Assembly (NCBI RefSeq): GCF_002355375.1 | Contig: NZ_AP017312.1 | Location: 1,443,001 to 1,507,000, forward strand | Origin: Aneurinibacillus soli | GTDB taxonomy: Bacteria > Bacillota > Bacilli > Aneurinibacillales > Aneurinibacillaceae | Length of the DNA stretch: 64,000 nt | Direction of reading: 5' to 3' | Shown: positions 1 to 64,000 of the stretch, piece by piece | How positions within the stretch are numbered: position 1 is the stretch's first letter | Layout of the letters: the number at the start of each line of letters is the position of its first letter | Made by a program: the position numbers and the translations under genes | Notes under the pieces: generated by a model | The model's input: only the letters and a program-made list of their open reading frames with translations | Databases searched by the model: none | Told to the model about the DNA's origin: nothing

Positions 1-148
1 GCGGGACGACGTATGTACCGTTCTCGTCTTGCAGACCGAGAAAGCCAGTGCGGGAAGTAGTAAGGCAGGCATCAATCTGGGCTGTGTCTTGCAGGTCTTT
101 TTGCGAGCGACGCATTGGTGGCATAGTAGATGAGTGCGGGTGTTTCAT
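1..148 (-). CDS. Pyridoxamine 5'-phosphate oxidase-family (Nim-like) flavoprotein, partial
   Basis: Only the N-terminal 49 codons lie in the window; the gene runs off the left edge. The start ATG is at 148-146, preceded by a good AGGAGG at 161-156. The peptide contains the pattern MRRSQKDLQD...GFLGLQDENGTYVVP, which resembles the N-terminus of NimA-like / PPOX-family proteins, small flavin-binding split-barrel proteins. It is divergent from the MocR-type gene at 255; MocR regulators commonly control a divergent neighbour, so this gene is the natural target, which is inference. No downstream active-site region is visible, so the exact substrate cannot be given. Confidence 0.65.
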   Translation of the reverse strand, partial: MKHPHSSTMPPMRRSQKDLQDTAQIDACLTTSRTGFLGLQDENGTYVVP

Positions 149-254
149 ATGAATTCCTCCTCGAATGATAGGTTGTAGAGGGTGTATTGTTCTGCTAGTG
201 TGAATATACCAGAACAATGCACACAAATTTTTACGAGTATAAAGAGGAGGAAGA

Positions 255-1694
255 GTGTTGTCAATCCCGTATTTTCAGCTACATCGAAGAAGTTCTGTTC
301 CGCTGGCAGAACAAATAGCAGAACAATTGCTGCGGGCCATTCGCACCCGACGGCTTACGGCGGGCCAGTCACTTCCGTCTGTACGTGAACTGGCAGCAAG
401 TCTTAGTGTGAGTATGGAAACTGCGCAGAAAGCATATCGAATTCTCAAAGATGATGGCTGGATTGAGAGTCGTCCGCGCCACGGTACAGTCGTATCTCAT
501 GCACTGCCGAATTCACTTGTTATGCTGTCTCCGAAGCGTGTAGAAACACGTGGCAGCTTGATGGAACAGGTCCGGGCATATCGGCATGCATCCGGGCTGA
601 TTCCGGTCTCTGGCGTTTCGTTTCCCCCTGCGGATACAGCATTTATGCGCGCTTGGAAGCAGTCGATGGCCGATGTGTTTGCCTGCACATTTGTCCGGGA
701 AGAAGGGGAACCGTTCGGGATTATTGAACTTCGGGAACGAATTCAAGGATTGGTTGCCGGGCGTGGCATGTGGGCGGATACAGAGGCAATCTGTATGGTG
801 AATGGGACGCAGCAGGCACTCTGGCTACTCGCGGATCAATTCATAAAGCCTGGTGATGTGATTGGGGTGCCGGAGATGTGCTATCTGCCGGCGCGTGATG
901 TGTTTCGTGACCGGGGTGCACGTGTTGTGCCGATTCCGCTCGGACGGGAAGGCATTGATGTTACGCGACTGGAAGATGTGTGCCGAAGAGAGAAGCTGAG
1001 TATGCTATATGCCATGCCGAATGCGCATTTTCCGACGGGTCTATCATGGTCGCAAACCGTAAAACAAAAGGTGCTTGCACTGGCATCAGCGTACGGATTC
1101 TCGATCCTTGAAGATGAGTATTTTGGTGAGCTGTACTTTACCCCGCTGCCGCCGCCGACGTTGTACAGTCTGGCGCAGGAAGAGTATGCGAAAGTTGATG
1201 TATTTTACATAAGTTCATTCAGCACGATGATTCATCCGAATTTGCGTCTCGGATATATGATTGCTCCGGAAAAGTATGTATCGCGCATTCGCCAGGCCAA
1301 ATATTTACTCGATGGAACGACATCCGTTATGGCACAGCAGGCGTTGCTTCTAGCGTGGGAGCGAGCTGATTTTACAGGTTATGTGGAGCGGCTGCGAACT
1401 ACGCTCAGGCAGGCGCGGGATGGTGCGATCGCAAGTATGCACCGCTGGATGCCGGATGGCTATCAATTTGAAGTCCCGATGATGGGCACGTGTACTTGGG
1501 TGTATGCACCGCCCGAATTTGACAGTCTGCGCTTTTTTGAACGCTGCTTGGCGCGCGGGGTGTATGTCCGTCCGGGTGATGCATTCGCGGTGGAAGATCC
1601 GATGCCGGGTTTTCAAGTGAAATTCGGCGCAGTGGAGCCACGTATGCTGGAGGAAGGGCTGCGCCGGATCGGGGAAGTACTGGCGCTTCAATAA
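255..1694 (+). CDS. MocR/GntR-family transcriptional regulator with aminotransferase-like domain
   Basis: A 479-residue protein with an N-terminal GntR winged helix (about residues 8-78: PLAEQIAEQLLRAI, LPSVRELAASLSVSMETAQKAY) fused to a fold-type I aminotransferase-like domain (NGTQQALWLL, PNAHFPTG, EDEYFGEL). This is the MocR architecture, usually a PLP-sensing DNA-binding regulator. The SD AGGAGG at 245-250 is 4 nt from GTG 255 and 7 nt from in-frame TTG 258, so TTG 258 may be the true start. Oddity: the motif that normally reads SFSKTLxPxLRLGY around the PLP-binding lysine reads SFSTMIHPNLRLGY here, so the Schiff-base lysine is a threonine (ACG codon near 1225). It may therefore not bind PLP covalently. 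The likely target is the divergent gene at 1-148. Confidence 0.85.
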   Translation: MLSIPYFQLHRRSSVPLAEQIAEQLLRAIRTRRLTAGQSLPSVRELAASLSVSMETAQKAYRILKDDGWIESRPRHGTVVSHALPNSLVMLSPKRVETRGSLMEQVRAYRHASGLIPVSGVSFPPADTAFMRAWKQSMADVFACTFVREEGEPFGIIELRERIQGLVAGRGMWADTEAICMVNGTQQALWLLADQFIKPGDVIGVPEMCYLPARDVFRDRGARVVPIPLGREGIDVTRLEDVCRREKLSMLYAMPNAHFPTGLSWSQTVKQKVLALASAYGFSILEDEYFGELYFTPLPPPTLYSLAQEEYAKVDVFYISSFSTMIHPNLRLGYMIAPEKYVSRIRQAKYLLDGTTSVMAQQALLLAWERADFTGYVERLRTTLRQARDGAIASMHRWMPDGYQFEVPMMGTCTWVYAPPEFDSLRFFERCLARGVYVRPGDAFAVEDPMPGFQVKFGAVEPRMLEEGLRRIGEVLALQ

Positions 1695-1764
1695 TTGGAT
1701 TGTATTTTACTGGCAGATGTACTATGGTAAAAACAGATCAGTAGCACAAGAGGGGGAGAACGAG

Positions 1765-2841
1765 ATGGAAGGAAAGCTGTATACAGACGTATGCCGTATA
1801 CTCGGCATAACGTATCCGGTTTTACTAGCTGGAATGGCAGGCGGACCGACTACGCCCGAACTGGTGGCCGCTGTCTCAAAAGCAGGCGGGCTGGGCGCGT
1901 TTGGAGCGGCGTATATGGAACCAGAAGCGATTCGTCAGGCGATCAGGCGGGTGCGCGAGTTGACGGATCAGCCATTCGCTGTCAACTTGTTCGCGGTAGA
2001 TCTTACGGATGACACGACGCACGTACGTGAGATGCAGACTGTTCTTGATCCGTTGCGGGAGCAGCTTGGGATTGAACCGGGAGTACAAACTGTGCGGACG
2101 GCTGACCGATTTGCCGAGCAGTTGAATGTACTGTTTGAGGAGCACGTTCCGGTAATAAGTACAGCGTTTGGTTTGCTTTCGGCAGAAGCGATGCAGCGAG
2201 CACATGATGCTGGGATCAAAGTGATTGCGATGGCAACGACGGTAAAGGAAGCGATGGCAGCAGAAAAACACGGGGTCCATATCGTGGTGGCACAGGGCAG
2301 CGACGCAGGCGGACACCGGGGGACATGGGATAATAAAGCGCATCCGATGGGGGCAAATGTCGGTACATTTCCGCTTGTGCCGCAAATGGTAGATGCAGTT
2401 CGCATCCCGGTCGTGGCGGCAGGCGGCATTATGGATGGGCGCGGACTGGCGGCAGCGCTTGTGCTTGGTGCATCTGGCGTACAGTTGGGCACACGCTTCT
2501 TGACCGCCGCTGAATCCGGTGCCCATCCTGCCTATCAGCGGGCGCTGCTCAGTAGTACGGAAGAAGATACTGTCATCACCCGCGCGTTTTCCGGTCGTCC
2601 GGCACGAGGCGTTCGCAATGCATTCATTGAGCATGTAGAATCATCTGGTATAGAACCGCTTCCATTTCCAACTCAAAATACGGTGACAGGCGATATTCGA
2701 CGCGCAGCGGCGGCGCAAAATAATGAACAGTACATGTCGCTTTGGGCCGGGCAGGCGACCCGAATGCTTACTGACCAGGAAGAAGCAGGTTCTATTCTGG
2801 CGCAGATTGTGACAGCAGCGGGTAAGCTACTCGAAAAATAA
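1765..2841 (+). CDS. Nitronate monooxygenase / 2-nitropropane dioxygenase-family FMN enzyme
   Basis: A 358-residue TIM-barrel flavoprotein. Visible family signatures are AQGSDAGGHRG in the middle and AAGGIMDGRGLAAALVLGASGVQLGTRF in two adjacent stretches, typical of FMN phosphate binding in nitronate monooxygenase and the related enoyl-ACP reductase FabK branch. I chose ATG 1765 because AGGGGGAG at 1751-1758 precedes it; an upstream ATG at 1717 has no ribosome site. The gene follows the MocR gene by 70 bp on the same strand. The general reaction is oxidation of alkyl nitronates, but the FabK-like alternative is not excluded by sequence reading alone. Confidence 0.85.
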   Translation: MEGKLYTDVCRILGITYPVLLAGMAGGPTTPELVAAVSKAGGLGAFGAAYMEPEAIRQAIRRVRELTDQPFAVNLFAVDLTDDTTHVREMQTVLDPLREQLGIEPGVQTVRTADRFAEQLNVLFEEHVPVISTAFGLLSAEAMQRAHDAGIKVIAMATTVKEAMAAEKHGVHIVVAQGSDAGGHRGTWDNKAHPMGANVGTFPLVPQMVDAVRIPVVAAGGIMDGRGLAAALVLGASGVQLGTRFLTAAESGAHPAYQRALLSSTEEDTVITRAFSGRPARGVRNAFIEHVESSGIEPLPFPTQNTVTGDIRRAAAAQNNEQYMSLWAGQATRMLTDQEEAGSILAQIVTAAGKLLEK

Positions 2842-2848
2842 AAACTTC

Positions 2849-3202
2849 TTATAAAATGGTCAGTTCGAAAATAATGACAACCAGCATGTAAAGAATCATT
2901 ATGATATTGAGATACAGGAACAGGTGCTGGCTTCTGACAACATGCCAGAAACGGCGTTTTGGGCGGCGGGCGGCTTCTGCGAAAGCTGCCTTTTTTTGTT
3001 GAGCGGTATGTCTTGCATTCGCATCACCAGGCTGTCGCATCAGCAGTGCGAGATCAAGCGCACGCCGATAGTAAAGCTCAGCGCGTTCTATATCACCATC
3101 TTGTTCGGCCTGTCTGGCGAGTGCATAAAGAAACTCGGGACCGGTGTATTGCATAGGATCAGACTGTTGTACCGGAGGGAGAGGATTGCGGTTGCCGGAC
3201 AT
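2849..3202 (-). CDS. Small TPR-like protein with C-terminal membrane anchor, unknown function
   Basis: 117 residues. The centre (FLYALARQAEQDGDIERAELYYRRALDLA) looks like one tetratricopeptide-type helix pair, followed by a basic stretch (RRPKRRFW) and one C-terminal hydrophobic segment (LYLNIIMILYMLVVIIF), suggesting a tail-anchored inner-membrane protein. An AGGAGG sits 8 nt before ATG 3202. It is convergent with the gene ending at 2841, only 7 bp away. I do not recognise the family. Confidence 0.7.
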   Translation of the reverse strand: MSGNRNPLPPVQQSDPMQYTGPEFLYALARQAEQDGDIERAELYYRRALDLALLMRQPGDANARHTAQQKKAAFAEAARRPKRRFWHVVRSQHLFLYLNIIMILYMLVVIIFELTIL

Positions 3203-3387
3203 GGCAGTTCACCTCCTATAAAGGGTACAGTAAGCTTCGTACCTTATACTTTATATGTATGCGAATAGGATTGCTTGCTACTGTGCAAAAATTGCCTATC
3301 TTTTAAAAAAGATAGAAATAAGAGGAAAAAGAGTGGACAAATCCCCCCGATAAATGATACATTTTTCTTGAAAAGTAAACGGATATT

Positions 3388-3556
3388 AAAGTTCAGGTGC
3401 CGGGGTCCTACCTCGGCTTAAAAGGGAAGTCCGGTGTAAATCCGGCGCGGTCCCGCCACTGTAACTGCCGAGTTCTTTCGCATAATGTCACTGTTCCGTA
3501 CCGGGATGGGAAGACGCGAGGGCGCGATGAAGCAGGAGTCAGGAGACCTGCCTGTC
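3388..3556 (+). promoter_or_regulatory. Cobalamin (adenosylcobalamin-type) riboswitch
   Basis: The stretch shows the conserved B12-box features: GGTGCCGGGGTCCTACCTCGG near 3396-3416 (the P2/P3 entry), AAAGGGAAGTCCGG at 3420-3433, the near-invariant GCCACTGTAA at 3455-3464, and a closing CAGGAGACCTGCC at about 3540-3552. It lies in the leader upstream of the cobalt ECF transporter operon, the classical location. It is expected to reduce expression when B12 is plentiful. The terminator at 3643 is about 90 bases downstream of the aptamer and could be its expression platform. I found no convincing promoter immediately upstream. Confidence 0.93.
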
Positions 3557-3642
3557 TTTTTGTATCGCCATTTGGTTTCTTCGGGGGTGAGAAGCACAGG
3601 CATGGGCCGGTTTTTGTACAACCGGACATAGGAACAGTAAAC

Positions 3643-3673
3643 AGCCACCCTTTTATGTAGGGCGGTTTTTTTA
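3643..3673 (+). terminator. Intrinsic terminator in the B12 leader
   Basis: AGCCACCC and GGGCGGTT form an 8-bp hairpin with one mismatch around a 9-nt loop, followed by T8. A second small inverted repeat (CCGGTT/AACCGG, 3608-3626) lies just upstream and could compete. It lies between the cobalamin aptamer and the next promoter, so it is a candidate B12-dependent terminator. Confidence 0.7.
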
Positions 3674-3727
3674 TTGTCTATTTTGGTTGAAAAATGCATA
3701 CGATTAAAAAATAAAATTTCTTTTTAA

Positions 3728-3756
3728 TTGACGAATATTTCTGCTAAAGTTACAAT
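3728..3756 (+). promoter_or_regulatory. Sigma-A promoter downstream of the riboswitch terminator
   Basis: TTGACG at 3728-3733 and TACAAT at 3751-3756 are separated by exactly 17 nt. It lies after the B12-leader terminator and before the [2Fe-2S] protein gene at 3800, so transcripts starting here bypass the riboswitch. Confidence 0.75.
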
Positions 3757-3758
3757 TT

Positions 3759-3779
3759 AAAACGTAATGTTTACGATTT
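3759..3779 (+). promoter_or_regulatory. Zur-like operator
   Basis: The core ACGTAATGTTTACGA (3762-3776) matches 13 of 15 positions of the Bacillus Zur consensus TCGTAATNATTACGA and is flanked by A/T-rich arms (AA before, TTT after). It begins 3-5 nt after the -10 element at 3751, a position where a bound repressor would block initiation. A second site with the same layout is at 10932-10952 before a ZagA-like gene. The consensus is established for B. subtilis Zur; binding here is inference. Confidence 0.6.
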
Positions 3780-3799
3780 ATAATAAGAAGGTGATTACT

Positions 3800-4168
3800 A
3801 TGACAACTTGGAATCTGGCAGGTACACAGCATCATCTGTTGATTTGTAACGGGGGAAGCTGCATGCAGGCAGGAGGAGAGGACGTAACACAGGCGATCCG
3901 AAGTGAGATTGCCGCACATAGCGCTGATGCTTTGATTCATACGACACGCACACGTTGTAATGGACGGTGTGGGGATGCATGTGTCGTCATTTCGTATCCA
4001 ACTGGCCGCTGGTATAAAGACATGACTCCGGAGATGGGGCGTGCTCTCGTGCGTGAGCATCTTGGAGAAGCAAAGACAGACCTACATAACCAAATCATAT
4101 ATACGTATTCAGACAGAAATGGCTTCGTACCGGGAGAAGATGTTACCGTAGGACGTCGTAAATCATAA
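3800..4168 (+). CDS. Thioredoxin-like [2Fe-2S] ferredoxin domain protein (CbiW-like), first gene of cobalt operon
   Basis: 122 residues with the cysteine pattern of thioredoxin-fold ferredoxins: C16-x4-C21 and C53-x3-C57-x3-C61 ([15 protein letters not shown]). Four of these would carry the cluster. Start ATG 3800 has AAGGTG upstream; the upstream in-frame ATG 3767 lies inside the operator and is unlikely to be used. Such ferredoxins occur in cobalamin synthesis and cobalt-uptake gene groups; their exact role is not settled. The gene is 14 bp upstream of cbiM and forms an operon with it. Two controls are visible upstream: a B12 riboswitch and a Zur-like promoter. Confidence 0.75.
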
Positions 4169-4182
4169 AGGAGTGGAAAGAG

Positions 4183-4944
4183 ATGAGAAAAAAACAATGG
4201 GGGTCAGGGCTGCTGGCTGTCGCTGGATTTCTGCTGTACTTGCTAATTAATGAACCGCAGACGGCATATGGCATGCATATTATGGAAGGATTTCTTCCGG
4301 TGAAATGGGCAGTTTTCTGGTGGGTCGTATTCGTGCCGTTTTTTGTGCTTGGCCTGCGCTCGATCAGACGGATTACAAAGGAACGTCCGGAAGCAAAGCT
4401 GATGCTTGGTCTGGCAGGGGCATTCACATTCGTATTATCTGCGCTTAAAATTCCTTCGGTTACAGGCAGTAGCTCGCATCCGACAGGAACAGGGTTTGGT
4501 GCGATCGTGTTCGGCCCGCTTGTCATGAGTGTGCTTGGCGCGCTCGTATTGTTATTTCAGGCTCTTCTTCTGGCACATGGTGGATTGACGACGCTTGGGG
4601 CGAATGCGATGTCCATGGCAGTTATCGGTCCGTTCGTTGCATACGGTATATATCGTGTGGTTATGAAAGCGAATGGAAGTCAAAAAATCGCGATTTTTCT
4701 GGCGGCAGCACTTGGGGATCTGGCAACGTATGTTGTGACATCCCTACAACTGGCGTTGGCGTTTCCGGCGGCAAGTGGTGGTGTTGCGGCATCATTTATG
4801 AAGTTTGCGGGGATTTTTGCGATTACACAAATTCCGCTGGCGATTAGTGAAGGGTTACTGACGGTGCTTGTCTGGAACTGGCTTCAGTCGTATAACCGCA
4901 CGGAACTGGAAGAGATTCAGTCGTTGCAAAAACGGGGGGCATAA
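4183..4944 (+). CDS. cbiM: Cobalt ECF transporter substrate-specific component CbiM
   Basis: 253 residues with an N-terminal leader segment followed by MHIMEGFLP, the invariant mature N-terminus of CbiM whose Met/His residues coordinate Co(II) in the family. Further conserved stretches are [16 protein letters not shown] and [13 protein letters not shown]. Several membrane segments follow. AGGAG precedes ATG 4183. It starts the cbiMNQO block and overlaps cbiN by one base. It is the membrane subunit that selects the metal for an energy-coupling-factor importer. Confidence 0.95.
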
Positions 4945-5249
4945 TGATGAAGAAATGGACGAATTGGCTGCTGGTGATCGGTGTGGTGTTATTGGCAGTT
5001 ATTCCGCTGCTTCTTGTGAAAAATTCGGAGTTTGGCGGGGCAGATGGTGTAGCAGAGGAAGCGATCAGCGAAGTCGCACCGAATTATACGCCGTGGTTTG
5101 CACCGCTTGCACAACCGCCGGGCGGCGAGACGGAAAGCTTGTTGTTTGCTGTTCAAGCAGCACTTGGTGCTGGTGTGGTCGGGTATGGAATCGGCTTCTA
5201 CCGGGGCCGAAGTGAGCAGAAGAAAAAGGGTGAACGGGATGCAGCTTGA
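4944..5249 (+). CDS. cbiN: Cobalt ECF transporter small subunit CbiN
   Basis: 101 residues with an N-terminal membrane segment (LLVIGVVLLAVIPLLLV), an extracytoplasmic FGGADGVAEEAI...PWF region, and a second membrane segment (AALGAGVVGYGIGFYRG), the two-helix CbiN layout. ATG 4944 shares a base with the cbiM stop; a second ATG follows directly. CbiN works with CbiM for metal loading. Confidence 0.93.
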   Translation: MMKKWTNWLLVIGVVLLAVIPLLLVKNSEFGGADGVAEEAISEVAPNYTPWFAPLAQPPGGETESLLFAVQAALGAGVVGYGIGFYRGRSEQKKKGERDAA

Positions 5250-6027
5250 TGCGTATGCGTATGGCAATCACTTGCGCATGCTACCACCTGCGTATAAAAC
5301 CGGGTTTGCGATGGGCATATTGTCCATCGCTTTTCTTTCGCATGTGTCGGTTCAGCTGATGATTTTCGGCTGGATGAGCATCTGGATCGTAAGGTATGCC
5401 GGAATTCCGTCACGATTGTACATACGTTTGATTGGATTGGCTTTTGTATTTGTTGTACTCAGTCTTCCGGCCTTGCTGGTGGAAGTAACGCATGACAAGT
5501 ATGTGCCTGTTACAAATGTTGCTTGTGGTTTTGTGGTTGCGGATTGGTATCTTTATATAAGTAAAAACGGGTTGGATCAGGCAGGGAGATTAGCAGCTCG
5601 TGCGCTGGCCGCTATTTCCTGCCTGTACTTTTTGATGCTTACTGTGCCGTTCAATGAGCTGTTGCATGTGCTGCGCCGACTGCGCATACCCGAAATTATA
5701 CTGGAATTGATGTTGGTAATGTACCGCTTTATTTTTGTTCTGCTCGACGTAGCTGCGAATATCCGAGTAGCGCAGTTATCACGTGGTGGGCATAATGGAT
5801 TTCGGAATACAATGCAGGATATGGGCAGGCTTTTTGTACAAGTTTTTGCTTGTGCCATGGAGAAGCAGCGTAAGCTTGCCATTGGGCTTGCCGCGCGTGG
5901 ATTCGATGGGACGATTCGGGTGTATCAGGTCCGGGATTATAAGATGTCCTCACGCTATAGCGCAGAAGCGATAATTGGGATACTGGTGTTAATCGGGATG
6001 GAATGGTTAATAAGGAGTGGCTTGTAA
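5239..6027 (+). CDS. cbiQ: Cobalt ECF transporter T component CbiQ
   Basis: 262 residues with multiple membrane helices and a C-terminal cytoplasmic coupling region containing ARGF (LAIGLAARGFDG), a hallmark of the CbiQ/EcfT coupling helix. The start ATG 5239 overlaps the end of cbiN by 11 bases and suggests translational coupling; longer upstream reading is only an alternative frame through cbiN. Its stop overlaps the cbiO start. Confidence 0.92.
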   Translation: MQLDAYAYGNHLRMLPPAYKTGFAMGILSIAFLSHVSVQLMIFGWMSIWIVRYAGIPSRLYIRLIGLAFVFVVLSLPALLVEVTHDKYVPVTNVACGFVVADWYLYISKNGLDQAGRLAARALAAISCLYFLMLTVPFNELLHVLRRLRIPEIILELMLVMYRFIFVLLDVAANIRVAQLSRGGHNGFRNTMQDMGRLFVQVFACAMEKQRKLAIGLAARGFDGTIRVYQVRDYKMSSRYSAEAIIGILVLIGMEWLIRSGL

Positions 6028-6872
6028 TGCGGATGATACTGGAGTTTGAAGATGTGAGGTATACATATCCGGGAGGTGGGAGCGAAGCGCTCTGCGGGCT
6101 TACGATTCAGATACCGGAAGGGAAGAAGTGTGTGCTGCTTGGACATAATGGATGCGGGAAATCGACACTTTTTCTGCATGGAAACGGGATTTATCGGCCG
6201 GATACGGGGCGTGTACGCTGGCGTGGGCAGGCGCTGTCGTACAAGCGACGGGACTTGCTTGAGTTGCGCCGTCAAGTTGGCATCGTATTTCAGGACCCGG
6301 AGCAGCAGGTAGTGGCGAGTACGGTATTAGAGGATATCTCGTATGGCATGTGCAACCTTGGCGTGCCAGAAGACGAGATGAAGGAGCGGATTGAAGCCGT
6401 GCTGGAGCGCTTCTCTCTGCGTGAGTTCGCTGAGCGTCCGATTCATCAGCTCAGTCTCGGGCAGAAAAAGCGGGTCGCGCTGGCGGGTGTAATGGTGCTT
6501 GCGCCTGCGCTTTTGCTGCTGGATGAACCGACTGCTTATCTTGATCGGCTGCATACGGAGCGTCTGCTGGCTGAGTTGGACGAGATTCACCGTGCCGGCA
6601 CGACGGTGTTGATGGCGACGCATGATCTGGATGTAGCGTATGCATGGGCGGACTGGATTTTTGTGATGAATAAAGGGCAGCTTGTGTGTGCAGGTACGCC
6701 AGATGAGGTATTTCGCGACCGAGACAGGCTTATGAGCTGGCAGCTTGGTCAGCCGCAACTGTATGAAGTGTGGCAGGAAGTGGCTCCGCTTATACAGGAT
6801 GAACAGAGCATGGCACCACGCACAGTGGCGCAGATGATAGAGCGGATACGGAAAATAGGGAAGAAAATATAG
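6027..6872 (+). CDS. cbiO: Cobalt ECF transporter ATPase CbiO
   Basis: 281-residue ABC ATPase: Walker A GHNGCGKST (about residue 40), Q-loop FQDPEQQ, signature LSLGQKKR, Walker B LLLLDEPT, and switch His in ATHDLDV. ATG 6027 overlaps the cbiQ TAA and has AAGGAG about 10 nt upstream. It energises the CbiMNQO cobalt importer. It is the last gene of the operon; a terminator-like repeat follows from 6885. Confidence 0.94.
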   Translation: MRMILEFEDVRYTYPGGGSEALCGLTIQIPEGKKCVLLGHNGCGKSTLFLHGNGIYRPDTGRVRWRGQALSYKRRDLLELRRQVGIVFQDPEQQVVASTVLEDISYGMCNLGVPEDEMKERIEAVLERFSLREFAERPIHQLSLGQKKRVALAGVMVLAPALLLLDEPTAYLDRLHTERLLAELDEIHRAGTTVLMATHDLDVAYAWADWIFVMNKGQLVCAGTPDEVFRDRDRLMSWQLGQPQLYEVWQEVAPLIQDEQSMAPRTVAQMIERIRKIGKKI

Positions 6873-6884
6873 AAGCGATCAGAG

Positions 6885-7003
6885 GACAGAGGCTGTTCCA
6901 AAGCCAGAATATGGCGAATGGGGCGGTCTCTTTTTTGTAGAATCGATAACGTTTGGTGGGGAGGGAGTGGGAGAAGGGAGGAGCCGTTCGTTTCGGTACG
7001 CTT
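6885..7003 (+). repeat. Dispersed ~120 bp repeat, copy 1, beginning with a terminator-like hairpin
   Basis: This stretch is highly similar to 20785-20915: both share GGCTGT-CC, AGCCAGAA-ATGGC, a GGTCTCTTTTTTGTAGAATCG-like block, and GAGGGAGTGGGAGAAGGGAG, with point differences. The first part forms a hairpin (GAGGCTGTTCC...GGGGCGGTCTC) followed by T6, so it probably acts as the cbiO terminator. No coding potential is evident. Confidence 0.75.
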
Positions 7004-7070
7004 GCAGGGAAGCGATGACTGTCCGCTCCGGGAGCCCGGCAAACTCGCCCGCCAAGAAACATACTAAGAT

Positions 7071-7113
7071 TAGTAGCACAGACCAAGGCCACGGTTTGTG
7101 CTACTATTTTTTT
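7071..7113 (+). terminator. Strong intrinsic terminator before the IS110 element
   Basis: A 14-bp stem (7071-7084 with 7093-7106, one G-U pair) encloses an 8-nt loop and is followed by T7. It marks the likely left flank of the IS element's non-coding end. Confidence 0.75.
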
Positions 7114-7301
7114 GTGGTAGAAGTGAAGAAACAGGCCGAGTGGGCTTCGGGATCTTGAATCCGTCAAAGAAACAGGCCAACTTCACTGCCCTTATTTGAA
7201 TCAGCTTCAGTATGTTGGATCCATTGAGATCGTGTATAAGAAAAGGGAATCGATAAGGATGCGTGAAGGCTTCTACAACGAACATCAGGAGGAGAACAAC
7301 C
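7114..7301 (+). ncRNA. Candidate bridge RNA (seekRNA) region of the IS110 element
   Basis: IS110-group elements are known to encode a structured guide RNA of roughly 150-300 nt in the non-coding end upstream of the transposase. The 188 bases here are free of a convincing gene and have the right size and place. I did not model its loops, so this rests on position and family knowledge. Confidence 0.3.
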
Positions 7302-8519
7302 ATGAAACATGTAGTCGCATTTGATGTAAGTATGGGAAAGAGCTATTGGGTGGTGTACAATGCCGACCGGCACTGTGAGTTTGAAGGAGAAATCCGGCAT
7401 ACCCGTTCCGATTTTGAAGGGTTGCATGCCTGCATGGAGAAGCTGATCGAGCAAGATGGGGAACAACCGTCCATTGTTTTCGAAGCTACGGGCGTATACT
7501 CCAGACAACTGGAACGCTTTATGCAAGATCATCAGTACACCTATTGCCTGTTAAACCCGCTTGAAGCCAAACTGCAGTCCGCTTCTATGCGGATGCATAA
7601 AACGGATCGAAGTGACGCTCATCGGCTGGCGTTGACTCATTTCACGGTCTCTCGAAGAGAAAAAGAAGTACCCAATGACTTCTTCCAGCAGCTAAAGTCT
7701 CTCTCTCGGTTTTACCAAGAATTAGACGGAGAACTTTCTACTCTTCGCAATCGGATGCATAAAGTCATTCAACTGACCTTTTCCGAACTGGAAACGATCT
7801 TTACAAGCCGATCGGAGCTCTGTTTACATGTCATTCAGTTATTTCCACATCCCGATCTCGTGAACGGTCTTTCCAAAACCGTAATCAGAAACCGGATTCT
7901 CAAGAGTACCGACAAAAAGTTATCGGCAGGTACCGCTGAGAAGAAAGCCATCCAGTTGCTTGAAGCCGCACAGAACTCGTATCCGGCGGTTTCCGCAACC
8001 GATGTTCTTTGTGACCAGCTACGCATCTATGTCAAACGTTATTTGGAGATTCTTCGCCAACGAGAAGCTCTGATTCGGCAAATGGAGGAAATGAGCATGC
8101 ATCGAGAGGACTATCAAGTTCTTCTCAGCTTTCCGGGCATTGGGGTAAATACAGCGGTGCGTTTACTCGCCGAAATCGGAGACATCCGCCGCTTCGACAA
8201 TCCGAAACAGCTCAACGCCTTTGCAGGGATTGATATCCGACGGTTCCAGTCCGGTAAAACCTTTTTCCAGGATAAAATCAATAAGCGCGGAAACAAGCAC
8301 CTGCGTAAACTGCTTTACCTTGTCATTCAGAATATGATTAAACAGCGTCGTTTCGGGAACAACCATCTCGTTGAGTACTATGACAAAGTAAAAACGCAAC
8401 CTTATAACAAGTGTCATAAAGTTGCGTCGATCGCTTGTGTAAATAAGCTCTTGAAGTGCCTCTTCTACCTTATTACACACAATCAGCACTATGAGTACCA
8501 GTGTGCCACCAGATCATAA
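7302..8519 (+). CDS. IS110-family DEDD transposase
   Basis: 405 residues. The N-terminal RuvC-like DEDD domain shows VVAFDVSMGKSYW (D), IVFEATGVY (E) and KTDRSDAHRLA (two D). The C-terminal transposase_20 (IS116/IS110/IS902) domain shows SFPGIGVNTAVRLLAEIGD and AGIDIRRFQSGK, containing the catalytic serine region. AGGAGGAG lies 9 nt before ATG 7302. The gene is full-length and without frameshift, so the element may be active. It lies between the cbi operon and the Fe-S membrane genes. Confidence 0.93.
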   Translation: MKHVVAFDVSMGKSYWVVYNADRHCEFEGEIRHTRSDFEGLHACMEKLIEQDGEQPSIVFEATGVYSRQLERFMQDHQYTYCLLNPLEAKLQSASMRMHKTDRSDAHRLALTHFTVSRREKEVPNDFFQQLKSLSRFYQELDGELSTLRNRMHKVIQLTFSELETIFTSRSELCLHVIQLFPHPDLVNGLSKTVIRNRILKSTDKKLSAGTAEKKAIQLLEAAQNSYPAVSATDVLCDQLRIYVKRYLEILRQREALIRQMEEMSMHREDYQVLLSFPGIGVNTAVRLLAEIGDIRRFDNPKQLNAFAGIDIRRFQSGKTFFQDKINKRGNKHLRKLLYLVIQNMIKQRRFGNNHLVEYYDKVKTQPYNKCHKVASIACVNKLLKCLFYLITHNQHYEYQCATRS

Positions 8520-8540
8520 TGCAATTTCTATCATACCATA

Positions 8541-8589
8541 TACCAAATAAACCTAGCAAAAAATAAAAACACCCTAGGTTTATTTGGTA
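8541..8589. repeat. Perfect 16-bp inverted repeat after the transposase
   Basis: 8541-8556 and 8574-8589 are perfect reverse complements (arm TACCAAATAAACCTAG) around a 17-nt A-rich loop. It could be the right end structure of the IS110 element or a transcription barrier; there is no clean T-run. Confidence 0.7.
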
Positions 8590-8900
8590 TGTCAACATCC
8601 ATACTTTCTGTGAAACCTGTTATTTTCTCTCCGCTTCCTCCCCCTGTTACTTACAAAATAATCACTCAAAATCATTATGATTCACTTGACTAATCGTAAG
8701 AAAAGCCTACGATGTTGATTCGCCGAAGGATTGCGGGCAAAGGCCCGTTCGCCGTTCTCCCTCCGCTGAGTAGGCACGTACAGGCACTCTCTTGCTCCTC
8801 CCTTATCCCACTCCCCGCACAACGTTTTGGTTTACCAAAAACCACTCGACACGAGGACGGATTTGCTCGATTGCGACCGGCTTTTCGAAAGACCACTTTC
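8590..8900. other. Gene-free stretch with a possible diverged repeat copy
   Basis: I see no supported gene here. Read on the minus strand, 8797-8826 gives AACGTTGTGCGGGGAGTGGG then AAGGGAGGAG, resembling the second half of the repeat found at 6885 and 20785. The match is short and could be chance. Confidence 0.35.
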
Positions 8901-9119
8901 TTATTTTTTCTCACCCTTCTCTCTTTGTGAACCGGTTATCTTCCCGGCGAGAAGGACGTACCCAGCTCCGACTAAAGCCGCTACAGAGGAAGCGCAGCCA
9001 AATCCGCAGGAGCCGCAGACACCACTACATACACTTCCGGTACCGGCTGTCATGGCAGTGGTCATGGTAATGCCAGCGGCTCCTGTTCCAGCGGCCAAAT
9101 TTTTAAGAGAGGTACGCAT
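8901..9119 (-). CDS. Small cysteine-rich membrane protein, unknown function
   Basis: 72 residues: an Ala/Gly/Thr-rich N-terminus, a cysteine cluster CSGVCGSCGFGC (four Cys in 12 residues), one hydrophobic helix (VAALVGAGYVLLAG) and a charged tail. GGAAGGAG sits before ATG 9119. It begins 3 bp after the polyferredoxin gene's stop at 9122, so it is co-transcribed as the last gene of a three-gene group. The Cys cluster suggests metal or Fe-S binding, which is inference. I do not recognise the family. Confidence 0.7.
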   Translation of the reverse strand: MRTSLKNLAAGTGAAGITMTTAMTAGTGSVCSGVCGSCGFGCASSVAALVGAGYVLLAGKITGSQREKGEKK

Positions 9120-9121
9120 GT

Positions 9122-10051
9122 CTAGGCTCCTTCCTTTAATGGGGCTGACTGTGGAGTCGCAGTTGGAGGTGCCAGAGACCAGCCGCGCTCTCCTGTTCCG
9201 TAGCTAATCGCTCCGGTCGGGCAGGCAGATGTGCACTGGCGGCATGTAATGCAGTTATGAATCGAGTACGAGATTCCGTTTCCCTTGCCATCATTGAGTT
9301 TGAGTGCCCCCATTGGGCATGCTTTAACGCAGCCTGCGCAAGAGATGCAGGCTGATTTTTTATATTTGAGCTTGTATGTGAATGGCAGACGGGCACCGAT
9401 GCTGTGAAGGAAGCTCTGGGCAGCGCCGACCGGACACATGAAGTTGCAGTACCCACGTCCGCCTTTAGTAAATACACCGAACAAACCGAGCCACAATCCA
9501 GCTGTCAGAATTGTCGATGAGCCGAGCGCACCGATATCCCCCCAGATCCCGCCTGTAATCATGCGTTCAAAGAAGCCATACGAGCAATAAGCGCAGTTCA
9601 GCGCACCTGTTACAACAGGGGCGATTACAAAACCGGCAAAGAAGCCATAGCGCAGCGGTGCCGGATTCACATAGCGTGTCCAGTCGATTTTTGCTTTGTC
9701 TGATACGAGGCGACTCATGTATTCACCGAGTGCGCCTGCTGTGCAGAGGCGTCCGCAGAAAAAAGGACCGACAAGCAGAGCAGAGACAAACAGAATCGTC
9801 AGGCTCAGTCCCCAGGCTGACATAATATCGAACTTTCCTCTAGTAAATAGTTCTACGATCGGGATGCGAAAGCAGGTGGAATGAATATTTGGATCGGCTT
9901 TGTCTCCTAGCACCCAGGCAATCCCTTTATTAAATAGAGCAAATGGTGCATAAAACAAAAGGCAGCCCAGGATGTACCATGGCAGGCGCTTCAAAAGGTA
10001 CATTTTTTGCTGCTTGCGAACATTGATTTTTTTCTCTCCAGCAGTATTCAT
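9122..10051 (-). CDS. NapH/CcoG-like membrane polyferredoxin (4Fe-4S binding protein)
   Basis: 309 residues with several membrane helices. Cytoplasmic Cys motifs: CGRLCTAGALGEY (CxxxC turn typical of NapH/NosR/CcoG), CAYCSYG, CNFMCPVGAAQS, and two C-terminal 4Fe-4S ferredoxin motifs CISCAGCVKACPMG and CITCRQCTSACPTG. It probably passes electrons across or along the membrane. Start ATG 10051 has AAAGGAAG upstream; the upstream ATG 10084 has no ribosome site. It sits between an exported protein gene and a Cys-rich small protein gene. Partner and substrate are unknown. Confidence 0.88.
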   Translation of the reverse strand: MNTAGEKKINVRKQQKMYLLKRLPWYILGCLLFYAPFALFNKGIAWVLGDKADPNIHSTCFRIPIVELFTRGKFDIMSAWGLSLTILFVSALLVGPFFCGRLCTAGALGEYMSRLVSDKAKIDWTRYVNPAPLRYGFFAGFVIAPVVTGALNCAYCSYGFFERMITGGIWGDIGALGSSTILTAGLWLGLFGVFTKGGRGYCNFMCPVGAAQSFLHSIGARLPFTYKLKYKKSACISCAGCVKACPMGALKLNDGKGNGISYSIHNCITCRQCTSACPTGAISYGTGERGWSLAPPTATPQSAPLKEGA

Positions 10052-10093
10052 TGTAGATGCTTCCTTTCTCAATGGCGTATTCATCTTAATATC

Positions 10094-10612
10094 TTAATGT
10101 CCGTGCCCATTTGTTGTTTCTGGCTTTGGAATCGGATGAGCATCAGGGATATTAGAGTTGATAATATATACGGGAATACTTATGATTTGGGTGTGGATAT
10201 CCGAATTGTACACGTCGACAGTCCCCTCTACCATTCGATAGCGATCGCGGATATCAGATGGTAGAGAGACAAGGGGTTTGCAGGAGAATTTTGCTTTTGG
10301 AGCAAGCGTGGAATCGCTAGCATTTAGTTTGGTCCCGTCTGGAAACCCGGTGAGCTTGATCTGGAGGGCGATCGGCTGTGTGCTATCGTTCGTGAATGAT
10401 CCAGAAATTTGTACCTGATTGGGTTGAAGTAGTTGTTTTGGCAATCCTTGATCGGCTACATCGAGTATAGCCATCTGTTCATGGCAGGAAGGTAGCGATA
10501 CGGTAAAGCTACCGCGTTCATTCGCGTGAGCCTTTTGATAAGATCCGGCTGCTAAAGCGGTGGTAAGTGCAAGAAGGAAAGAACCGAGAATAAATAGCTG
10601 TTTTTTTAGCAT
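10094..10612 (-). CDS. Exported protein of unknown function upstream of the polyferredoxin gene
   Basis: 172 residues with a Sec signal peptide (MLKKQLFILGSFLLALTTALAAG, cleavage probably near AHA-N). The mature part contains two cysteines (PSCHEQ, FSCKP) and a beta-rich look, and ends HPIPKPETTNGHGH, a short His-containing tail. ATG 10612 has AAAGGG upstream; an upstream ATG at 10627 is less well placed. It is the first gene of the minus-strand group with the polyferredoxin and the Cys-rich protein, suggesting an extracytoplasmic redox or metal partner. Family not recognised. Confidence 0.75.
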   Translation of the reverse strand: MLKKQLFILGSFLLALTTALAAGSYQKAHANERGSFTVSLPSCHEQMAILDVADQGLPKQLLQPNQVQISGSFTNDSTQPIALQIKLTGFPDGTKLNASDSTLAPKAKFSCKPLVSLPSDIRDRYRMVEGTVDVYNSDIHTQIISIPVYIINSNIPDAHPIPKPETTNGHGH

Positions 10613-10727
10613 AAGACACCCTTTCATCTATTCAATATGAGTAGACTCTATCGTATAAAGCAAACGTGTGGAAATGATGAAAATATGAAGGGTAATTTGT
10701 GAGGAAATGATATAGTTTTGTGCAAAA

Positions 10728-10847
10728 TTGCCGCAATCGGTGCGGGTAGAAGAATTACGTGCCGGTGATATGATCATTGTGAAGCCGGATGAGTGGATTC
10801 CAGCTTATGGCGTAATTCGAGAAGGGGCTACGCTTGCTGCGAGCCTC
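10728..10847 (+). pseudogene. Remnant of a metal-transporting P-type ATPase (actuator domain fragment)
   Basis: In-frame translation gives LPQSVRVEELRAGDMI then IVKPDEWIPAYGVIREGATL, matching the LxxGDxVxVxPGxxIPxDGxVxxG actuator-domain block of P1B-type ATPases. The usual DG is YG, no start codon or remaining domains (CPC, DKTGT) are nearby, and the frame ends in a terminator. It is a short decayed fragment. Confidence 0.65.
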
Positions 10848-10853
10848 GTAATG

Positions 10854-10898
10854 AAAAAAGAAGCTTTCTTGTGTCTAATTCAGAAATCTTCTTTTTTG
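10854..10898 (+). terminator. Intrinsic terminator upstream of the second Zur-like promoter
   Basis: AAAAAAGAAG and CTTCTTTTTT pair around an A/T-rich interior, ending in T6. It insulates the following promoter from upstream transcription. Confidence 0.55.
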
Positions 10899-10900
10899 TG

Positions 10901-10929
10901 TTGACAGATTTCCTTTCTTTTTTTAAGAT
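10901..10929 (+). promoter_or_regulatory. Sigma-A promoter of the ZagA-like gene
   Basis: TTGACA at 10901-10906 (perfect -35) and TAAGAT at 10924-10929 are 17 nt apart. The layout repeats that at 3728-3756. Confidence 0.8.
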
Positions 10930-10931
10930 AT

Positions 10932-10952
10932 AAAACGTAATCAATACGATTT
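10932..10952 (+). promoter_or_regulatory. Zur-like operator before the ZagA-like gene
   Basis: The core ACGTAATCAATACGA (10935-10949) matches 13 of 15 positions of TCGTAATNATTACGA, with AAA and TTT flanks. It directly follows the -10 box and precedes the ribosome site. B. subtilis zagA (yciC) is an established Zur target, supporting the call. Confidence 0.75.
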
Positions 10953-10965
10953 ATAGGAGGGTGGC

Positions 10966-12174
10966 ATGAGTGTGAAGAAAATTCCGGTTACGGTGTTGAG
11001 TGGATATCTTGGAGCAGGGAAAACAACGATTTTAAATCACGTATTGAATAACCGTCAGGGATTAAAGGTAGCGGTCATTGTAAACGATCTTGGGGAAATA
11101 AACGTAGATGCTGATCTGCTGATGGATGGTGGCGCACTGTCGCATACAGAAGAGAAACTTGTAGAAATATCGAATGGCTGTATTTGCTGCACACTGCGCG
11201 ATGATTTGATTCAGGAAGTAAAGCGACTTGCTGAGGATGGTCGATATGACTATATTTTGATTGAATCAACCGGAATTGGGGAGCCGGTTCCAATCGCACA
11301 GACATTTACATATGAAGATGAGGGGAGTGGGATTGATCTGGGTCAGTACTGTCAGCTTGATACGATGGTCACTGTGGTGGATGCGTATCGATTCTGGCAT
11401 GATTTTTCCTCTGGCGAAACGTTGCTTGAGCGCCAGCAGGCAACTGGAGAAGATGATACGCGCGAAGTTGTTGATTTGCTGGTTGATCAGATTGAATTTT
11501 GTGATGTGCTCATTTTGAATAAATGTGACATGGTGAAGGAAGATGACTTAAAGCAGCTTGAACATGTGCTGCGTACGTTGCAGCCAGGTGCGCGTCTCAT
11601 TCGTGCTGAGCGTGGTCAAATCAATCCGGCTTCGATCCTGAACACTGGGTTGTTTGATTTTGAGAAAGCCAGTACATCCGCCGGATGGCTGAAGGAGTTG
11701 GAGAAGGAAGACCATACTCCAGAAACCGAGGAGTATGGCATCTCCTCTTTCGTCTATCGGAAGGCTCGTCCGTTTCATCCGCAGCGCTTGGCGGACTGGA
11801 TGGAGAATTGGCCGACTGAAGTTGTGCGAGCAAAAGGTGTACTGTGGATAGCGTCTAATAATGAATTAGCGATGAGTTTTAGTCAGGCGGGTCCGTCGAT
11901 TCAGATTAGTGCTGCGGGCCAGTGGGTAGCGGCGATGTCTGAGGAAGAACAGCGATTGTATCGGGAAGAAGATCCGGAGTGGGCAGAGACGTGGGATGCA
12001 CGCTGGGGAGATCGGCTGACAGAGTTTGTATTGATCGGGATTGGGCTTGATATCGCCACACTGACGGCTTCGCTTGATCGATGTGTACTGACAGACGAAG
12101 AGATGGAGTTGGACTGGTCTTCTTTTCATGATCCACTTCCGAACTGGTACGGTATGGAAGAAGGAGTGCAATAG
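10966..12174 (+). CDS. zagA: COG0523 GTPase, ZagA/YciC-type zinc metallochaperone (CobW family)
   Basis: 402 residues. Walker A is GYLGAGKTT near residue 12; the metal motif is GCICCTLRDD (CxCC) near residue 66; Walker B ILIESTGIGEP; and the guanine motif NKCD near residue 186. The C-terminal CobW_C domain shows YRKARPFHPQRL. The length is close to B. subtilis ZagA. AGGAGGG precedes ATG 10966. COG0523 proteins deliver zinc (or another metal) under starvation; the Zur-like operator makes zinc the likely metal. A CobW role in cobalamin synthesis is less likely despite the cobalt genes 4 kb away. The gene ends at a strong terminator. Confidence 0.88.
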   Translation: MSVKKIPVTVLSGYLGAGKTTILNHVLNNRQGLKVAVIVNDLGEINVDADLLMDGGALSHTEEKLVEISNGCICCTLRDDLIQEVKRLAEDGRYDYILIESTGIGEPVPIAQTFTYEDEGSGIDLGQYCQLDTMVTVVDAYRFWHDFSSGETLLERQQATGEDDTREVVDLLVDQIEFCDVLILNKCDMVKEDDLKQLEHVLRTLQPGARLIRAERGQINPASILNTGLFDFEKASTSAGWLKELEKEDHTPETEEYGISSFVYRKARPFHPQRLADWMENWPTEVVRAKGVLWIASNNELAMSFSQAGPSIQISAAGQWVAAMSEEEQRLYREEDPEWAETWDARWGDRLTEFVLIGIGLDIATLTASLDRCVLTDEEMELDWSSFHDPLPNWYGMEEGVQ

Positions 12175-12190
12175 AATAGCAAGGTATATA

Positions 12191-12225
12191 AAAAAGAAGC
12201 GTATCGATTTGATGCGCTTCTTTTT
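12191..12225 (+). terminator. Intrinsic terminator after the ZagA-like gene
   Basis: AAAAAGAAGCG-T-ATC pairs with GAT-G-CGCTTCTTTTT. It separates the ZagA gene from the YcgQ-like gene, so their co-transcription would need read-through. Confidence 0.85.
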
Positions 12226-12280
12226 GTCATGAAACCGGAATGGAGCGAATACAGTGATAAAGAAAAGGGAGGGACAAACG

Positions 12281-13117
12281 TTGGGAGAACAACATAATAT
12301 GCGCATTGATGTTGGTCGGTTCGGACAGGGGATGATTCTACTTACGCTGTCTTTATATATTTGGGAGCTTCTATACACCGGCGAAATCACTCGTTTTGTA
12401 GCGCCTTTATTTTCCGCATTACTCATTGGGATTCTTCCGGTTCTGATGTTGCTCGTCTTATATGCATTTGCAACGTTGCGTTTGCCTGGTGAGAAGAGGG
12501 GGTGCTCTTGCTGCTTGAAAAAAGAGCGCCCTTCCTTATCGGTGACGTGGCTGCTTGTCATGATTCCAGCCGTGCTCGGAATATGCTTGCCCCCGCCCCC
12601 GCTCGGTACTGCGATACTACCACAATCACCTGTTGTTTCCGCAAAGTCAGCTTCTTTGCCTCTTCCACTTGCACAGGTGCGTACGGGAGAGCGGACTGTC
12701 CGGGACCTTTCCTGGACAGATTTTACGGAGGACTTCTATCAGAAAGAGGTAACGTATGAGCATCATCCGTATCGGGTAACCGGAATCGTGTACCATCCTC
12801 CTGGTTGGCTACCGGAACGATTCGTTGTAATGCGTTATATGATTACATGCTGCGCTGCCGATGCTACACCGCTTGGTATAGCAGTGGAAGTAACAGGGGG
12901 AGATCAGTTGAAAAACAATGAGTGGATTGAGGTGGAAGGAATGATCAGACGAACGACATTGCCGCAGGCGGATATTCTTGTTCCGCTTGCCTGGACATAC
13001 GGGCAAAAGGAGCAGCCGCTTCTACAGGCGGATGGTATTCGCCATATACAGGCCCCAAAAGACCCGTACCTTACGGCCCCACTCGTTAATCTAACACCCG
13101 CAAAGGAAACGAAATAA
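12281..13117 (+). CDS. TIGR03943/DUF1980-family membrane protein (YcgQ-like)
   Basis: 278 residues: two N-terminal membrane helices, a cytosolic GCSCCLKKE loop, a third hydrophobic segment (WLLVMIPAVLGICLPPPPL), then an extracytoplasmic domain with MRYMITCCAADATPLGIAVE, the characteristic TIGR03943 block, and EWIEVEGMIRR. I prefer TTG 12281 with GGGAGGG upstream; GTG 12254 is the longer alternative. It sits 2 bp before a DUF318 permease gene, the standard partner. The pair often neighbours COG0523 GTPases; transport substrate is not established for this case. Confidence 0.82.
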   Translation: MGEQHNMRIDVGRFGQGMILLTLSLYIWELLYTGEITRFVAPLFSALLIGILPVLMLLVLYAFATLRLPGEKRGCSCCLKKERPSLSVTWLLVMIPAVLGICLPPPPLGTAILPQSPVVSAKSASLPLPLAQVRTGERTVRDLSWTDFTEDFYQKEVTYEHHPYRVTGIVYHPPGWLPERFVVMRYMITCCAADATPLGIAVEVTGGDQLKNNEWIEVEGMIRRTTLPQADILVPLAWTYGQKEQPLLQADGIRHIQAPKDPYLTAPLVNLTPAKETK

Positions 13118-13119
13118 AC

Positions 13120-13998
13120 ATGTGGCAGCATGCAGAAACGATCTTCTTATCCATTGTGCTGGAGTCACTTCCGTTTATTGTGATTGGGGCGTTACTCTCC
13201 TCGTTTATTCAGCACCTTGTACCTCGTCGGCTTTTATTCCGCTTGTTGCCGAAATCCCGCCCGCTGGCTGTAGTGTATGCTGCCTTTCTCGGCTTCGTGT
13301 TTCCGGTCTGTGATTGTGGGACGGTGCCGGTTGCCCGTAGCTTGATACATAAAGGTATGCCGGTTTCAGCAGCTATAACATTCGTGTTGGCAGCTCCTGT
13401 AACGAATCCGCTTACGTTGGCGGCGACATATGCGGCTTTCGGAGGGCGCTTGAATATGCTGCTGATTCGATTGGGGGCAGCTTTGTTGATTTCAATCTTG
13501 ATCGGGTGGGGATTGTTGTTTTTTCGAATGGAGCAGAGTAAGCGGGTTGAATCAGTTGGGAAAATGGATGAGCCTACGCTTTCTCGTCATACCACCGGAA
13601 AAATTCTATCCCATGCATTAGGGGAGATTTTTGAAGTCGGAGTGTTTGTTGTCGTGAGTGCGGCTGTAGCAGCCGGGATTCAAACGTGGTTGCCAACGTC
13701 CGCGTGGGAATCTGTTGGGCGGCATCCAATTTTGTCTGTCATAGCACTTATGAGCCTCTCGGTTGTCCTGTCGCTTTGTGCACAGGCAGATGCGTTTGTT
13801 GCCCGTTCGCTGCAAGGAGTGACGACGGGTGGAGCGGTTGTTTCCTTTCTCCTGATTGGACAGATGATAGATATTCGTAATTTGTTGCTTTTGCCGCGTG
13901 CTTTTGATCATCGAGTTGTAGTTTTTGTCTTTACTCTCGCATTCGCCCTGGTGCTTCTGCTGGGCATCGGGTTGAATTATGCCGGTTTCCGTTTATAA
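13120..13998 (+). CDS. DUF318/ArsP-type permease (YcgR-like)
   Basis: 292 residues with about eight membrane helices and the family signature FPVCDCGTVPVARSLI-HKGMP followed by VLAAPVTNPLT, also seen in ArsP_1 permeases. The paired C-x-C could bind a metal(loid). It directly follows the YcgQ-like gene. The stop codon lies within a hairpin terminator, and the 3' end overlaps the convergent DHFR gene by 6 bases. Specificity (zinc, organoarsenical or other) is unknown. Confidence 0.85.
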   Translation: MWQHAETIFLSIVLESLPFIVIGALLSSFIQHLVPRRLLFRLLPKSRPLAVVYAAFLGFVFPVCDCGTVPVARSLIHKGMPVSAAITFVLAAPVTNPLTLAATYAAFGGRLNMLLIRLGAALLISILIGWGLLFFRMEQSKRVESVGKMDEPTLSRHTTGKILSHALGEIFEVGVFVVVSAAVAAGIQTWLPTSAWESVGRHPILSVIALMSLSVVLSLCAQADAFVARSLQGVTTGGAVVSFLLIGQMIDIRNLLLLPRAFDHRVVVFVFTLAFALVLLLGIGLNYAGFRL

Positions 13999-14013
13999 CG
14001 GAACCGGCTTTTG
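13981..14013. terminator. Terminator overlapping two convergent stop codons
   Basis: GCCGGTTTCCGT and ACGGAACCGGC pair around TTATA, with T4 after it. It begins inside the permease coding end and extends into the DHFR coding end, so it serves both strands. Confidence 0.65.
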
Positions 14014-14484
14014 TTCGTATGTTGCAAATGTATACGGATAGGGATTTTTTTCATCGGGTGCGTGTGAATGGCGGGAGAACTCATTCCACTCTGTGCGATT
14101 CCAACTTGGAAAGTGTACGTCACCTGAAAACGTGTGATGAATAAATGTTAATTCTAGCCGATCTATATACGGCCAGAATAGTTGAATAATCTCGGCACCG
14201 CCGATAATATCCACATCCTGTCTGGCGAACTTCGCAAGGACGCTATCCACATCATGGAGGATGGTACAGCCCGGTGCTTCGTAATCGATACGACGGGTGA
14301 GGACGACATTCGTGCGACCTGGTAGCGGTTTGCCGATGGATTCATATGTTTTACGGCCCATGACAATGACATGCCCCATTGTTACCTTTTTGAAGTGAGC
14401 AAGGTCAGCAGGCATATGCCAGGGCAACTGGTTTTGGTAGCCGATGACCCGATTTTCGTCCATGGCAGCAACAATTGTAATCAA
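13993..14484 (-). CDS. folA: Dihydrofolate reductase
   Basis: 163 residues, the usual length. Signatures: AAMDENRVIGYQNQLPWHMP near the N-terminus with W22 and catalytic D27 (PADLAHFK), GRKTYESIGKPLPGR for NADPH binding, and IIGGAEIIQLF. It reduces dihydrofolate to tetrahydrofolate in the cytosol. AAGGAG precedes ATG 14484. No thymidylate synthase gene is next to it, unlike many Bacillales. Confidence 0.95.
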   Translation of the reverse strand: MITIVAAMDENRVIGYQNQLPWHMPADLAHFKKVTMGHVIVMGRKTYESIGKPLPGRTNVVLTRRIDYEAPGCTILHDVDSVLAKFARQDVDIIGGAEIIQLFWPYIDRLELTFIHHTFSGDVHFPSWNRTEWNEFSRHSHAPDEKNPYPYTFATYEQKPVPL

Positions 14485-14591
14485 GTGAAATCCTCCTTAT
14501 AATTGTATGTTTCCACTATACCATGGGCATTATTATATGGTACGATGGATGCGGGTTTTAGAGTGATGGAAGGTAAGGGGGTATTTACCAA

Positions 14592-15110
14592 ATGATGAGT
14601 AAAAAACTAGAAGCTGCATTAAATGAACAGATTAATTTTGAATTTTATTCGTGCAATGCGTACCTGGCAATGGCAGCATACTGCGCGTCAGAAGACCTCG
14701 ATGGATTTGCGAATTTCTTTACAGTACAGGCACAGGAAGAGAACTTCCATGCGATGAAATTTTTCCACTTCGTGAATGCGACGGGAAACCGGGTGCTGAT
14801 TGATAAACTTCCGGCGCCGCGCAACGAATTTACTTCTGTCGTGGATGTATTTCATGAAGCGTACAAACATGAGCAGGAAGTGACGAAGCGTATTTATAAC
14901 CTGGCAGACATTGCCCTGCAGGAGCGCGAACACGCAACAACTAGCTTCCTTAAATGGTTCATTGATGAACAGATTGAAGAAGAAGCGACATTCAGCAGCA
15001 TCGTGAAGAAGCTTGAACGCATCGGAGAAGATGGCAATGCGCTGTATATGCTGGATGACGAGCTGGGCAAACGTACATTTGTGGCGGAAGATGCTTCCGT
15101 GTTAAAATAA
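14592..15110 (+). CDS. Ferritin (non-heme iron storage protein)
   Basis: 172 residues, four-helix bundle. Ferroxidase ligands are visible: E in NEQINFEFYS, the EENFH motif (AQEENFHAMKFF, E-x2-H), and E/Q in the second half (DEQIEEEATF). Length and sequence fit bacterial ferritin FtnA rather than bacterioferritin. Two adjacent ATGs (14592, 14595) follow AAGGGGG. It is monocistronic, ending before a perfect hairpin. No Fur box was obvious to me. Confidence 0.93.
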   Translation: MMSKKLEAALNEQINFEFYSCNAYLAMAAYCASEDLDGFANFFTVQAQEENFHAMKFFHFVNATGNRVLIDKLPAPRNEFTSVVDVFHEAYKHEQEVTKRIYNLADIALQEREHATTSFLKWFIDEQIEEEATFSSIVKKLERIGEDGNALYMLDDELGKRTFVAEDASVLK

Positions 15111-15118
15111 AGCAATCT

Positions 15119-15154
15119 GGCAGCGATCATTCGAAAGAGGGAATGATCGCTGCC
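15119..15154 (+). terminator. Perfect hairpin after the ferritin gene
   Basis: GGCAGCGATCATT and AATGATCGCTGCC form a 13-bp perfect stem around a 10-nt loop. A T-run is missing, so it may stabilise the 3' end rather than terminate efficiently. Confidence 0.6.
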
Positions 15155-15255
15155 GTCCGTTAACGCTTGCATTTTGTCTGGTGGCATGTTAGGATGTAGC
15201 TACAAACACGATATGAATTGCCTGCGATGTACGATCATTTTTTATGTTTCGAACC

Positions 15256-15284
15256 TTACTATTTATTAGGGAGTCCGATATAAT
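15256..15284 (+). promoter_or_regulatory. Promoter of an orphan small RNA unit
   Basis: A perfect TATAAT at 15279-15284 has TTACTA 17 nt upstream (weak -35). No credible open reading frame follows before the terminator at 15405. Confidence 0.5.
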
Positions 15285-15290
15285 GTGGTG

Positions 15291-15437
15291 GACGCTATGC
15301 TTGCACAGATGAGACAGCGGAAGCGATGCTGAGGACACCCACCTGCGAGAGCGGGTTATGAAACATGAGGATGAAACGGCATAGGCGGGGTTACATAAGA
15401 AACAGACGCTTTTCGCTTTAGCGAAAGGCGTTTTTTT
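15291..15437 (+). ncRNA. Putative small non-coding RNA of unknown class
   Basis: About 147 nt bounded by a TATAAT promoter and a strong intrinsic terminator (ACGCTTTTCGC TTTA GCGAAAGGCGT then T7, 15405-15437). Inside are ACCTGC-GAGA-GCGGGT, a 6-bp stem with a GNRA tetraloop (15343-15358), and two TGAGGA-like boxes. The flanking genes are ferritin upstream and a convergent TlpA gene, so it is not a leader. I could not match it to 6S, SRP, tmRNA, RNase P, T-box or the common riboswitches. End points are estimates. Confidence 0.5.
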
Positions 15438-15453
15438 GTGTGCGGCAGGCCGC

Positions 15454-15490
15454 AAAAAAGGCGCAACACGATAACTTGTGTTTGCGCTTT
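15454..15490 (-). terminator. Terminator of the TlpA-like gene
   Basis: GCGCAACAC pairs with GTGTTTGCGC (one bulge), and on the minus strand the stem is followed by T6. Confidence 0.7.
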
Positions 15491-15518
15491 CTTGAAAGTC
15501 GAGCTTCTATGTGTCGGA

Positions 15519-16043
15519 TCATGGGTTTATCAGTCCGCGAATAACCGTATTTAATTGTTCCGGGGGGAGAACGCCTGTCTCGATGCGGATAATCTTTCCG
15601 TTCCCGTCAATAAATATGTTCGTCGGATAGCCCTGCACTTGATACAGCTCGGTTACGTCCCCTTTCTCATCGAATACAACCGGGTAAGGCACCCCAAAAA
15701 AATCGATAAATGTACGTGCGTTTTCTTTTTTGTCATTGAGTGTTACGTTAACCGCTACAATTTCAAACTTCCCGTGGTATGCTTTGTATAGCTTGATTAG
15801 CTGTGGGGTTTCGATGCGGCACGGACCACACCAGGACGTCCAGAATGAGAGTAGGACTGGTTTTTTAATGGAAGAAAGGCGCAGAGTATGACCGGACGCA
15901 TCAGTCAGGGCGAAATCCGGTGCATAATACCCGACTGCGGCGCGCACTTCTTTTTTTGTAGAAAGAACCGTTTCTTTCTGGTTGTACAAGGTATAGCCAA
16001 GAAGAGCAAGAATGACGGTGAGGGCTACCATCGCTTTTTTCAT
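15519..16043 (-). CDS. TlpA/ResA-like membrane-anchored thiol-disulfide oxidoreductase
   Basis: 174 residues: an N-terminal membrane anchor (MVALTVILALLGYTLY), then a thioredoxin domain of the AhpC-TSA/Redoxin type with active site WTSWCGPCRIETP and the cis-Pro loop QGYPTNIFID. The domain faces outside the membrane, where it would reduce or exchange thiols, for example in cytochrome c maturation. ATG 16043 has GGGTG upstream; GTG 16052 is an in-frame alternative. It is not next to cytochrome maturation genes, so the partner is unknown. Confidence 0.9.
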   Translation of the reverse strand: MKKAMVALTVILALLGYTLYNQKETVLSTKKEVRAAVGYYAPDFALTDASGHTLRLSSIKKPVLLSFWTSWCGPCRIETPQLIKLYKAYHGKFEIVAVNVTLNDKKENARTFIDFFGVPYPVVFDEKGDVTELYQVQGYPTNIFIDGNGKIIRIETGVLPPEQLNTVIRGLINP

Positions 16044-16097
16044 ACATTTCACCCACTTTAGTAAAGGATATATATAAATTCGCTGTCGTAAATATGA

Positions 16098-16853
16098 TTA
16101 CCTTTTTGGCTTGCGTCGTTTTTCCCCATGCAGCAGTCGATGAGCAAGAGTGGGTTGCGAGGTAATAATGCCGTCTGTTCCAAGTTCAATCATTCGCGTA
16201 ATTTCTGGAAGAGTATTAACTTGATACGGGACGATTTTGATGTCGTGTTCCCGGCAAGCCTCTACAAACGATTCGGTTACTTCGTGTACAGGTGGATGGA
16301 GATAGGCGCAGTTGTATTCATGGGCGTAGCGCCATGCTTCGCGCAGATGGCCAAAATATAAAAAAGCAGTGTCGGCCCCGCAGCCTGTTTGCTGAAGTAA
16401 TTCAAGACTAAGTGGATTGAATGTGGAGATGACGGTTTGGTCTTGAAGGTTGTGCCGGGCAATCGCTTCACTGACTTTTTGTTCGATGCCATTAGCAAAG
16501 GAAAAGAAATTTTTCAGTTCAATATTGAGCATGATCGATTTGGCAGCGGCGCGGTCCAGTACATCATTAAGGGTTGGGATGCTGATCCCGGCAAAACGGG
16601 AGTCGAACCACCTTCCTGCATCGAAGCGCCGAAGTTCAGCTAGTGTGTAATCCCGGATATGTCCGGGCTTTCCAAAAATGCGCTTGAGCGACCAGTCATG
16701 AAAAACAACAAGCTCCCCGTCACGGGTCAGCTGTACATCAAGTTCAATACCGGTAGCTCCCTGACGAAGGGCGGCGGCAAAAGCTGGCATCGTATTCTCC
16801 GGGTGGGTAGCTGATGCGCCGCGGTGTGCATAAATCAAGAAAAAATCGTTCAT
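16098..16853 (-). CDS. Glycerophosphodiester phosphodiesterase
   Basis: 251 residues, GDPD TIM-barrel. Signatures: AHRGASATHPENTMPAF (catalytic His and metal Glu region), GIELDVQLTRDGELVVFHDW (ELD metal ligands and second catalytic His), and IMLNIELKNF. No signal peptide, so it is cytosolic. ATG 16853 has GAGG upstream; the longer start at 16904 lacks support. It hydrolyses glycerophosphodiesters to glycerol 3-phosphate and an alcohol. Confidence 0.93.
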   Translation of the reverse strand: MNDFFLIYAHRGASATHPENTMPAFAAALRQGATGIELDVQLTRDGELVVFHDWSLKRIFGKPGHIRDYTLAELRRFDAGRWFDSRFAGISIPTLNDVLDRAAAKSIMLNIELKNFFSFANGIEQKVSEAIARHNLQDQTVISTFNPLSLELLQQTGCGADTAFLYFGHLREAWRYAHEYNCAYLHPPVHEVTESFVEACREHDIKIVPYQVNTLPEITRMIELGTDGIITSQPTLAHRLLHGEKRRKPKR

Positions 16854-16968
16854 AGGGTAGCCTCGCTTCTGTAAATAGAATTGGTATAACGTATGCGGAT
16901 GCACATCCGAAAATGTACGAACGAGAGTAAGGCGGTTATACTAAAAAGAAAGAGAACGGGGGGATCGT

Positions 16969-17703
16969 ATGGATGCTACATGGTTTGTAAAATCATTTCA
17001 GGAAGATTATTCGACGCTGTACCGGCATCGAGATGAACAATCTGCACGCCAGGAGGTAGAAAGCCTGCTTCGGCTGCTGCCATTGCCGAAGAATGGCCGA
17101 GTGCTTGACTTCTGCTGCGGAGACGGGCGGCATTCACGTGCACTTGCGCGGCATGGATACGAGGTTGTCGGATTTGATCTGTCTTCGTATTTGCTTTCGG
17201 AAGCTCGCCGTAAGACAAACGAGGAGGACGTGACGTATTATCAATACGATATGCGTGAGGTTCCCTTTAATGAGGAGTTCGATGTCTTGTTTAATCTGTT
17301 TACGAGCTTCGGTTACTTTGCGGACGATGCGGAGAATGAGATGGTGATCGGACGCATGGCACAGGCGCTAAAGCCGGGAGGTAAGCTTGTTATTGATTAT
17401 TTAAATCCCGAGTATGTGCGCGCTCACCTTGTACCGGAATCAGTGCGGGATGTAGAGGGTAAGCAGATTATCGAACGCCGCACAATCGAGGATGGGTTTG
17501 TTGTGAAGCAGATTATAATTACCGAGCAGGGAGAAGAGCGGACATTCTGGGAGCGGGTGCGTCTGTACAGCGCGGATGAGATGAGAATGATGCTTGAGCG
17601 GGCTGGAATTAAGTTGCTTGCTGTATACGGTGACTACAATCTGGACGTCTATGGTCCGGAGATGAAGCGTATGATTTTATTCGGCGAGAAAAAAATAAAA
17701 TAA
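16969..17703 (+). CDS. Class I SAM-dependent methyltransferase
   Basis: 244 residues with Motif I VLDFCCGDGRHSRAL, followed by GFDLS (ribose-binding acidic turn), YYQYDMREVPF and the LKPGGKLVIDYLNP region. Substrate cannot be read from sequence. It is divergent from the phosphodiesterase gene and ends at a strong terminator (17711-17746). Confidence 0.88.
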   Translation: MDATWFVKSFQEDYSTLYRHRDEQSARQEVESLLRLLPLPKNGRVLDFCCGDGRHSRALARHGYEVVGFDLSSYLLSEARRKTNEEDVTYYQYDMREVPFNEEFDVLFNLFTSFGYFADDAENEMVIGRMAQALKPGGKLVIDYLNPEYVRAHLVPESVRDVEGKQIIERRTIEDGFVVKQIIITEQGEERTFWERVRLYSADEMRMMLERAGIKLLAVYGDYNLDVYGPEMKRMILFGEKKIK

Positions 17704-17710
17704 AATTACG

Positions 17711-17746
17711 AAAAAAGACGGTTTTCAGGGAAAATCGTCTTTTTTC
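17711..17746 (+). terminator. Terminator after the methyltransferase gene
   Basis: AAAAAAGACG-G-TTTT and AAAATCGTCTTTTTT pair around CAGGG. T6 follows. Confidence 0.85.
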
Positions 17747-17806
17747 TTTTTTCTCCCTGCGTTATAATGTTAGAAAATATAACGCGAAAAAGACAGGTGA
17801 TCTAAC

Positions 17807-18211
17807 ATGAAGGTAGGCGTCGAAGGAACAGGGCAGCAGTACGATATGGCGGGTGCCAAAGAGCTTACGGACTATTTGCATGAGATCAAGGCGAAACGTT
17901 TATTTTATATTGCAGAACTGCACAACCGGATCGAAAGGTATGAGAAGCGACGGGCGCAGCAGCAGGCGGCGTATCACAAGATGTCTTCGATTCGCAAGTT
18001 ATTTAGCGGCAAGGCACCGGATCATCACCTGGCTGTAGAATATATGGTATACGTCAGACAGCCGATGCAAGAAATTGCTGAGCTAACAGTTGGGAATAAT
18101 GTCATTGACGGGGTGCTTGTGACGATCGAGAATGGAGCAGATACTGTATGTGTTCCGGTCTGGCTGTCACAGGAAATTTTGAATCGTATGGGGCGAGAGC
18201 GGCTATGGTAG
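17807..18211 (+). CDS. Unknown protein overlapping the ammonium transporter gene
   Basis: 134 residues, soluble, with a highly charged helical middle (ELHNRIERYEKRRAQQQAAY) and a C-terminal part with VIDGVLVTIENGADTVCVPVWLS that looks like a small beta region. I do not recognise it; it is not a PII protein (no Y-loop, no TGxxGDGKIF). Its stop at 18209-18211 overlaps the amt start by 7 bases, so the two are very likely translated together. It could be a nitrogen-related accessory protein, but that is only from position. Confidence 0.75.
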   Translation: MKVGVEGTGQQYDMAGAKELTDYLHEIKAKRLFYIAELHNRIERYEKRRAQQQAAYHKMSSIRKLFSGKAPDHHLAVEYMVYVRQPMQEIAELTVGNNVIDGVLVTIENGADTVCVPVWLSQEILNRMGRERLW

Positions 18212-19476
18212 AAATGAAACAGTTTACCGCCCTGAGTACGGGCGTAGATACAATATGGATTGTGTTGACAGCGGCCATGATTATTTTGATGGAGGGTGGC
18301 TTTGCACTGCTCGAAGCCGGATTCGTCCGGCGAAAAAATTCTGTCAGTATTATTATGAAAGTATTTGTTGATATCGCATTCGGCACGCTTTGTTTTTATG
18401 CGATCGGTTTTGCACTGATGTATGGAAAGGATTGGTCATCGTTCATCGGTACAAGTGGCTTCGGAATGAAAGGAGACTTGTCTCATCTGGCATTCCCGTT
18501 TAGTAAAGAGACCTTTTTTATGTTTCAGGCCGCATTTGTCATTGCGGTGATTTCCATTGTATCCGGTGCTGTGGCAGAACGGATGCAGTTCCGGGCCTAT
18601 GTGCTGTATGCGGTTGTGATGACGACTGTGATCTATCCGATCTCTGGACACTGGGTATGGGGTGGCGGTTGGCTTGGAAAGATGGGGATGCTTGACTTTG
18701 CCGGCTCGGCTGTTATTCATGCGATGGGAGGTTTCAGCGCGCTGGCGGCAGCGCAAATACTTGGGCCACGTCTGGACAAATACAGGGAAGGCGAGAATAA
18801 CGTCATTACGCCGAGTAACATTCCGCTTGCGTCTGTCGGGGCGTTCCTGCTCTGGTTTGGTTGGTTTGGGTTCAATGCTGGCTCGACACTGAGCGCATCG
18901 GACGTACGCATTGGGCATATTGCAATGGTTACGATGCTGGCTGCTTCTGCTGGTGGAGCTATAACGCTTTTATATACGATGTTCCGTTATGGTCGGGCGG
19001 ATGCACCATCTGTTATTAATGGATCGCTCGCTGGGCTTGTCGGTATTACAGCTGGTTGTGCTTTTGTAAGTGCGGATGCAGCGATTTTGATTGGTGCTGT
19101 ATGCGGACTTGGAATGATGGCGGCTACTTATATGATGGATGTATGGAAAATCGATGACCCTGTGGGCGCGTTTCCGGTGCATGGAGTGTCAGGCGTTATT
19201 GGGACGCTGGCAGTGGGTCTGTTTGCGAGAGGTAAAGGTGTATTATATGGAGGGGGCTGGCAATTGTTCGGTGTGCAGACGTTGGGTCTTCTTGTGATCT
19301 GTGTATGGGGATATGTGTGTACGTGGATCGCACTCAAAGCAATTGCCCGGATTGTATCGCTCCGAGTAACAGAAGAGGAAGAGCGGATTGGACTTGATAT
19401 TTCCGCACATGGAGCAATGGCTGTAAATACTGAAGATACGCTTACGCTTGGGAGTGAATACAAAAAAAGAGTGTAA
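18205..19476 (+). CDS. amt: Ammonium transporter
   Basis: 423 residues, about 11 membrane helices. Signatures: GGFALLEAGFVRRKN, SGHWVWGGGWLGKMG, HAMGGFSALAA (pore His), and FPVHGVSGVIGTLAVG (second pore His). These define Amt/MEP/Rh channels for ammonium uptake. ATG 18205 overlaps the upstream unknown gene; ATG 18214 is a possible alternative. No glnB/glnK gene follows, which is unusual because amt is normally paired with PII. Confidence 0.94.
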   Translation: MVEMKQFTALSTGVDTIWIVLTAAMIILMEGGFALLEAGFVRRKNSVSIIMKVFVDIAFGTLCFYAIGFALMYGKDWSSFIGTSGFGMKGDLSHLAFPFSKETFFMFQAAFVIAVISIVSGAVAERMQFRAYVLYAVVMTTVIYPISGHWVWGGGWLGKMGMLDFAGSAVIHAMGGFSALAAAQILGPRLDKYREGENNVITPSNIPLASVGAFLLWFGWFGFNAGSTLSASDVRIGHIAMVTMLAASAGGAITLLYTMFRYGRADAPSVINGSLAGLVGITAGCAFVSADAAILIGAVCGLGMMAATYMMDVWKIDDPVGAFPVHGVSGVIGTLAVGLFARGKGVLYGGGWQLFGVQTLGLLVICVWGYVCTWIALKAIARIVSLRVTEEEERIGLDISAHGAMAVNTEDTLTLGSEYKKRV

Positions 19477-19555
19477 GCATAGAAGAGAGGGGGATCTGCC
19501 CTCTTCTTTGTATCATACGTTGTTCGTGGTACAATAAAAAAGGAGGTGTGTTGTC

Positions 19556-19864
19556 GTGGATTACAGCAAAATGTGCCCAAAGTATGAGTTGGCAATTGAT
19601 ATACTGGGCAAAAAATGGTCAGGGCTGATTATTCGTGTCCTGCTGGGCGGGCCGCGAAGGTTCAAGGATATTAAGGCGCAAATTCCGGAGATGAGCGACC
19701 GCATGCTGACCGAACGCATCCGTGAGTTTGAAGAAGTAGGGATTATGGTCCGCAAAGTGTATCCGGAAACCCCGGTGCGCATTGAATATGAATTAACGGA
19801 GAAAGGTCGCGGCCTAGAGGGCGTAATTGAAGCGATTCAGGAGTGGAGCGAGAAGTGGATGTAA
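19556..19864 (+). CDS. HxlR-family winged-helix transcriptional regulator
   Basis: 102 residues with the HxlR order: MCPKYELAIDILGKKWSGLIIRVLLGGPRRF, SDRMLTERIREFEEVG, and PVRIEYELTEKGRGL. The N-terminal Cys-Pro is the position used as a redox sensor in several HxlR proteins, so thiol sensing is possible. GTG 19556 follows AGGAGG (19541-19546) by 9 nt; TTG 19551 is out of frame. Its target is not evident: no divergent gene is adjacent. Confidence 0.92.
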   Translation: MDYSKMCPKYELAIDILGKKWSGLIIRVLLGGPRRFKDIKAQIPEMSDRMLTERIREFEEVGIMVRKVYPETPVRIEYELTEKGRGLEGVIEAIQEWSEKWM

Positions 19865-19871
19865 CAACAGA

Positions 19872-19904
19872 AAGCCAGACCTTTATGGTCCGGCTTATTT
19901 TGTA
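19872..19904 (+). terminator. Terminator after the HxlR gene
   Basis: AAGCCAGACC and GGTCCGGCTT pair (one mismatch) around TTTAT, followed by a T-rich stretch. It may also serve the convergent spore gene. Confidence 0.7.
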
Positions 19905-19924
19905 TCCATGTAATATGTGGTTGG

Positions 19925-20125
19925 TTATGCACGACCGCCAAGCTGTTGTTCAGCCATTTGTACAAGGCGTTTTGTAATCTCGCCACCTACAGAACCGTTC
20001 TGGCGAGAAGTTGTGTCCGGCCCGAGTGTTACACCGAATTCAGAAGCGATCTCGTACTTCATCTGATCCAGCGCGTTTGCTGCTTGTGGTACGACAAGCT
20101 TGTTTGTGTTCGAATTTTGAGCCAT
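19925..20125 (-). CDS. Alpha/beta-type small acid-soluble spore protein
   Basis: 66 residues, the family length. Signatures: [14 protein letters not shown], the GPR protease cleavage segment with the EIAxEFGV pattern, and [19 protein letters not shown] near the C-terminus. These proteins coat and protect spore DNA. ATG 20125 has AAGGAG 10 nt upstream; longer upstream reading is unsupported. It proves spore-forming ability of the lineage. Expression would be forespore-specific (sigma G) by family knowledge; I did not identify the promoter confidently. Confidence 0.96.
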
Positions 20126-20324
20126 GTTGTTCATCTCCTTAAGAGAGTGTGTTGGATTCAAGGATGTTGTGTCCTTGTACGTATATTGTCACAACTCAGA
20201 CGCTTGTTTAAACGTGGTAATGTTTGGTATGTTGTCACCGAGGAAAACAGAACATCCGACGCTAGGATTGCAGCTTGAAGTTTGGTACGATGAGAACAAG
20301 AAATCAGTTGAAAGGGAAGATTGT

Positions 20325-20768
20325 ATGAACGAGTTTACCTGTCCGCACTGTGGAAAATCAGTTGCTGGAAATCATCGTTATGAAGTAAAGTGTTATCAGT
20401 GCAATCGCTATACGTACCTTATCGAAGGGTTGTCACTTGAACAGGAAAAGCAGGAGCTGTATAACGCGGCTGATCAGTATGCGTATGCCTACGTACCTAA
20501 GATCGTACGCGAATATGTGGACAAGTACGGTCTTGCTCAGTCCGGACCGAATACACTTCGATGGTTCCGTGACCACGAGGCGGAAGCGCTGGTCCTGATC
20601 AAGTCGTTCCTCGATGAGAAACTGACGGAAAATACGCTGCATCAGCTGCACGAACAGTATACGTATGATATGCCATTCTTGTTGTATGTGCTGGATGCGT
20701 TACATTTCCCAGTGCATCGCGCACCGCTGGAGTGGGATGCGGAAGGATCGGATAGCAGCGAATTCTAA
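20325..20768 (+). CDS. Zinc-ribbon protein of unknown function
   Basis: 147 residues. The N-terminus shows FTCPHCGKS...VKCYQCNRY, two CxxC knuckles of a zinc ribbon, followed by an acidic helical part with YVPKIVREYVDKYG and YTYDMPFLLYVLDAL. ATG 20325 has AAAGGGA upstream; upstream in-frame codons are unsupported. It is followed by the repeat copy at 20785, which probably serves as its terminator. Family not recognised. Confidence 0.7.
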   Translation: MNEFTCPHCGKSVAGNHRYEVKCYQCNRYTYLIEGLSLEQEKQELYNAADQYAYAYVPKIVREYVDKYGLAQSGPNTLRWFRDHEAEALVLIKSFLDEKLTENTLHQLHEQYTYDMPFLLYVLDALHFPVHRAPLEWDAEGSDSSEF

Positions 20769-20784
20769 TGGTACAAAACAGATA

Positions 20785-20915
20785 AGATCGAGGCTGTCCC
20801 CATAGCCAGAACATGGCAACGGGACGGCCTCTTTTTTGTAGAATCGACAACGTGTAGGGGTGAGGGAGTGGGAGAAGGGAGGACCCGTTCGATCCCGCTC
20901 CTCCACTACGCTTTG
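20785..20915 (+). repeat. Dispersed ~120 bp repeat, copy 2, beginning with a terminator hairpin
   Basis: This is similar across most of its length to 6885-7003. The first part, GAGGCTGTCCC...GGGACGGCCTC then T6, is a good terminator; the second part, GGAGTGGGAGAAGGGAG onward, is purine-rich. Both copies follow a gene stop in the same orientation. Confidence 0.75.
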
Positions 20916-21017
20916 GAGAAAACTTATACCAAGAAAAAGCAGAAGATAGCAGGAATCTGACTGTATGTCATGGAACTTATTACCTAATTAATTTGTAACA
21001 TGAAAAGGGGAAACAGT

Positions 21018-21743
21018 ATGTATAACTTGAATCAGTTCGATTTAACCAAAAAACTAGAGTCAAAAACAGATTATAAGGAAATGCTGACAAAATACCAATT
21101 GGAAATGCTGTCATTGCAGCGAGAATTGCACAACAAGGGGATTCCGGTCATTCTTGTATTTGAAGGCTGTGATGCTGCGGGTAAGGGGGGCGCCATTCGC
21201 AGGGTTACCGAGCAAATTGATGCGCGCGGTTTCCAGGTACATGCGATTGGAGCGCCGAATATGGTGGAGAAAATGTATCATTATTTATGGCGCTTTTGGA
21301 CCAAGCTTCCGGCCAAAGGGCATATCGCGATTTTTGATCGTTCCTGGTATGGGCGTGTCCTCGTAGAACGTGTAGAGAAGTTCGCGACTAAGACAGAATG
21401 GAAGCGGGCGTATGAAGAAATCAATCAATTCGAACATATGTTGACGGAAGATGGGACTCTTGTACTCAAGTTCTGGCTTCATATCAGTAAGGAAGAACAG
21501 CTTGATCGATTTGAGGAGCGGCAGAACAATCCATTCAAAAATTGGAAAATTACCGACGAAGATTGGCGCAATCGCCAGAAGTGGGACGACTATGTAGCAG
21601 CGGTAGAAGAGATGCTTGACCATACGGATAAGCCGAACGCGCGCTGGATTGTGGTGGAAGGCAACTATAAGTGGTATGCGCGGGTGAAAGTATTGAAAAG
21701 TATTGTGAAAGCCATGCGTGCTCGACTAGACGAAGAAAAATAA
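21018..21743 (+). CDS. Polyphosphate kinase 2 (PPK2) family protein
   Basis: 241 residues, one PPK2 domain. Walker A FEGCDAAGKGGAIRRVT near residue 50, lid region VEKMYHYLWRFWTKLPAKGHIAIFDRSWYGRVLVERVE with FDRSWY as Walker B. PPK2 enzymes use polyphosphate to phosphorylate nucleotides. ATG 21018 has AAAGGGG upstream. Class (ADP or AMP/GDP preference) cannot be told by eye. Confidence 0.93.
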   Translation: MYNLNQFDLTKKLESKTDYKEMLTKYQLEMLSLQRELHNKGIPVILVFEGCDAAGKGGAIRRVTEQIDARGFQVHAIGAPNMVEKMYHYLWRFWTKLPAKGHIAIFDRSWYGRVLVERVEKFATKTEWKRAYEEINQFEHMLTEDGTLVLKFWLHISKEEQLDRFEERQNNPFKNWKITDEDWRNRQKWDDYVAAVEEMLDHTDKPNARWIVVEGNYKWYARVKVLKSIVKAMRARLDEEK

Positions 21744-21832
21744 CTTACCCGGAAAGTGTTGCCCTCCTTGCACTTCGATGGTAGATTTAATTCATAAAAT
21801 GTACACAAATATAGAGAATAGCGGTGAGTGGA

Positions 21833-24800
21833 ATGATTGAAACAATGGAAGCCCATACCGGGCAGGAGGAGCGCACGCACATCCCGGCGCGTGTGTTATA
21901 TCGTCGTGTGGAAGCGCTGGCAGAAACGTTCGCGGCAGCGGGCGATGAAAAGAATGCCAAAAAATCTCAACAATTGCTTGAAAAGTTATATAAGAAAGAA
22001 TTTACAGTCGCGTTTTGTGGTCATTTTTCGGCTGGAAAATCCAGTATGATCAATGCGCTCATGGGTGACAAAGTGCTTCCATCCAGTCCGATTCCGACCA
22101 GTGCGAATGTGGTCAGTATTAAGACAGGCAAAAAATCGGCTCGTATTTATTTCAAAGACAGTGAGCCGATCGAATTCGGACCGAGCTATAATGTGAACGA
22201 GCTAAAGCAGTATGCAGTAAATGGAGAAGAAGTGGAGACGATTGAGCTGTATCATCCATCCAATCTGCTCGGGGAAGCCATTAGCATTATGGATACACCC
22301 GGGATTGATTCAACGGATGATGCACATAAAGTTTCCACTGAATCATCGCTTCACCTCTCAGATGCGGTGCTGTATGTCATGGACTACAACCATGTCCAAT
22401 CTGAAGTGAATTTCCGATTTACAAAGTCACTGAAAGACCGGGGGGTTCCGGTTTATCTCGTTATTAATCAGATTGACAAACATGTTGATTTTGAGTTGAG
22501 CTTTGCTCAGTACCGCGAAAGCGTCATTGATGCTTTCCGACACTGGGACATTGAGCCGGATGGTGTGTATTTCACTTCGTTGAAAGATGTGAATCACCCG
22601 GAAAACGAGTGGCCTAAGCTGCTTGTCGAGTTAGGGCGTCTGTTCGCAGAGAAAGAAGACCTGCTCATTCCAAGCATCATGCGTGCCGCACATTATTTGA
22701 TTGATGAGCATGGCAAGTTCCTTGAAGAGAAGCATAGTGCTGCGCGCGAGCCACTTGCGCAAGTATTGGCAGAAGCAGATGAGAACGCTATGGCTCGTTA
22801 TGAAGAACTTACACAACAGCTCGTTTCCTTGCGTCAGCCAGCCGATACACTAGAAGCGGAAGCGAAACGCGAGTTGCATACGATGCTCGATAATGCGCCG
22901 CTCATGCCATTCACCACCAGAGAGCTAGCACGTCAGTTCCTAGAGAGCCGCCAGTCGAACTTCAAAGTCGGCTTCTTGTTCGCTGCGGGCAAGAAAACGA
23001 AAGAAGAAAGAGATAAGCGTCTGCATGATTTTTATGAAGAATTGAAAGAGAATGCGGCCACGCATATCGGCTGGCATGTAAAAGAGCTGCTGCGCAAACT
23101 TCCGGAAGCGCACGGTTATGACGATAGCGAATTTCAGAAACGAGTGATGGAATTCTCGGTCTCATTCGGTCCTGAATTGATCGAGAATGCCGTGAAGCCG
23201 GGTGCACTGACAAGCGGCGAGTATATTCTGACCTATTCTAAAGACGTATCAGATGCGATTAAGCAACTGTACCGCCGCGCCGCACAGGATGAATACGAAT
23301 ATGCCGTACGAGAGATGCGGAAGCAGGCAGAAGTATCCGCTCAGGGTGTGCAGGCAGAGCTTGCGACACTTGCTCCGGTAAAAGAAGCATACAATAAGCT
23401 TGCGGTTCTAGCTCGTGAGGAAACAGTTTCAGCTACACGACTTATGACGATGATCGATCATGGGGTTCCGAATGAAGAAAGTGCGCCACCGCTTCCGGGC
23501 TATACGGAACCTGCGGCAGAAAAGGTGGAAAATGCGTCGCTTCCGGCAGCTGCAAGCGGAGAAAGAGTTACGTTGCAAACACAGGCGTCTACGTCCGGTA
23601 TGGCACCATCATCTTCGGCGATTCAGAAAGATTACCGGGGCTTGCGCCTGCGTACGGCTGACATGTTGCGTGTAATCGCAGGGGAAGCGGCAGGTGTACC
23701 AGGTCTTGCGGGTGCAGGCAGCGCGATGCGTCAGCGGGCGGAGCGCCTCGAGAAGAACAGATTTACCGTTGCGCTGTTCGGAGCGTTCAGTGCCGGGAAG
23801 TCGTCATTTGCGAATGCCCTGATGGGAGATTTGATCCTGCCAGTATCACCGAACCCGACAACGGCTGCGATTAACAAAATTTTACCACCGGATGAGAACA
23901 ATCCGCACGGCAGTGTGCGGGTGCGCCTTAAGACGGCAGAAGATATTACAGGCGATGTCTTACAATCGCTCGATGTTTTTGACATTGCAGCGAGCTCTAT
24001 TGAGGAAGCGATCCGCAAGAGTGAAACGCTCAATGCAGGGGATATTCACCCGACAGCGAAGCCGCATTACAGCTTCTTGCGTGCCGTTCAGAAAGGCTAT
24101 GGAGACATTAACGATAAACTTGGCACTGACCTGATTATAGGTCTGGAAGAATTCCAGGCTTTCGTCGCCAAAGAAGAGAAAGCGTGCTTCGTGGAATGGA
24201 TTGAGCTGTATTATGACTGCCCGCTGACACAGCAGGGCATCATCCTGGTTGACACACCGGGGGCTGATTCGATCAATGCCCGCCATACCGGTGTTGCGTT
24301 TGAATACATCAAAAATGCGGATGCCGTACTGTTCGTTACGTACTACAACCATGCGTTCTCACATGCAGACCGTGAATTCCTGATTCAGTTGGGTCGTGTA
24401 AAAGATACGTTTGCGATGGATAAAATGTTCTTCATTGTCAATGCGGCTGACCTTGCGCATTCGCAAGAAGAGCTGGAGGGTGTGGTTAATCACGTCGTGC
24501 AGAATCTCGGCACATGTGGGATCGTGCGCCCGCGTATTTATCCGGTTTCAAGCCAGACGGCACTTCTGGCTCGCATGGGTGAGAAGAATACGCTCACCGA
24601 TTCCGGTGCTGCGATTTTGCGCAAGCGTCTCAGTGTAGGGGAGACGGAAGCTCTGCCGTCAGTGGATGAAGCACTCGCATTCTCCGGGCTGCGTCATTTT
24701 GAGAAAGAGTTTATTTCGTTCACACTAGAAGAGCTGACAGGTATTGCGCTAAAAGAAGCGTTCGCCGAAGTAGAGCGCGTGATTGGTACGATGGATGAGC

Positions 24801-25615
24801 TGATTATCGCAGCACGTCAGGACGCGGGTGCTCGTGCTGAGCAGCTGGGCCGTGCTGAGCGGAACCGAGAGACATCGCTTGCGACCATCCGTGAGCTTGA
24901 TACAGCAGCAGACATTCAGGCGCTGGAGAAAGAAGTAACGGAGCTTGCTTATTACGTGAAGCAACGTGTTATGCTGCGCTTTAGCGAAGCGTTCCGCTAT
25001 GCGTTTAACCCGGCTACCCTAACGGAAGGGAACGGACGGAACATGCAGAAGCTGCTCCGGGCAAGTCTCGACGAGTTATCTCGCTTCCTCGCATTTGACC
25101 TGGCGCAGGAGATGCGGGCAACCGCTCTTCGGGTAGAAACATTTATGGCGAAGAACGGAGAGAAAATTACGGGCCGTCTGAACAAGCGGTTGGACATTGA
25201 CCATTTCTTGCTTCGAGCATGGGAGCAGCCGTCATATGATACGCCAGCTTTTGCAGACCAGCTTCCGGAAGGCACAACCGGAGAGCTTGCGGCAGCGCTC
25301 AGCTTATTTAAAAACCCGAAGCAGTTTTTTGAACAGGGTGGACAGGATAAGATGAAAGATACACTTGAGCAGCGCTATCAGGTGCCTGTACAGGCATATG
25401 TGGATGGCGCAGCACATGTGCTGCATGATTATTATGTTCCTGCTTTCCGCACGCAGATTGAACGGCTTGCTGAGCGAGCTGGACAGGAAGTGGAAGAACA
25501 CTTTGCGGGTCTGATTGCGGTGCTGAGCACAGATATTGATGTGGAGGGTCTCGCATCCCTTCGTCAGGCAATTGCCGGACGCATTCAGGCAGTCAGAGCA
25601 GAAATGGACATATAG
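21833..25615 (+). CDS. dynA: Bacterial dynamin-like protein with two GTPase modules
   Basis: 1260 residues, two fused dynamin halves like B. subtilis DynA (YpbR). First P-loop GHFSAGKSS near residue 62 with DTPGIDS switch; second P-loop GAFSAGKSS near residue 649 with DTPGADS. Coiled, charged stalk regions follow each GTPase. DynA binds and fuses membranes and helps survival under membrane attack in B. subtilis. I chose ATG 21833 with GGTGAG upstream; GTG 21824 is the alternative. The gene is monocistronic and ends at a 15-bp perfect terminator. Confidence 0.94.
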   Translation: MIETMEAHTGQEERTHIPARVLYRRVEALAETFAAAGDEKNAKKSQQLLEKLYKKEFTVAFCGHFSAGKSSMINALMGDKVLPSSPIPTSANVVSIKTGKKSARIYFKDSEPIEFGPSYNVNELKQYAVNGEEVETIELYHPSNLLGEAISIMDTPGIDSTDDAHKVSTESSLHLSDAVLYVMDYNHVQSEVNFRFTKSLKDRGVPVYLVINQIDKHVDFELSFAQYRESVIDAFRHWDIEPDGVYFTSLKDVNHPENEWPKLLVELGRLFAEKEDLLIPSIMRAAHYLIDEHGKFLEEKHSAAREPLAQVLAEADENAMARYEELTQQLVSLRQPADTLEAEAKRELHTMLDNAPLMPFTTRELARQFLESRQSNFKVGFLFAAGKKTKEERDKRLHDFYEELKENAATHIGWHVKELLRKLPEAHGYDDSEFQKRVMEFSVSFGPELIENAVKPGALTSGEYILTYSKDVSDAIKQLYRRAAQDEYEYAVREMRKQAEVSAQGVQAELATLAPVKEAYNKLAVLAREETVSATRLMTMIDHGVPNEESAPPLPGYTEPAAEKVENASLPAAASGERVTLQTQASTSGMAPSSSAIQKDYRGLRLRTADMLRVIAGEAAGVPGLAGAGSAMRQRAERLEKNRFTVALFGAFSAGKSSFANALMGDLILPVSPNPTTAAINKILPPDENNPHGSVRVRLKTAEDITGDVLQSLDVFDIAASSIEEAIRKSETLNAGDIHPTAKPHYSFLRAVQKGYGDINDKLGTDLIIGLEEFQAFVAKEEKACFVEWIELYYDCPLTQQGIILVDTPGADSINARHTGVAFEYIKNADAVLFVTYYNHAFSHADREFLIQLGRVKDTFAMDKMFFIVNAADLAHSQEELEGVVNHVVQNLGTCGIVRPRIYPVSSQTALLARMGEKNTLTDSGAAILRKRLSVGETEALPSVDEALAFSGLRHFEKEFISFTLEELTGIALKEAFAEVERVIGTMDELIIAARQDAGARAEQLGRAERNRETSLATIRELDTAADIQALEKEVTELAYYVKQRVMLRFSEAFRYAFNPATLTEGNGRNMQKLLRASLDELSRFLAFDLAQEMRATALRVETFMAKNGEKITGRLNKRLDIDHFLLRAWEQPSYDTPAFADQLPEGTTGELAAALSLFKNPKQFFEQGGQDKMKDTLEQRYQVPVQAYVDGAAHVLHDYYVPAFRTQIERLAERAGQEVEEHFAGLIAVLSTDIDVEGLASLRQAIAGRIQAVRAEMDI

Positions 25616-25633
25616 AAGAAAGAGTTTGAAAGT

Positions 25634-25679
25634 AACAAAACGAGCGCCTACGTCATGTTGGGCGCTCGTTTTGTTTGTT
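25634..25679. terminator. Perfect 15-bp bidirectional terminator
   Basis: AACAAAACGAGCGCC (25634-25648) and its exact complement (25661-25675) surround a 12-nt loop. It separates convergent genes and has T-rich tails on both strands. Confidence 0.9.
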
Positions 25680-25886
25680 CTATACACCGTACTGTCGGGC
25701 TAGCATCGTGTCAAATATCGTATCCATCCGATCTTCTTCAGTTGCTTCAGGTGGGTGAATCTGTTGTACAGTCAGCGTATGTGAGGGTAGCTGTTTTTCC
25801 TGTAGCACGGTACGTGAACGAGGTTCAGGGTCTGCCAGGCCATATCTGCACGTTTCGATGATTTCATCCCAATTTGCAAAGCTCAC
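25680..25886 (-). CDS. Small hypothetical protein
   Basis: 68 residues, acidic, soluble: NWDEIIETCRYGLADPEPRS at the start and RMDTIFDTMLARQYGV at the end. GTG 25886 has AGAAGGGAG upstream at about 11 nt. It is placed tightly between the dynA terminator and a gene-poor stretch. Family not recognised; could be a minor unknown gene. Confidence 0.5.
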   Translation of the reverse strand: MSFANWDEIIETCRYGLADPEPRSRTVLQEKQLPSHTLTVQQIHPPEATEEDRMDTIFDTMLARQYGV

Positions 25887-26056
25887 GGAATGATTCTCCC
25901 TTCTTTATTTGGAATCACGCGCAATCTGAACGGGACATCTGTCGGATAGAGGAAAAACAAAAAATACGTGTCTTTTTCTTTACTGCTTTTATCATTATAA
26001 GGAGTTCTTTGGCAAATAGCAATTATATTTCTGAATTTTCTTTTAAATGTAATGAT

Positions 26057-26092
26057 AAAAAAATCCCGCTATCACTTGTGTGAGAACGGGAT
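26057..26092 (-). terminator. Terminator of brnQ
   Basis: On the minus strand, ATCCCGTT...GCGGGAT forms a stem followed by T7. Confidence 0.75.
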
Positions 26093-26105
26093 GTTGGAAA
26101 TACGT

Positions 26106-27452
26106 TTATGTAGCGCTATGAGATTCTGAATAGGCTGGGGATATAGGAGAGAAAATCCCGCCGATAATGGCACCGACAAGAGCTGGAATCACCCATCCGA
26201 GTCCAAGATCCATGAAGCTATTCAGAACGGGAACTTGATTCAGTGCGTCCGTAATCGATGTAACATCCACACCAGTTGCTCCGACTCCATCGAGGAGGGA
26301 GAGTGGAGCAGCACCGATTATAGCGCCAATGTATACACCACGGAGTCCTCGGAATAGCGAGTCTGACAAGGTGAGCACAATCAGAACAATCGCGAGCGGA
26401 TACAGGGTCACGAGAATCGGTACCGAAATTTTTAGAATTGTAGAGAGACCGAAGTTAGCGATAATTAGACTTGCTATGGTGAATACGACAAGCATTGCAC
26501 GATAGGATACTTTGTTTTCAGTCAGACGAGAGAAAAATTCTGCACAGCTTGTAATCAGGCCAACCGCTGTTGTCAGGCAGGCAAATGTAATGGCTAATGC
26601 AAGCAGAATCAGGCCGACTGAGCCAAGCAGACGCTCGGACAGCATCGTAATCAGCTCACCACCATTAGCGTATGTACCAACAGCTGGACCGCTTGTAGCG
26701 CCCATGTACGCAAGGCCGACATACAGCAGACCAAGACCAATAACGGCAATCAGACCTGCCTGTACGATTAGTTTTGCCTGTTTGCCACGGTTCGTAACGC
26801 CACGCTCGGCTACAGCCGCCGCGATCACACCACCGAATACGAGAGAGGCCAGCGCATCCATCGTATTATACCCTTGGAGGAATCCTTTGGAGAACGGATT
26901 CGGCAGAGCGGATGCTTGTACTTCGCCGAGTGGATGGATGGCACCGCGAATTAATAGAATGGCCAATAGTACGATCATAAATGGTGTAATGACTTTACCG
27001 AAGCGGTCAACAAGCTTGCCTGGATTGAGGCACAGCCAGTATGCTACACCAAAAAACACAAGCGTATACAGGAACAACGACCAGGAAGACGTACGGAACG
27101 CTTCCGGGAGAAATGGTGCCAGGCTAATTTCATAGGCTACGGCACCTGTACGTGGAATCGCAAGCAGTGGACCGATTGCGAGATAGGTTAACACTGAGAA
27201 AATAATCGAGAAGATCGGATGAACACGATTGGTAATATACTGGATGCCACCGCCCGCACGTGCTACCGCTGCAACACCTAAGAGCGGAAGTCCAACGCCT
27301 GTAATCAGAAATCCGCCTATCGCGCGCCACATGTCTGTACCGGCGTCATGGCCGAGTGTGGGAGGGAAGATGATGTTTCCGGCCCCAAGGAATAGGGAGA
27401 ACGTCATAAGCCCAATCGCCAGAATTTCCTTAAAAGATAATGACTGATTCAT
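26106..27452 (-). CDS. brnQ: Branched-chain amino acid transporter BrnQ
   Basis: 448 residues, about 12 membrane helices. Signatures: GLMTFSLFLGAGNIIFPPTLGHDAG at the N-terminus in two stretches, GFLQGYNTMDALASLVFGG, and ISPAYSE near the C-terminus. The family imports Leu/Ile/Val with Na+ or H+. AGGAGG precedes ATG 27452. A palindrome upstream at 27502-27516 may be its operator. Confidence 0.95.
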   Translation of the reverse strand: MNQSLSFKEILAIGLMTFSLFLGAGNIIFPPTLGHDAGTDMWRAIGGFLITGVGLPLLGVAAVARAGGGIQYITNRVHPIFSIIFSVLTYLAIGPLLAIPRTGAVAYEISLAPFLPEAFRTSSWSLFLYTLVFFGVAYWLCLNPGKLVDRFGKVITPFMIVLLAILLIRGAIHPLGEVQASALPNPFSKGFLQGYNTMDALASLVFGGVIAAAVAERGVTNRGKQAKLIVQAGLIAVIGLGLLYVGLAYMGATSGPAVGTYANGGELITMLSERLLGSVGLILLALAITFACLTTAVGLITSCAEFFSRLTENKVSYRAMLVVFTIASLIIANFGLSTILKISVPILVTLYPLAIVLIVLTLSDSLFRGLRGVYIGAIIGAAPLSLLDGVGATGVDVTSITDALNQVPVLNSFMDLGLGWVIPALVGAIIGGIFSPISPAYSESHSAT

Positions 27453-27499
27453 AATGCCTCCTAAAAAGAAAAAAGAATATTTTAATAATTTGTTCCATG

Positions 27500-27516
27500 C
27501 TGAAAATTCTATTTTC
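27500..27516 (-). promoter_or_regulatory. Palindrome upstream of brnQ, possible CodY-type site
   Basis: GAAAAT-TCT-ATTTTC is a perfect 6-3-6 inverted repeat about 50 bp upstream of the brnQ start. On the minus strand its edge reads AATTTTCAG, the first 9 bases of the CodY consensus. The other half does not match, so CodY is a guess. Confidence 0.35.
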
Positions 27517-27595
27517 TAGCAAGGTTTTATTATCATAACACATTTTATTTGCAAATAAAGTCTAAAATATTATTTTTTTAATTTTTATAATTTTC

Positions 27596-28015
27596 TTACG
27601 TAAATCGAAGTGGCCATCGGGATAAAGAAAAGCTTAAAAACCCCCGCTCTTTGCGGGTTATGATCTCCAGAAATCCTATTTTTTCTTCATTATCAAGCAG
27701 GAACGTATTTTTTCGGATTAGGAAAGGTTCTCCATTTTTTATGTGATAAAAAATATTTTCTTCTTCGTCAAAAAAAGAAATACTATGAGTAAAGTGGCAA
27801 ATGGCAGCGCTGCGCAAGCGAATGCACCGTCCTTGATGAATAAGCGGCCATTGAAAAAATCCGAGTGCTGTCTGCTCCGTATGCTGGCGGTAGACGGCAA
27901 GCGGAACGATGGATAGATAGAGCGTGCAAGGTCGGTTTTTTTCTTCTAATATTTGTGCTACATGGAGTATTTCCATGACATCATGCGTAACATTTACAGA
28001 GCGAATGGGAAGCAT
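27596..28015 (-). CDS. Hypothetical protein
   Basis: 139 residues with no membrane segment or clear motif; contents include LYLSIVPLAVYRQH, CIRLRSAAICHFTHSISFFDEEENIFYHI and FLLDNEEKIGFLEII. ATG 28015 has AAAGGAG upstream, a strong argument that it is translated. I considered ComK, but the key sequence blocks do not match. Function unknown. Confidence 0.6.
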   Translation of the reverse strand: MLPIRSVNVTHDVMEILHVAQILEEKNRPCTLYLSIVPLAVYRQHTEQTALGFFQWPLIHQGRCIRLRSAAICHFTHSISFFDEEENIFYHIKNGEPFLIRKNTFLLDNEEKIGFLEIITRKERGFLSFSLSRWPLRFT

Positions 28016-28209
28016 AAAAATCTCCTTTATCATGTGCGTAATGGGTTTATTGGCAAGTATATCCGGAGGGAGGAAACGCTAATCAACCAGAATAATTATG
28101 AATATTTAAACATTATGGAATCGCACAAATAATACTAGGTTCGCTGTAATAAATTTGCTACAATCTACGTAACAAAGTTGAAAAATTTGAATGGTTGGAG
28201 GGATAAACG

Positions 28210-28713
28210 ATGCCAGAGACACAATTGAAAGAGATCTGTGAAGAATCGTATAAGAGGCTGAAAAAAGTTTGTATGGAGCTGGAGAAGTTTTTGAATGCCA
28301 CCACACTTGCTAGTCTTATCCAGAATTCACCAGATCCGGAACAGTATGAAACCTACTACCGTAACTATCTGTCTGATCTTCGTCACCTGCTAGTAAATAG
28401 TGAAAACGCTTACGAAAAGCTTGGGATTTGTCTGCGTCGTGCACAATTTAACAAAGAATTCGCTCAGGAAGTACTGTATCTCGTGTATCATACTTGTGTG
28501 AATATGTTCTTCTATCCAAAAGGCGAAGTGTACGAAGAGGATGGACGCAATTCTTACACGGGCCGCGATGCAATTATCTTCCATAAAGAAGTGACCCCGG
28601 AGTTGAAAAGTCTGACTCTTGGGATGTCTAAAGTATTTGAGTACTTGCGTGACGAGCTCCAGTATTATGAAACGGATTATGTAACGATGAAGCGAATGAG
28701 TGCGGCGCGCTAG
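28210..28713 (+). CDS. Hypothetical protein resembling DUF3907 (YpuI)
   Basis: 167 residues, helical and soluble: LKEICEESYKRLKKVCMELEKFLN at the start, YYRNYLSDLRHLLVNSENAYEKLGICLRRA in the centre in two pieces, and SYTGRDAIIFHKEVTPELK then LRDELQYYETDY. This looks like the YpuI family of Bacillales. GGAGGG precedes ATG 28210. No function is known to me. Confidence 0.6.
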   Translation: MPETQLKEICEESYKRLKKVCMELEKFLNATTLASLIQNSPDPEQYETYYRNYLSDLRHLLVNSENAYEKLGICLRRAQFNKEFAQEVLYLVYHTCVNMFFYPKGEVYEEDGRNSYTGRDAIIFHKEVTPELKSLTLGMSKVFEYLRDELQYYETDYVTMKRMSAAR

Positions 28714-28720
28714 ACAGCAT

Positions 28721-28753
28721 AAAAAACACCCTGCCCTATGGCAGGGTGTTTTT
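28721..28753. terminator. Bidirectional terminator
   Basis: AAAAAACACCCTGCC and GGCAGGGTGTTTTT pair around a short loop and serve the two convergent genes. Confidence 0.9.
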
Positions 28754-28758
28754 GTGTG

Positions 28759-30201
28759 TTATGGCGTAAACAAGCGTCCGAGACGTTCGAGCAGTCCGGA
28801 TGCGGGCTCGGTCGGTGGTAGTAATGGAAGCGGCTGTGCCGGTGACTTAGACGCTGCCACAGGCGGTGTGGATGAGATAGCAAGCCTAAGAGCCTGTGGT
28901 ACGTCCATAATGCCGTATCCGTAATCATGGTCCCAACCAGCAGGACCGGCGTCGCGTGCTGTTGCACGCATAATTTTCATTACTTGCCTGTTGCTTAAGG
29001 AAGGGTTGAGCGAGCGGATCAATCCGGCAAGACCTGAGACGTGCGGGCAGGCCATTGATGTGCCGGACAGTGCTGCGTACTCCCCTGGAAGATAGGTGCT
29101 TGGAATGTCTACACCGGGAGCGGCAAGATCTACACTGGAACCAAAATTAGAAAAGGGTGCCTGATTTCCGTTCTGGTCAATGGCTGCTACGCTGATTACT
29201 TCCGGATAGGAAGCCGGATAGCTTGGCTGAGACGAATGATCGTTGCCGCTAGCTGCTACCATGACGACATCTTTACTGAATGCATATTTGATTGCATCGT
29301 GGAGCACGCTGGATGATTGGTAGTTGCCAACACTCATGTTAATGACACGTGCACCGTGGTCAGTTGCCCAGATGATGCCCTTGGCGATGTCAAAAGAAGA
29401 ACCACTTCCATTACCGCCAATTCCTTTAATGGGCATAAGCTTGTTATTCCATGTCACACCTGCCACACCACGACCGTTATTCGTGCGAGCTGCAATGATA
29501 CCGGCTACATGTGTGCCATGCCCGTTGTCATCTTGTGGTAATGCACCAGGATTTAATACATTATAGCCATCTACCACCTTGTCTGTGAATTCCAGGTGAT
29601 GCAAGTCAAGCCCTGTATCAATGACCGCGATTGTTACAGCGTCACTTCCTTTGCTAATATCCCATGCCTGCTCCATGTTTATGGCTGGCATATTCCATTG
29701 ATACCGAGGATAGAGCGAATCGTTCGGTATGGCATTTGGAAGCAGAAGGTAATTCGGTTCAGCGAACTGCACATCATTTCGTTTCGAGAAGTACGCAATC
29801 AGTTCATCTGTCGACATGCGGCTGGACTTGAAAATATAGGTGGAGTTGTGATGAGACCTTGTTTTCCCATTGATTACGCGCAGGATAGAGGCCAGTTCCT
29901 GATCAGCGAGTGCTGTGCGAAATTTGACGGTCACTTCCCGCTTCATATAGTGACTTGTTTCATTGCTGTTATGGTGAATGGTGATGACATGCTGGCTATT
30001 TCCGAGATCGGAACGGATTTCCTGAACTTTACTGATATAGTTGATTTTATGGTACTTTTCTTGTTCTGCTGAACGGATGGAAGCGGTTGTGCCTGGTTTT
30101 GGAGTGGGCGGGGCTGCTTCTTTTCCCAGGCAAGCAGCCAGTAAGAAAACAGGCAGGACAGCGAGAAGACTAACTAATCCATATTTAAAAAGTCGATTCA
30201 T
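28759..30201 (-). CDS. Exported subtilisin-family (S8) serine protease lipoprotein
   Basis: 480 residues. A lipoprotein signal with LLAAC at residues about 19-23 suggests membrane anchoring outside the cell. A propeptide-like region precedes the catalytic domain, with Asp in AVIDTGLDLHH, His in NGHGTHVAGIIAA, the oxyanion Asn in VMVAASGNDHSS, and Ser in SGTSMACPHVSG. The C-terminus is Pro/Ser-rich (TPPVAASKSPAQPLP). AAAGGAAAG lies upstream of ATG 30201. It probably degrades extracellular proteins; a sporulation role is not excluded. Confidence 0.93.
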   Translation of the reverse strand: MNRLFKYGLVSLLAVLPVFLLAACLGKEAAPPTPKPGTTASIRSAEQEKYHKINYISKVQEIRSDLGNSQHVITIHHNSNETSHYMKREVTVKFRTALADQELASILRVINGKTRSHHNSTYIFKSSRMSTDELIAYFSKRNDVQFAEPNYLLLPNAIPNDSLYPRYQWNMPAINMEQAWDISKGSDAVTIAVIDTGLDLHHLEFTDKVVDGYNVLNPGALPQDDNGHGTHVAGIIAARTNNGRGVAGVTWNNKLMPIKGIGGNGSGSSFDIAKGIIWATDHGARVINMSVGNYQSSSVLHDAIKYAFSKDVVMVAASGNDHSSQPSYPASYPEVISVAAIDQNGNQAPFSNFGSSVDLAAPGVDIPSTYLPGEYAALSGTSMACPHVSGLAGLIRSLNPSLSNRQVMKIMRATARDAGPAGWDHDYGYGIMDVPQALRLAISSTPPVAASKSPAQPLPLLPPTEPASGLLERLGRLFTP

Positions 30202-30319
30202 ACAGCATCACTTTCCTTTACTTTTGTTACGTATAGCGTTTGGCGGGTATAGGTAAGATATGAACGGTTGATTTTGACAAAAAATTAAAAAAGAAAATAA
30301 AAAAGTCACAATTTTTTGA

Positions 30320-30335
30320 AGTAAAGCGCTTTAAT
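30320..30335 (+). promoter_or_regulatory. cre-like (CcpA) operator upstream of acsA
   Basis: TAAAGCGCTTTA (30322-30333) is a perfect palindrome with the AAAGCGCTTT core of catabolite responsive elements. It lies about 95 bp before acsA, near the probable promoter (TATAAC at 30363-30368). acsA is catabolite-repressed by CcpA in B. subtilis, which supports the call. Confidence 0.6.
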
Positions 30336-30426
30336 TCTTGTGCGATTTGTAGTAAAGTGTTGTATAACAAATATAAAAAAGCCTTCTTGAAAGGCTATTA
30401 ATAATCCAGGATGGGGGCAGAAAACC

Positions 30427-32148
30427 ATGGCTACAACAGAAAGACCAAAAGATATTATGCTGTTAGATAACACAGCGAACCTTAAGGATTATGATGAGGC
30501 TGTTCGTACAGCTGACTGGAAAGAAGTTGAAAAAAATTTTTCTTGGTATGAAACAGGAAAAGTTAATATGGTATACGAAGCAATTGACCGCCATGTAGAT
30601 AATGGTCAAGGGGAGAAAGCTGCACTTCTTTATACAGATGGGGAGCGGGACGAGCAGTACACGTATGCACAGCTTCGTGAACTGTCGAGCCAATTTGCGA
30701 ATGGTCTTCGTTCCAAAGGCATTCAAAAAGGCGACCGCGTATTTATTTTCATGCCGCGTAGCCCGGAGCTGTTTATTGCGCTTCTTGGCATCGTGCGCAT
30801 CGGCGCAATTGCGGGCCCACTGTTTGAAGCATTCATGGAAGACGCTGTACGTGACCGTCTCCAGGATAGCGGTGCGGCAGCCGTTGTGACGACACCAGGA
30901 CTTCTGTACCGTATCCCGGTACAGGATCTGCCAGAATTAAAACATGTTATTCTGGTTGGTGCTGAAGAGAAAACGGCTGACAATCAAGTATTATACGAAG
31001 AGCTGATGAATGTATCGGCTGATTATACAATTGAATGGGGAGAACGCGAATCCGGCATGTTGCTTCACTATACATCCGGTTCCACAGGCAAGCCAAAAGG
31101 TGTTCTGCAGGTGCATGATGCGATGATTCATCAGTACATGGCAGGCAAATGGGTGTATGACCTGCGCGAAGGCGATGTTTACTGGTGCACAGCGGATCCA
31201 GGCTGGGTAACAGGTACATCAGCAGGCATGTGGTCTCCATGGCTGAATGGTGTAACGGTTGTGTTGCGTGGGGGTCGTTTCAAACCAGCTGACTGGTATG
31301 CAACACTTGAGAAATACAAAGTTAACGTTTGGTTTAGTGCGCCAACCGCATTTCGCATGCTGATGGGTGAAGGGGACGAGCTGCCGAAGCGCTTCGACCT
31401 GTCTGCGCTCCGTCACGTTCTCTCTGCTGGCGAGCCGCTTAATCCAGAAGTAATTCGCTGGGGACTCGATGTACTCGACCGCCGCATTCATGATAACTGG
31501 TGGATGACCGAAACAGGTTCTTCGATCTGTGCGAACTACCGGTCTATGCCAATCCGTCCAGGCTCAATGGGTAAGCCGCTTCCGTTCATCAAAATGGCGA
31601 TTGTGGATGATGAGGGCAATGAGCTTCCGCCAAATACAATGGGTAACCTGGCAATCATGCCGCCGTGGCCGGCGATGATGCGCCAAATCTGGAATAATCC
31701 AGCGAAATATCAGGAGTACTACCAGACTGGTTGGTATTTATCTGGTGACTCTGCTTATATGGATGAAGACGGCTATTTCTGGTTCGAAGGTCGCGTGGAT
31801 GATGTTATTAATACATCAGGTGAGCGTGTAGGACCATTTGAAGTCGAAAGCAAGCTTGTTGAGCATCCTTCTGTAGCGGAAGCGGGGGTTATCGGTGTAC
31901 CGGACCCGGTACGCGGCGAGATCATCAAAGCGTTCATTACGCTTCGTGCAGGTTATGCAGAAAGTGATGAACTAAAAGAAGAGATTCGTGTATTCGTGAA
32001 GGAGCGTCTTGCTGCGCATGCGGCGCCGCGTCAGATTGAATTCCGAGACAAGCTGCCGAAGACACGTTCCGGCAAAATTATGCGTCGTGTTCTGAAAGCA
32101 TGGGAACTTGGTCTTCCGACAGGAGATTTGTCTACAATGGAAGACTAG
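30427..32148 (+). CDS. acsA: Acetyl-CoA synthetase
   Basis: 573 residues, ANL superfamily. Signatures: P-loop YTSGSTGKPKGV, DPGWVTGTSAG, DNWWMTETGS, GYFWFEGRVDDVI and the C-terminal KTRSGKIMRRVL whose lysine is the acetylation and catalytic site. The length matches Bacillus AcsA rather than the longer Gram-negative Acs. Converts acetate, ATP and CoA to acetyl-CoA. ATG 30427 follows GGGGGC-type spacing from a short SD. The CcpA-like site upstream suggests glucose repression. Ends at a strong terminator. Confidence 0.95.
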   Translation: MATTERPKDIMLLDNTANLKDYDEAVRTADWKEVEKNFSWYETGKVNMVYEAIDRHVDNGQGEKAALLYTDGERDEQYTYAQLRELSSQFANGLRSKGIQKGDRVFIFMPRSPELFIALLGIVRIGAIAGPLFEAFMEDAVRDRLQDSGAAAVVTTPGLLYRIPVQDLPELKHVILVGAEEKTADNQVLYEELMNVSADYTIEWGERESGMLLHYTSGSTGKPKGVLQVHDAMIHQYMAGKWVYDLREGDVYWCTADPGWVTGTSAGMWSPWLNGVTVVLRGGRFKPADWYATLEKYKVNVWFSAPTAFRMLMGEGDELPKRFDLSALRHVLSAGEPLNPEVIRWGLDVLDRRIHDNWWMTETGSSICANYRSMPIRPGSMGKPLPFIKMAIVDDEGNELPPNTMGNLAIMPPWPAMMRQIWNNPAKYQEYYQTGWYLSGDSAYMDEDGYFWFEGRVDDVINTSGERVGPFEVESKLVEHPSVAEAGVIGVPDPVRGEIIKAFITLRAGYAESDELKEEIRVFVKERLAAHAAPRQIEFRDKLPKTRSGKIMRRVLKAWELGLPTGDLSTMED

Positions 32149-32157
32149 TCATAAACG

Positions 32158-32198
32158 AAAAGAAACGGTGCAGGATGTGAATCCGCACCGTTTCTTTT
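32158..32198. terminator. Bidirectional terminator after acsA
   Basis: AAAAGAAACGGTGC and GCACCGTTTCTTTT form a 14-bp perfect stem around a 13-nt loop. Confidence 0.9.
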
Positions 32199-32209
32199 GT
32201 TATTTGTTT

Positions 32210-32971
32210 TTATATAGAGGCGTAGCCTGCTTCCTGCCGCTGGCGAAGTAAATGCATGGTCTTAATATAACCTTCAAGGCCGTGCAGGGTCTCGATGCCG
32301 CGCTTCTCTAATTCATCAAGGAAGCAGAGAAAGAGTTCAGCAGTCATTACGGCATCGCCAAGCGCAGTATGACGCCCTTCGACCTGAATGTTATACTGGT
32401 CAAGTAAGGTGTCAAGCCCATATGATTTATTACTTGGAAGTACATGGTAGGATATCGACATTGTATCAATGACGGGGTTGCTTAGTTTCGTCCTACATAG
32501 CTTCTTAAGCTTTGTGTTCAGGAAGTTAATATCGAAGTCTGCGCAGTGGGCAACCAGGTAATGATCCTCAATAAATTGTAGAAATTTATGAAGAACGGGA
32601 AGAACAGGCGGAGCATTCACCACATCTTCATTGGAAATCCCTGTGATTTCTGTCACAATCGGTGGAATAGGTTTACGAGGCTGGATTAGTTCGTGGAAGA
32701 TCTTTTCTTGGATGACACCGTTTTCAACAACGACTGCGCCAATAGAAATAATCTCATCACCTGCATACGGATGAAATCCGGTTGTCTCTGTATCAAATAC
32801 AATAAAACGCATCCGTTTCAGTAGCTGATCTTCATAAGTACGACGGTTCACGGAAGCGGTCATAGCCTGGATGTCCGCGATCAGATTAGGATCAAGATCA
32901 AGATCAGGCTTTTCTTTGTACCAGCTGGTTGTGATGTGCTTGATGTATTTACTGAGTGGAAATGAGTACAT
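32210..32971 (-). CDS. DEDDh 3'-5' exonuclease (DnaQ/epsilon-like)
   Basis: 253 residues. ExoI VFDTETTGFHP (D, E), ExoII AHCADFDINFL (D), and ExoIII HTALGDAVMTAE (H, D) define the DEDDh RNase H-like exonuclease of the DNA polymerase III epsilon family. A roughly 60-residue N-terminal extension is present. In Bacillales, such stand-alone proteins are not the main proofreader (PolC has its own), so a repair role is probable. No partner genes adjacent. Confidence 0.9.
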   Translation of the reverse strand: MYSFPLSKYIKHITTSWYKEKPDLDLDPNLIADIQAMTASVNRRTYEDQLLKRMRFIVFDTETTGFHPYAGDEIISIGAVVVENGVIQEKIFHELIQPRKPIPPIVTEITGISNEDVVNAPPVLPVLHKFLQFIEDHYLVAHCADFDINFLNTKLKKLCRTKLSNPVIDTMSISYHVLPSNKSYGLDTLLDQYNIQVEGRHTALGDAVMTAELFLCFLDELEKRGIETLHGLEGYIKTMHLLRQRQEAGYASI

Positions 32972-33149
32972 CTTATATCACATCCTTCTCTCCTAAGTAA
33001 TCTTTTTTGCCTGTATTTGCAAGCGTTCTCATTCTTTTATCATACGCCATGAGGGGCAAAATGTACAGATTTTTTAGAAAATTCACAAAGGACATTCAGC
33101 GATTGACGGAGCGAAGCATTCGGAGTACGATGAAAAGAATTCGATACAA

Positions 33150-33241
33150 TAACGACCACTAGGGGAGCATAGTTGCTGAGAGGGGCATTCGTCCCGACCC
33201 TTATAACCTGATTCGGATAATGCCGACGTAGGGAAGTGGAG
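33150..33241 (+). promoter_or_regulatory. TPP riboswitch (THI element)
   Basis: Conserved features in order: ACTAGGGGAGC at 33157-33167, GCTGAGAGGG at 33175-33184, ACCCTTATAACCTGATTCGG at 33197-33216, ATAATGCCGACGTAGGGA at 33217-33234. This is the classic thi-box. It lies 90 bp upstream of the thiamine-precursor transporter operon and should lower expression when thiamine pyrophosphate is abundant. Confidence 0.96.
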
Positions 33242-33268
33242 ACGGCCTGTTTTTATGATTGCAGACAC

Positions 33269-33296
33269 GCGCCACTCCACCGGGGTGGCGCTTTTG
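33269..33296 (+). terminator. TPP-leader terminator
   Basis: GCGCCACTCC and GGGGTGGCGC form a 10-bp stem around a 3-nt loop, followed by T4. It lies between the aptamer and the first gene and is the likely expression platform. Confidence 0.8.
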
Positions 33297-33330
33297 GTGT
33301 AGAAAACAAGCCAGGTAAGGAGGGGAGCTA

Positions 33331-34077
33331 ATGCTTGCTGTTCACCAGTTAACATACCAGTATCCAGAGAGCAGCACGCCGGTACTGGACAACATATCGT
33401 TTGCTGTACAACCGGGTGAATTCGTCTCGCTGATCGGGGCGAGCGGGTCCGGGAAAAGCACGATCTTTCGGCTGATCTCAGGTCTGGCAGAACCGAATGC
33501 AGGCAGTATCAAAATTGGTGGTATACAAGAAAAAAATAGACTTGGAAAAGTAGCCCTTATGCCGCAAAAAGATTTGTTGCTCCCATGGCGCACGGTGCTG
33601 GATAATATTTTACTTCCGGCAGAAATCGCCGGGCGACCAAAGGAAGAGGCCACCCGGCAGGCGCAGGAGTGGATTATTCGCGCCGGGCTGTCCGGTTATG
33701 CAGATGCGTATCCATCTCGTCTGTCTGGTGGAATGCGACAGCGGGTATCATTTTTGCGAACGATTATGACAGGGGCTGATGTGTTGTTGCTGGATGAACC
33801 GTTCGGGGCACTTGATACGCTAACTCGTCAGGAGATGCAGGCGTGGCTGTTAAGCATCTGGGAACAGCTTGGCAAAACAGTACTCTTTATTACGCATGAC
33901 ATTGAAGAGGCCGTGCTCGTAAGCGATCGGGTGCTTGTGCTGCGATCAGGTGATAATTGCGTGGATGTACCGATCGGACTGGGGCGTCCGCGTACGAAAG
34001 ATATGGTTTTCACACCGGAGCTTGCGGCGTATCGACAGCAGTTGACACATATGATCAGTGGGAGGGAGAGAGAATGA
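33331..34077 (+). CDS. thiZ: Thiamine-precursor ABC transporter ATPase ThiZ
   Basis: 248 residues, ABC ATPase of the nitrate/sulfonate/taurine type: Walker A GASGSGKST, Q-loop MPQKDLLLPWRT, signature LSGGMRQR, Walker B VLLLDEPFGALD, switch THDIEEA. GGAGGGGAG precedes ATG 33331. Its stop overlaps the permease start. The TPP riboswitch and thiD mark it as importing HMP or a related pyrimidine. Confidence 0.9.
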   Translation: MLAVHQLTYQYPESSTPVLDNISFAVQPGEFVSLIGASGSGKSTIFRLISGLAEPNAGSIKIGGIQEKNRLGKVALMPQKDLLLPWRTVLDNILLPAEIAGRPKEEATRQAQEWIIRAGLSGYADAYPSRLSGGMRQRVSFLRTIMTGADVLLLDEPFGALDTLTRQEMQAWLLSIWEQLGKTVLFITHDIEEAVLVSDRVLVLRSGDNCVDVPIGLGRPRTKDMVFTPELAAYRQQLTHMISGRERE

Positions 34078-34823
34078 GACGGAAGGCATATACATACTGG
34101 CCGGCCGTAGTGTTCTTTGTGGTGCTGCTGGTTGCCTGGGAGATGGGTGTCAAAATCGGTGGCGTTCCGTCTTTCATCCTTCCAGCACCGAGTGAGATCA
34201 TTGGAGGACTTATTCGCTACAGCAGTGAGTTATTTGGTGTCCATTTACTGGCTACGGTCGAGGAGATGCTGGTAGGACTTTTGCTGTCGATTTTACTAGC
34301 AGTCAGCTTGTCCGTACTGATGTTTTTCTCACCGTTGTTTGAGAAGATGTTTTATCCCGTACTGATTGTGTCCCAGACAGTGCCGCTGATTGCCATTGCT
34401 CCAGTATTTGCCCTCTGGTTTGGCTACTCGCTGTCTTCAAAGGTTGCAGTTGTCGTACTGATCTCGTTTTTTCCGCTCGTCGTCAGCCTGTATGATGGAT
34501 TGAAATCAGGGGATTCAGAAGTAGTGGATTTGCTTCGAACGTTTGGGGCGAACCGGGTGCAGATTTTCTGGAAGGCACAAGTACCGATGGCGCTGCCGTC
34601 GTTTTTCTCAGGATTGAAGGTCGCGGCTGTGTTCAGTGTAACCGGCGCTACGATCGGGGAATGGCTGGGAGCGGAACAGGGACTCGGGTACTTCGGACGC
34701 CGCATGTCTTCTGCACTGCGAGCGGATGGCGTATTCGCGTCTGTGCTTGTATTATCGCTGCTCGGCGTGCTGATGTTTACTGTGGTGTACATGTGGGAGA
34801 AGCGAATGTTGAAACACAAATAA
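34074..34823 (+). CDS. thiX: Thiamine-precursor ABC transporter permease ThiX
   Basis: 249 residues, about six membrane helices, binding-protein-dependent transport permease. The EAA loop is visible as EVVDLLRTFGANRVQIFWKAQVP. ATG 34074 shares ATGA with the thiZ stop and has GGAGGGAG upstream. Confidence 0.9.
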   Translation: MRRKAYTYWPAVVFFVVLLVAWEMGVKIGGVPSFILPAPSEIIGGLIRYSSELFGVHLLATVEEMLVGLLLSILLAVSLSVLMFFSPLFEKMFYPVLIVSQTVPLIAIAPVFALWFGYSLSSKVAVVVLISFFPLVVSLYDGLKSGDSEVVDLLRTFGANRVQIFWKAQVPMALPSFFSGLKVAAVFSVTGATIGEWLGAEQGLGYFGRRMSSALRADGVFASVLVLSLLGVLMFTVVYMWEKRMLKHK

Positions 34824-34842
34824 AAGAAATGAGGGATTGGAT

Positions 34843-35865
34843 ATGCAGAAAAATTATGTGTACAAAATGCTGCTCGTATTCGTAAGTGCTATGCTGCTGC
34901 TTGCCGGATGCGGTGGCGGCAGTCAGACAGGGCCAGCTAAACAGGAGGGGGCACAGGACAAGCCGAAGGAAAAACTAACGATTATGCTGGATTGGTACCC
35001 GAATGCGGTGCATTCGTTCTTGTATACGGCGATGAAAAAAGGATATTTTGCGGAAGAAGGCATTGATCTTGATATTCAGATGCCAGCAGAAACGAATGAC
35101 CCGCTTCGTATGGCAGCAGCGAACAAAATTGATCTAGCGTTTACGTATCAGCCAGCTGTGGCCATTGCACGTAGCGAAGGGGTACCGGTAAAATCGATTG
35201 CAGCTGTTGTTCGCCATCCGTTAAATGTTGTGCTGGTACCGAAGAACAGTTCGATTCATTCTCCAAAAGATTTTGCGGGCAAAAAGATTGGCTATCCATC
35301 CATGCCGCTCGATGAAGTGAATATCCAGACGATGATGGAAAAAGACGGAGCCGATTTCAAACAGGCAAAAATGACGGACATCGGGTTTGACATTATTTCG
35401 GCGCTGGCAACGAACCGGGTAGACGCGGTAATTGGCGGTTACAAAAACCATGAGCAAATTTTGCTCGATAAAAAAGGCTTCCCGGTTCGCGCGATTAATC
35501 TGTCTGATTATGGGGTTCCGGATTCGTCTGAGCTTGTAATTGCGGCAAGCGACAAAACGATCGCGGACAAAAAAGATTTGCTTGCTCGCTTCTGGAAAGC
35601 AGCATCTAAAGGGCAGGACTACGTGCTGAATCATAAGCAGGAGGGGCTTGGCTATCTGCTTGCAAACGAAAAGAAAGAATTCCCGCTTGAAAAAGATGTG
35701 GAAGAAAAAAGCCTGGATATTCTTCTGCCGCTTATGAATGAGCAGGGACAGTCATTTGGTACTCAATCTGCTGATCAATGGACAAAAGTGGTAGAATGGC
35801 TGAAGAAAAACAAACAGGTCAAGCCGGATGTGAAGCCGGAAGATTGTTTTACTGCCCTGCCGTAG
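34843..35865 (+). CDS. thiY: Thiamine-precursor ABC transporter substrate-binding lipoprotein ThiY
   Basis: 340 residues. A lipobox LLLAGC (Cys near residue 23) anchors it outside the membrane. NMT1/THI5-like domain: LDWYPNAVHSFLYTAMKKGYF near residue 47, typical of proteins that bind formylaminopyrimidine or HMP, and DAVIGGYKNHEQIL. ATG 34843 has GAGGG upstream; TTG 34837 is unlikely. The match to ThiY is strong from context. The exact ligand is not readable. Confidence 0.9.
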   Translation: MQKNYVYKMLLVFVSAMLLLAGCGGGSQTGPAKQEGAQDKPKEKLTIMLDWYPNAVHSFLYTAMKKGYFAEEGIDLDIQMPAETNDPLRMAAANKIDLAFTYQPAVAIARSEGVPVKSIAAVVRHPLNVVLVPKNSSIHSPKDFAGKKIGYPSMPLDEVNIQTMMEKDGADFKQAKMTDIGFDIISALATNRVDAVIGGYKNHEQILLDKKGFPVRAINLSDYGVPDSSELVIAASDKTIADKKDLLARFWKAASKGQDYVLNHKQEGLGYLLANEKKEFPLEKDVEEKSLDILLPLMNEQGQSFGTQSADQWTKVVEWLKKNKQVKPDVKPEDCFTALP

Positions 35866-35908
35866 ATGTAAAGCAAAGTGACAGGCATATGGACTAGGAG
35901 GAAGGCAA

Positions 35909-36712
35909 ATGGCTGTATACAAAGCACTTACCGTCGCAGGTTCAGACAGTGGCGGCGGAGCGGGCATTCAAGCGGATATAAAAACATTTCAGGAACTCGG
36001 AGTATTCGGCATGTCAGTGCTAACTGCTCTGACGGCACAAAATACAAACGGTGTACACGGCGTATTTGCCGTGCCGCCTGAATTCGTCGCGCAACAGATG
36101 GAGGCGGTGCTATCCGATCTTGGAACGGACGCCGTGAAAACGGGCATGCTGTTTGACAGCTCGATTATTCGTACGGTTGCAGATAAGTTGAAAGAGTACA
36201 AGGTGAAAAATTATGTGCTCGATCCGGTGATGATTGCTAAAGGGGGAGCACCGCTGCTGCTTGAAGAAGCGGTTGCCGCAGTAAAAGAGTATCTGCTTCC
36301 GCTTTCGACGGTTGTCACACCGAATTTGCCGGAAGCGGAGGTGCTGACCGGCATGAAAAGAATCGAAACGATTGAAGAGATGAAAGAAGCCGCCCGTATT
36401 TTGCATGAGGGAGGAGCTTTGAACGTCGTGATTAAAGGCGGGCACGGAACGGGTCCACAGGTGACCGATCTTTTATATGATGGGGATACGTTCATCGAGA
36501 TAACGGCAGATCGCTTTGACACACCGCACACACACGGAACGGGATGTACATTTGCAGCGGCAATCGCAGCAGGCTTGGCGCAGGGGATGTCGGTGCCTGA
36601 CGCGGTTAAGCAGGCAAAGGCATTTATTACAGCTGCTATTACTCATCCGCTCGGGATTGGAAGCGGACATGGCCCGACAAATCATTGGGCATATAACCGA
36701 TGCGAGAAATAA
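35909..36712 (+). CDS. thiD: Hydroxymethylpyrimidine/phosphomethylpyrimidine kinase
   Basis: 267 residues, ribokinase fold. Signatures: ALTVAGSDSGGGAGIQADIKT at the N-terminus in two parts, ALTAQNT, VLDPVMIAKGG, TPNLPEAEVLTG, and THGTGCTFAAAIAAGLA with the catalytic Asp/Cys region (GTGCT). It phosphorylates HMP twice for thiamine synthesis. AGGAGG precedes ATG 35909. It ends the TPP-controlled operon at a palindromic terminator. Confidence 0.94.
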   Translation: MAVYKALTVAGSDSGGGAGIQADIKTFQELGVFGMSVLTALTAQNTNGVHGVFAVPPEFVAQQMEAVLSDLGTDAVKTGMLFDSSIIRTVADKLKEYKVKNYVLDPVMIAKGGAPLLLEEAVAAVKEYLLPLSTVVTPNLPEAEVLTGMKRIETIEEMKEAARILHEGGALNVVIKGGHGTGPQVTDLLYDGDTFIEITADRFDTPHTHGTGCTFAAAIAAGLAQGMSVPDAVKQAKAFITAAITHPLGIGSGHGPTNHWAYNRCEK

Positions 36713-36725
36713 AAGAGAAGCACAG

Positions 36726-36759
36726 AAAAATGACGGCCAATTGGCCGTCATTTTTTTTG
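36726..36759. terminator. Palindromic bidirectional terminator
   Basis: AAAAATGACGGCCA pairs with TGGCCGTCATTTTT nearly without loop, with T8 on the plus strand. It serves thiD and the convergent gene. Confidence 0.85.
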
Positions 36760-37110
36760 TGCTGCGGGTTTCGGTTTATCAAGTAGACCTTTAAGTTCAT
36801 CAAGCTTAGCAAGAATTTCATCATCGACCCGTTCATCAAGTTTCTCTACTTTTTCTTCAAGCTGGATGACAAGCTGGGCAACACGAGCAATCTCTTCTTT
36901 ATTCGGCAGATTGTTTTCATGTAAAACCTGGTCAATCATTTTCTTGTATTGATCCTGGGAATAGAAGAACCACTTCTGGTACTCGCCAACCATCGAGGAG
37001 TATTCATTTGTTTTAACGAAGTCGTCCATTGTTTTTCCCCATGTTTTTTCGACGAGATCATACCAGCTTTTCCACATTTGAACCGGATCGAACGTTTGAT
37101 CAGATGCCAA
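36748..37110 (-). CDS. PhaR/PhaP-like polyhydroxyalkanoate protein
   Basis: 120 residues, helical. The N-terminus FDPVQMWKSWYDLVEKTWGK resembles Bacillus PhaR (PHA synthase subunit), and LPNKEEIARVAQLVIQLEEKVEKLDE resembles the conserved PhaR/phasin helical block; the end (PKPAAQKK) is Lys/Pro-rich. It is shorter than typical PhaR or PhaP. It is divergent from a PhaQ-type repressor, the expected partner in Bacillus pha clusters. phaC, phaB and phaA are not in the window. Either granule phasin or synthase accessory is possible. Confidence 0.7.
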   Translation of the reverse strand: MASDQTFDPVQMWKSWYDLVEKTWGKTMDDFVKTNEYSSMVGEYQKWFFYSQDQYKKMIDQVLHENNLPNKEEIARVAQLVIQLEEKVEKLDERVDDEILAKLDELKGLLDKPKPAAQKK

Positions 37111-37268
37111 GTGAATCCCTCCTGTTTTTTAATCCCTCAATCTTTATATTACGTGGAGTAGTAAAAATATACAAACAAAAATTGTGAAAAAACTAAAAAT
37201 TATGCTGTAATGTTTTACATAATCATGCAATATAGTGGAATGAATGACACAAACAAGGGGGAGTAGGA

Positions 37269-37679
37269 ATGGATAATGGAAAATGCGAAAGTACCCGGGA
37301 GCGTGTGAGCGCCGGTGGTAATCCGAAAACGCTCCTTATTCCATGTGTGCTTCTTTTGCTTCGCAATGTGAATGCGCACGGATATCAAATCATTCAGGAC
37401 TTAGTTAAATTTGGCTTCTCTGCTCTCGATCACGGACATGTATACCGAATTTTGCGCCAGCTTGAGAATGATAGACTTGTGGAATCGCGCTGGGAAGTAT
37501 CAAGCGGGGGACCGCCAAGACGAATGTATTCTCTTACAGAAGCGGGCACAGAGTATCTGGATATGTGGTCGGAAGCACTAGAACGGTATCAGTATACACT
37601 GGATCGTTTCTTTTCTATGTATGAACGATTGTTATTCCCGTCAGAAAAACATCAAGCAAAAGAAGGAAAAACATTATAG
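37269..37679 (+). CDS. phaQ: PhaQ-type PadR-family repressor (PHB-responsive)
   Basis: 136 residues. PadR winged helix: LLIPCVLLLLRNVNAHGYQIIQDLVKFG, HGHVYRILRQLENDRLVESRWE and GGPPRRMYSLTEAGTEYLD, followed by a helical C-terminus (LERYQYTLDRFFSMYERL). In B. megaterium PhaQ is a repressor that releases DNA on binding PHB. AAGGGGGAG precedes ATG 37269. The divergent neighbour is a PhaR/PhaP-like gene. A short inverted repeat, GTAATGTTTTAC, at about 37207-37218 could be an operator. Confidence 0.85.
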   Translation: MDNGKCESTRERVSAGGNPKTLLIPCVLLLLRNVNAHGYQIIQDLVKFGFSALDHGHVYRILRQLENDRLVESRWEVSSGGPPRRMYSLTEAGTEYLDMWSEALERYQYTLDRFFSMYERLLFPSEKHQAKEGKTL

Positions 37680-37733
37680 AAAAGAGAAATAATTACTATG
37701 TATGGTATGCTTCAAGAATATGGAGGGATATGA

Positions 37734-39407
37734 TTGTTTCGTAAATTAAATGATGTTTCGATTAAAGTAAAGCTGACCGGGACGATGCTACTGATCACGC
37801 TTATACCACTTATGGCGGCCGGGTATTTAAGTTATACGTCTGCCTATAACAGCGTGTATAACATGACAGTGCAGGACCTGAAATACATGACGGCCCTTAA
37901 AGCAAGAGATATTGAGACAGCCCTCCCGAATCAGACTAGTGGTGAGGTTTCCTCTGATAAAATCAAGCAGATTGTTGATGACGTGCAGAAGAATTACTAT
38001 GAGAAAAACGGTCTGACTGGTTATGCGTACGTTATAGATAGCAAAGGTGGGGTTTTGTACCATCCAGACTCAGCAATGATCGGTACAAGCATCGCCAAGG
38101 AATCATTCACCCAGCAAATTCTTGCTGCGAAGACTGGATATATTACATATCCGTGGAAGGGTGAAGAGAAAGTAGCCTCATTTGTTCAGTTATCCAATGG
38201 CTGGGAAATCGTCATTGGCAGTTACATGAAAGATATGATGAAACCGCTTTATTCAATTCGGACCGAGATGTTTGTGATTAGCTTTGGTGCAGCCCTTCTA
38301 GCAATTATAGTCGGGTACCTGATTGTTACTACTCTGACGAAGCCGATGAAAGATCTAGTGGCAGCGATGCGGAAGGTAGAAGCCGGGGATGTGACCGTAC
38401 AGGTGAAACCGGGCTCACAAGATGAAGTTGGGCAGCTGACGCATATGTTTAATGAGATGGTTGCTCAGTTTCGTAGTATGCTTCGCCAGGTTCATGAGGT
38501 AGCGGAGCAAGTAGCTGCTTCTTCACAGGAACTGACAGCGAGTGCAAACGAAAGCACGCGTGCGTCTGAGCAGATCTCGGAAGCTTCTCAGGAGATCGCG
38601 TCGGGTTCAGAAGGACAGATGGATAGCGTGGAACGCACCACGAAGGCTCTGCATGAGATGAATGCAAACATTCAGGATATTGCCAACAAAATTCATACCG
38701 TGCGCAATGATTCATCGGTGGTGACGAAATACGCGCACGAAGGAGAAGATTCTCTTAAGAAAGTCGTATGGGAAATGAATGAGATTTCACATAAAGTGAA
38801 CGATACGGAGAAGCAAATTCGTGAACTGGGTGAGAGTTCGGAAGCGATTATGGGCATTATTAGCACCATTCATCAGATCAGTGAACAGACGAATCTGCTG
38901 GCGCTAAATGCGGCGATTGAAGCAGCACGCGCTGGTGAGCAAGGAAAAAGTTTTGCGGTCGTTGCGCAGGAGATCCGCAAACTGGCTGAACAGTCAGGCC
39001 GTTCCGCAGCAGAGATTGCAACATTAATTTCTAATATTCACAATAAGATTGGAACAGCGGTTCATTCGATGGGAGAAAGTAGCCAGGTTGTGTCAGAAGG
39101 CCGGGGGGTAGTAGAAGGAGCGGGGACAGCATTTGTACACATTATGAAAGCCATTGAAGATTTGAATAAGCAGATTAAGCTTGTTACGGCTTCATCGGAG
39201 ACCATTTCAGACCATACAGGCCGAATTGTAAAGCAAGGGGATGAGATCTCCCGCCTGGCTTCGATTGCTGCGGCTGATACACAGGAAGTAGCGGCGGCCT
39301 CTGAAGAGCAGACGGCCACGATGGAAGAGATCAATGCTGCATCCGAGATGCTAGCACGAATGGCTGAACAACTGCAAGAACATGTAAGCCGGTTTAAAAT
39401 TTCGTAA
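37734..39407 (+). CDS. Methyl-accepting chemotaxis protein
   Basis: 557 residues starting at TTG 37734, with GGAGGG 6-8 nt upstream. First membrane helix ([17 protein letters not shown]) then an extracytoplasmic Cache-like sensor ([20 protein letters not shown]) to about residue 170, second helix ([19 protein letters not shown]), HAMP ([21 protein letters not shown]), and the signalling domain with hairpin tip [21 protein letters not shown]. It signals to CheA. The ligand is unknown. Confidence 0.94.
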
Positions 39408-39468
39408 CGTATAGAATTCTGCCTCTTGATTCGCTAGAATAAGAAACAGGAGCGGGAGGTGAACACAA

Positions 39469-40053
39469 ATGGATTACGTAGACCGGAATCGTGCTTCTTT
39501 TGATAAACTGGCACACCAGTCCGGGGTAAAGTGGAGCCATCGGGAATTAACGGTACAATTTATTTCCAGTTTTCAGATGCTACTTGGTGGCAATTGTGTG
39601 CTGGACCTTGGATGTGGAGTCGGGCATGATGCGCTGCGCTTGAAGCGGTACAATTTGCAGGTGCAGGGACTGGATATTAGTGAAGTAATGCTTGCAGAGG
39701 CGAAGCAACATGTACGGGGTGTTGAGTTTATGCAGGGCGATTTCCGCCATATCCCGACTGATGATGACCTGTATGATGGTGTGTGGGCGAATGCGTCGCT
39801 TATCTATTTAACAAAAGAAGATTTTCATAAAGCAGCAGATGAAGTATATCGGGTACTGAAGCCGGGCGGTGTGTTTTTTTCATCGTATCGTATCGGGGAA
39901 GGTTCCTGTGTTTCAGATGGGATTTTTAATCAGCTGTACGGTGAGGAAGAAATTCAGAGCATTCTTCGCTCACATGGCTTCCGCATTTTCGATCGGATGA
40001 ATACGAAAGATGAAGATGATACATTCTTCAGCTTGTATGCCGTCAAACAATAG
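39469..40053 (+). CDS. Class I SAM-dependent methyltransferase
   Basis: 194 residues. Motif I VLDLGCGVGHDALRLK, GLDIS, the FMQGDFRHIP block and VLKPGGVFFSSY identify a small-molecule methyltransferase (Methyltransf_11/25 type). GGGAGGTG precedes ATG 39469. Substrate not known. It follows the chemoreceptor gene by 61 bp; any relation is uncertain. Confidence 0.88.
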   Translation: MDYVDRNRASFDKLAHQSGVKWSHRELTVQFISSFQMLLGGNCVLDLGCGVGHDALRLKRYNLQVQGLDISEVMLAEAKQHVRGVEFMQGDFRHIPTDDDLYDGVWANASLIYLTKEDFHKAADEVYRVLKPGGVFFSSYRIGEGSCVSDGIFNQLYGEEEIQSILRSHGFRIFDRMNTKDEDDTFFSLYAVKQ

Positions 40054-40065
40054 TAGTACATATAG

Positions 40066-40096
40066 AAAACAGCCACATATTCTGTGGCTGTTTTTT
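40066..40096. terminator. Bidirectional terminator
   Basis: AAAACAGCCACA and TGTGGCTGTTTT pair around TATTC, with T6. Confidence 0.88.
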
Positions 40097-40098
40097 AA

Positions 40099-40587
40099 TC
40101 ACTGCTTGCGTCTCTCTTTTGCTATCGAACGTCTCCGATTACGGATTTCAAAGCGGCCTGCGGCTGTTTTATAATTCCAGCGCTCCTCTTCTGTTTCCGG
40201 GAGTATAGGAGGGACATTTGCGGGTTTTCCGTTGTCGTCGAGCGCGACAAAAGTCAGATACGCCTGTGATGTAAGACGTCGCTCACCGGTCAGCAAGTTC
40301 TCTGCTTCTACCTTCACATAAATCTCCATTGATGTATTATGTGTCCATGACACATAACCTTCAAGCAGAATCGCTTCTCCGGTATGGATCGGAGACAGGA
40401 AATCCAGACTGTCGCTTGATGCAGTAACAACCTGACGGCGGCAGTGCCGCATAGCAGTAATGCTTGCTACTTTATCAATGTAGGCCATTACATTTCCCCC
40501 GAAGATCGTGCCATGGTAGTTTGTATCAGGTGGCAGGACAATATCGGCCATTACGGTGCGGGATTCACTTGTTTTTTTGCCTTGCAA
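40099..40587 (-). CDS. Acyl-CoA thioesterase (hot-dog fold)
   Basis: 162 residues. Signatures: PPDTNYHGTIFGGNVMAYID (active-site NxxGxxFGG), FLSPIHTGEAILLEGYVSWT and LTSQAYLTFVALD, typical of the BACH/YkhA cytosolic thioesterase family. The C-terminus is very basic (RRRSIAKERRKQ). It hydrolyses acyl-CoA to free acid and CoA. Confidence 0.92.
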   Translation of the reverse strand: MQGKKTSESRTVMADIVLPPDTNYHGTIFGGNVMAYIDKVASITAMRHCRRQVVTASSDSLDFLSPIHTGEAILLEGYVSWTHNTSMEIYVKVEAENLLTGERRLTSQAYLTFVALDDNGKPANVPPILPETEEERWNYKTAAGRFEIRNRRRSIAKERRKQ

Positions 40588-40715
40588 AGGATCACCTTCT
40601 TCTAAGATATTCGCCTAAATTATCAGCTTTATAGGCAAGCGTCGTGGCTTCTTGTACCGGGTATGAATATAGTGTAGCAGATATATACCCAGTATAACGA
40701 ATGGAGGAAGCACAC

Positions 40716-41030
40716 GTGGATTACTATCATTATCCGGCAGCAGCCGGAAGCGGTACGGTGACAGAAGTAGAAGTGGAGAAGTACACGTACCATGTGGAGA
40801 GAATGAAGTATTATCAGCACAAGTGCCACAAACATTATCACCATAAAAAGCTGTATAAGAGGTATTATAAACGTTATTGCTACCACAAAAAAATGTATGA
40901 ATATTATTACAGCAAAGGCGTCTATTCCACGTTACCGTATCCGCCGATGGGACCGATGCAGGGTGGGTATCCGACCATGTCTGCGCCGGGCTATCAGCAG
41001 CCATATGGCATGTATCGCGAGGATGAATAA
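40716..41030 (+). CDS. Tyrosine/histidine-rich spore-coat-like protein
   Basis: 104 residues beginning at GTG 40716, which has GGAGG 8 nt upstream; ATG 40701 would place the ribosome site inside the gene. The middle is packed with Tyr, His and Lys (YYQHKCHKHYHHKKLYKRYY, then KRYCYHKKMYEYYYSKG) and the end is Pro/Gly/Met/Tyr-rich. Such composition is typical of coat or exosporium proteins cross-linked through tyrosine, but no named family is recognised. It has only two cysteines. Confidence 0.75.
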   Translation: MDYYHYPAAAGSGTVTEVEVEKYTYHVERMKYYQHKCHKHYHHKKLYKRYYKRYCYHKKMYEYYYSKGVYSTLPYPPMGPMQGGYPTMSAPGYQQPYGMYREDE

Positions 41031-41069
41031 CTACAATAAAAATGAGTGCGGATGATTAGCGATCTGCAC

Positions 41070-41828
41070 TCATTTTTTGGGCCATCCCTTGAATTGGTGA
41101 GCCGATGTAAACAGTGTAGGGTAAATCAGGTAGCCAAGCATCATGCTGGTCAGAGCAGCGGAAGAGGCCAGCGAGAATAAAATCAAAAGCTGATAGCGCA
41201 CCGCTTCAATAGGGCTTGCTCCAGCAAGAATCAAGCCGGTCATCATACCCGGGAGTTGGACAAGACCGACCGTTTTCAGCACATCGACTGTTGGAATCAT
41301 GCCTGCTCGCACTGCTTCCCGCAGCAGGGTTACACCAGCCTGACGGGCTGTTGCTCCAAGTGAGAGGGCGACGACAATTTGTTCTCGCATAGACTGCACG
41401 CGCTGCTGCATCTGGTTTAACAGCAGAGAGCAGGTCGTCATGCAGCTCCCGATCACCATGCCGCTGATCGGAATGAGTGCTTGTGGCTTTGGTTCAATCG
41501 TATGTAGGATGAGCATAAGTCCCATCGTAATCACGGTTACCGTTGTAATCGTCAGGCCGATGTAGGCAGACACGTGAGGAATTCCCTGTCCGCGTGAGGC
41601 GGCATTGCGCGTAGCGACAAGTATCATAGTAAGAATCATCAGGACGATGAACAGCCAATGATTACTTGCAAAAACAAACGATAGTACATATCCGACCGTA
41701 ATTAGCTGGATGGCGGCGCGAATCATGCCAATAAGCAGGTCACGCTCCAGTCCAAGCTGCTTCCAGGCAGAGAGAGCCATCGCAAGGAAGACAAAACTAA
41801 CAGATGCGGCTGTAGCCCAGGTGCTCAT
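41070..41828 (-). CDS. fetB: FetB-like ABC transporter permease (UPF0014)
   Basis: 252 residues, about seven membrane helices. Signatures: RAAIQLITVGYVLSFVF, PISGMVIGSCMTTCSLLLN, SLGATARQAGVTLLREAVRAG and VGLVQLPGMMTGLILAGASP. This is the UPF0014 permease exemplified by E. coli FetB, an iron exporter for oxidative stress. ATG 41828 overlaps the FetA stop. Substrate (iron or other) is inferred from the family. Confidence 0.88.
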   Translation of the reverse strand: MSTWATAASVSFVFLAMALSAWKQLGLERDLLIGMIRAAIQLITVGYVLSFVFASNHWLFIVLMILTMILVATRNAASRGQGIPHVSAYIGLTITTVTVITMGLMLILHTIEPKPQALIPISGMVIGSCMTTCSLLLNQMQQRVQSMREQIVVALSLGATARQAGVTLLREAVRAGMIPTVDVLKTVGLVQLPGMMTGLILAGASPIEAVRYQLLILFSLASSAALTSMMLGYLIYPTLFTSAHQFKGWPKK

Positions 41829-42502
41829 CGAAGGACCACCTCTGTTAGCTGGCCGTTCTCAATCTGCCAGATGCGGTCTGCTATTCGCTTAGCCTGTTCT
41901 GTTGAATGAGTGATCCATATAATGGTATTCCCTTGCTGGCAGTACGCCGTAACCTCGGCTTCAATGTGTGCTGTGCTTTCCTCATCAAGAGCGGAAGTGG
42001 GCTCATCAAGCAGCAGGACATTCGGGCATAGTGACAGGGAGCGGGCCAGGTTCACTCGTTGTTTCTCCCCGCCTGACAGGTCTTCTACTGTGCGGTTCGC
42101 ATAAGAGGGAGGAAGGGCAACCCGGGTAAGCAGATCGTGAATGGTGTCATCAGCAAGTGTTTGGTCTGTTAGACGTGCAGGATACGTGATATTGTCTGCC
42201 ACAGTGCCTGGGAACAGAACTGGATTTTGGAATACATAATGAAGACGACGGCGCAATTCCGTTGGTTCCCATTCAGTAAGGGGCCGCCCTCGATATACAA
42301 CATGTCCGGAGTCTGGATCTTCTAGCCGGGTAAGCAGGCGCAACAGTGTACTCTTGCCGGTGCCGGACGGACCGGTTATCGCAATGAATGCTCCACCTGG
42401 AATAGAAGCGGTTACGTTATACAGCGGAGTAATGGAGCGGTTATCGAGTTCATACGATTTGGAAAGGTTATGTAGTTCAAGTACAGGCTCAATTACGGAC
42501 AA
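41825..42502 (-). CDS. fetA: FetA-like ABC transporter ATPase
   Basis: 225 residues: Walker A GPSGTGKST, Q-loop FQNPVLFPG, signature LSGGEKQR, Walker B VLLLDEPTSALD, switch His THSTEQA. It overlaps the FetB-like permease by 4 bases, the standard pair. Likely exports iron together with it. Confidence 0.88.
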   Translation of the reverse strand: MSVIEPVLELHNLSKSYELDNRSITPLYNVTASIPGGAFIAITGPSGTGKSTLLRLLTRLEDPDSGHVVYRGRPLTEWEPTELRRRLHYVFQNPVLFPGTVADNITYPARLTDQTLADDTIHDLLTRVALPPSYANRTVEDLSGGEKQRVNLARSLSLCPNVLLLDEPTSALDEESTAHIEAEVTAYCQQGNTIIWITHSTEQAKRIADRIWQIENGQLTEVVLR

Positions 42503-42576
42503 AGTGTAACCTCCTTCGAAAAGTAGACTGCTATCTATTATAATAGGAGTAAAGTATTTGAGAAAGGAAGTGACAT

Positions 42577-43776
42577 ATGAAGATAGCCATCTTGCATGAT
42601 TATATAGGAAAGACAGCGTACAGGTTAGTTGCGGAACAGGACTATATGCTGATCGGGACGGAAAAAGATGTATTTCACTTGGGGCGCCTGCGTGGACGGA
42701 CGTATCAATATGTGCAGTTGCGCATATGTGACTTCGTATGGAGTGGGATGGCGGATTATGATCGAAAAGAGATTGCAGCCCGTCTTGATGGTTTGCGGCG
42801 TCAGACAGGGGCGCAGTCAGTTGAAGGGGTTATTATCTATCTTATCATGCAACCAGTGACAGATGAGCTACAGGAGGCATTTGCAGGTGGTACGATTGAT
42901 GAGTTTAGTATCGTACTTACAACGGCAGGCTATGTGCCGCCTGTGCACAAATGGCTCGGTGAGTATGCTCCTGTATTGGAGAAGCTGGTTGATCTCGCAG
43001 CATTTGACCATGAGCCTGTACAGACAGACGCACACAGCACAGAATACTGGGTACGAACGATTCAGCAGTGGGAGCAGCGGCGCAAACAGGAGCTACAGCA
43101 GGTGTTTTCGTATGGTAAGCCGCGTGTGACGTATGCGATTCTTGCTGTTATTATTGTCATCTTTCTGGCGATGGAAGCGCTTGGTGGGAGTCAGAATGAA
43201 CAGGTGCTGGTGGCTTTTGGTGCCAAATACAATCCGCTCATCCTTGCTGGTGAATGGTGGCGGTTTGTGACGCCGATTTTTCTGCATATTGGATTTATGC
43301 ACATACTCTTTAATGGAGTGGCCTTGTATTCACTGGGGGCCATGACGGAGCGATTGTATGGGTCCGGACGTTTTTTCGTTATTTTTATGCTGGCCGGTAT
43401 TAGCGGAGTAGTCGCGAGCTTCGTATTTTCCACGCATATGTCGGCAGGTGCATCCGGTGCGCTCTTCGGATTGTTTGGTGCGCTTTTGTATTTTGGTATG
43501 CAGGATAGAACGATGTATAAGCGGGTGTTTGGCAGTAATGTTTTGGTTTTGTTGGGCATTAATTTAGCGATTGGTCTTCTTTCTCCCGGCTTAATTGACA
43601 ATTACGCACATCTTGGCGGATTGTGTGGGGGATTTCTGGCAGCGGCGACAGTTGGGATGCCAGGACGCCGTGCCCAGATAGGTGTCCGAATCGCGGCTCT
43701 TACAGTTCTTGTACTCTTTCTGTGGCTAGGTATGACATCGGGAGGAGCACCGCTAGATGCTGCGCTTTTCCGGTAA
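42577..43776 (+). CDS. Rhomboid-family intramembrane serine protease
   Basis: 399 residues. About 190 residues of soluble N-terminal domain (no recognised fold) precede six to seven membrane helices. Catalytic Ser in ASGALFGLFGALL (GxSG) and catalytic His in AHLGGLCGGFLAA, with NWWRFVTPIFLH-like segment (EWWRFVTPIFLHIGFMHILFN). Organisation is like B. subtilis GluP (YqgP), although no TPR is visible. GGAAGTG precedes ATG 42577. Confidence 0.9.
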   Translation: MKIAILHDYIGKTAYRLVAEQDYMLIGTEKDVFHLGRLRGRTYQYVQLRICDFVWSGMADYDRKEIAARLDGLRRQTGAQSVEGVIIYLIMQPVTDELQEAFAGGTIDEFSIVLTTAGYVPPVHKWLGEYAPVLEKLVDLAAFDHEPVQTDAHSTEYWVRTIQQWEQRRKQELQQVFSYGKPRVTYAILAVIIVIFLAMEALGGSQNEQVLVAFGAKYNPLILAGEWWRFVTPIFLHIGFMHILFNGVALYSLGAMTERLYGSGRFFVIFMLAGISGVVASFVFSTHMSAGASGALFGLFGALLYFGMQDRTMYKRVFGSNVLVLLGINLAIGLLSPGLIDNYAHLGGLCGGFLAAATVGMPGRRAQIGVRIAALTVLVLFLWLGMTSGGAPLDAALFR

Positions 43777-43854
43777 AGTCTTTTCCCTAGCGAACATGTC
43801 CGATATAATGAAGAGTGACTAGGAGTAATTCTTCACAAAAAGGGGATAGGAGTC

Positions 43855-45387
43855 ATGGAACAATTCAAAGATAGCGTGTATAAGTTAATTGTCGAAACAT
43901 CGACAAACTTGCCACCAGATGTGCGCCGCGCGGTTGTAAAAGCACGTCAGAACGAAAGTGTAGGCACACGCTCTGCGCTGTCACTGGCAACGATCGCACA
44001 AAACATCGAAATGGCCGAAACGAACGTATCACCAATCTGTCAGGATACCGGCATGCCGACATTTGAAGTGCATACTCCGGTTGGCGCGAACCAGATTGAA
44101 ATGAAAAAAGCGATTCGTGAAGCGATCGAGCTGGCCACTAAAAACGGCAAACTGCGTTCGAACTCTGTTGATTCACTTACAGGAGAAAACAGCGGAACGA
44201 ACCTTGGACCAGGAACTCCGGTAATTCACTTCGACCAGTGGGAAAAAGATGATATCGAAGTGAAGCTGATTCTCAAAGGTGGCGGCTGTGAGAACAAGAA
44301 CATCCAGTACAGTCTACCGGCAGAAATCGAAGGACTCGGAAAAGCAGGCCGCGACCTCGATGGCATTCGCAAGTGCATTCTGCACAGCGTATACCAGGCA
44401 CAGGGACAAGGCTGTAGCGCGGGCTTCATCGGCGTGGGTATCGGCGGTGATCGCACAAGCGGCTATGCACTTGCAAAAGAACAACTGTTCCGCAAAGTGA
44501 ACGATGTGAATTCAAATCCGGATCTGGCGAAAATGGAAGCATACATCATGGAAAAAGCAAACGAACTCGGCATTGGAACGATGGGCTTCGGTGGGGAAAC
44601 AACGCTTCTCGGCTGTAAAATCGGCTCGATGAACCGTCTGCCAGCAAGCTTCTATGTTTCGGTAGCGTATAACTGCTGGGCTTTCCGTCGTCAGGGTGCA
44701 CTTATTGATGCGCAAACAGGCGAAATTAAAGGCTGGCTTTACAAAGATGGAGAAGCGGTTGACCTTCATGCAGGCGTACAACAGCCAGAGCAGCAGGAAA
44801 AACGTCGTGAAGTTGTGCTTCAATATCCAATCTCAGAAGAACAGATTCGCAGCCTTAAAGTGGGTGATGTCGTAATCATCAACGGCCTCATGCACACAGG
44901 CCGTGACGCATTCCATAAATACATGATGGACCATGACTGTCCAATCGATCTGAACGGTGGCGTTATTTACCACTGTGGTCCGGTTATGCTCAAAGATGAC
45001 AGCGGCGAATGGCACGTAAAAGCAGCAGGTCCGACAACAAGTATTCGCGAGGAACCGTACCAGGCCGATATCATGAAGAAATTCGGCATCCGTGTTGTAA
45101 TCGGTAAAGGCGGCATGGGACCAAAAACGCTCAAAGGCTTGCAAGAGCATGGCGGCGTATACTTGAATGCGATCGGTGGTGCGGCACAGTACTACGCAGA
45201 TTGCGTGAAAAAAGTAGAAGGCGTCGACTACATGGAATTCGGCCTTCCGGAAGCGATGTGGCACCTGCAAGTTGAAGGCTTTGCCGCAATCGTAACGATG
45301 GACTCACACGGCAACAGTCTTCATGCGGACGTAGAGAAATCTTCTCTTGAGAAGCTGTCCCAGCATGCAGAAGTAGTATTCAGCTAA
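43855..45387 (+). CDS. fumA: Class I fumarate hydratase (Fe-S)
   Basis: 510 residues, fused alpha and beta domains. Alpha domain: SPICQDTGMPTFEV, GENSGTNLGPGTP, KGGGCENKN, and QGQGCSAGFIGVGIGGDRTSGYALA in parts; beta domain: VVIINGLMHTGRDAFHKYMMD, GPVMLKDD and AAGPTTSIREEPYQ. Cysteines in these blocks bind the [4Fe-4S] cluster. It interconverts fumarate and malate. GGGGATAGG precedes ATG 43855. Most Bacillales use class II FumC, so class I here is of note. TATAAT at 43805 area upstream. Confidence 0.93.
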   Translation: MEQFKDSVYKLIVETSTNLPPDVRRAVVKARQNESVGTRSALSLATIAQNIEMAETNVSPICQDTGMPTFEVHTPVGANQIEMKKAIREAIELATKNGKLRSNSVDSLTGENSGTNLGPGTPVIHFDQWEKDDIEVKLILKGGGCENKNIQYSLPAEIEGLGKAGRDLDGIRKCILHSVYQAQGQGCSAGFIGVGIGGDRTSGYALAKEQLFRKVNDVNSNPDLAKMEAYIMEKANELGIGTMGFGGETTLLGCKIGSMNRLPASFYVSVAYNCWAFRRQGALIDAQTGEIKGWLYKDGEAVDLHAGVQQPEQQEKRREVVLQYPISEEQIRSLKVGDVVIINGLMHTGRDAFHKYMMDHDCPIDLNGGVIYHCGPVMLKDDSGEWHVKAAGPTTSIREEPYQADIMKKFGIRVVIGKGGMGPKTLKGLQEHGGVYLNAIGGAAQYYADCVKKVEGVDYMEFGLPEAMWHLQVEGFAAIVTMDSHGNSLHADVEKSSLEKLSQHAEVVFS

Positions 45388-45405
45388 TCAATAAGCAATA
45401 TGTGT

Positions 45406-45434
45406 ACGCTCCGGCAGTAGCCGGGGCGTTTTTC
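45406..45434 (+). terminator. Terminator after fumarase
   Basis: ACGC-T-CCGGC and GCCGG-GGCGT pair around AGTA, followed by T5. Confidence 0.75.
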
Positions 45435-45468
45435 TAAATATATGAATAGCAGGATAAGGAGGAGTATG

Positions 45469-46272
45469 ATGAGTACATTGAACATTGCCATCTGCCAGAT
45501 TGACATTGCATTCGGGCAGCCGGAACAAAACGAGGCAAAAATCCGGGGAAGTTTTGCAAAACTTGCCGAGCAGGAGACAAAGCCGGATATCGTACTGTTT
45601 CCGGAACTGTGGAACACAGGCTACGACCTGACTCGCTTAGACGAGATTGCGGACGAGGAAGGACAGAGCACAAAAGCGCTGATGGGAGAGCTGGCTTGCA
45701 AATATAATTTGCATATCATCGCAGGTTCAATCGCAGAGAAAACAGCAGCAGGTATTTACAATACAACTTTCGTATTCGCCCCGGATGGCCAAGTGATTCA
45801 CGAATATCGGAAGGCACATCTATTCCGCCTGATGGACGAGGAAAAATTCCTCGCGCCTGGTCAATCACTTGCCGGTTGCATGATCGGCGAGATGCCTGCG
45901 CTTGTGCAGATCTGCTACGATATTCGCTTCCCCGAGAGCATCCGCAGCGGCGCACTCGCAGGTGCGGAAGTGCTGTTCGTCAGCGCTGAGTGGCCGCATC
46001 CACGCCTTACACACTGGCGCCAGCTGCTCATTGCGCGTGCGATTGAGAACCAGATGTATGTCGTGGCGTGCAACCGGGCGGGAAGCGATCCGAAGAATAC
46101 CTTCTGCGGTCATTCCCTCATTATTGACCCGTGGGGAGAAATTGTAGCGGAAGCAGGAGAAGCGGAGGAAATCATTACAGGTACGATTGATCGTGCGCTT
46201 GTGGCAGACGTACGCAGTCGCATTCCGATTTTTGCAGACCGACGCACCGATTTATACGACCTGAACCGATAA
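45469..46272 (+). CDS. Carbon-nitrogen hydrolase (nitrilase family, omega-amidase-like)
   Basis: 267 residues. Catalytic triad: Glu in VLFPELWNTGY, Lys in EYRKAHLFRLMDE, Cys in LVQICYDIRFPE. The sequence around YRKAHLF resembles Nit2/omega-amidase and B. subtilis YkrU. SD AAGGAGGA (45456-45463) supports ATG 45469 or adjacent ATG 45466. It hydrolyses amides, possibly alpha-ketoglutaramate or alpha-ketosuccinamate. No methionine-salvage genes neighbour it. Confidence 0.9.
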   Translation: MSTLNIAICQIDIAFGQPEQNEAKIRGSFAKLAEQETKPDIVLFPELWNTGYDLTRLDEIADEEGQSTKALMGELACKYNLHIIAGSIAEKTAAGIYNTTFVFAPDGQVIHEYRKAHLFRLMDEEKFLAPGQSLAGCMIGEMPALVQICYDIRFPESIRSGALAGAEVLFVSAEWPHPRLTHWRQLLIARAIENQMYVVACNRAGSDPKNTFCGHSLIIDPWGEIVAEAGEAEEIITGTIDRALVADVRSRIPIFADRRTDLYDLNR

Positions 46273-46275
46273 AGA

Positions 46276-46332
46276 AAAGGCGAGAGTGGTAGAGGAAACA
46301 CAATTGTGTTTTTCTCCCGCAGCTCGCCTTTA
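46276..46332. terminator. Terminator with nested hairpin
   Basis: AAAGGCGAG and CTCGCCTTT pair as outer stem; AACACAATTGTGTTT forms an inner hairpin. It serves convergent genes. Confidence 0.65.
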
Positions 46333-46341
46333 TTCGTTCAC

Positions 46342-46539
46342 TCAGCAGAAGTCGTCGTCATCATAGTTATCGGACATAAGATCAATCGCGCCGAGGACAA
46401 CATGTGCCAGGCCAAAGCCTGTCACGCCCCAGGCGTATGGATTGTCAGAACGTATGTCTTTTTGACGACGGTTTAACATACTTAAACCGGCTGCGGTAAC
46501 CGCAGTGCCGAGTGCTACAGGTACGATGCCTTTTTTCAT
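46342..46539 (-). CDS. Small membrane-associated protein of unknown function
   Basis: 65 residues: MKKGIVPVALGTAVTAAGL hydrophobic start, basic LNRRQKDIRSDN, a second hydrophobic helix (WGVTGFGLAHVVLGAIDLM) and an acidic end (SDNYDDDDFC). GGAGGTG at 8 nt before ATG 46539 supports it. Family not recognised. Confidence 0.7.
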   Translation of the reverse strand: MKKGIVPVALGTAVTAAGLSMLNRRQKDIRSDNPYAWGVTGFGLAHVVLGAIDLMSDNYDDDDFC

Positions 46540-46678
46540 TGGGAAACACCTCCTGTTAACAGCATGCCCGGCGATGGAGTGTGCTATGTTGGGAGTGTTT
46601 ACCCGCAATGGGTGTGCAAGTATGTCAGGAAAGTATAGTACAATAAGAAGGAGAAACCGCAGAGGAAGGAAGCAGAAT

Positions 46679-47578
46679 ATGTCATATTTTCGTTCCGTAC
46701 TGCTTGTATTTGCCGCTTCTTGCAGTTATGGAGTACTCTCGACATTTGTTAAATTTGCATATGCAGAAGGATTTGGACCTGGAGATGTGAGCGGCAGCCA
46801 AATGTTTCTGGGAATGCTAATAATGTGGGGAATTGCACTTACAGTCGGTAAATTCCAGCTGAGTGCAAAGCAGTGGGGGCTGCTTGTTGTTGCCGGAACA
46901 ACAAGTGGACTAACAGGATTGTTTTACTACCGGGCGCTTCAATACATTCCAGCTTCTCTGGCCATTATCTTGTTATTTCAGTTTACATGGATGGGTGTGC
47001 TCATCGAACTGATAATAGAGAAGCGTAAACTTGGCGTATCGCGCCTAGTTGCCCTTGTATTTCTGTTTGGTGGGACAGTTCTCGCCAGTGGTATTGTAGA
47101 GGAAGGACTTCAGAAGTTATCACTTGCAGGTACGGTGCTTGGGCTGTTGTCTGCTGTGATGTATGCCCTGTTTATTATTGCGAGTGGAAAAGCCGCCCCG
47201 GAGGTAAATCCATATTGGCGAGCTGCTATTATGCTCATTGGTTCGGTAGCGATTACATTTGCGATCTCACCGCCACATTTTCTTGTGAACGGGGCGCTTG
47301 CAGATGGATTGTGGCGCTGGGGCATTCTGCTGGCGTTGTTCGGCGCTATTATTCCGCCCCTGTTTTTTGCAATCGGAGTTCCGCGCATCGGAAGTGGTCT
47401 TGCTTCTATTCTGGGGGCTGCTGAGCTACCAACAGCGGTCCTGATGTCTCGCTTCGTGCTAGGTGAGCATGTCGGTGGGCTGCAATGGATTGGCGTCATT
47501 GTGATTCTTGCAGGTATTATTGTACCCGAATGGCTGGCAGTACGCCGGACAAAGGAAACGAGTAGGACTGCATCTTAA
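46679..47578 (+). CDS. EamA/DMT-family transporter
   Basis: 299 residues, ten predicted membrane helices in two EamA repeats: VLLVFAASCSYGVLSTFVKFAY first, VIASGKAAP-type middle and PPLFFAIGVPRIGSGLASILGAAELP then second. ATG 46679 has GAGGAAGG upstream; longer upstream reading is unsupported. It may export metabolites; substrate unknown. 19 bp before the peptidase gene. Confidence 0.9.
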   Translation: MSYFRSVLLVFAASCSYGVLSTFVKFAYAEGFGPGDVSGSQMFLGMLIMWGIALTVGKFQLSAKQWGLLVVAGTTSGLTGLFYYRALQYIPASLAIILLFQFTWMGVLIELIIEKRKLGVSRLVALVFLFGGTVLASGIVEEGLQKLSLAGTVLGLLSAVMYALFIIASGKAAPEVNPYWRAAIMLIGSVAITFAISPPHFLVNGALADGLWRWGILLALFGAIIPPLFFAIGVPRIGSGLASILGAAELPTAVLMSRFVLGEHVGGLQWIGVIVILAGIIVPEWLAVRRTKETSRTAS

Positions 47579-47597
47579 TACATGAGGAGGAGAAAAA

Positions 47598-48665
47598 ATG
47601 GATCAGCAACTTACTTTGTTTAAACGTCTGACTGAAGGGTGTGGCGCTCCGGGATTTGAAGGAGACATCCGGGCGATTATGAAGGAATACATAAGCGATA
47701 CGACCGATGAGATCGTATATGATAATCTTGGCAGTATTTTTGGTGTGTTGCGTGGCGATGAGAATGGGCCAACGATTATGGTAGCAGGGCATATGGATGA
47801 AGTGGCTTTTATGGTGACCCGGATTACAGACAAAGGGTTTTTGCAGTTCCAGCCGCTTGGAGGATGGTGGAGTCAGGTGCTGCTTGCCCAGCGCGTGCAG
47901 ATCATGACGGCAAATGGCCCGGTGTATGGGGTGATTAGCTCCATTCCGCCGCATGTGCTTCCAGACAGTGTGAAGAACAAGCCGATGGATATAAAAAACA
48001 TGTTTATTGATATCGGAGCTGATGATAAGGAAGATGCCGAACGGATAGGCATTCGTCCGGGACAGCCGGTACTGCCGATCTGCCCGTTCACCGTAATGGG
48101 CAATCCGAAGAAGCTTATGGCCAAGGCGTGGGATAACCGCTACGGGTGCGCGCTGGCCATTGAGATGATGCAGGAGATGCAGGCTAAGACGCACCCGAAT
48201 GTGATTTATGGCGGGGCAACCGTACAAGAAGAAGTTGGCCTGCGCGGCGCAGGAACAGCGGCGAACATGATTAAGCCTGATCTGTTCCTGGCGTTGGATG
48301 CAAGCCCAGCTGGAGACATTCCAGGCGTGACAGACGGGATGGGTAAGCTAGGGGATGGTCTGCTGATGCGGATTATGGACCGGACAATGGTGACGTTGCC
48401 GGGACTGCGTGATTTTATGATCGATACGGCTGAAGAGCTGGGCATTCCATATCAGTTCTTTGTGTCGCCAGGTGGAACGGATGCAGGTAAGGTACATTTG
48501 ACCGGAAATGGTGTGCCGTCTGCTGTTATAGGGATTCCGGCACGCTACATTCACAGTCATGCCGCCATCATTCACCGCGATGATTATGAAGCTGCGAAAA
48601 AGTTGTTGCTGGCATTGCTTACGCGAATAGATGGGCCAACGCTCACGCGCATCAAAGAGCGGTAG
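47598..48665 (+). CDS. M42-family aminopeptidase
   Basis: 355 residues. Metal and catalytic sites: [11 protein letters not shown] (His-x-Asp), [14 protein letters not shown] (Asp bridging), [13 protein letters not shown] (EE catalytic and ligand), ALDASPAGD (Asp) and [13 protein letters not shown] (His). This is the dinuclear zinc or cobalt tetrahedral aminopeptidase / glutamyl aminopeptidase family. GGAGGAG precedes ATG 47598. It cleaves N-terminal residues from peptides in the cytosol. Confidence 0.94.
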
Positions 48666-48676
48666 GAGGATGTGGC

Positions 48677-49180
48677 ATGCAGTATTTATATTTGCACCGG
48701 TTGCAGGAGCAAGGAACAGCACGGTATGTGTATGTATTCGATGAACACGCTCTGTCGCCCAATAATCTGGTGCTACGTAATCTGTTTCGCTGCATGATCG
48801 AGGCAGTAGAGGGTGAGATTGACCAGATCGAGATGGAGTACAGCGATACTGCGACAGCGAAGCTGATGGGGGTAGAACGAGCGGTACAGATGTTGACGCT
48901 CATGGGGGCACAGGAAGCGGACAAAGTTGAGAATTGGCAGGGAGACGTTCTGTTGAGCCGAACATTTGTTGTGACGGCAGAAGCAAAACGTCTGGAGTAT
49001 CTTCGCCATATGCGCGAACTTGATGAAGTATACCGCATCCAGCTAAGTGAAAATGGAGTGGAGAAAGTACATCTTTATTTCGCACAAACACTTGCCTGCC
49101 TGCTTACGGCGGAACAAGAAGATGTTTTTGTAAGCTTACTTGCGCAAAGGAACGTTCCATACAAAATTTTGGGTAATTAG
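48677..49180 (+). CDS. Hypothetical protein downstream of the M42 peptidase gene
   Basis: 167 residues, soluble, alpha/beta in look: YLYLHRLQEQGTARYVYVFDEHALSPNN at the start and FAQTLACLLTAEQEDVFVSLLAQ at the end. AGGAGGATGTGGC lies upstream of ATG 48677 and it follows the peptidase stop by 11 bp, so the two are co-transcribed. Family not recognised. Confidence 0.7.
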   Translation: MQYLYLHRLQEQGTARYVYVFDEHALSPNNLVLRNLFRCMIEAVEGEIDQIEMEYSDTATAKLMGVERAVQMLTLMGAQEADKVENWQGDVLLSRTFVVTAEAKRLEYLRHMRELDEVYRIQLSENGVEKVHLYFAQTLACLLTAEQEDVFVSLLAQRNVPYKILGN

Positions 49181-49310
49181 CCACATTTTTTGTCGGTTTT
49201 TGTTTGAAAATCGCGCTTTATCCTAAAATTTCTATTGTCCTTTGGTGTGTTTTATATTATTCTTTTTATGACAACTTATTCAATAGGTTGAGAGTTGTTG
49301 TTTCTCTTTG
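49181..49310. other. Gene-free AT-rich stretch
   Basis: I see no gene. It ends in the terminator at 49311. A -10-like TATATT at 49253 has no properly spaced -35, so a small RNA start here is not supported. Confidence 0.4.
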
Positions 49311-49333
49311 CCCCGCTTAGCGGGGTTTTTTTT
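49311..49333 (+). terminator. Strong terminator
   Basis: CCCCGC-TTA-GCGGGG followed by T8. It ends the 48677 transcript or a short leaderless RNA. Confidence 0.88.
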
Positions 49334-49401
49334 ATTTTTCGGAGATTAATCATCATTTGTTTGGAAACGTAAAGAAAAGGGTAAACTTCTAACATAAAAT
49401 G

Positions 49402-49428
49402 TGAAACTTTTATAAGGCTCCATTCGTA
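49402..49428 (+). promoter_or_regulatory. ECF (sigma-W/M/X-like) promoter, with a possible sigma-B promoter just upstream
   Basis: TGAAAC at 49402-49407 and CGTA at 49425-49428 are 17 nt apart, the pattern of extracytoplasmic-function sigma factors in Bacillus (TGAAAC-N16/17-CGTA). A GTTTGG-N14-GGGTAA pair at 49359-49384 also fits sigma-B. Both would drive the 33-residue gene at 49479. Confidence 0.5.
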
Positions 49429-49478
49429 GGAAATGGTAGGAAGAAGGAGTAATAGCATTAAGAATAGGAGGAAAAGAA

Positions 49479-49580
49479 ATGGACCAGCAGATACGTCGAG
49501 TGTTAGGTGCATGCGTATCCGCCGCTTTGTTTATCGGAACACTTGTTGCAATTACCGGAATTATTAAGGTTTCTTTATAA
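49479..49580 (+). CDS. 33-residue single-span membrane protein
   Basis: MDQQIRRVLGAC then a hydrophobic helix (VSAALFIGTLVAITGIIKV). AGGAGG lies 9 nt before ATG 49479, the gene has its own putative stress promoter and a strong terminator (49588-49622), so it is likely real although very short. No family recognised. Could be a stress-linked membrane peptide. Confidence 0.65.
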   Translation: MDQQIRRVLGACVSAALFIGTLVAITGIIKVSL

Positions 49581-49587
49581 ATAAGAG

Positions 49588-49622
49588 AAAGAGCTGCCCA
49601 ATGACCTGGGGCAGCTCTTTTT
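49588..49622. terminator. Terminator after the small membrane gene
   Basis: AAAGAGCTGCCC and GGGGCAGCTCTTT pair around a 9-nt loop, followed by T-rich sequence. Confidence 0.85.
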
Positions 49623-49638
49623 GTATACGATGGGTCTA

Positions 49639-51228
49639 CTAGTTTATGCGGCGACCGTTCTCCCAGAATGGTTCGCGCAGTACAACTTTTTGTATTTTTC
49701 CGGATGCTGTCTTCGGAAGTTCCGCAACGAACTGAACGGATTTCGGGCATTTGAAGTGAGCCATACGCTCACGGCAGAAAGAAATAATGTCTTGCTCCGT
49801 AGCAGTTTGTCCCCCACGCAATACGCATACTGCATGCGGCACTTCGCCCCACTTCTCATGCGGAATGGCGATGATCGCCGCTTCAAGAACAGCCGGATGC
49901 TCGTACAAAGTACCCTCTATTTCAATAGAAGAGATGTTTTCGCCACCGCTAATAATAATGTCTTTTTTGCGGTCTACAATGTCGATATAGCCGTTCTCAT
50001 CAAGCGTTGCCATATCTCCGGTATGATACCAGCCATTGACGATAGCGCGTGCTGTTTCTTCTGGTTGCAGCCAGTAGCCGTCCATAACGGAATTAGAGCG
50101 ACAAATAACTTCCCCTACTTCTTCGCCATTCGGCTCAATATCTTCTCCATCTTCATTTACAACACGAACTTCCATCATCAGCATACTCATGCCCGCTTTT
50201 GCTTTGAGACGGTGAATGCGATCCATGTCATTTTCATCGCGAATCGCTTTTTTGATGTGGGATACGGTCAAGAATGGAGCGACTTCTGTCATGCCATATA
50301 CTTGAACGAATGTCCAGCCCAGCTCGTTTTCCACTGCTTTTACGAAAGATGGAGGCGGAGCGGAGCCAGCAAGTACGACACGGACCGGCTGTTTGATCGT
50401 TGCTTGTCTGATCGAAGGATCATTAAAGATCATGTTTAGCACAGTTGGAGCCATGCAAGCTACCGTTATGCCTTCCTCTACGATCAGGCGGGTAATAAGT
50501 GCTGGATCAATCTTGCGCAGCATAACATGTGTTGCGCCCATGCCGGTAAACGAGAATGGAGTGCCCCAGCCATTTACGTGGAACATCGGAAGCGTGTGCA
50601 GTAGCACATCATCATCTTCTGCACGTAGATGGATGATTGTATTTAGGGCGTTGTTGTACAAGCTACGGTGTGTTTGGATAACGCCTTTCGGACGGCCTGT
50701 TGTACCGCTTGTATACAGGATAGTCGCCATATCGGTTTCTTCCATCTCTTCATATACGGCCGCTTCGGAAGCGCTCTCAATCATGGCATCATAAGAGAGC
50801 CAGTCCGCATTGGTTTCAAATCCGTCAACCGGAAGTGTCACATACGTTTGAACGTTAGAAAGGTTTTCAAGAACCGGTTCGATAAGAGGAGCCAGTTCTG
50901 CATCTACCATAAACATCACCGCACCGGAATGGTTTACGATATAATCATAATCTGCCGGAACGAGACGAGTATTAAATGGAACAACAACCGCTCCGATCTG
51001 AAATGCAGCATAAAACGTTTCATACATTTCCAGGCGGTTCGGTGATAAAACAGCGATACGGTCCCCTTTGCGGATGCCGCGTTCGCGCATTGCATTGGAT
51101 AGTCGGTTTACACGCTTCTGGATTTCAGTGTAGGTGAAGCGGCGTTCGCCATCAATTACGGCTGTTTTCTCTGGATAATGGTATACAGCTCTTTTTAAGA
51201 AATCGTGCAACAAAAATGGTACGTGCAT
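49639..51228 (-). CDS. Long-chain fatty-acid/acyl-CoA ligase (ANL family)
   Basis: 529 residues. P-loop YTSGTTGRPKGVIQTH; VYGMTEVAPF; GWYHTGDMATLDENGYIDIVDRKKDIIISGGENIS; C-terminal lysine in KTASGKIQKVVLR. It activates carboxylic acids with ATP and CoA. This type (FadD3/LcfB-like) is broad; the exact chain length is unknown. AGGAGGAG lies 9 nt before ATG 51228. Confidence 0.92.
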   Translation of the reverse strand: MHVPFLLHDFLKRAVYHYPEKTAVIDGERRFTYTEIQKRVNRLSNAMRERGIRKGDRIAVLSPNRLEMYETFYAAFQIGAVVVPFNTRLVPADYDYIVNHSGAVMFMVDAELAPLIEPVLENLSNVQTYVTLPVDGFETNADWLSYDAMIESASEAAVYEEMEETDMATILYTSGTTGRPKGVIQTHRSLYNNALNTIIHLRAEDDDVLLHTLPMFHVNGWGTPFSFTGMGATHVMLRKIDPALITRLIVEEGITVACMAPTVLNMIFNDPSIRQATIKQPVRVVLAGSAPPPSFVKAVENELGWTFVQVYGMTEVAPFLTVSHIKKAIRDENDMDRIHRLKAKAGMSMLMMEVRVVNEDGEDIEPNGEEVGEVICRSNSVMDGYWLQPEETARAIVNGWYHTGDMATLDENGYIDIVDRKKDIIISGGENISSIEIEGTLYEHPAVLEAAIIAIPHEKWGEVPHAVCVLRGGQTATEQDIISFCRERMAHFKCPKSVQFVAELPKTASGKIQKVVLREPFWENGRRIN

Positions 51229-51377
51229 ATATTCTCTCCTCCTAAAAAAATTGGAAAAACCTACTTAATCAAAATACCATAAAATTTCTGAAAAAAATAC
51301 ACTAGGCAGAAAAAACGAAACAATCCGCTCTTACATTTCGTAAAAGCGGATTTTCGATACAAAAATATGTAGCATTA

Positions 51378-51878
51378 TTACACAACAGTCAGGGATATAA
51401 TCTGACGGATCGGACTATCCATATTACGACCGTCTCCGTAATATAAGTATACAGGGCCATCTTCACGAATTGGCTTGCCATCAATTGCGAAACAGAGGAT
51501 GGCCTGTTCCGCTTCTGCAAGAGACAAGCTGTGTTCTTCTCCGGTTTCTGTGCGGCAAATAAGCGCAATCGCATCGGTTGCTGGTTTAGCATTGCGCAGG
51601 AATGGAGCGAGCGGTATGCCGTAATCACCGATGATTTTTTTCTTCTCTACAAACAGTTTCTCGCTCTGTTTGGTTGGTGTCGAGCCGTGTTCAAGTTCTT
51701 TATCCCACAGGCGGCCCATTCGAGCAATTTCGTCTTCCATGTCATCTGTTTCTTCTTCCGAACCTGCACCTGCGAAGAAGTCTTCCATTTTAAACTTTCG
51801 GTCGTCAAAAACCCAGATGCTCGGGTCAAGGGTAATGTTATAGGTGACTTTGCCGTTGATTAGTATAATGTCTGCCAT
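51378..51878 (-). CDS. Hypothetical protein
   Basis: 166 residues, soluble, acidic: IILINGKVTYNITLDPSIWVFDDRK at the start, DMEDEIARMGRLWDKELEHG in the centre, DGPVYLYYGDGRNMDSPIRQIISL at the end. AGGAC-type ribosome site (GGAGGACATACGC) precedes ATG 51878. I have seen similar Bacillales proteins without known function. Not recognised. Confidence 0.7.
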   Translation of the reverse strand: MADIILINGKVTYNITLDPSIWVFDDRKFKMEDFFAGAGSEEETDDMEDEIARMGRLWDKELEHGSTPTKQSEKLFVEKKKIIGDYGIPLAPFLRNAKPATDAIALICRTETGEEHSLSLAEAEQAILCFAIDGKPIREDGPVYLYYGDGRNMDSPIRQIISLTVV

Positions 51879-51903
51879 GCGTATGTCCTCCAGATCTCGT
51901 ACT

Positions 51904-52959
51904 TCAGATGAAATAGAATGCAGTTCCTAATATAATATACACCACCACAAGTAAAATCCCTTCATACCAGTTTGTACTTCCATCGCGTGCAATCGAAGAA
52001 GCGATGAAGGTAGCAACCCCGATAGCAGCCAGTTCATAAGAAGTGAACACGAGATCCATTTGATTGCCGAAGAACAGGCTGACAAACACAAGAGTTGGTG
52101 CTACGAACAGGGCGATCTGCAGGCTACTTCCGACGGCGATCTCGACAGATGCGCCAATTTTATTTTTCATCGCCAGGAAAATCGCAGCGCTATGTTCTGC
52201 TGCATTCCCGACAATGGCAATGACAAACGCCCCGACGAAGATTTCAGACCAGCCAAGCGATTTGGCGACTGCCTCAATGCTGTGTACGAGCCATTCGCTT
52301 GTGATCGCTACAAATACAGTGGCAACGAGCAGAATCAGGACAGAGACTCCTTTGCTCCATATCGCACCCTCCTCTTCATCAGAGGCGTTCTCATCAGAGA
52401 GAACATCTTTATGCGTAATCATGGAGAAGATGAGCCATAAAATATACGACACAATCAAAAGCCCTGAGATCATGAGGCTAAGCTGATTGATATGCGGGAC
52501 GTTCAATTGCCTCATAAAGACGGCCGGGATAAACAGAGAAATGACAGCGAGTAGCATCAGAGAAGAATTATGCCCGGCAAGCAGGGCGTTAAAACGCTGT
52601 TGTTTGAACTTGATCCCGCCTGCTATGACGCTTAAACCGAGTACAAGCAGCAGGTTGCCGATAATGGAGCCGGTAATACTTGCCTTCACCATATCGAACA
52701 AGCCTTCTTTAATGAGAAAAATTGCAATAATTAATTCAGCGGCATTGCCGAATGTGGCATTTAAAAAACCACCGACACGCTCACCTGCATAATGCGATAC
52801 GCTTTCCGTTGCTTTCCCAAGCAACGCGGCAAGTACGATGATTGCAGCGGCTGCGGTTGTGAACTGTAGGCCTGATGAATGAGTAAAATAGTGGGCCCAG
52901 GCGCTTAGTGCTGTGAAAAATACGACCAAACTGTAAAACAGTTTTTGTTTCAAATTCAT
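51904..52959 (-). CDS. Calcium/cation:proton antiporter (CaCA/CAX)
   Basis: 351 residues, eleven membrane helices, two homologous halves. Repeats: GFLNATFGNAAELIIAIF and GAFVIAIVGNAAEHSAAIF, the alpha-repeats (GNxxE) that bind the cation. It resembles B. subtilis ChaA/YfkE, a Ca2+/H+ antiporter. GTGAGG precedes ATG 52959. Confidence 0.94.
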   Translation of the reverse strand: MNLKQKLFYSLVVFFTALSAWAHYFTHSSGLQFTTAAAAIIVLAALLGKATESVSHYAGERVGGFLNATFGNAAELIIAIFLIKEGLFDMVKASITGSIIGNLLLVLGLSVIAGGIKFKQQRFNALLAGHNSSLMLLAVISLFIPAVFMRQLNVPHINQLSLMISGLLIVSYILWLIFSMITHKDVLSDENASDEEEGAIWSKGVSVLILLVATVFVAITSEWLVHSIEAVAKSLGWSEIFVGAFVIAIVGNAAEHSAAIFLAMKNKIGASVEIAVGSSLQIALFVAPTLVFVSLFFGNQMDLVFTSYELAAIGVATFIASSIARDGSTNWYEGILLVVVYIILGTAFYFI

Positions 52960-53091
52960 ACCTCACTTTCTTTATGTACTTTTTCTTACATGAAGATACT
53001 CCTTTTTATTAGAAATTAAAAGTAAAACATGGCGGGGGACAAGAAGAAAAAGCGGAATTGTCGCCTAGACGCATCCGCTTTCTGTGTACAG

Positions 53092-53880
53092 TTAGTTGCA
53101 GAAAATATGCTTGCCGATCTTCTTAATCTGTGGTCGACTCCAAATCCACTTCGATGTCGCGGTGTCTGGATTGAAATAGTACAGCGCACCGCCAGTTGGG
53201 TCCCAGCCATTCAGGGCATCTTGCACTGCTTTAACCGCTGTTTCATTCGGAGTTAGCCAGATCTGACCATCTGCTACAGCCGTAAAAGCTCCGGGTTCAA
53301 AAATAACAGCACTAGGTGAATGAGGAAAGGATGGGCTTTTCACCCGGTTGAGAATGACGGCGGCCACTGCTACCTGACCGATATACGGCTCGCCACGTGA
53401 TTCTCCGTATACGGCGTTTGCCATAATGTTTAGTTCGTTTTTAGAGAAGCTAACGTTTGTTTTTGGTAGCTTTGTAGGTGCGGAAGCTGCTTCGGACTTG
53501 GTTGTATCGGTTTTCGCAGGCGCTGTTTGTTGCGTGCCTGTGGAGTCCATCCCTGGTCGCCAGTCTTTTGTGGCTTCCCACAGCTTCAGTTTTGTTTTCG
53601 GCCCGAGTATTCCGTCGATGGGCATGCCGAATTCATACTGGAAGTTGCGTAGCCCGTTATACGTGCGCCACGAGAAGGTACCATCCACTGCTCCGGTATA
53701 AAAACCAAGAAATTTGAGCCGTCCCTGCATTTCAGTAACATCTTTGCCGCTTGATCCGACGTATACTGTCTCCTTGCTGAATCCATGCGCAGGCAATGGC
53801 GCAAGCCATGGCATCGTCATGGCAACGACCAGAATTAGTACCACAGGCCAGGTACGATTGTGGCGCGTGTATTTCTTCAT
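53092..53880 (-). CDS. sleB: Spore cortex-lytic enzyme SleB
   Basis: 262 residues. Sec signal peptide (WPVVLILVVAMTMPW, cleaved near AHG-F), then a peptidoglycan-binding domain (EMQGRLKFLGFYTGAVDGTFSWRTYNGLRNFQ in parts), a linker rich in Thr/Ala/Lys, and the C-terminal hydrolase_2 domain with catalytic Glu in AVYGESRGEPYIGQVAVAAVILNRV. It hydrolyses spore cortex in germination. ATG 53880 has AGGAGGG upstream; longer upstream reading is unsupported. The partner ypeB is not adjacent within the window. Confidence 0.94.
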   Translation of the reverse strand: MKKYTRHNRTWPVVLILVVAMTMPWLAPLPAHGFSKETVYVGSSGKDVTEMQGRLKFLGFYTGAVDGTFSWRTYNGLRNFQYEFGMPIDGILGPKTKLKLWEATKDWRPGMDSTGTQQTAPAKTDTTKSEAASAPTKLPKTNVSFSKNELNIMANAVYGESRGEPYIGQVAVAAVILNRVKSPSFPHSPSAVIFEPGAFTAVADGQIWLTPNETAVKAVQDALNGWDPTGGALYYFNPDTATSKWIWSRPQIKKIGKHIFCN

Positions 53881-53989
53881 GGGAATCCCTCCTGTAAAAG
53901 GTAGTACCCATATTTTGCACGTCTGCATACGAAAACATGTGTATAATAAAAGAGAAGAAACAAAGGAAATGATTGGAGAACTCTTCATT

Positions 53990-54262
53990 ATGGAACATAA
54001 ATACGAACAGATGATATCCATCTGCAAAGCGCTTGGCCACCCGGTACGGTTGCGTATTTTTACTTTGCTAGCAGAGCAAGGAGAGTCATACTGCGGGGAT
54101 ATGGTTTCACTTGTCGGGGTGGCGCAGTCCACAGTGTCTCATCATCTCAAAATTCTAAAAGACAGCGGATTGGTCACAACGGAAGAGCAGGGAACATTCG
54201 TCTGCTACCGGGTGCAGCGGGAACGCCTGCGAGAATTGGCACATTTGCTTGAGGGGCTGTAG
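53990..54262 (+). CDS. ArsR-family transcriptional regulator
   Basis: 90 residues, ArsR winged helix: ICKALGHPVRLRIFTLLAEQG, VAQSTVSHHLKILKDSGLV and EEQGTFVCYRV. It lacks the ELCVCDL metal motif, so it need not sense metals. ATG 53990 has GGAG at 11 nt; ATG 53969 is the longer alternative. Divergent from sleB. Target unknown. Confidence 0.88.
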   Translation: MEHKYEQMISICKALGHPVRLRIFTLLAEQGESYCGDMVSLVGVAQSTVSHHLKILKDSGLVTTEEQGTFVCYRVQRERLRELAHLLEGL

Positions 54263-54352
54263 AAAAAAGTGGGGCAATTGCCTGAAACAAGTTGCCAGCG
54301 CCCAGATGAACGAATACAATAAAAATTAATCAGATATAAAGGAGGAATTCCC

Positions 54353-54742
54353 ATGGCTGATGTAAAAGGAAACGGAGTGGTACGTATTGCGGATGATGTC
54401 GTGGCAGTGATTGCTGGGATTGCCGCAACAGAAACCGCAGGAATCGCAGGTATGTCAGGTGGAATTACCGAAGGATTGGCTCGTCGTGTAAGCGGAAAAA
54501 ACGTGCAAAAAGGTGTTTCCGTAGAAGTGGGAGAATTCGAAGCGGCGATTGATCTGCGCGTAATCGTAGCGTATGGCAGTAAGATCGACGAGGCATGTCG
54601 CACACTTCAGCAGAACGTACGAGACGCGGTTGAGTCCATGACTGGCCTGCGTGTTGTGGAAGTAAATGTGAAAGTAGAAGGGGTAGAATTCCCGAAACCT
54701 GAAAAAGAACAGCTGCCAGAAGCAGCGCAGCGTGTGAAATAA
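54353..54742 (+). CDS. Asp23/Gls24-family envelope-stress protein
   Basis: 129 residues. Signatures: IADDVVAVIAGIAATETAGIAGMSGG at the start in parts, VGEFEAAIDLRVIVAYGSKI and TGLRVVEVNVKVEGV, typical of the Asp23/Gls24 (YqhY/YloU) family in Gram-positive bacteria. AAAGGAGGAAT precedes ATG 54353. Its function is structural or envelope-related; a link to the cell membrane is known for Staphylococcus Asp23. Confidence 0.93.
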   Translation: MADVKGNGVVRIADDVVAVIAGIAATETAGIAGMSGGITEGLARRVSGKNVQKGVSVEVGEFEAAIDLRVIVAYGSKIDEACRTLQQNVRDAVESMTGLRVVEVNVKVEGVEFPKPEKEQLPEAAQRVK

Positions 54743-54757
54743 ACACAGAATGATGTG

Positions 54758-54796
54758 AAAAGCGCAGGGCATTTATCATGCCGTTGCGCTTTTTCG
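54758..54796. terminator. Terminator
   Basis: AAAAGCGCA-G-GGCAT and ATGCC-GT-TGCGCTTTTT pair, followed by T-rich sequence. Confidence 0.75.
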
Positions 54797-54799
54797 TTT

Positions 54800-54961
54800 T
54801 TACGGAAGAGCAGCGGTAATGGTCGATGGAACTTTTGGGTTTTTTACCCCGAATAACCCGATAATGACAAGTAATCCGAGTAACAGTGATACAGCCAATG
54901 GATTATCTGGTGCACTAGTTCCGCTTGTGCCTGAAGTTCCACTTGTGCTTGAAGTTCCCAT
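54800..54961 (-). CDS. 53-residue membrane peptide with Gly-Thr-Ser repeat
   Basis: Reads M, then a GTS-repeat (GTSSTSGTSGTSGTSAP), a single helix (LAVSLLLGLLVIIGLFGV) and a short tail. GGAGGG is 7-9 nt before ATG 54961 and it lies 15 bp after the 54977 gene, so co-transcription is likely. It was too short for usual cut-offs. Family unknown. Confidence 0.6.
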   Translation of the reverse strand: MGTSSTSGTSGTSGTSAPDNPLAVSLLLGLLVIIGLFGVKNPKVPSTITAALP

Positions 54962-54976
54962 GTATCTCCCTCCTGA

Positions 54977-55321
54977 TTACGGCTCCTGCATCCGCTGCTT
55001 AAGAGCAGCCAAAATTTCATCCAGTGTAATCGTACCATTATTACGCAGAAAGTGAGCGAGTTCGCCGACCCGATTTTCCTGAGGATTCTTCTGGCAGGGA
55101 TTCTGCAGCTTTCCGACTAGTGAAACCACAATCCCTCCATCGCGCCCGAACTCAATGGCATCAGTGACGAGTTCTCCAGATAAGAGCAGAGCAGCCGTAA
55201 TAATTTCAAGCTGTTTCGAGGAGAAGAGATGATCAAACGGAGAAGAATGGGTGCTGTTTGTTTGTGTCTTGTCTGTTTGTCCGGTTGTTCTCGTAGTCCC
55301 GGTCTTCTTACGCTTTGCCAT
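54977..55321 (-). CDS. Small hypothetical protein
   Basis: 114 residues: basic, Thr-rich N-terminus (KRKKTGTTRTTGQTDKTQTN), then a helical domain with FSSKQLEIITAALLLSGELVTDAIEF and ITLDEILAALKQRM. GGGGAGG lies just before ATG 55321. Followed by the 53-residue gene. Not recognised. Confidence 0.65.
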   Translation of the reverse strand: MAKRKKTGTTRTTGQTDKTQTNSTHSSPFDHLFSSKQLEIITAALLLSGELVTDAIEFGRDGGIVVSLVGKLQNPCQKNPQENRVGELAHFLRNNGTITLDEILAALKQRMQEP

Positions 55322-55371
55322 TTCCTCCCCTCCCTCTTACACAGTATGCAGGAGTGGGCAGGATGCGCCGA

Positions 55372-55860
55372 TTATCGCGGCTCAATTAATTGGAACGCGC
55401 CTGTGCCGGCTAGTACAAGCCGGCCTTTCTCATTATGAATACGGCATTCACATACACAACGAGTACGCCCTCGCCGCAGTACAGAAGCGGTAGCGATTAA
55501 TCTTTCTCCCGTGCCAGGAGAGAGGTAGTGAACGTTCATCTCTGTAGTGACGACCTTATAACCAGTCGCCCGACTTGCTGCTGATCCCATCACGCTATCA
55601 GCGAGAGTGGCCGTCATGCCACCGTGTACGATACCGAGTCGATTCATCATAAAGGGTGTAATGGGAACATCAAATCGGTATGTGCCATCCTCCAGATATT
55701 CTCCTTGCAGTCCAAGGAAGCCGGAAATATAGGCTGTTTTGCGTTCCCGCATGTATTCTACAGCCTGGCGGGCGAGATACAGGATCTGCTGGTCTTCCTC
55801 TGATCCACTCTCAAGTGTGTCTTTTACAAATTGAAGCATTGCTTCCTGGTCATGTCTCAT
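55372..55860 (-). CDS. PaaI-family thioesterase (hot-dog fold)
   Basis: 162 residues. Signature: MMNRLGIVHGGMTATLADSVMGSAA (the HGG active-site turn), followed by VTTEMNVHYLSPG and RRGRTRCVCECRIHNEKGRLVLAGTGAF. It hydrolyses acyl- or aryl-CoA esters. ATG 55860 has AGGTGAG upstream; a longer frame upstream is unsupported. Confidence 0.9.
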   Translation of the reverse strand: MRHDQEAMLQFVKDTLESGSEEDQQILYLARQAVEYMRERKTAYISGFLGLQGEYLEDGTYRFDVPITPFMMNRLGIVHGGMTATLADSVMGSAASRATGYKVVTTEMNVHYLSPGTGERLIATASVLRRGRTRCVCECRIHNEKGRLVLAGTGAFQLIEPR

Positions 55861-56012
55861 ACTCTCACCTGTCCTTATGTAGTGTTCCTTTATAGTATAC
55901 AAGATTTTTGTGGCAAACCTCTTTTCTTGTAACCCGAGTATACAGTTTGTCTTCACGTAGGAAATGTGTATACTTACTTACAACTATGTTTCGTATTCGG
56001 GTGGTGAATAGC

Positions 56013-57887
56013 ATGATTCAAACAACCAGAGAGGTGTATACAGTAGCTCGTGTTATTGAACAAATTAATGATCGGCTATACACGCAACTTGCTTGCGCGA
56101 ACGGCTGGCCAGAAAGAGATGAGGTTGCTATGCATCTGCTTGCCACTACAACAGTGGAGCAGACATGGCAGGCGATGACACAAGAGGAAAAACACATGCT
56201 TGTGTATATGCTGTTCTATATCGGTCACGATATGCTTACATACCGGCAGATGGAGCAATATGCGCATGATACATCGCCGCTTGCTGCTTATAGTGGCTTA
56301 ACAGGGCTTAGAAGACGAGGGCTTGTGTATACACTTCGTCGATTATGGGGAGAAGTGGCGTATATAATGCCGGACGATTTGCAGGCGGTGTGGCGAGCTC
56401 ACATTCGGACAATAAAAAAAGAGACTGGGCTACCGCATACAGGGATTTCATCTGAACCTGTACCTGCGCTATGGGATGTGTTGTTTGCAATTGTACATAC
56501 ATACCGTCATGAGCCTATCATGTTGACGAAAAAAGGCATATTGCCGATGAAAATAAGACGCCGCCTGCAGGCGCTGATTCCGTATGAGGAAGAATTGATT
56601 GGCTCTGTATATTCGCAGGATGCCGATTATACGGCACGGGAAGGATTTGTACTGGCTCTGTTGCTTCATACGGGAGCGCTCCGGCTGTATGAAGCGGAAG
56701 CAGGACCTGTGTATCAGGTTGAAAATGAAAGGGTGTGCCGCTTGTTTGCGGGCAGGCGATCCCATGTGCAGTCTCGCGTATGGCAGGCAATTGTGGATGT
56801 TGTGGGCCATCTGCATCCGCTATATCCGGGTATGCTGGAAGGGCTTACGATAGATGATGAAATAGATGTGCAGGCTCTGTATGACCGGGAACAAGGTCTT
56901 CTTGCAGAAGCGGGCACGATTCCGGATCAAAAGGCGTGGGCTGGATTTATTGGCCAGGTGTTGCCGCTTCTCGCCGGGCTAGGTTTCGGTTTCTGTCATA
57001 CCTGTGAGAATCGTGTATGGTTTAGCTGGAACGGTGGGAGACCAAGTAGGTGCGAAGTCGAAGAAAGGGTGGACGAGCGACTCGGATATGTGCAGCCGAC
57101 AAGGGATGTGCTTCTGCTTCCGTCTGCCCCGTATGATGTTCGCTGGGAGGTGGGGGCCTACGCAGAACTTGTGGATCAGCAGGAAGTATGGACGTTCCGG
57201 CTTACACAGCAGAGTGTTCGGGACGGTATGCGCTCCCGTGGACGTGCGGATTTGGGAGTACTTCTTACGAGGATTCAAGGAGACATCCCGGAGTCTGTAT
57301 GGACGCAGCTTGAGCGCTGGATGAGCGGCAGACAGGCAGCAATTTTTGACCATGTTCTTTTTTTGCGCTGTCCAGATGAGGCGGTAGCAGACTGGCTGGA
57401 AGGAGAGGGATCTCTTACGCATGCTGTGCGAGAGCGGTTGAATACATGTGACTTTCTCATTCATGAAGCAGGATGGAATAGTGTCCGTGCTGCTCTGGAA
57501 AAGCACGATATTCCTGTCCAGTGTTCTGGGGAAGCGGTATTACGCCCGCTTGTGGAACAAAAGACGCAAGAAGAGGGATTTAAGGTAGAGTCGGTATTTC
57601 CGGCACTAGAAGATTCCCTTCCAGAACTGCGGGATATTCCAACCATCTGGTATAAAAACTGGCAAACGTATCATGCGTCTACACTTCGAAACATGCTGTC
57701 CAAAGCCCAGGCTCTCGGGGTGCCGCTTCGGCTCGAAGCAGGAAAGAACGAATGGGAAGAAGCCCGTGTAACGGAAATTCGAAATGAAGATGGGAACTAT
57801 CGCGTTCGTTTTGCTGTCACAGGCGACAGCATGATCATTCCGCTGCAAGAGGTTGGCCGGGTGAGCTGGAAGCTGCCATTCTCCTGA
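56013..57887 (+). CDS. Helicase-associated-domain-like protein lacking ATPase motifs
   Basis: 624 residues, soluble. Segments such as LTGLRRRGLVYTLRRLWGEVAYIMPDDLQ and IFDHVLFLRCPDEAVADWLEG look like the helicase-associated (Helicase_C_3) proteins of Firmicutes, with winged-helix-type regions. No Walker A/B is visible, so it is probably not an active helicase. ATG 56013 follows GGTGG; ATG 55986 is the alternative. It is 68 bp upstream of ylbF. Function unknown; moderate certainty on family. Confidence 0.6.
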   Translation: MIQTTREVYTVARVIEQINDRLYTQLACANGWPERDEVAMHLLATTTVEQTWQAMTQEEKHMLVYMLFYIGHDMLTYRQMEQYAHDTSPLAAYSGLTGLRRRGLVYTLRRLWGEVAYIMPDDLQAVWRAHIRTIKKETGLPHTGISSEPVPALWDVLFAIVHTYRHEPIMLTKKGILPMKIRRRLQALIPYEEELIGSVYSQDADYTAREGFVLALLLHTGALRLYEAEAGPVYQVENERVCRLFAGRRSHVQSRVWQAIVDVVGHLHPLYPGMLEGLTIDDEIDVQALYDREQGLLAEAGTIPDQKAWAGFIGQVLPLLAGLGFGFCHTCENRVWFSWNGGRPSRCEVEERVDERLGYVQPTRDVLLLPSAPYDVRWEVGAYAELVDQQEVWTFRLTQQSVRDGMRSRGRADLGVLLTRIQGDIPESVWTQLERWMSGRQAAIFDHVLFLRCPDEAVADWLEGEGSLTHAVRERLNTCDFLIHEAGWNSVRAALEKHDIPVQCSGEAVLRPLVEQKTQEEGFKVESVFPALEDSLPELRDIPTIWYKNWQTYHASTLRNMLSKAQALGVPLRLEAGKNEWEEARVTEIRNEDGNYRVRFAVTGDSMIIPLQEVGRVSWKLPFS

Positions 57888-57955
57888 GCAGGCTTACGCA
57901 GCAAAGGCTATGCACAACAGGGACGAAATGATACAATAATGGGCGAGGTGAGGAA

Positions 57956-58423
57956 ATGGCAAGCAAGTCAATCAAGGTGCTGGATTGGAATGATGTACTA
58001 GAACGTGCCTATGGAATTGGCGAACAGCTGACCCACTCGCAGGAAATGCGGCGCTACAAGGAGATGCGTCAGGAGATGGAAACTGACAGGGAAGCTGCCG
58101 TACTGATCGAGAGTTTTAATCGCCTGAAAGAAGCGCATGAAGAAGTTGAACGATTCGGGACCTATCATCCCGATTATCATACTGTTACTCGTCGTGTCCG
58201 TGAGAAAAAGCGAGAACTTGATAAAGTGCCGAGCATTGCCGCATTCAAGCAGGCTGAGAATGACCTGGATGAACTGTTGTACAGAGTAAGCCGGGTTATT
58301 GCTGATGCCGTATCTGAACAGATTAAAGTGCCGAGCAACAACCCGTTGTATGAGCTTGCAGGCGGAGGATGTGGTAGCGGAGGATGCGGTACGGGCGGAG
58401 GATGCGGCTGCTCAGCGCGCTGA
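57956..58423 (+). CDS. ylbF: YlbF-family regulator
   Basis: 155 residues. Central Com_YlbF helical domain (LIESFNRLKEAHEEVERFG, ...RRVREKKRELD, ...DLDELLYRVSRVIADAVS) and a Gly/Cys-rich tail GGGCGSGGCGTGGGCGCSA that can host Fe-S clusters. In B. subtilis, YlbF with YmcA and YaaT forms a complex that controls RNase Y, competence, sporulation and biofilm. GAGGTGAGG precedes ATG 57956. It is followed by ylbG, the standard pair. Confidence 0.93.
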   Translation: MASKSIKVLDWNDVLERAYGIGEQLTHSQEMRRYKEMRQEMETDREAAVLIESFNRLKEAHEEVERFGTYHPDYHTVTRRVREKKRELDKVPSIAAFKQAENDLDELLYRVSRVIADAVSEQIKVPSNNPLYELAGGGCGSGGCGTGGGCGCSAR

Positions 58424-58470
58424 TCTGGCAGAACCGGGCCAATGCTAGTATGAAGAAGGAGAGTCGAAGC

Positions 58471-58791
58471 ATGAGAGAAAGACGCGTAGGGCTTGCCATA
58501 TACGTGAAAAGCCTAAAAGCGGCCCGCAACTTACGCAAGTTTGGCAATATCCACTACATGTCGCGTCGCCTGAATTATGTGTCTATGTATACAGCGGCCG
58601 ATACGTTTGAGCAGACAGTGGAACGCATCGCACGCCTGGATTTCGTCACGCGTGTGGAACGATCTCACCGCCATGAGATCAAGACGGTGTATGACAACGC
58701 CAAGCCGGATAAAGCGAAAGAATTCGACTACAAAATGGAAGAGAGCCAGATTTTGTCGATTGCGCGCGGTGAACAGCAGCTTGGCCTTTAA
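58471..58791 (+). CDS. ylbG: YlbG (DUF2129) protein
   Basis: 106 residues: RRVGLAIYVKSLKAARNLRKFGNIHYMSRRLNYV and the HEIKTVYDNAKPDKAKEFDYKM block identify YlbG, which is conserved after ylbF in Bacillales. GAAGGAGAG precedes ATG 58471; an ATG at 58450 is the alternative. Function unknown; small cytosolic protein. Confidence 0.92.
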   Translation: MRERRVGLAIYVKSLKAARNLRKFGNIHYMSRRLNYVSMYTAADTFEQTVERIARLDFVTRVERSHRHEIKTVYDNAKPDKAKEFDYKMEESQILSIARGEQQLGL

Positions 58792-58812
58792 AAAGAAGAG
58801 AATGATTTTAAA

Positions 58813-58840
58813 GAAGCGACCGTGCATGGTTGCTTTTTTT
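58813..58840 (+). terminator. Terminator after ylbG
   Basis: AAGCGACC-GTGC-ATGGTTGCTT forms a short stem followed by T7. Confidence 0.75.
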
Positions 58841-58909
58841 ATTCATTGTTTGCTAATAATGCCAATGATATAATTACACAGGTATAAAGAGGGAAGGGAA
58901 GAAACGAAA

Positions 58910-60070
58910 ATGTTTGTGCATAACCACATCAAAAGCAAACTTCGCTTCGTCTCGCTGACTGTGATTACGCTATCATATTTTCTTGTGAAGGATTATCCAG
59001 GATTTAATGGAATTGTGTTCTGGGGATTTACTCTGATAGGTTGGGTTATTGCAGCGTTTGTGTACAGTTGGAAAGGGAAGAAGACAGGTGTTTTTTTAGA
59101 AGAGAATGAGAACAAACTTCGCTTCATGGATTTTGCGTTTGTACTCGGCTATATGACGGTAACGGGGGGGATTGATGAAAGTCCGTATTTATACTTGATT
59201 TATCTGGGAATCGCATCGGTAGGACTGTACGGCTCAAGGCGGTTCGGTCTGCTGTACTCACTGCTTGCACTCGTGATTTTGGTTGGGTACGATTTAGTTT
59301 ATCATCAGATAATGGAAGGTCGCTTCGTTCCGACATGGCACATATGGCCCAAGCTTTGCATGCTGCCGGTATTTGGTCTTTTGGCAGATATGCTACTTGC
59401 ACACTTCCAATCGATGCAGGAGAATGAAGAAATTGTGCTCGATCAGCTTGTGACAAGTCTTGCCAAAGCGATTGGCAGTAAAGATTCGTACACACTCGGA
59501 CACTCAACACGTGTGCAAATGTATGCGCTTGCGATTGGTCATGAGCTTGCCCTTAATCAGGAAGATATGTTTACGCTGCGTTATGGAGCGTTGTTACATG
59601 ATATTGGAAAAATCCACATTCCGTCCAGTTTGCTTAATAAAACAGGGCGTCCTACGCTTGATGAATGGAATGAACTGAAAAGCCATTCCGTGGAAGGTGG
59701 GCGTATTATGGCAGGTCTTCAGAAATTGAGTGGTGTGCGGGATATTGTGCTGTATCATCATGAGAAATATGACGGAACGGGTTATCCAAGCGGACTAGCT
59801 GGAGAAGATATTCCTTTTCTTGCGGCAATTGTAAATGTTGCGGATTCGTTCGATGCGATGACGTCTACACGATCGTATAACAAGCCTAAGACAGTAGAGG
59901 AAGGCATGGCGGAAGTCCGGAATTGTATCGGTACGCAGTTTCATCCGAGGGCTGCTGCTACTGCGCTCGCCTTGTTTGAACGAGGAGAGTGGCCGCGCTT
60001 TAAGCAGCTAGAGGAAACAGCAGAAGGTGAACATTTTGCGAAATCTGAAAGGTCATGTGTTGTAAAATAA
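58910..60070 (+). CDS. Membrane HD-GYP domain protein (cyclic-di-GMP phosphodiesterase-like)
   Basis: 386 residues. About six membrane helices at the N-terminus (residues 10-170, sensor-like), then HD-GYP: HSTRVQMYALAIG, HDIGKIHIPSSLLNK, HHEKYDGTGYPSGLAG, and RSYNKPKTVEEGMAEV. GAAGGGAAG precedes ATG 58910. These proteins commonly cleave cyclic-di-GMP to GMP. Catalytic His/Asp residues are present. Confidence 0.93.
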   Translation: MFVHNHIKSKLRFVSLTVITLSYFLVKDYPGFNGIVFWGFTLIGWVIAAFVYSWKGKKTGVFLEENENKLRFMDFAFVLGYMTVTGGIDESPYLYLIYLGIASVGLYGSRRFGLLYSLLALVILVGYDLVYHQIMEGRFVPTWHIWPKLCMLPVFGLLADMLLAHFQSMQENEEIVLDQLVTSLAKAIGSKDSYTLGHSTRVQMYALAIGHELALNQEDMFTLRYGALLHDIGKIHIPSSLLNKTGRPTLDEWNELKSHSVEGGRIMAGLQKLSGVRDIVLYHHEKYDGTGYPSGLAGEDIPFLAAIVNVADSFDAMTSTRSYNKPKTVEEGMAEVRNCIGTQFHPRAAATALALFERGEWPRFKQLEETAEGEHFAKSERSCVVK

Positions 60071-60151
60071 GTAACATAATTGTTACAAAATTTCCTGTTT
60101 GTACATGTTATAATGAACGAGAGAAACAGTACAACGAGGAGGAAAACATAA

Positions 60152-60598
60152 ATGTTTACTAAAATAGTAGTTGCAATTGATGGTTCTGAGATGGGAGCAA
60201 AAGCGCTGGAAGCTGCTATTGCACTTAGTGCCGAGCAAAAGGCAGAACTTGCTATTCTACATGTAGCTAGAGAGACGATTGTTTCCCCGTATATTGTGGG
60301 TGAAATGGCGTATTTAACGAAAGATTTTGATACAAGTGTAAATGAGGCAATACGCAAAGAAGCCGAAAAACTGCTTGAAGAATCGAAGGAAAAAGCGGTT
60401 GCACGTGGTATTACAGCCCAAACCGTATATGTAACAGGAGATCCGGCACGCGAGATCGTACAGTATGCACAGGAAAATCGTGTAGGGCTCGTCGTTCTCG
60501 GAAGCCGTGGACTAGGAGCCTTTAAAGAAATGATGCTTGGAAGTGTTAGTCATAAAGTTTCTCAGCTGGTTTCCTGCCCGATTCTTATTGTGAAATAA
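60152..60598 (+). CDS. Universal stress protein (UspA family)
   Basis: 148 residues: KIVVAIDGSEMGAKALEAA N-terminus, VLGSRGLGAFKEMMLGSVSHKV ATP-binding G-2X-G-9X-G-S/T motif, and CPILIVK end. It likely binds ATP. GAGGAGG precedes ATG 60152. Confidence 0.95.
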   Translation: MFTKIVVAIDGSEMGAKALEAAIALSAEQKAELAILHVARETIVSPYIVGEMAYLTKDFDTSVNEAIRKEAEKLLEESKEKAVARGITAQTVYVTGDPAREIVQYAQENRVGLVVLGSRGLGAFKEMMLGSVSHKVSQLVSCPILIVK

Positions 60599-60608
60599 TG
60601 AGAGATTT

Positions 60609-60645
60609 AATCCCTGATTGCATACAAGCGAATCAGGGATTTTTA
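60609..60645 (+). terminator. Terminator after the usp gene
   Basis: AATCCCTGATT and AATCAGGGATT pair perfectly around a 10-nt loop, then T5. Confidence 0.85.
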
Positions 60646-60782
60646 TTGTACGGAAAGTAATCGCTTTCTTTTTTATTTTCTCGACTGTTGACAATCAACT
60701 GTAAATAATGTAAGTTTAATCCGTTAGAAAAATTAGATAAATATAAAAAGAGAGAAAAAACAGAAAAAAGGAGAGGATTTTT

Positions 60783-61454
60783 ATGAAGAGTAACCAGGAA
60801 GTTGCAGAAACAAAGATCGTAATGTCAGATCCAACCGCACTTGGGGTGTTTGGATTGGCGATGGTAACGTTTGTAGCATCGTCACAAAAACTTGGCTGGA
60901 CAACCGGCACTACTTATTTATTGCCATGGGCGATTTTCCTTGGCTCACTTGCTCAAATTTGGGCTTCAACTGTAGACTTTAAGAAAAACAATTATTTCGG
61001 TTCAATTGTTCTAGGCGCATATGGATTGTTCTGGATCGGGGTTGCATCGCACTGGATGATTGCACTTGGGTGGTTTGGGGATGTTGGAAAATTAGCAGAC
61101 CCGAAACAGCTGGCTTTCGCATTTTTTGGATACTTGATTTTTTCTTTATTCATTACAGTAGCGGCATTGGAAGTTAATAAAGCGTTTGCAGCGATTCTAA
61201 TCTTGATTGATGTTCTATTGTTCTCACTTGCATTGGCAACACTTGGTGTGAATAAAGAGATGTTCTCGAAGCTTGCCGCTTATTCTGAACTTATTATTTC
61301 TCTTATTGGTTTTTACGCAGCAGGAGCTGCATTCCTGAACGCTTTCTTCGGTAGACAAGTCCTGCCGCTTGGCAAGCCGCTTGGCCTGATCAAGAAAGGC
61401 GCACCAGCTAATAGCCAGCCTGCTACTAATCGCAAAATGGCAGCAAACGAGTAA
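60783..61454 (+). CDS. Acetate uptake transporter (GPR1/FUN34/YaaH family)
   Basis: 223 residues, six membrane helices. The family signature NPxxLG/A-type entry is DPTALGVFGLAMVTFVAS; AQIWASTVDFKKNNYFGSIVLGAYGLFWIGV follows in two parts. It transports acetate or other short acids (SatP/YaaH). The AcsA gene 30 kb away may use its product. GGAGAGG precedes ATG 60783. Confidence 0.92.
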   Translation: MKSNQEVAETKIVMSDPTALGVFGLAMVTFVASSQKLGWTTGTTYLLPWAIFLGSLAQIWASTVDFKKNNYFGSIVLGAYGLFWIGVASHWMIALGWFGDVGKLADPKQLAFAFFGYLIFSLFITVAALEVNKAFAAILILIDVLLFSLALATLGVNKEMFSKLAAYSELIISLIGFYAAGAAFLNAFFGRQVLPLGKPLGLIKKGAPANSQPATNRKMAANE

Positions 61455-61479
61455 TTTTTCTAACGAATTTATTATTTTT

Positions 61480-61508
61480 CCCGCTGATACGATCAGCGGG
61501 CTTTTTTT
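61480..61508 (+). terminator. Terminator after the acetate transporter gene
   Basis: CCCGCTGAT-ACG-ATCAGCGGG forms a 9-bp perfect stem followed by T7. Confidence 0.9.
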
Positions 61509-61588
61509 GTATAACGGCAGAAAATGTCGAAAAGGAGTTGCTCTCTTTTTATTATATGGTATAATTTGGTAGAAAAGGAGGGGTAAGG

Positions 61589-62707
61589 ATGCTAGATGTG
61601 TCAGAATATGTAATAGCAGTCATCCGAGACGGAATTGCCAGAGGCGCGAGTGATATTCATATTGAACCGGGGACGAATGAGCTTGTCATCCGGTTCCGTC
61701 TGGATGGATATCTGCAGGAGGTGGAACGCAAAGAAGAAGCATGGGGACCGCCTGTGATCTCACGTCTCAAGCTGATGGGAGGAATGGACATCGGAGAGAG
61801 AAGGCTGCCACAGGATGGCGGATTCTCACTGGAATCCGGGGAAGAAGAGCACGGGGAAATGATCGATGTACGAGTGGCAACGCTTCCGACCATTCACGGC
61901 GAGAAGGCAGTGCTTCGTCTGCTTCCACATGCACCTCGCTATGGCACCCTTACCTCGCTTGGTATGAATGAGGCGGATGCATTCCGTGTTCGATCGATGC
62001 TCTCGGGAACACAGGGGATGATTCTTGTGGCGGGAGCGACTGGAAGCGGTAAAACAACGACGATGTATACGATGCTTCAGGAGTTGAGCCGCGAAGGACG
62101 TAATATCGTGTCGCTGGAACAGCCAGTGGAATACCGAATTCCAGGAATCAATCAGGTGCAGATTCATCCGCGTTCGGGTTTGTCGTTTCATGAAGGGTTG
62201 CGAGCAGTATTGCGGCAGGACCCGGATGTTATTTTGGTAGGCGAGATTCGGGACAAGCTGACGGCGGAGATTGCGGTCCGTGCTGCACTTACGGGCCACC
62301 TGCTCATATCGACTATCCATACAAAAGACGCGGTTAGCACGATTGTTCGTCTGCTTGATATGGGAATTGAACCGTACTTGCTTACATCCGCGCTGGTAGG
62401 TGTGATTGCCCAGCGGCTCGTACGTCGACCATGTCCGAGTTGCTACGGCCAGATGCCAGCGTGTTCGTCCTGCCATGGAGGCGGCCTGCGTGGTCGCACG
62501 GGGATTTATGAAGTGCTGACAGTAGCAGATGACTTCCATCCATATATTCTTCATCGCTGTTCAGCAGATGAGATGAACCGTTATTTACGAGCGAATGGAT
62601 TTGTTTCGTTGTCGGTATCTCTCGAACAAAAAATAGCCGAAAGAGAAGCGGAGCCAGATGCTCCAATATTGTATACGCCGTATGCGTCTGCGAATCAAGT
62701 GGTCTGA
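61589..62707 (+). CDS. comGA: Competence type II/IV secretion ATPase ComGA
   Basis: 372 residues, GspE/PilB family. Walker A GATGSGKTTTMYT near residue 150, Asp box EQPVEYRIPGINQVQIHP, Walker B ILVGEIRD, His box LTGHLLISTIHT, and the zinc tetracysteine CPSC...CSSCHGG. It powers the competence pseudopilus for DNA uptake. AGGAGGGG precedes ATG 61589. Confidence 0.93.
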   Translation: MLDVSEYVIAVIRDGIARGASDIHIEPGTNELVIRFRLDGYLQEVERKEEAWGPPVISRLKLMGGMDIGERRLPQDGGFSLESGEEEHGEMIDVRVATLPTIHGEKAVLRLLPHAPRYGTLTSLGMNEADAFRVRSMLSGTQGMILVAGATGSGKTTTMYTMLQELSREGRNIVSLEQPVEYRIPGINQVQIHPRSGLSFHEGLRAVLRQDPDVILVGEIRDKLTAEIAVRAALTGHLLISTIHTKDAVSTIVRLLDMGIEPYLLTSALVGVIAQRLVRRPCPSCYGQMPACSSCHGGGLRGRTGIYEVLTVADDFHPYILHRCSADEMNRYLRANGFVSLSVSLEQKIAEREAEPDAPILYTPYASANQVV

Positions 62708-63713
62708 TGTCCTGCTCTCCCGCCTGTGTGACAGTCTCTCTCATCTGCTAGAAGGTGGAATTCCCCTGCTTGATGCGCTTGATGTAACCACTTCTCATAT
62801 GCCAGGCTTGTATAGAGCGCAGCTTCAGGCCGTCAGGAAGGAACTCGAAGCCGGTTATCCGCTATCCTGTGCACTTGAACAGATTCGGCCACCTGCATTT
62901 TTTCTCTCGTTGCTTGCTGCAGGAGAAGCGCATGGCGATTATGCCCGTTGCTTCCGATTTGCGGCCATGCATTATCAAAAGCGCTTTGAATGGAAGCAGC
63001 GTCTCAGACAGCTTCTTAGTTATCCACTGCTGTTGCTTGTTCTTTCCTCTTGTAGTCTACTGTTTTTACTTCATACGATTCTACCTCAGATGCTTTCGAT
63101 GTATGCCTCCATGAATCTTCAGCTCCCTGTTTTTACTCGCTTATTTCTTCAGGCTGGTGGGACCGCTCTATCTGTTTTACCCGTTGTTATTATAGTTGTA
63201 TCAGGCATGATAGTTATGTTCCTGTGGGGACGGCATCGTGTACGTCTTGGTTTATTTTTGCTTCGGATTCCTGTTGTGCGGACCTTTTTCCGAATTGCGT
63301 ATACCCAGTATTTTGCACGTCAGGCAGGGCTCTTGTTTCAGGCAGGTGTATCCATTCTTGACATTTGTACGCTGTTTTGTGAGAAAGCTCCGTGGGCTGT
63401 GATGAGGCAGGAGATGCATTTTCTAATAGCTGAATTGCTGAAAGGACAGAGTCTGAGTGATACGATGCGGAACCGTACGTGCTTTACACCGGGTTTGATT
63501 CGCTGTCTCGAGCTTGGAGAACAGAGTGGGCGGATTGATGAATGTCTGCTTGTATATAGTGAACAGCTTGAAAGATATACTCGTCAGAAGATTGAGCAGA
63601 TGTTGCGCTGGATTGAGCCAGGACTTCTGCTTGGGATTGGACTGATTGTATGCGGCGTTGTTTTTTCGTTGTTTTTGCCTGTGCTATATATGATGAGCCA
63701 TATTTCACAGTAA
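62658..63713 (+). CDS. comGB: Competence type II secretion membrane protein ComGB
   Basis: 351 residues, GspF/PilC fold with two T2SS-F domains and three membrane helices near residues 115-145, 165-190 and 325-350. LSHLLEGGIPLLDALDVT and LLFQAGVSILDICTLF are the two domain signatures. It overlaps comGA; ATG 62658 has GGAG upstream, ATG 62682 is an alternative. It forms the inner-membrane platform for the pseudopilus. Confidence 0.92.
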   Translation: MLQYCIRRMRLRIKWSDVLLSRLCDSLSHLLEGGIPLLDALDVTTSHMPGLYRAQLQAVRKELEAGYPLSCALEQIRPPAFFLSLLAAGEAHGDYARCFRFAAMHYQKRFEWKQRLRQLLSYPLLLLVLSSCSLLFLLHTILPQMLSMYASMNLQLPVFTRLFLQAGGTALSVLPVVIIVVSGMIVMFLWGRHRVRLGLFLLRIPVVRTFFRIAYTQYFARQAGLLFQAGVSILDICTLFCEKAPWAVMRQEMHFLIAELLKGQSLSDTMRNRTCFTPGLIRCLELGEQSGRIDECLLVYSEQLERYTRQKIEQMLRWIEPGLLLGIGLIVCGVVFSLFLPVLYMMSHISQ

Positions 63714-63735
63714 AGGAAGGAGCCGTATAGATCAG

Positions 63736-64000
63736 ATGAATCGTATAAGGAAAGAGAAGCGTAACGAACATGGATTTACCTTAATTGAAATGCTGATTGT
63801 AGTAGCGATTATCGGTGTGTTTTTGTCGCTTGCTCTGCCTGTTTATAAAGATACGGTTGTTAATGCACAAAATCAGAGCTGTGAGTTAAATAAGCGGATG
63901 CTGAAGGTAGCGATGGAAACGTATTATTTGAGCAATGGTAACATATATCCGGCAACAGGCAAAGAGATTGATGAATTGCTGGCTAAGCATTATCTGGAAG
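63736..64000 (+). CDS. comGC: Competence pseudopilin ComGC, partial
   Basis: The first 88 codons lie in the window. A basic leader (MNRIRKEKRNEHG) precedes the prepilin motif GFTLIEM and a hydrophobic helix (LIVVAIIGVFLSLALPVY), the type IV pilin N-terminus cleaved by ComC. AAGGAAGGAG precedes the ATG. The gene continues past the right edge. Confidence 0.9.
   Translation, partial: MNRIRKEKRNEHGFTLIEMLIVVAIIGVFLSLALPVYKDTVVNAQNQSCELNKRMLKVAMETYYLSNGNIYPATGKEIDELLAKHYLE

Follow-up and report, generated by a model that had tools for sequence, protein, structure and literature searches.

The window, a 64,000-nt stretch of the Aneurinibacillus soli genome analysed here, contains on its forward strand an apparently orphan transcription unit, which a first-pass annotation placed at 15256-15437 and proposed as a new small RNA matching none of the common families. 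The question raised by this locus is whether it represents a new class of RNA or a member of a known one. Comparison with Rfam covariance models, the check on which that annotation had itself staked its claim of novelty, gives a clear answer: the 6S RNA model (RF00013) matches at 15216-15395 (+) along its full length (model positions 1-187 of 187), with 68.6 bits against a curated gathering score of 46.4 and an E-value of 2e-11 for the whole window. Two further families were considered and rejected, TD-1 RNA (RF03155), which attains 34.5 bits over 15397-15496 and does not reach its gathering score of 64.5, and Afu_513, which likewise falls under its own. The best explanation is that the locus encodes 6S RNA and is one of two such genes, the second copy, in this Aneurinibacillus genome; we place the probability of this reading at roughly 0.97. 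The orphan RNA is removed as a false lead, and because the gene is a second copy of a well-known RNA it is ordinary and of an already described kind. Though its kind is known, the locus itself may be undescribed in the papers searched, none of which contains both “6S RNA” and “Aneurinibacillus”.

Conservation and covariation in related genomes, which the first-pass annotation had also put forward as a check, agree with this assignment. The 6S body is 79-93% identical to the five other copies in the genus (37-71% for the promoter region), and a common structure was obtained by aligning and folding together 18 of our 60 sequences, namely 15 of the 16 copies not linked to aspS from families f1 and f2 (G011_2 was omitted) together with G033_2, G037_1 and G019_1. 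Across these 18 sequences, 96.4% of the 810 pair cells in the 6S fold are standard and 20 of the 45 pairs show two-sided changes, figures biased in favour of the counted structure by its derivation from the same alignment. None of 500 shuffled controls reached any of the five measures, and sliding pairing partners by 1-3 columns left 36.7-47.7% of cells paired. The Rfam E-value, the sequence identity within the genus and the covariation all indicate more than chance. Folding of 15209-15402 as a single sequence is modestly better than shuffles (z = -2.02), which is a weak signal alone and adds little.

The consensus (18 sequences, 45 pairs) is a rod made up of a closing stem, a large central bubble, an apical arm and a 3' hairpin. 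The closing stem pairs 15221-15233 with 15377-15389 (11 pairs, 98.5% of cells paired across the 18 sequences), and a second stem below the bubble pairs 15245-15251 with 15359-15365 (7 pairs, 96.8%). The 5' strand of the bubble, 15252-15268, is unpaired in the consensus, and the apical arm spans 15269-15340 (helices 3-6). On the 3' side of the bubble stands the GNRA-capped stem that had been recognised at first pass: GAGA at 15347 caps a six-pair hairpin at 15341-15356, which is the conserved 3' hairpin of 6S RNA, with 100% of its cells paired, three of its pairs varying on one side only and none on both. Two TGAGGA boxes had been reported as well, and both are present, the first (15330-15335) within the apical arm and the second at 15366; as a motif they do not survive, since these are poorly conserved 6S positions at which the hexamer is kept in 1/7 and 2/7 aligned sequences, respectively, and the repeat looks like chance.

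We asked how this gene relates to other 6S genes in the same genome and in its relatives. The genome (4.1 Mb, a single contig) carries two 6S genes above the cut-off, an aspS-linked copy scoring 88.5 bits and the window copy. At least one 6S gene lies above the cut-off in all 41 genomes searched (A. soli and 40 relatives), and among 14 control genomes five gave a match, four of these above the cut-off. Two copies are present in six of the seven genomes of the genus, our own included; the seventh (G003, in approximately 300 contigs) shows one. The two types differ in their surroundings. The aspS-linked copy (L048) is flanked by hisS-aspS and tcdA-rarA-cymR. The window copy is followed by TlpA-like, GDPD and methyltransferase genes in all six genus genomes that carry it, and preceded by a ferritin gene in five of the six (G001 gave no ferritin match); the closest relative of the ferritin is in Aneurinibacillus aneurinilyticus ATCC 12856 (NZ_KE952672.1). 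In a tree of 60 sequences, 6S copies cluster by type and not by genome: 12 of the copies away from aspS, the window copy among them, form one clade (support 98.1/99), four others (G007_3, G011_2, G013_1, G014_1) form a separate clade (97.4/99), and the family's aspS-linked copies, except G009_1, form a third (88.7/79), with the deep nodes poorly supported. Since copies group by type, the sequences place the split between the two 6S types before the genus, and the window copy is an older paralogue. Three 6S genes per genome were also observed, in G007 (L030, L039, L040) and in G013 (L042, L043, L044).

A likely sigma-A-type promoter for the window gene, TTGCAT-N17-TAGGAT, lies at 15167-15195 (+). 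Its agreement with the consensus is weak, at 3 and 4 of 6 bases, and a generic promoter scan listed neither this site nor the TATAAT at 15279; we favour it because the same site, with the same spacing, stands upstream of all six copies in the genus. Expressed as TTGCA[AT]-N17-TAnnAT, the pattern lies 48-50 nt upstream of these six copies and has this single occurrence in the window on both strands. Across families f1 and f2, 7 of the 16 copies not linked to aspS (the six of the genus and G007_2) have it 43-50 nt upstream, and a looser promoter-like site is found 38-47 nt upstream of all 13 aspS-linked copies; both patterns were composed after viewing the sequences, so that these counts are descriptive. 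Between the ferritin gene and this promoter there is also a 14-pair hairpin (15119-15154), with a terminator-like score on the reverse strand only, which may form the end of the ferritin transcript.

These observations bear on whether the window copy could be a decayed paralogue that has lost transcription or polymerase binding, a reading suggested by its Rfam score, which is below that of the aspS-linked copy, and by the single genus genome in which no second copy is seen. We regard this as very unlikely, as the body is far better conserved across the genus than the promoter region, compensatory changes maintain its pairing, and the promoter is retained.

The boundaries proposed at first pass fare less well than the general idea of a free-standing structured small RNA, which the sequence supports. 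The annotated start falls 40 nt inside the 6S span, and the unit probably begins approximately 54 nt earlier. The TATAAT hexamer taken to be its promoter does exist at 15279-15284 (+), in the basal loop of the apical arm; we reject its promoter role because it lies within the 6S RNA and its six aligned bases are not conserved, reading CATAAC, AATTAG, AATTAA, TATTAC, TATTAA and CATTAA in the six other copies of the alignment. The hexamer occurs 44 times in the window on both strands. To the proposal of a new RNA class of approximately 147 nt transcribed from this TATAAT we give next to no credence: the segment 15289-15437 folds better than shuffles (z = -2.97), but the RF00013 match is full length, the hexamer is an unconserved part of that model, and conservation and pairing reach upstream of it to about 15221.

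At the other end, the terminator described earlier is confirmed as a terminator-like hairpin of 13 pairs (15404-15433) whose T run extends to 15437 (+), against a background of seven such sites in 3 kb compared with 3.0 (sd 2.2) in shuffles, and by eye hairpins with T runs are also seen downstream of the other genus copies. A 6S RNA is expected to form a free-standing transcript of approximately 180-200 nt, and the promoter and terminator sequences here predict a free-standing unit. The statement that the unit has no reading frame is correct for the forward strand, where the open reading frame list contains none of at least 40 aa within the unit; the reverse strand does hold an open frame of 88 aa that begins with TTG (15189-15455). 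The next gene, TlpA-like (15519-16052, reverse strand), is indeed convergent, and for this reason the RNA is not a leader of the downstream gene, as had been argued.

The window copy shares with 6S RNA / SsrS the closing stem, central bubble, 3' hairpin and apical arm, and shows no difference that would exclude it from the family, its distinction being that it is the second, lower-scoring copy in its genome. It belongs to the same family and mechanism class as Bacillus subtilis 6S-1 (bsrA). Its position is not that of a bsrA orthologue: it lies between ferritin and TlpA-like genes and not between aspS and tcdA, the latter of which we take to be yrvM; that place is taken by the other copy. Like 6S-2 (bsrB), the window copy is a second 6S gene located away from aspS, and its bubble reads ACCTT, as in the second copies of two other Bacilli (G027_2 and G039_2), which presumably resemble 6S-2. 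The tree, which included no named bsrB and has poor deep support, does not unite it with these two. In B. subtilis, according to PMC11077062, bsrA is flanked by aspS and yrvM, and each of the two RNAs, 6S-1 and 6S-2, associates with sigma-A polymerase, with different timing. Two 6S copies are reported for several Firmicutes in PMC8414754.

Of 6S RNAs in general, PMC8876501 states that they mimic an open promoter and bind the primary-sigma holoenzyme, and that the short pRNAs templated on them aid its release. By analogy, we infer expression, polymerase binding, pRNA synthesis and a physiological role for the window copy. The gene would be transcribed from its own sigma-A-type promoter (15167-15195) and terminated at the hairpin 15404-15437; the rod, its central bubble imitating an open promoter, would then bind the sigma-A RNA polymerase holoenzyme and direct the synthesis of short antisense pRNAs, which in turn would release the polymerase. 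Binding of sigma-A polymerase and templating of pRNAs is most likely the function of this RNA. The 5' strand of the bubble (15252-15268) begins AACCTTAC, with CC at 15254-15255. The hallmarks of pRNAs listed in PMC8414754 include GG at positions 4/5 or 5/6, AA at 9/10 and an adenine next to the start site; under the GG rule, a likely start opposite 15258 or 15259 is predicted to give GG at 4/5 or 5/6, and on our reading the other two hallmarks are lacking in the window copy.

Outside the genus, in related families, the second 6S type is often situated in arrays of tRNA genes. Among the 16 f1 and f2 copies not linked to aspS, six (G007_3, G008_2, G011_1, G012_1, G013_2 and G014_1) lie with their Rfam span no more than 25 nt from a tRNA gene. 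None of the seven copies with the strict promoter has a tRNA gene within 1 kb in the sequence examined, compared with eight of the nine without it (the exception being G011_2; one of the nine, G013_2, fits the looser promoter pattern). Second-type 6S genes no more than 25 nt from tRNA genes in related families were recorded at loci L037, L040, L043, L045, L047 and L096, two of which have tRNAs on both sides. This arrangement suggests that tRNAs and second-type 6S RNAs may share joint transcripts in those genomes; the titles and abstract beginnings covered by our literature search included no paper concerning the placement of 6S genes among clustered or co-transcribed tRNA genes. It is tempting, if rather doubtful, to see in the window copy an old second 6S lineage whose members in related families reside within tRNA arrays and are co-expressed with tRNAs, and which has become free-standing with its own promoter in Aneurinibacillus. 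Were this so, one of the two RNAs by which the cell sequesters polymerase may once have followed tRNA supply and growth rate and later come under separate control. The genus possesses two 6S genes whose ancestries are separate and older, the second of which stands beside tRNA genes in sister families, and the series of tRNA-linked and free copies offers natural material for asking what purpose a second 6S RNA serves.

Elsewhere in the window, the Rfam scan identified two further RNA elements, both on the forward strand: a cobalamin riboswitch (RF00174) at 3378-3569 with 128.3 bits and a TPP riboswitch (RF00059) at 33151-33251 with 79 bits.
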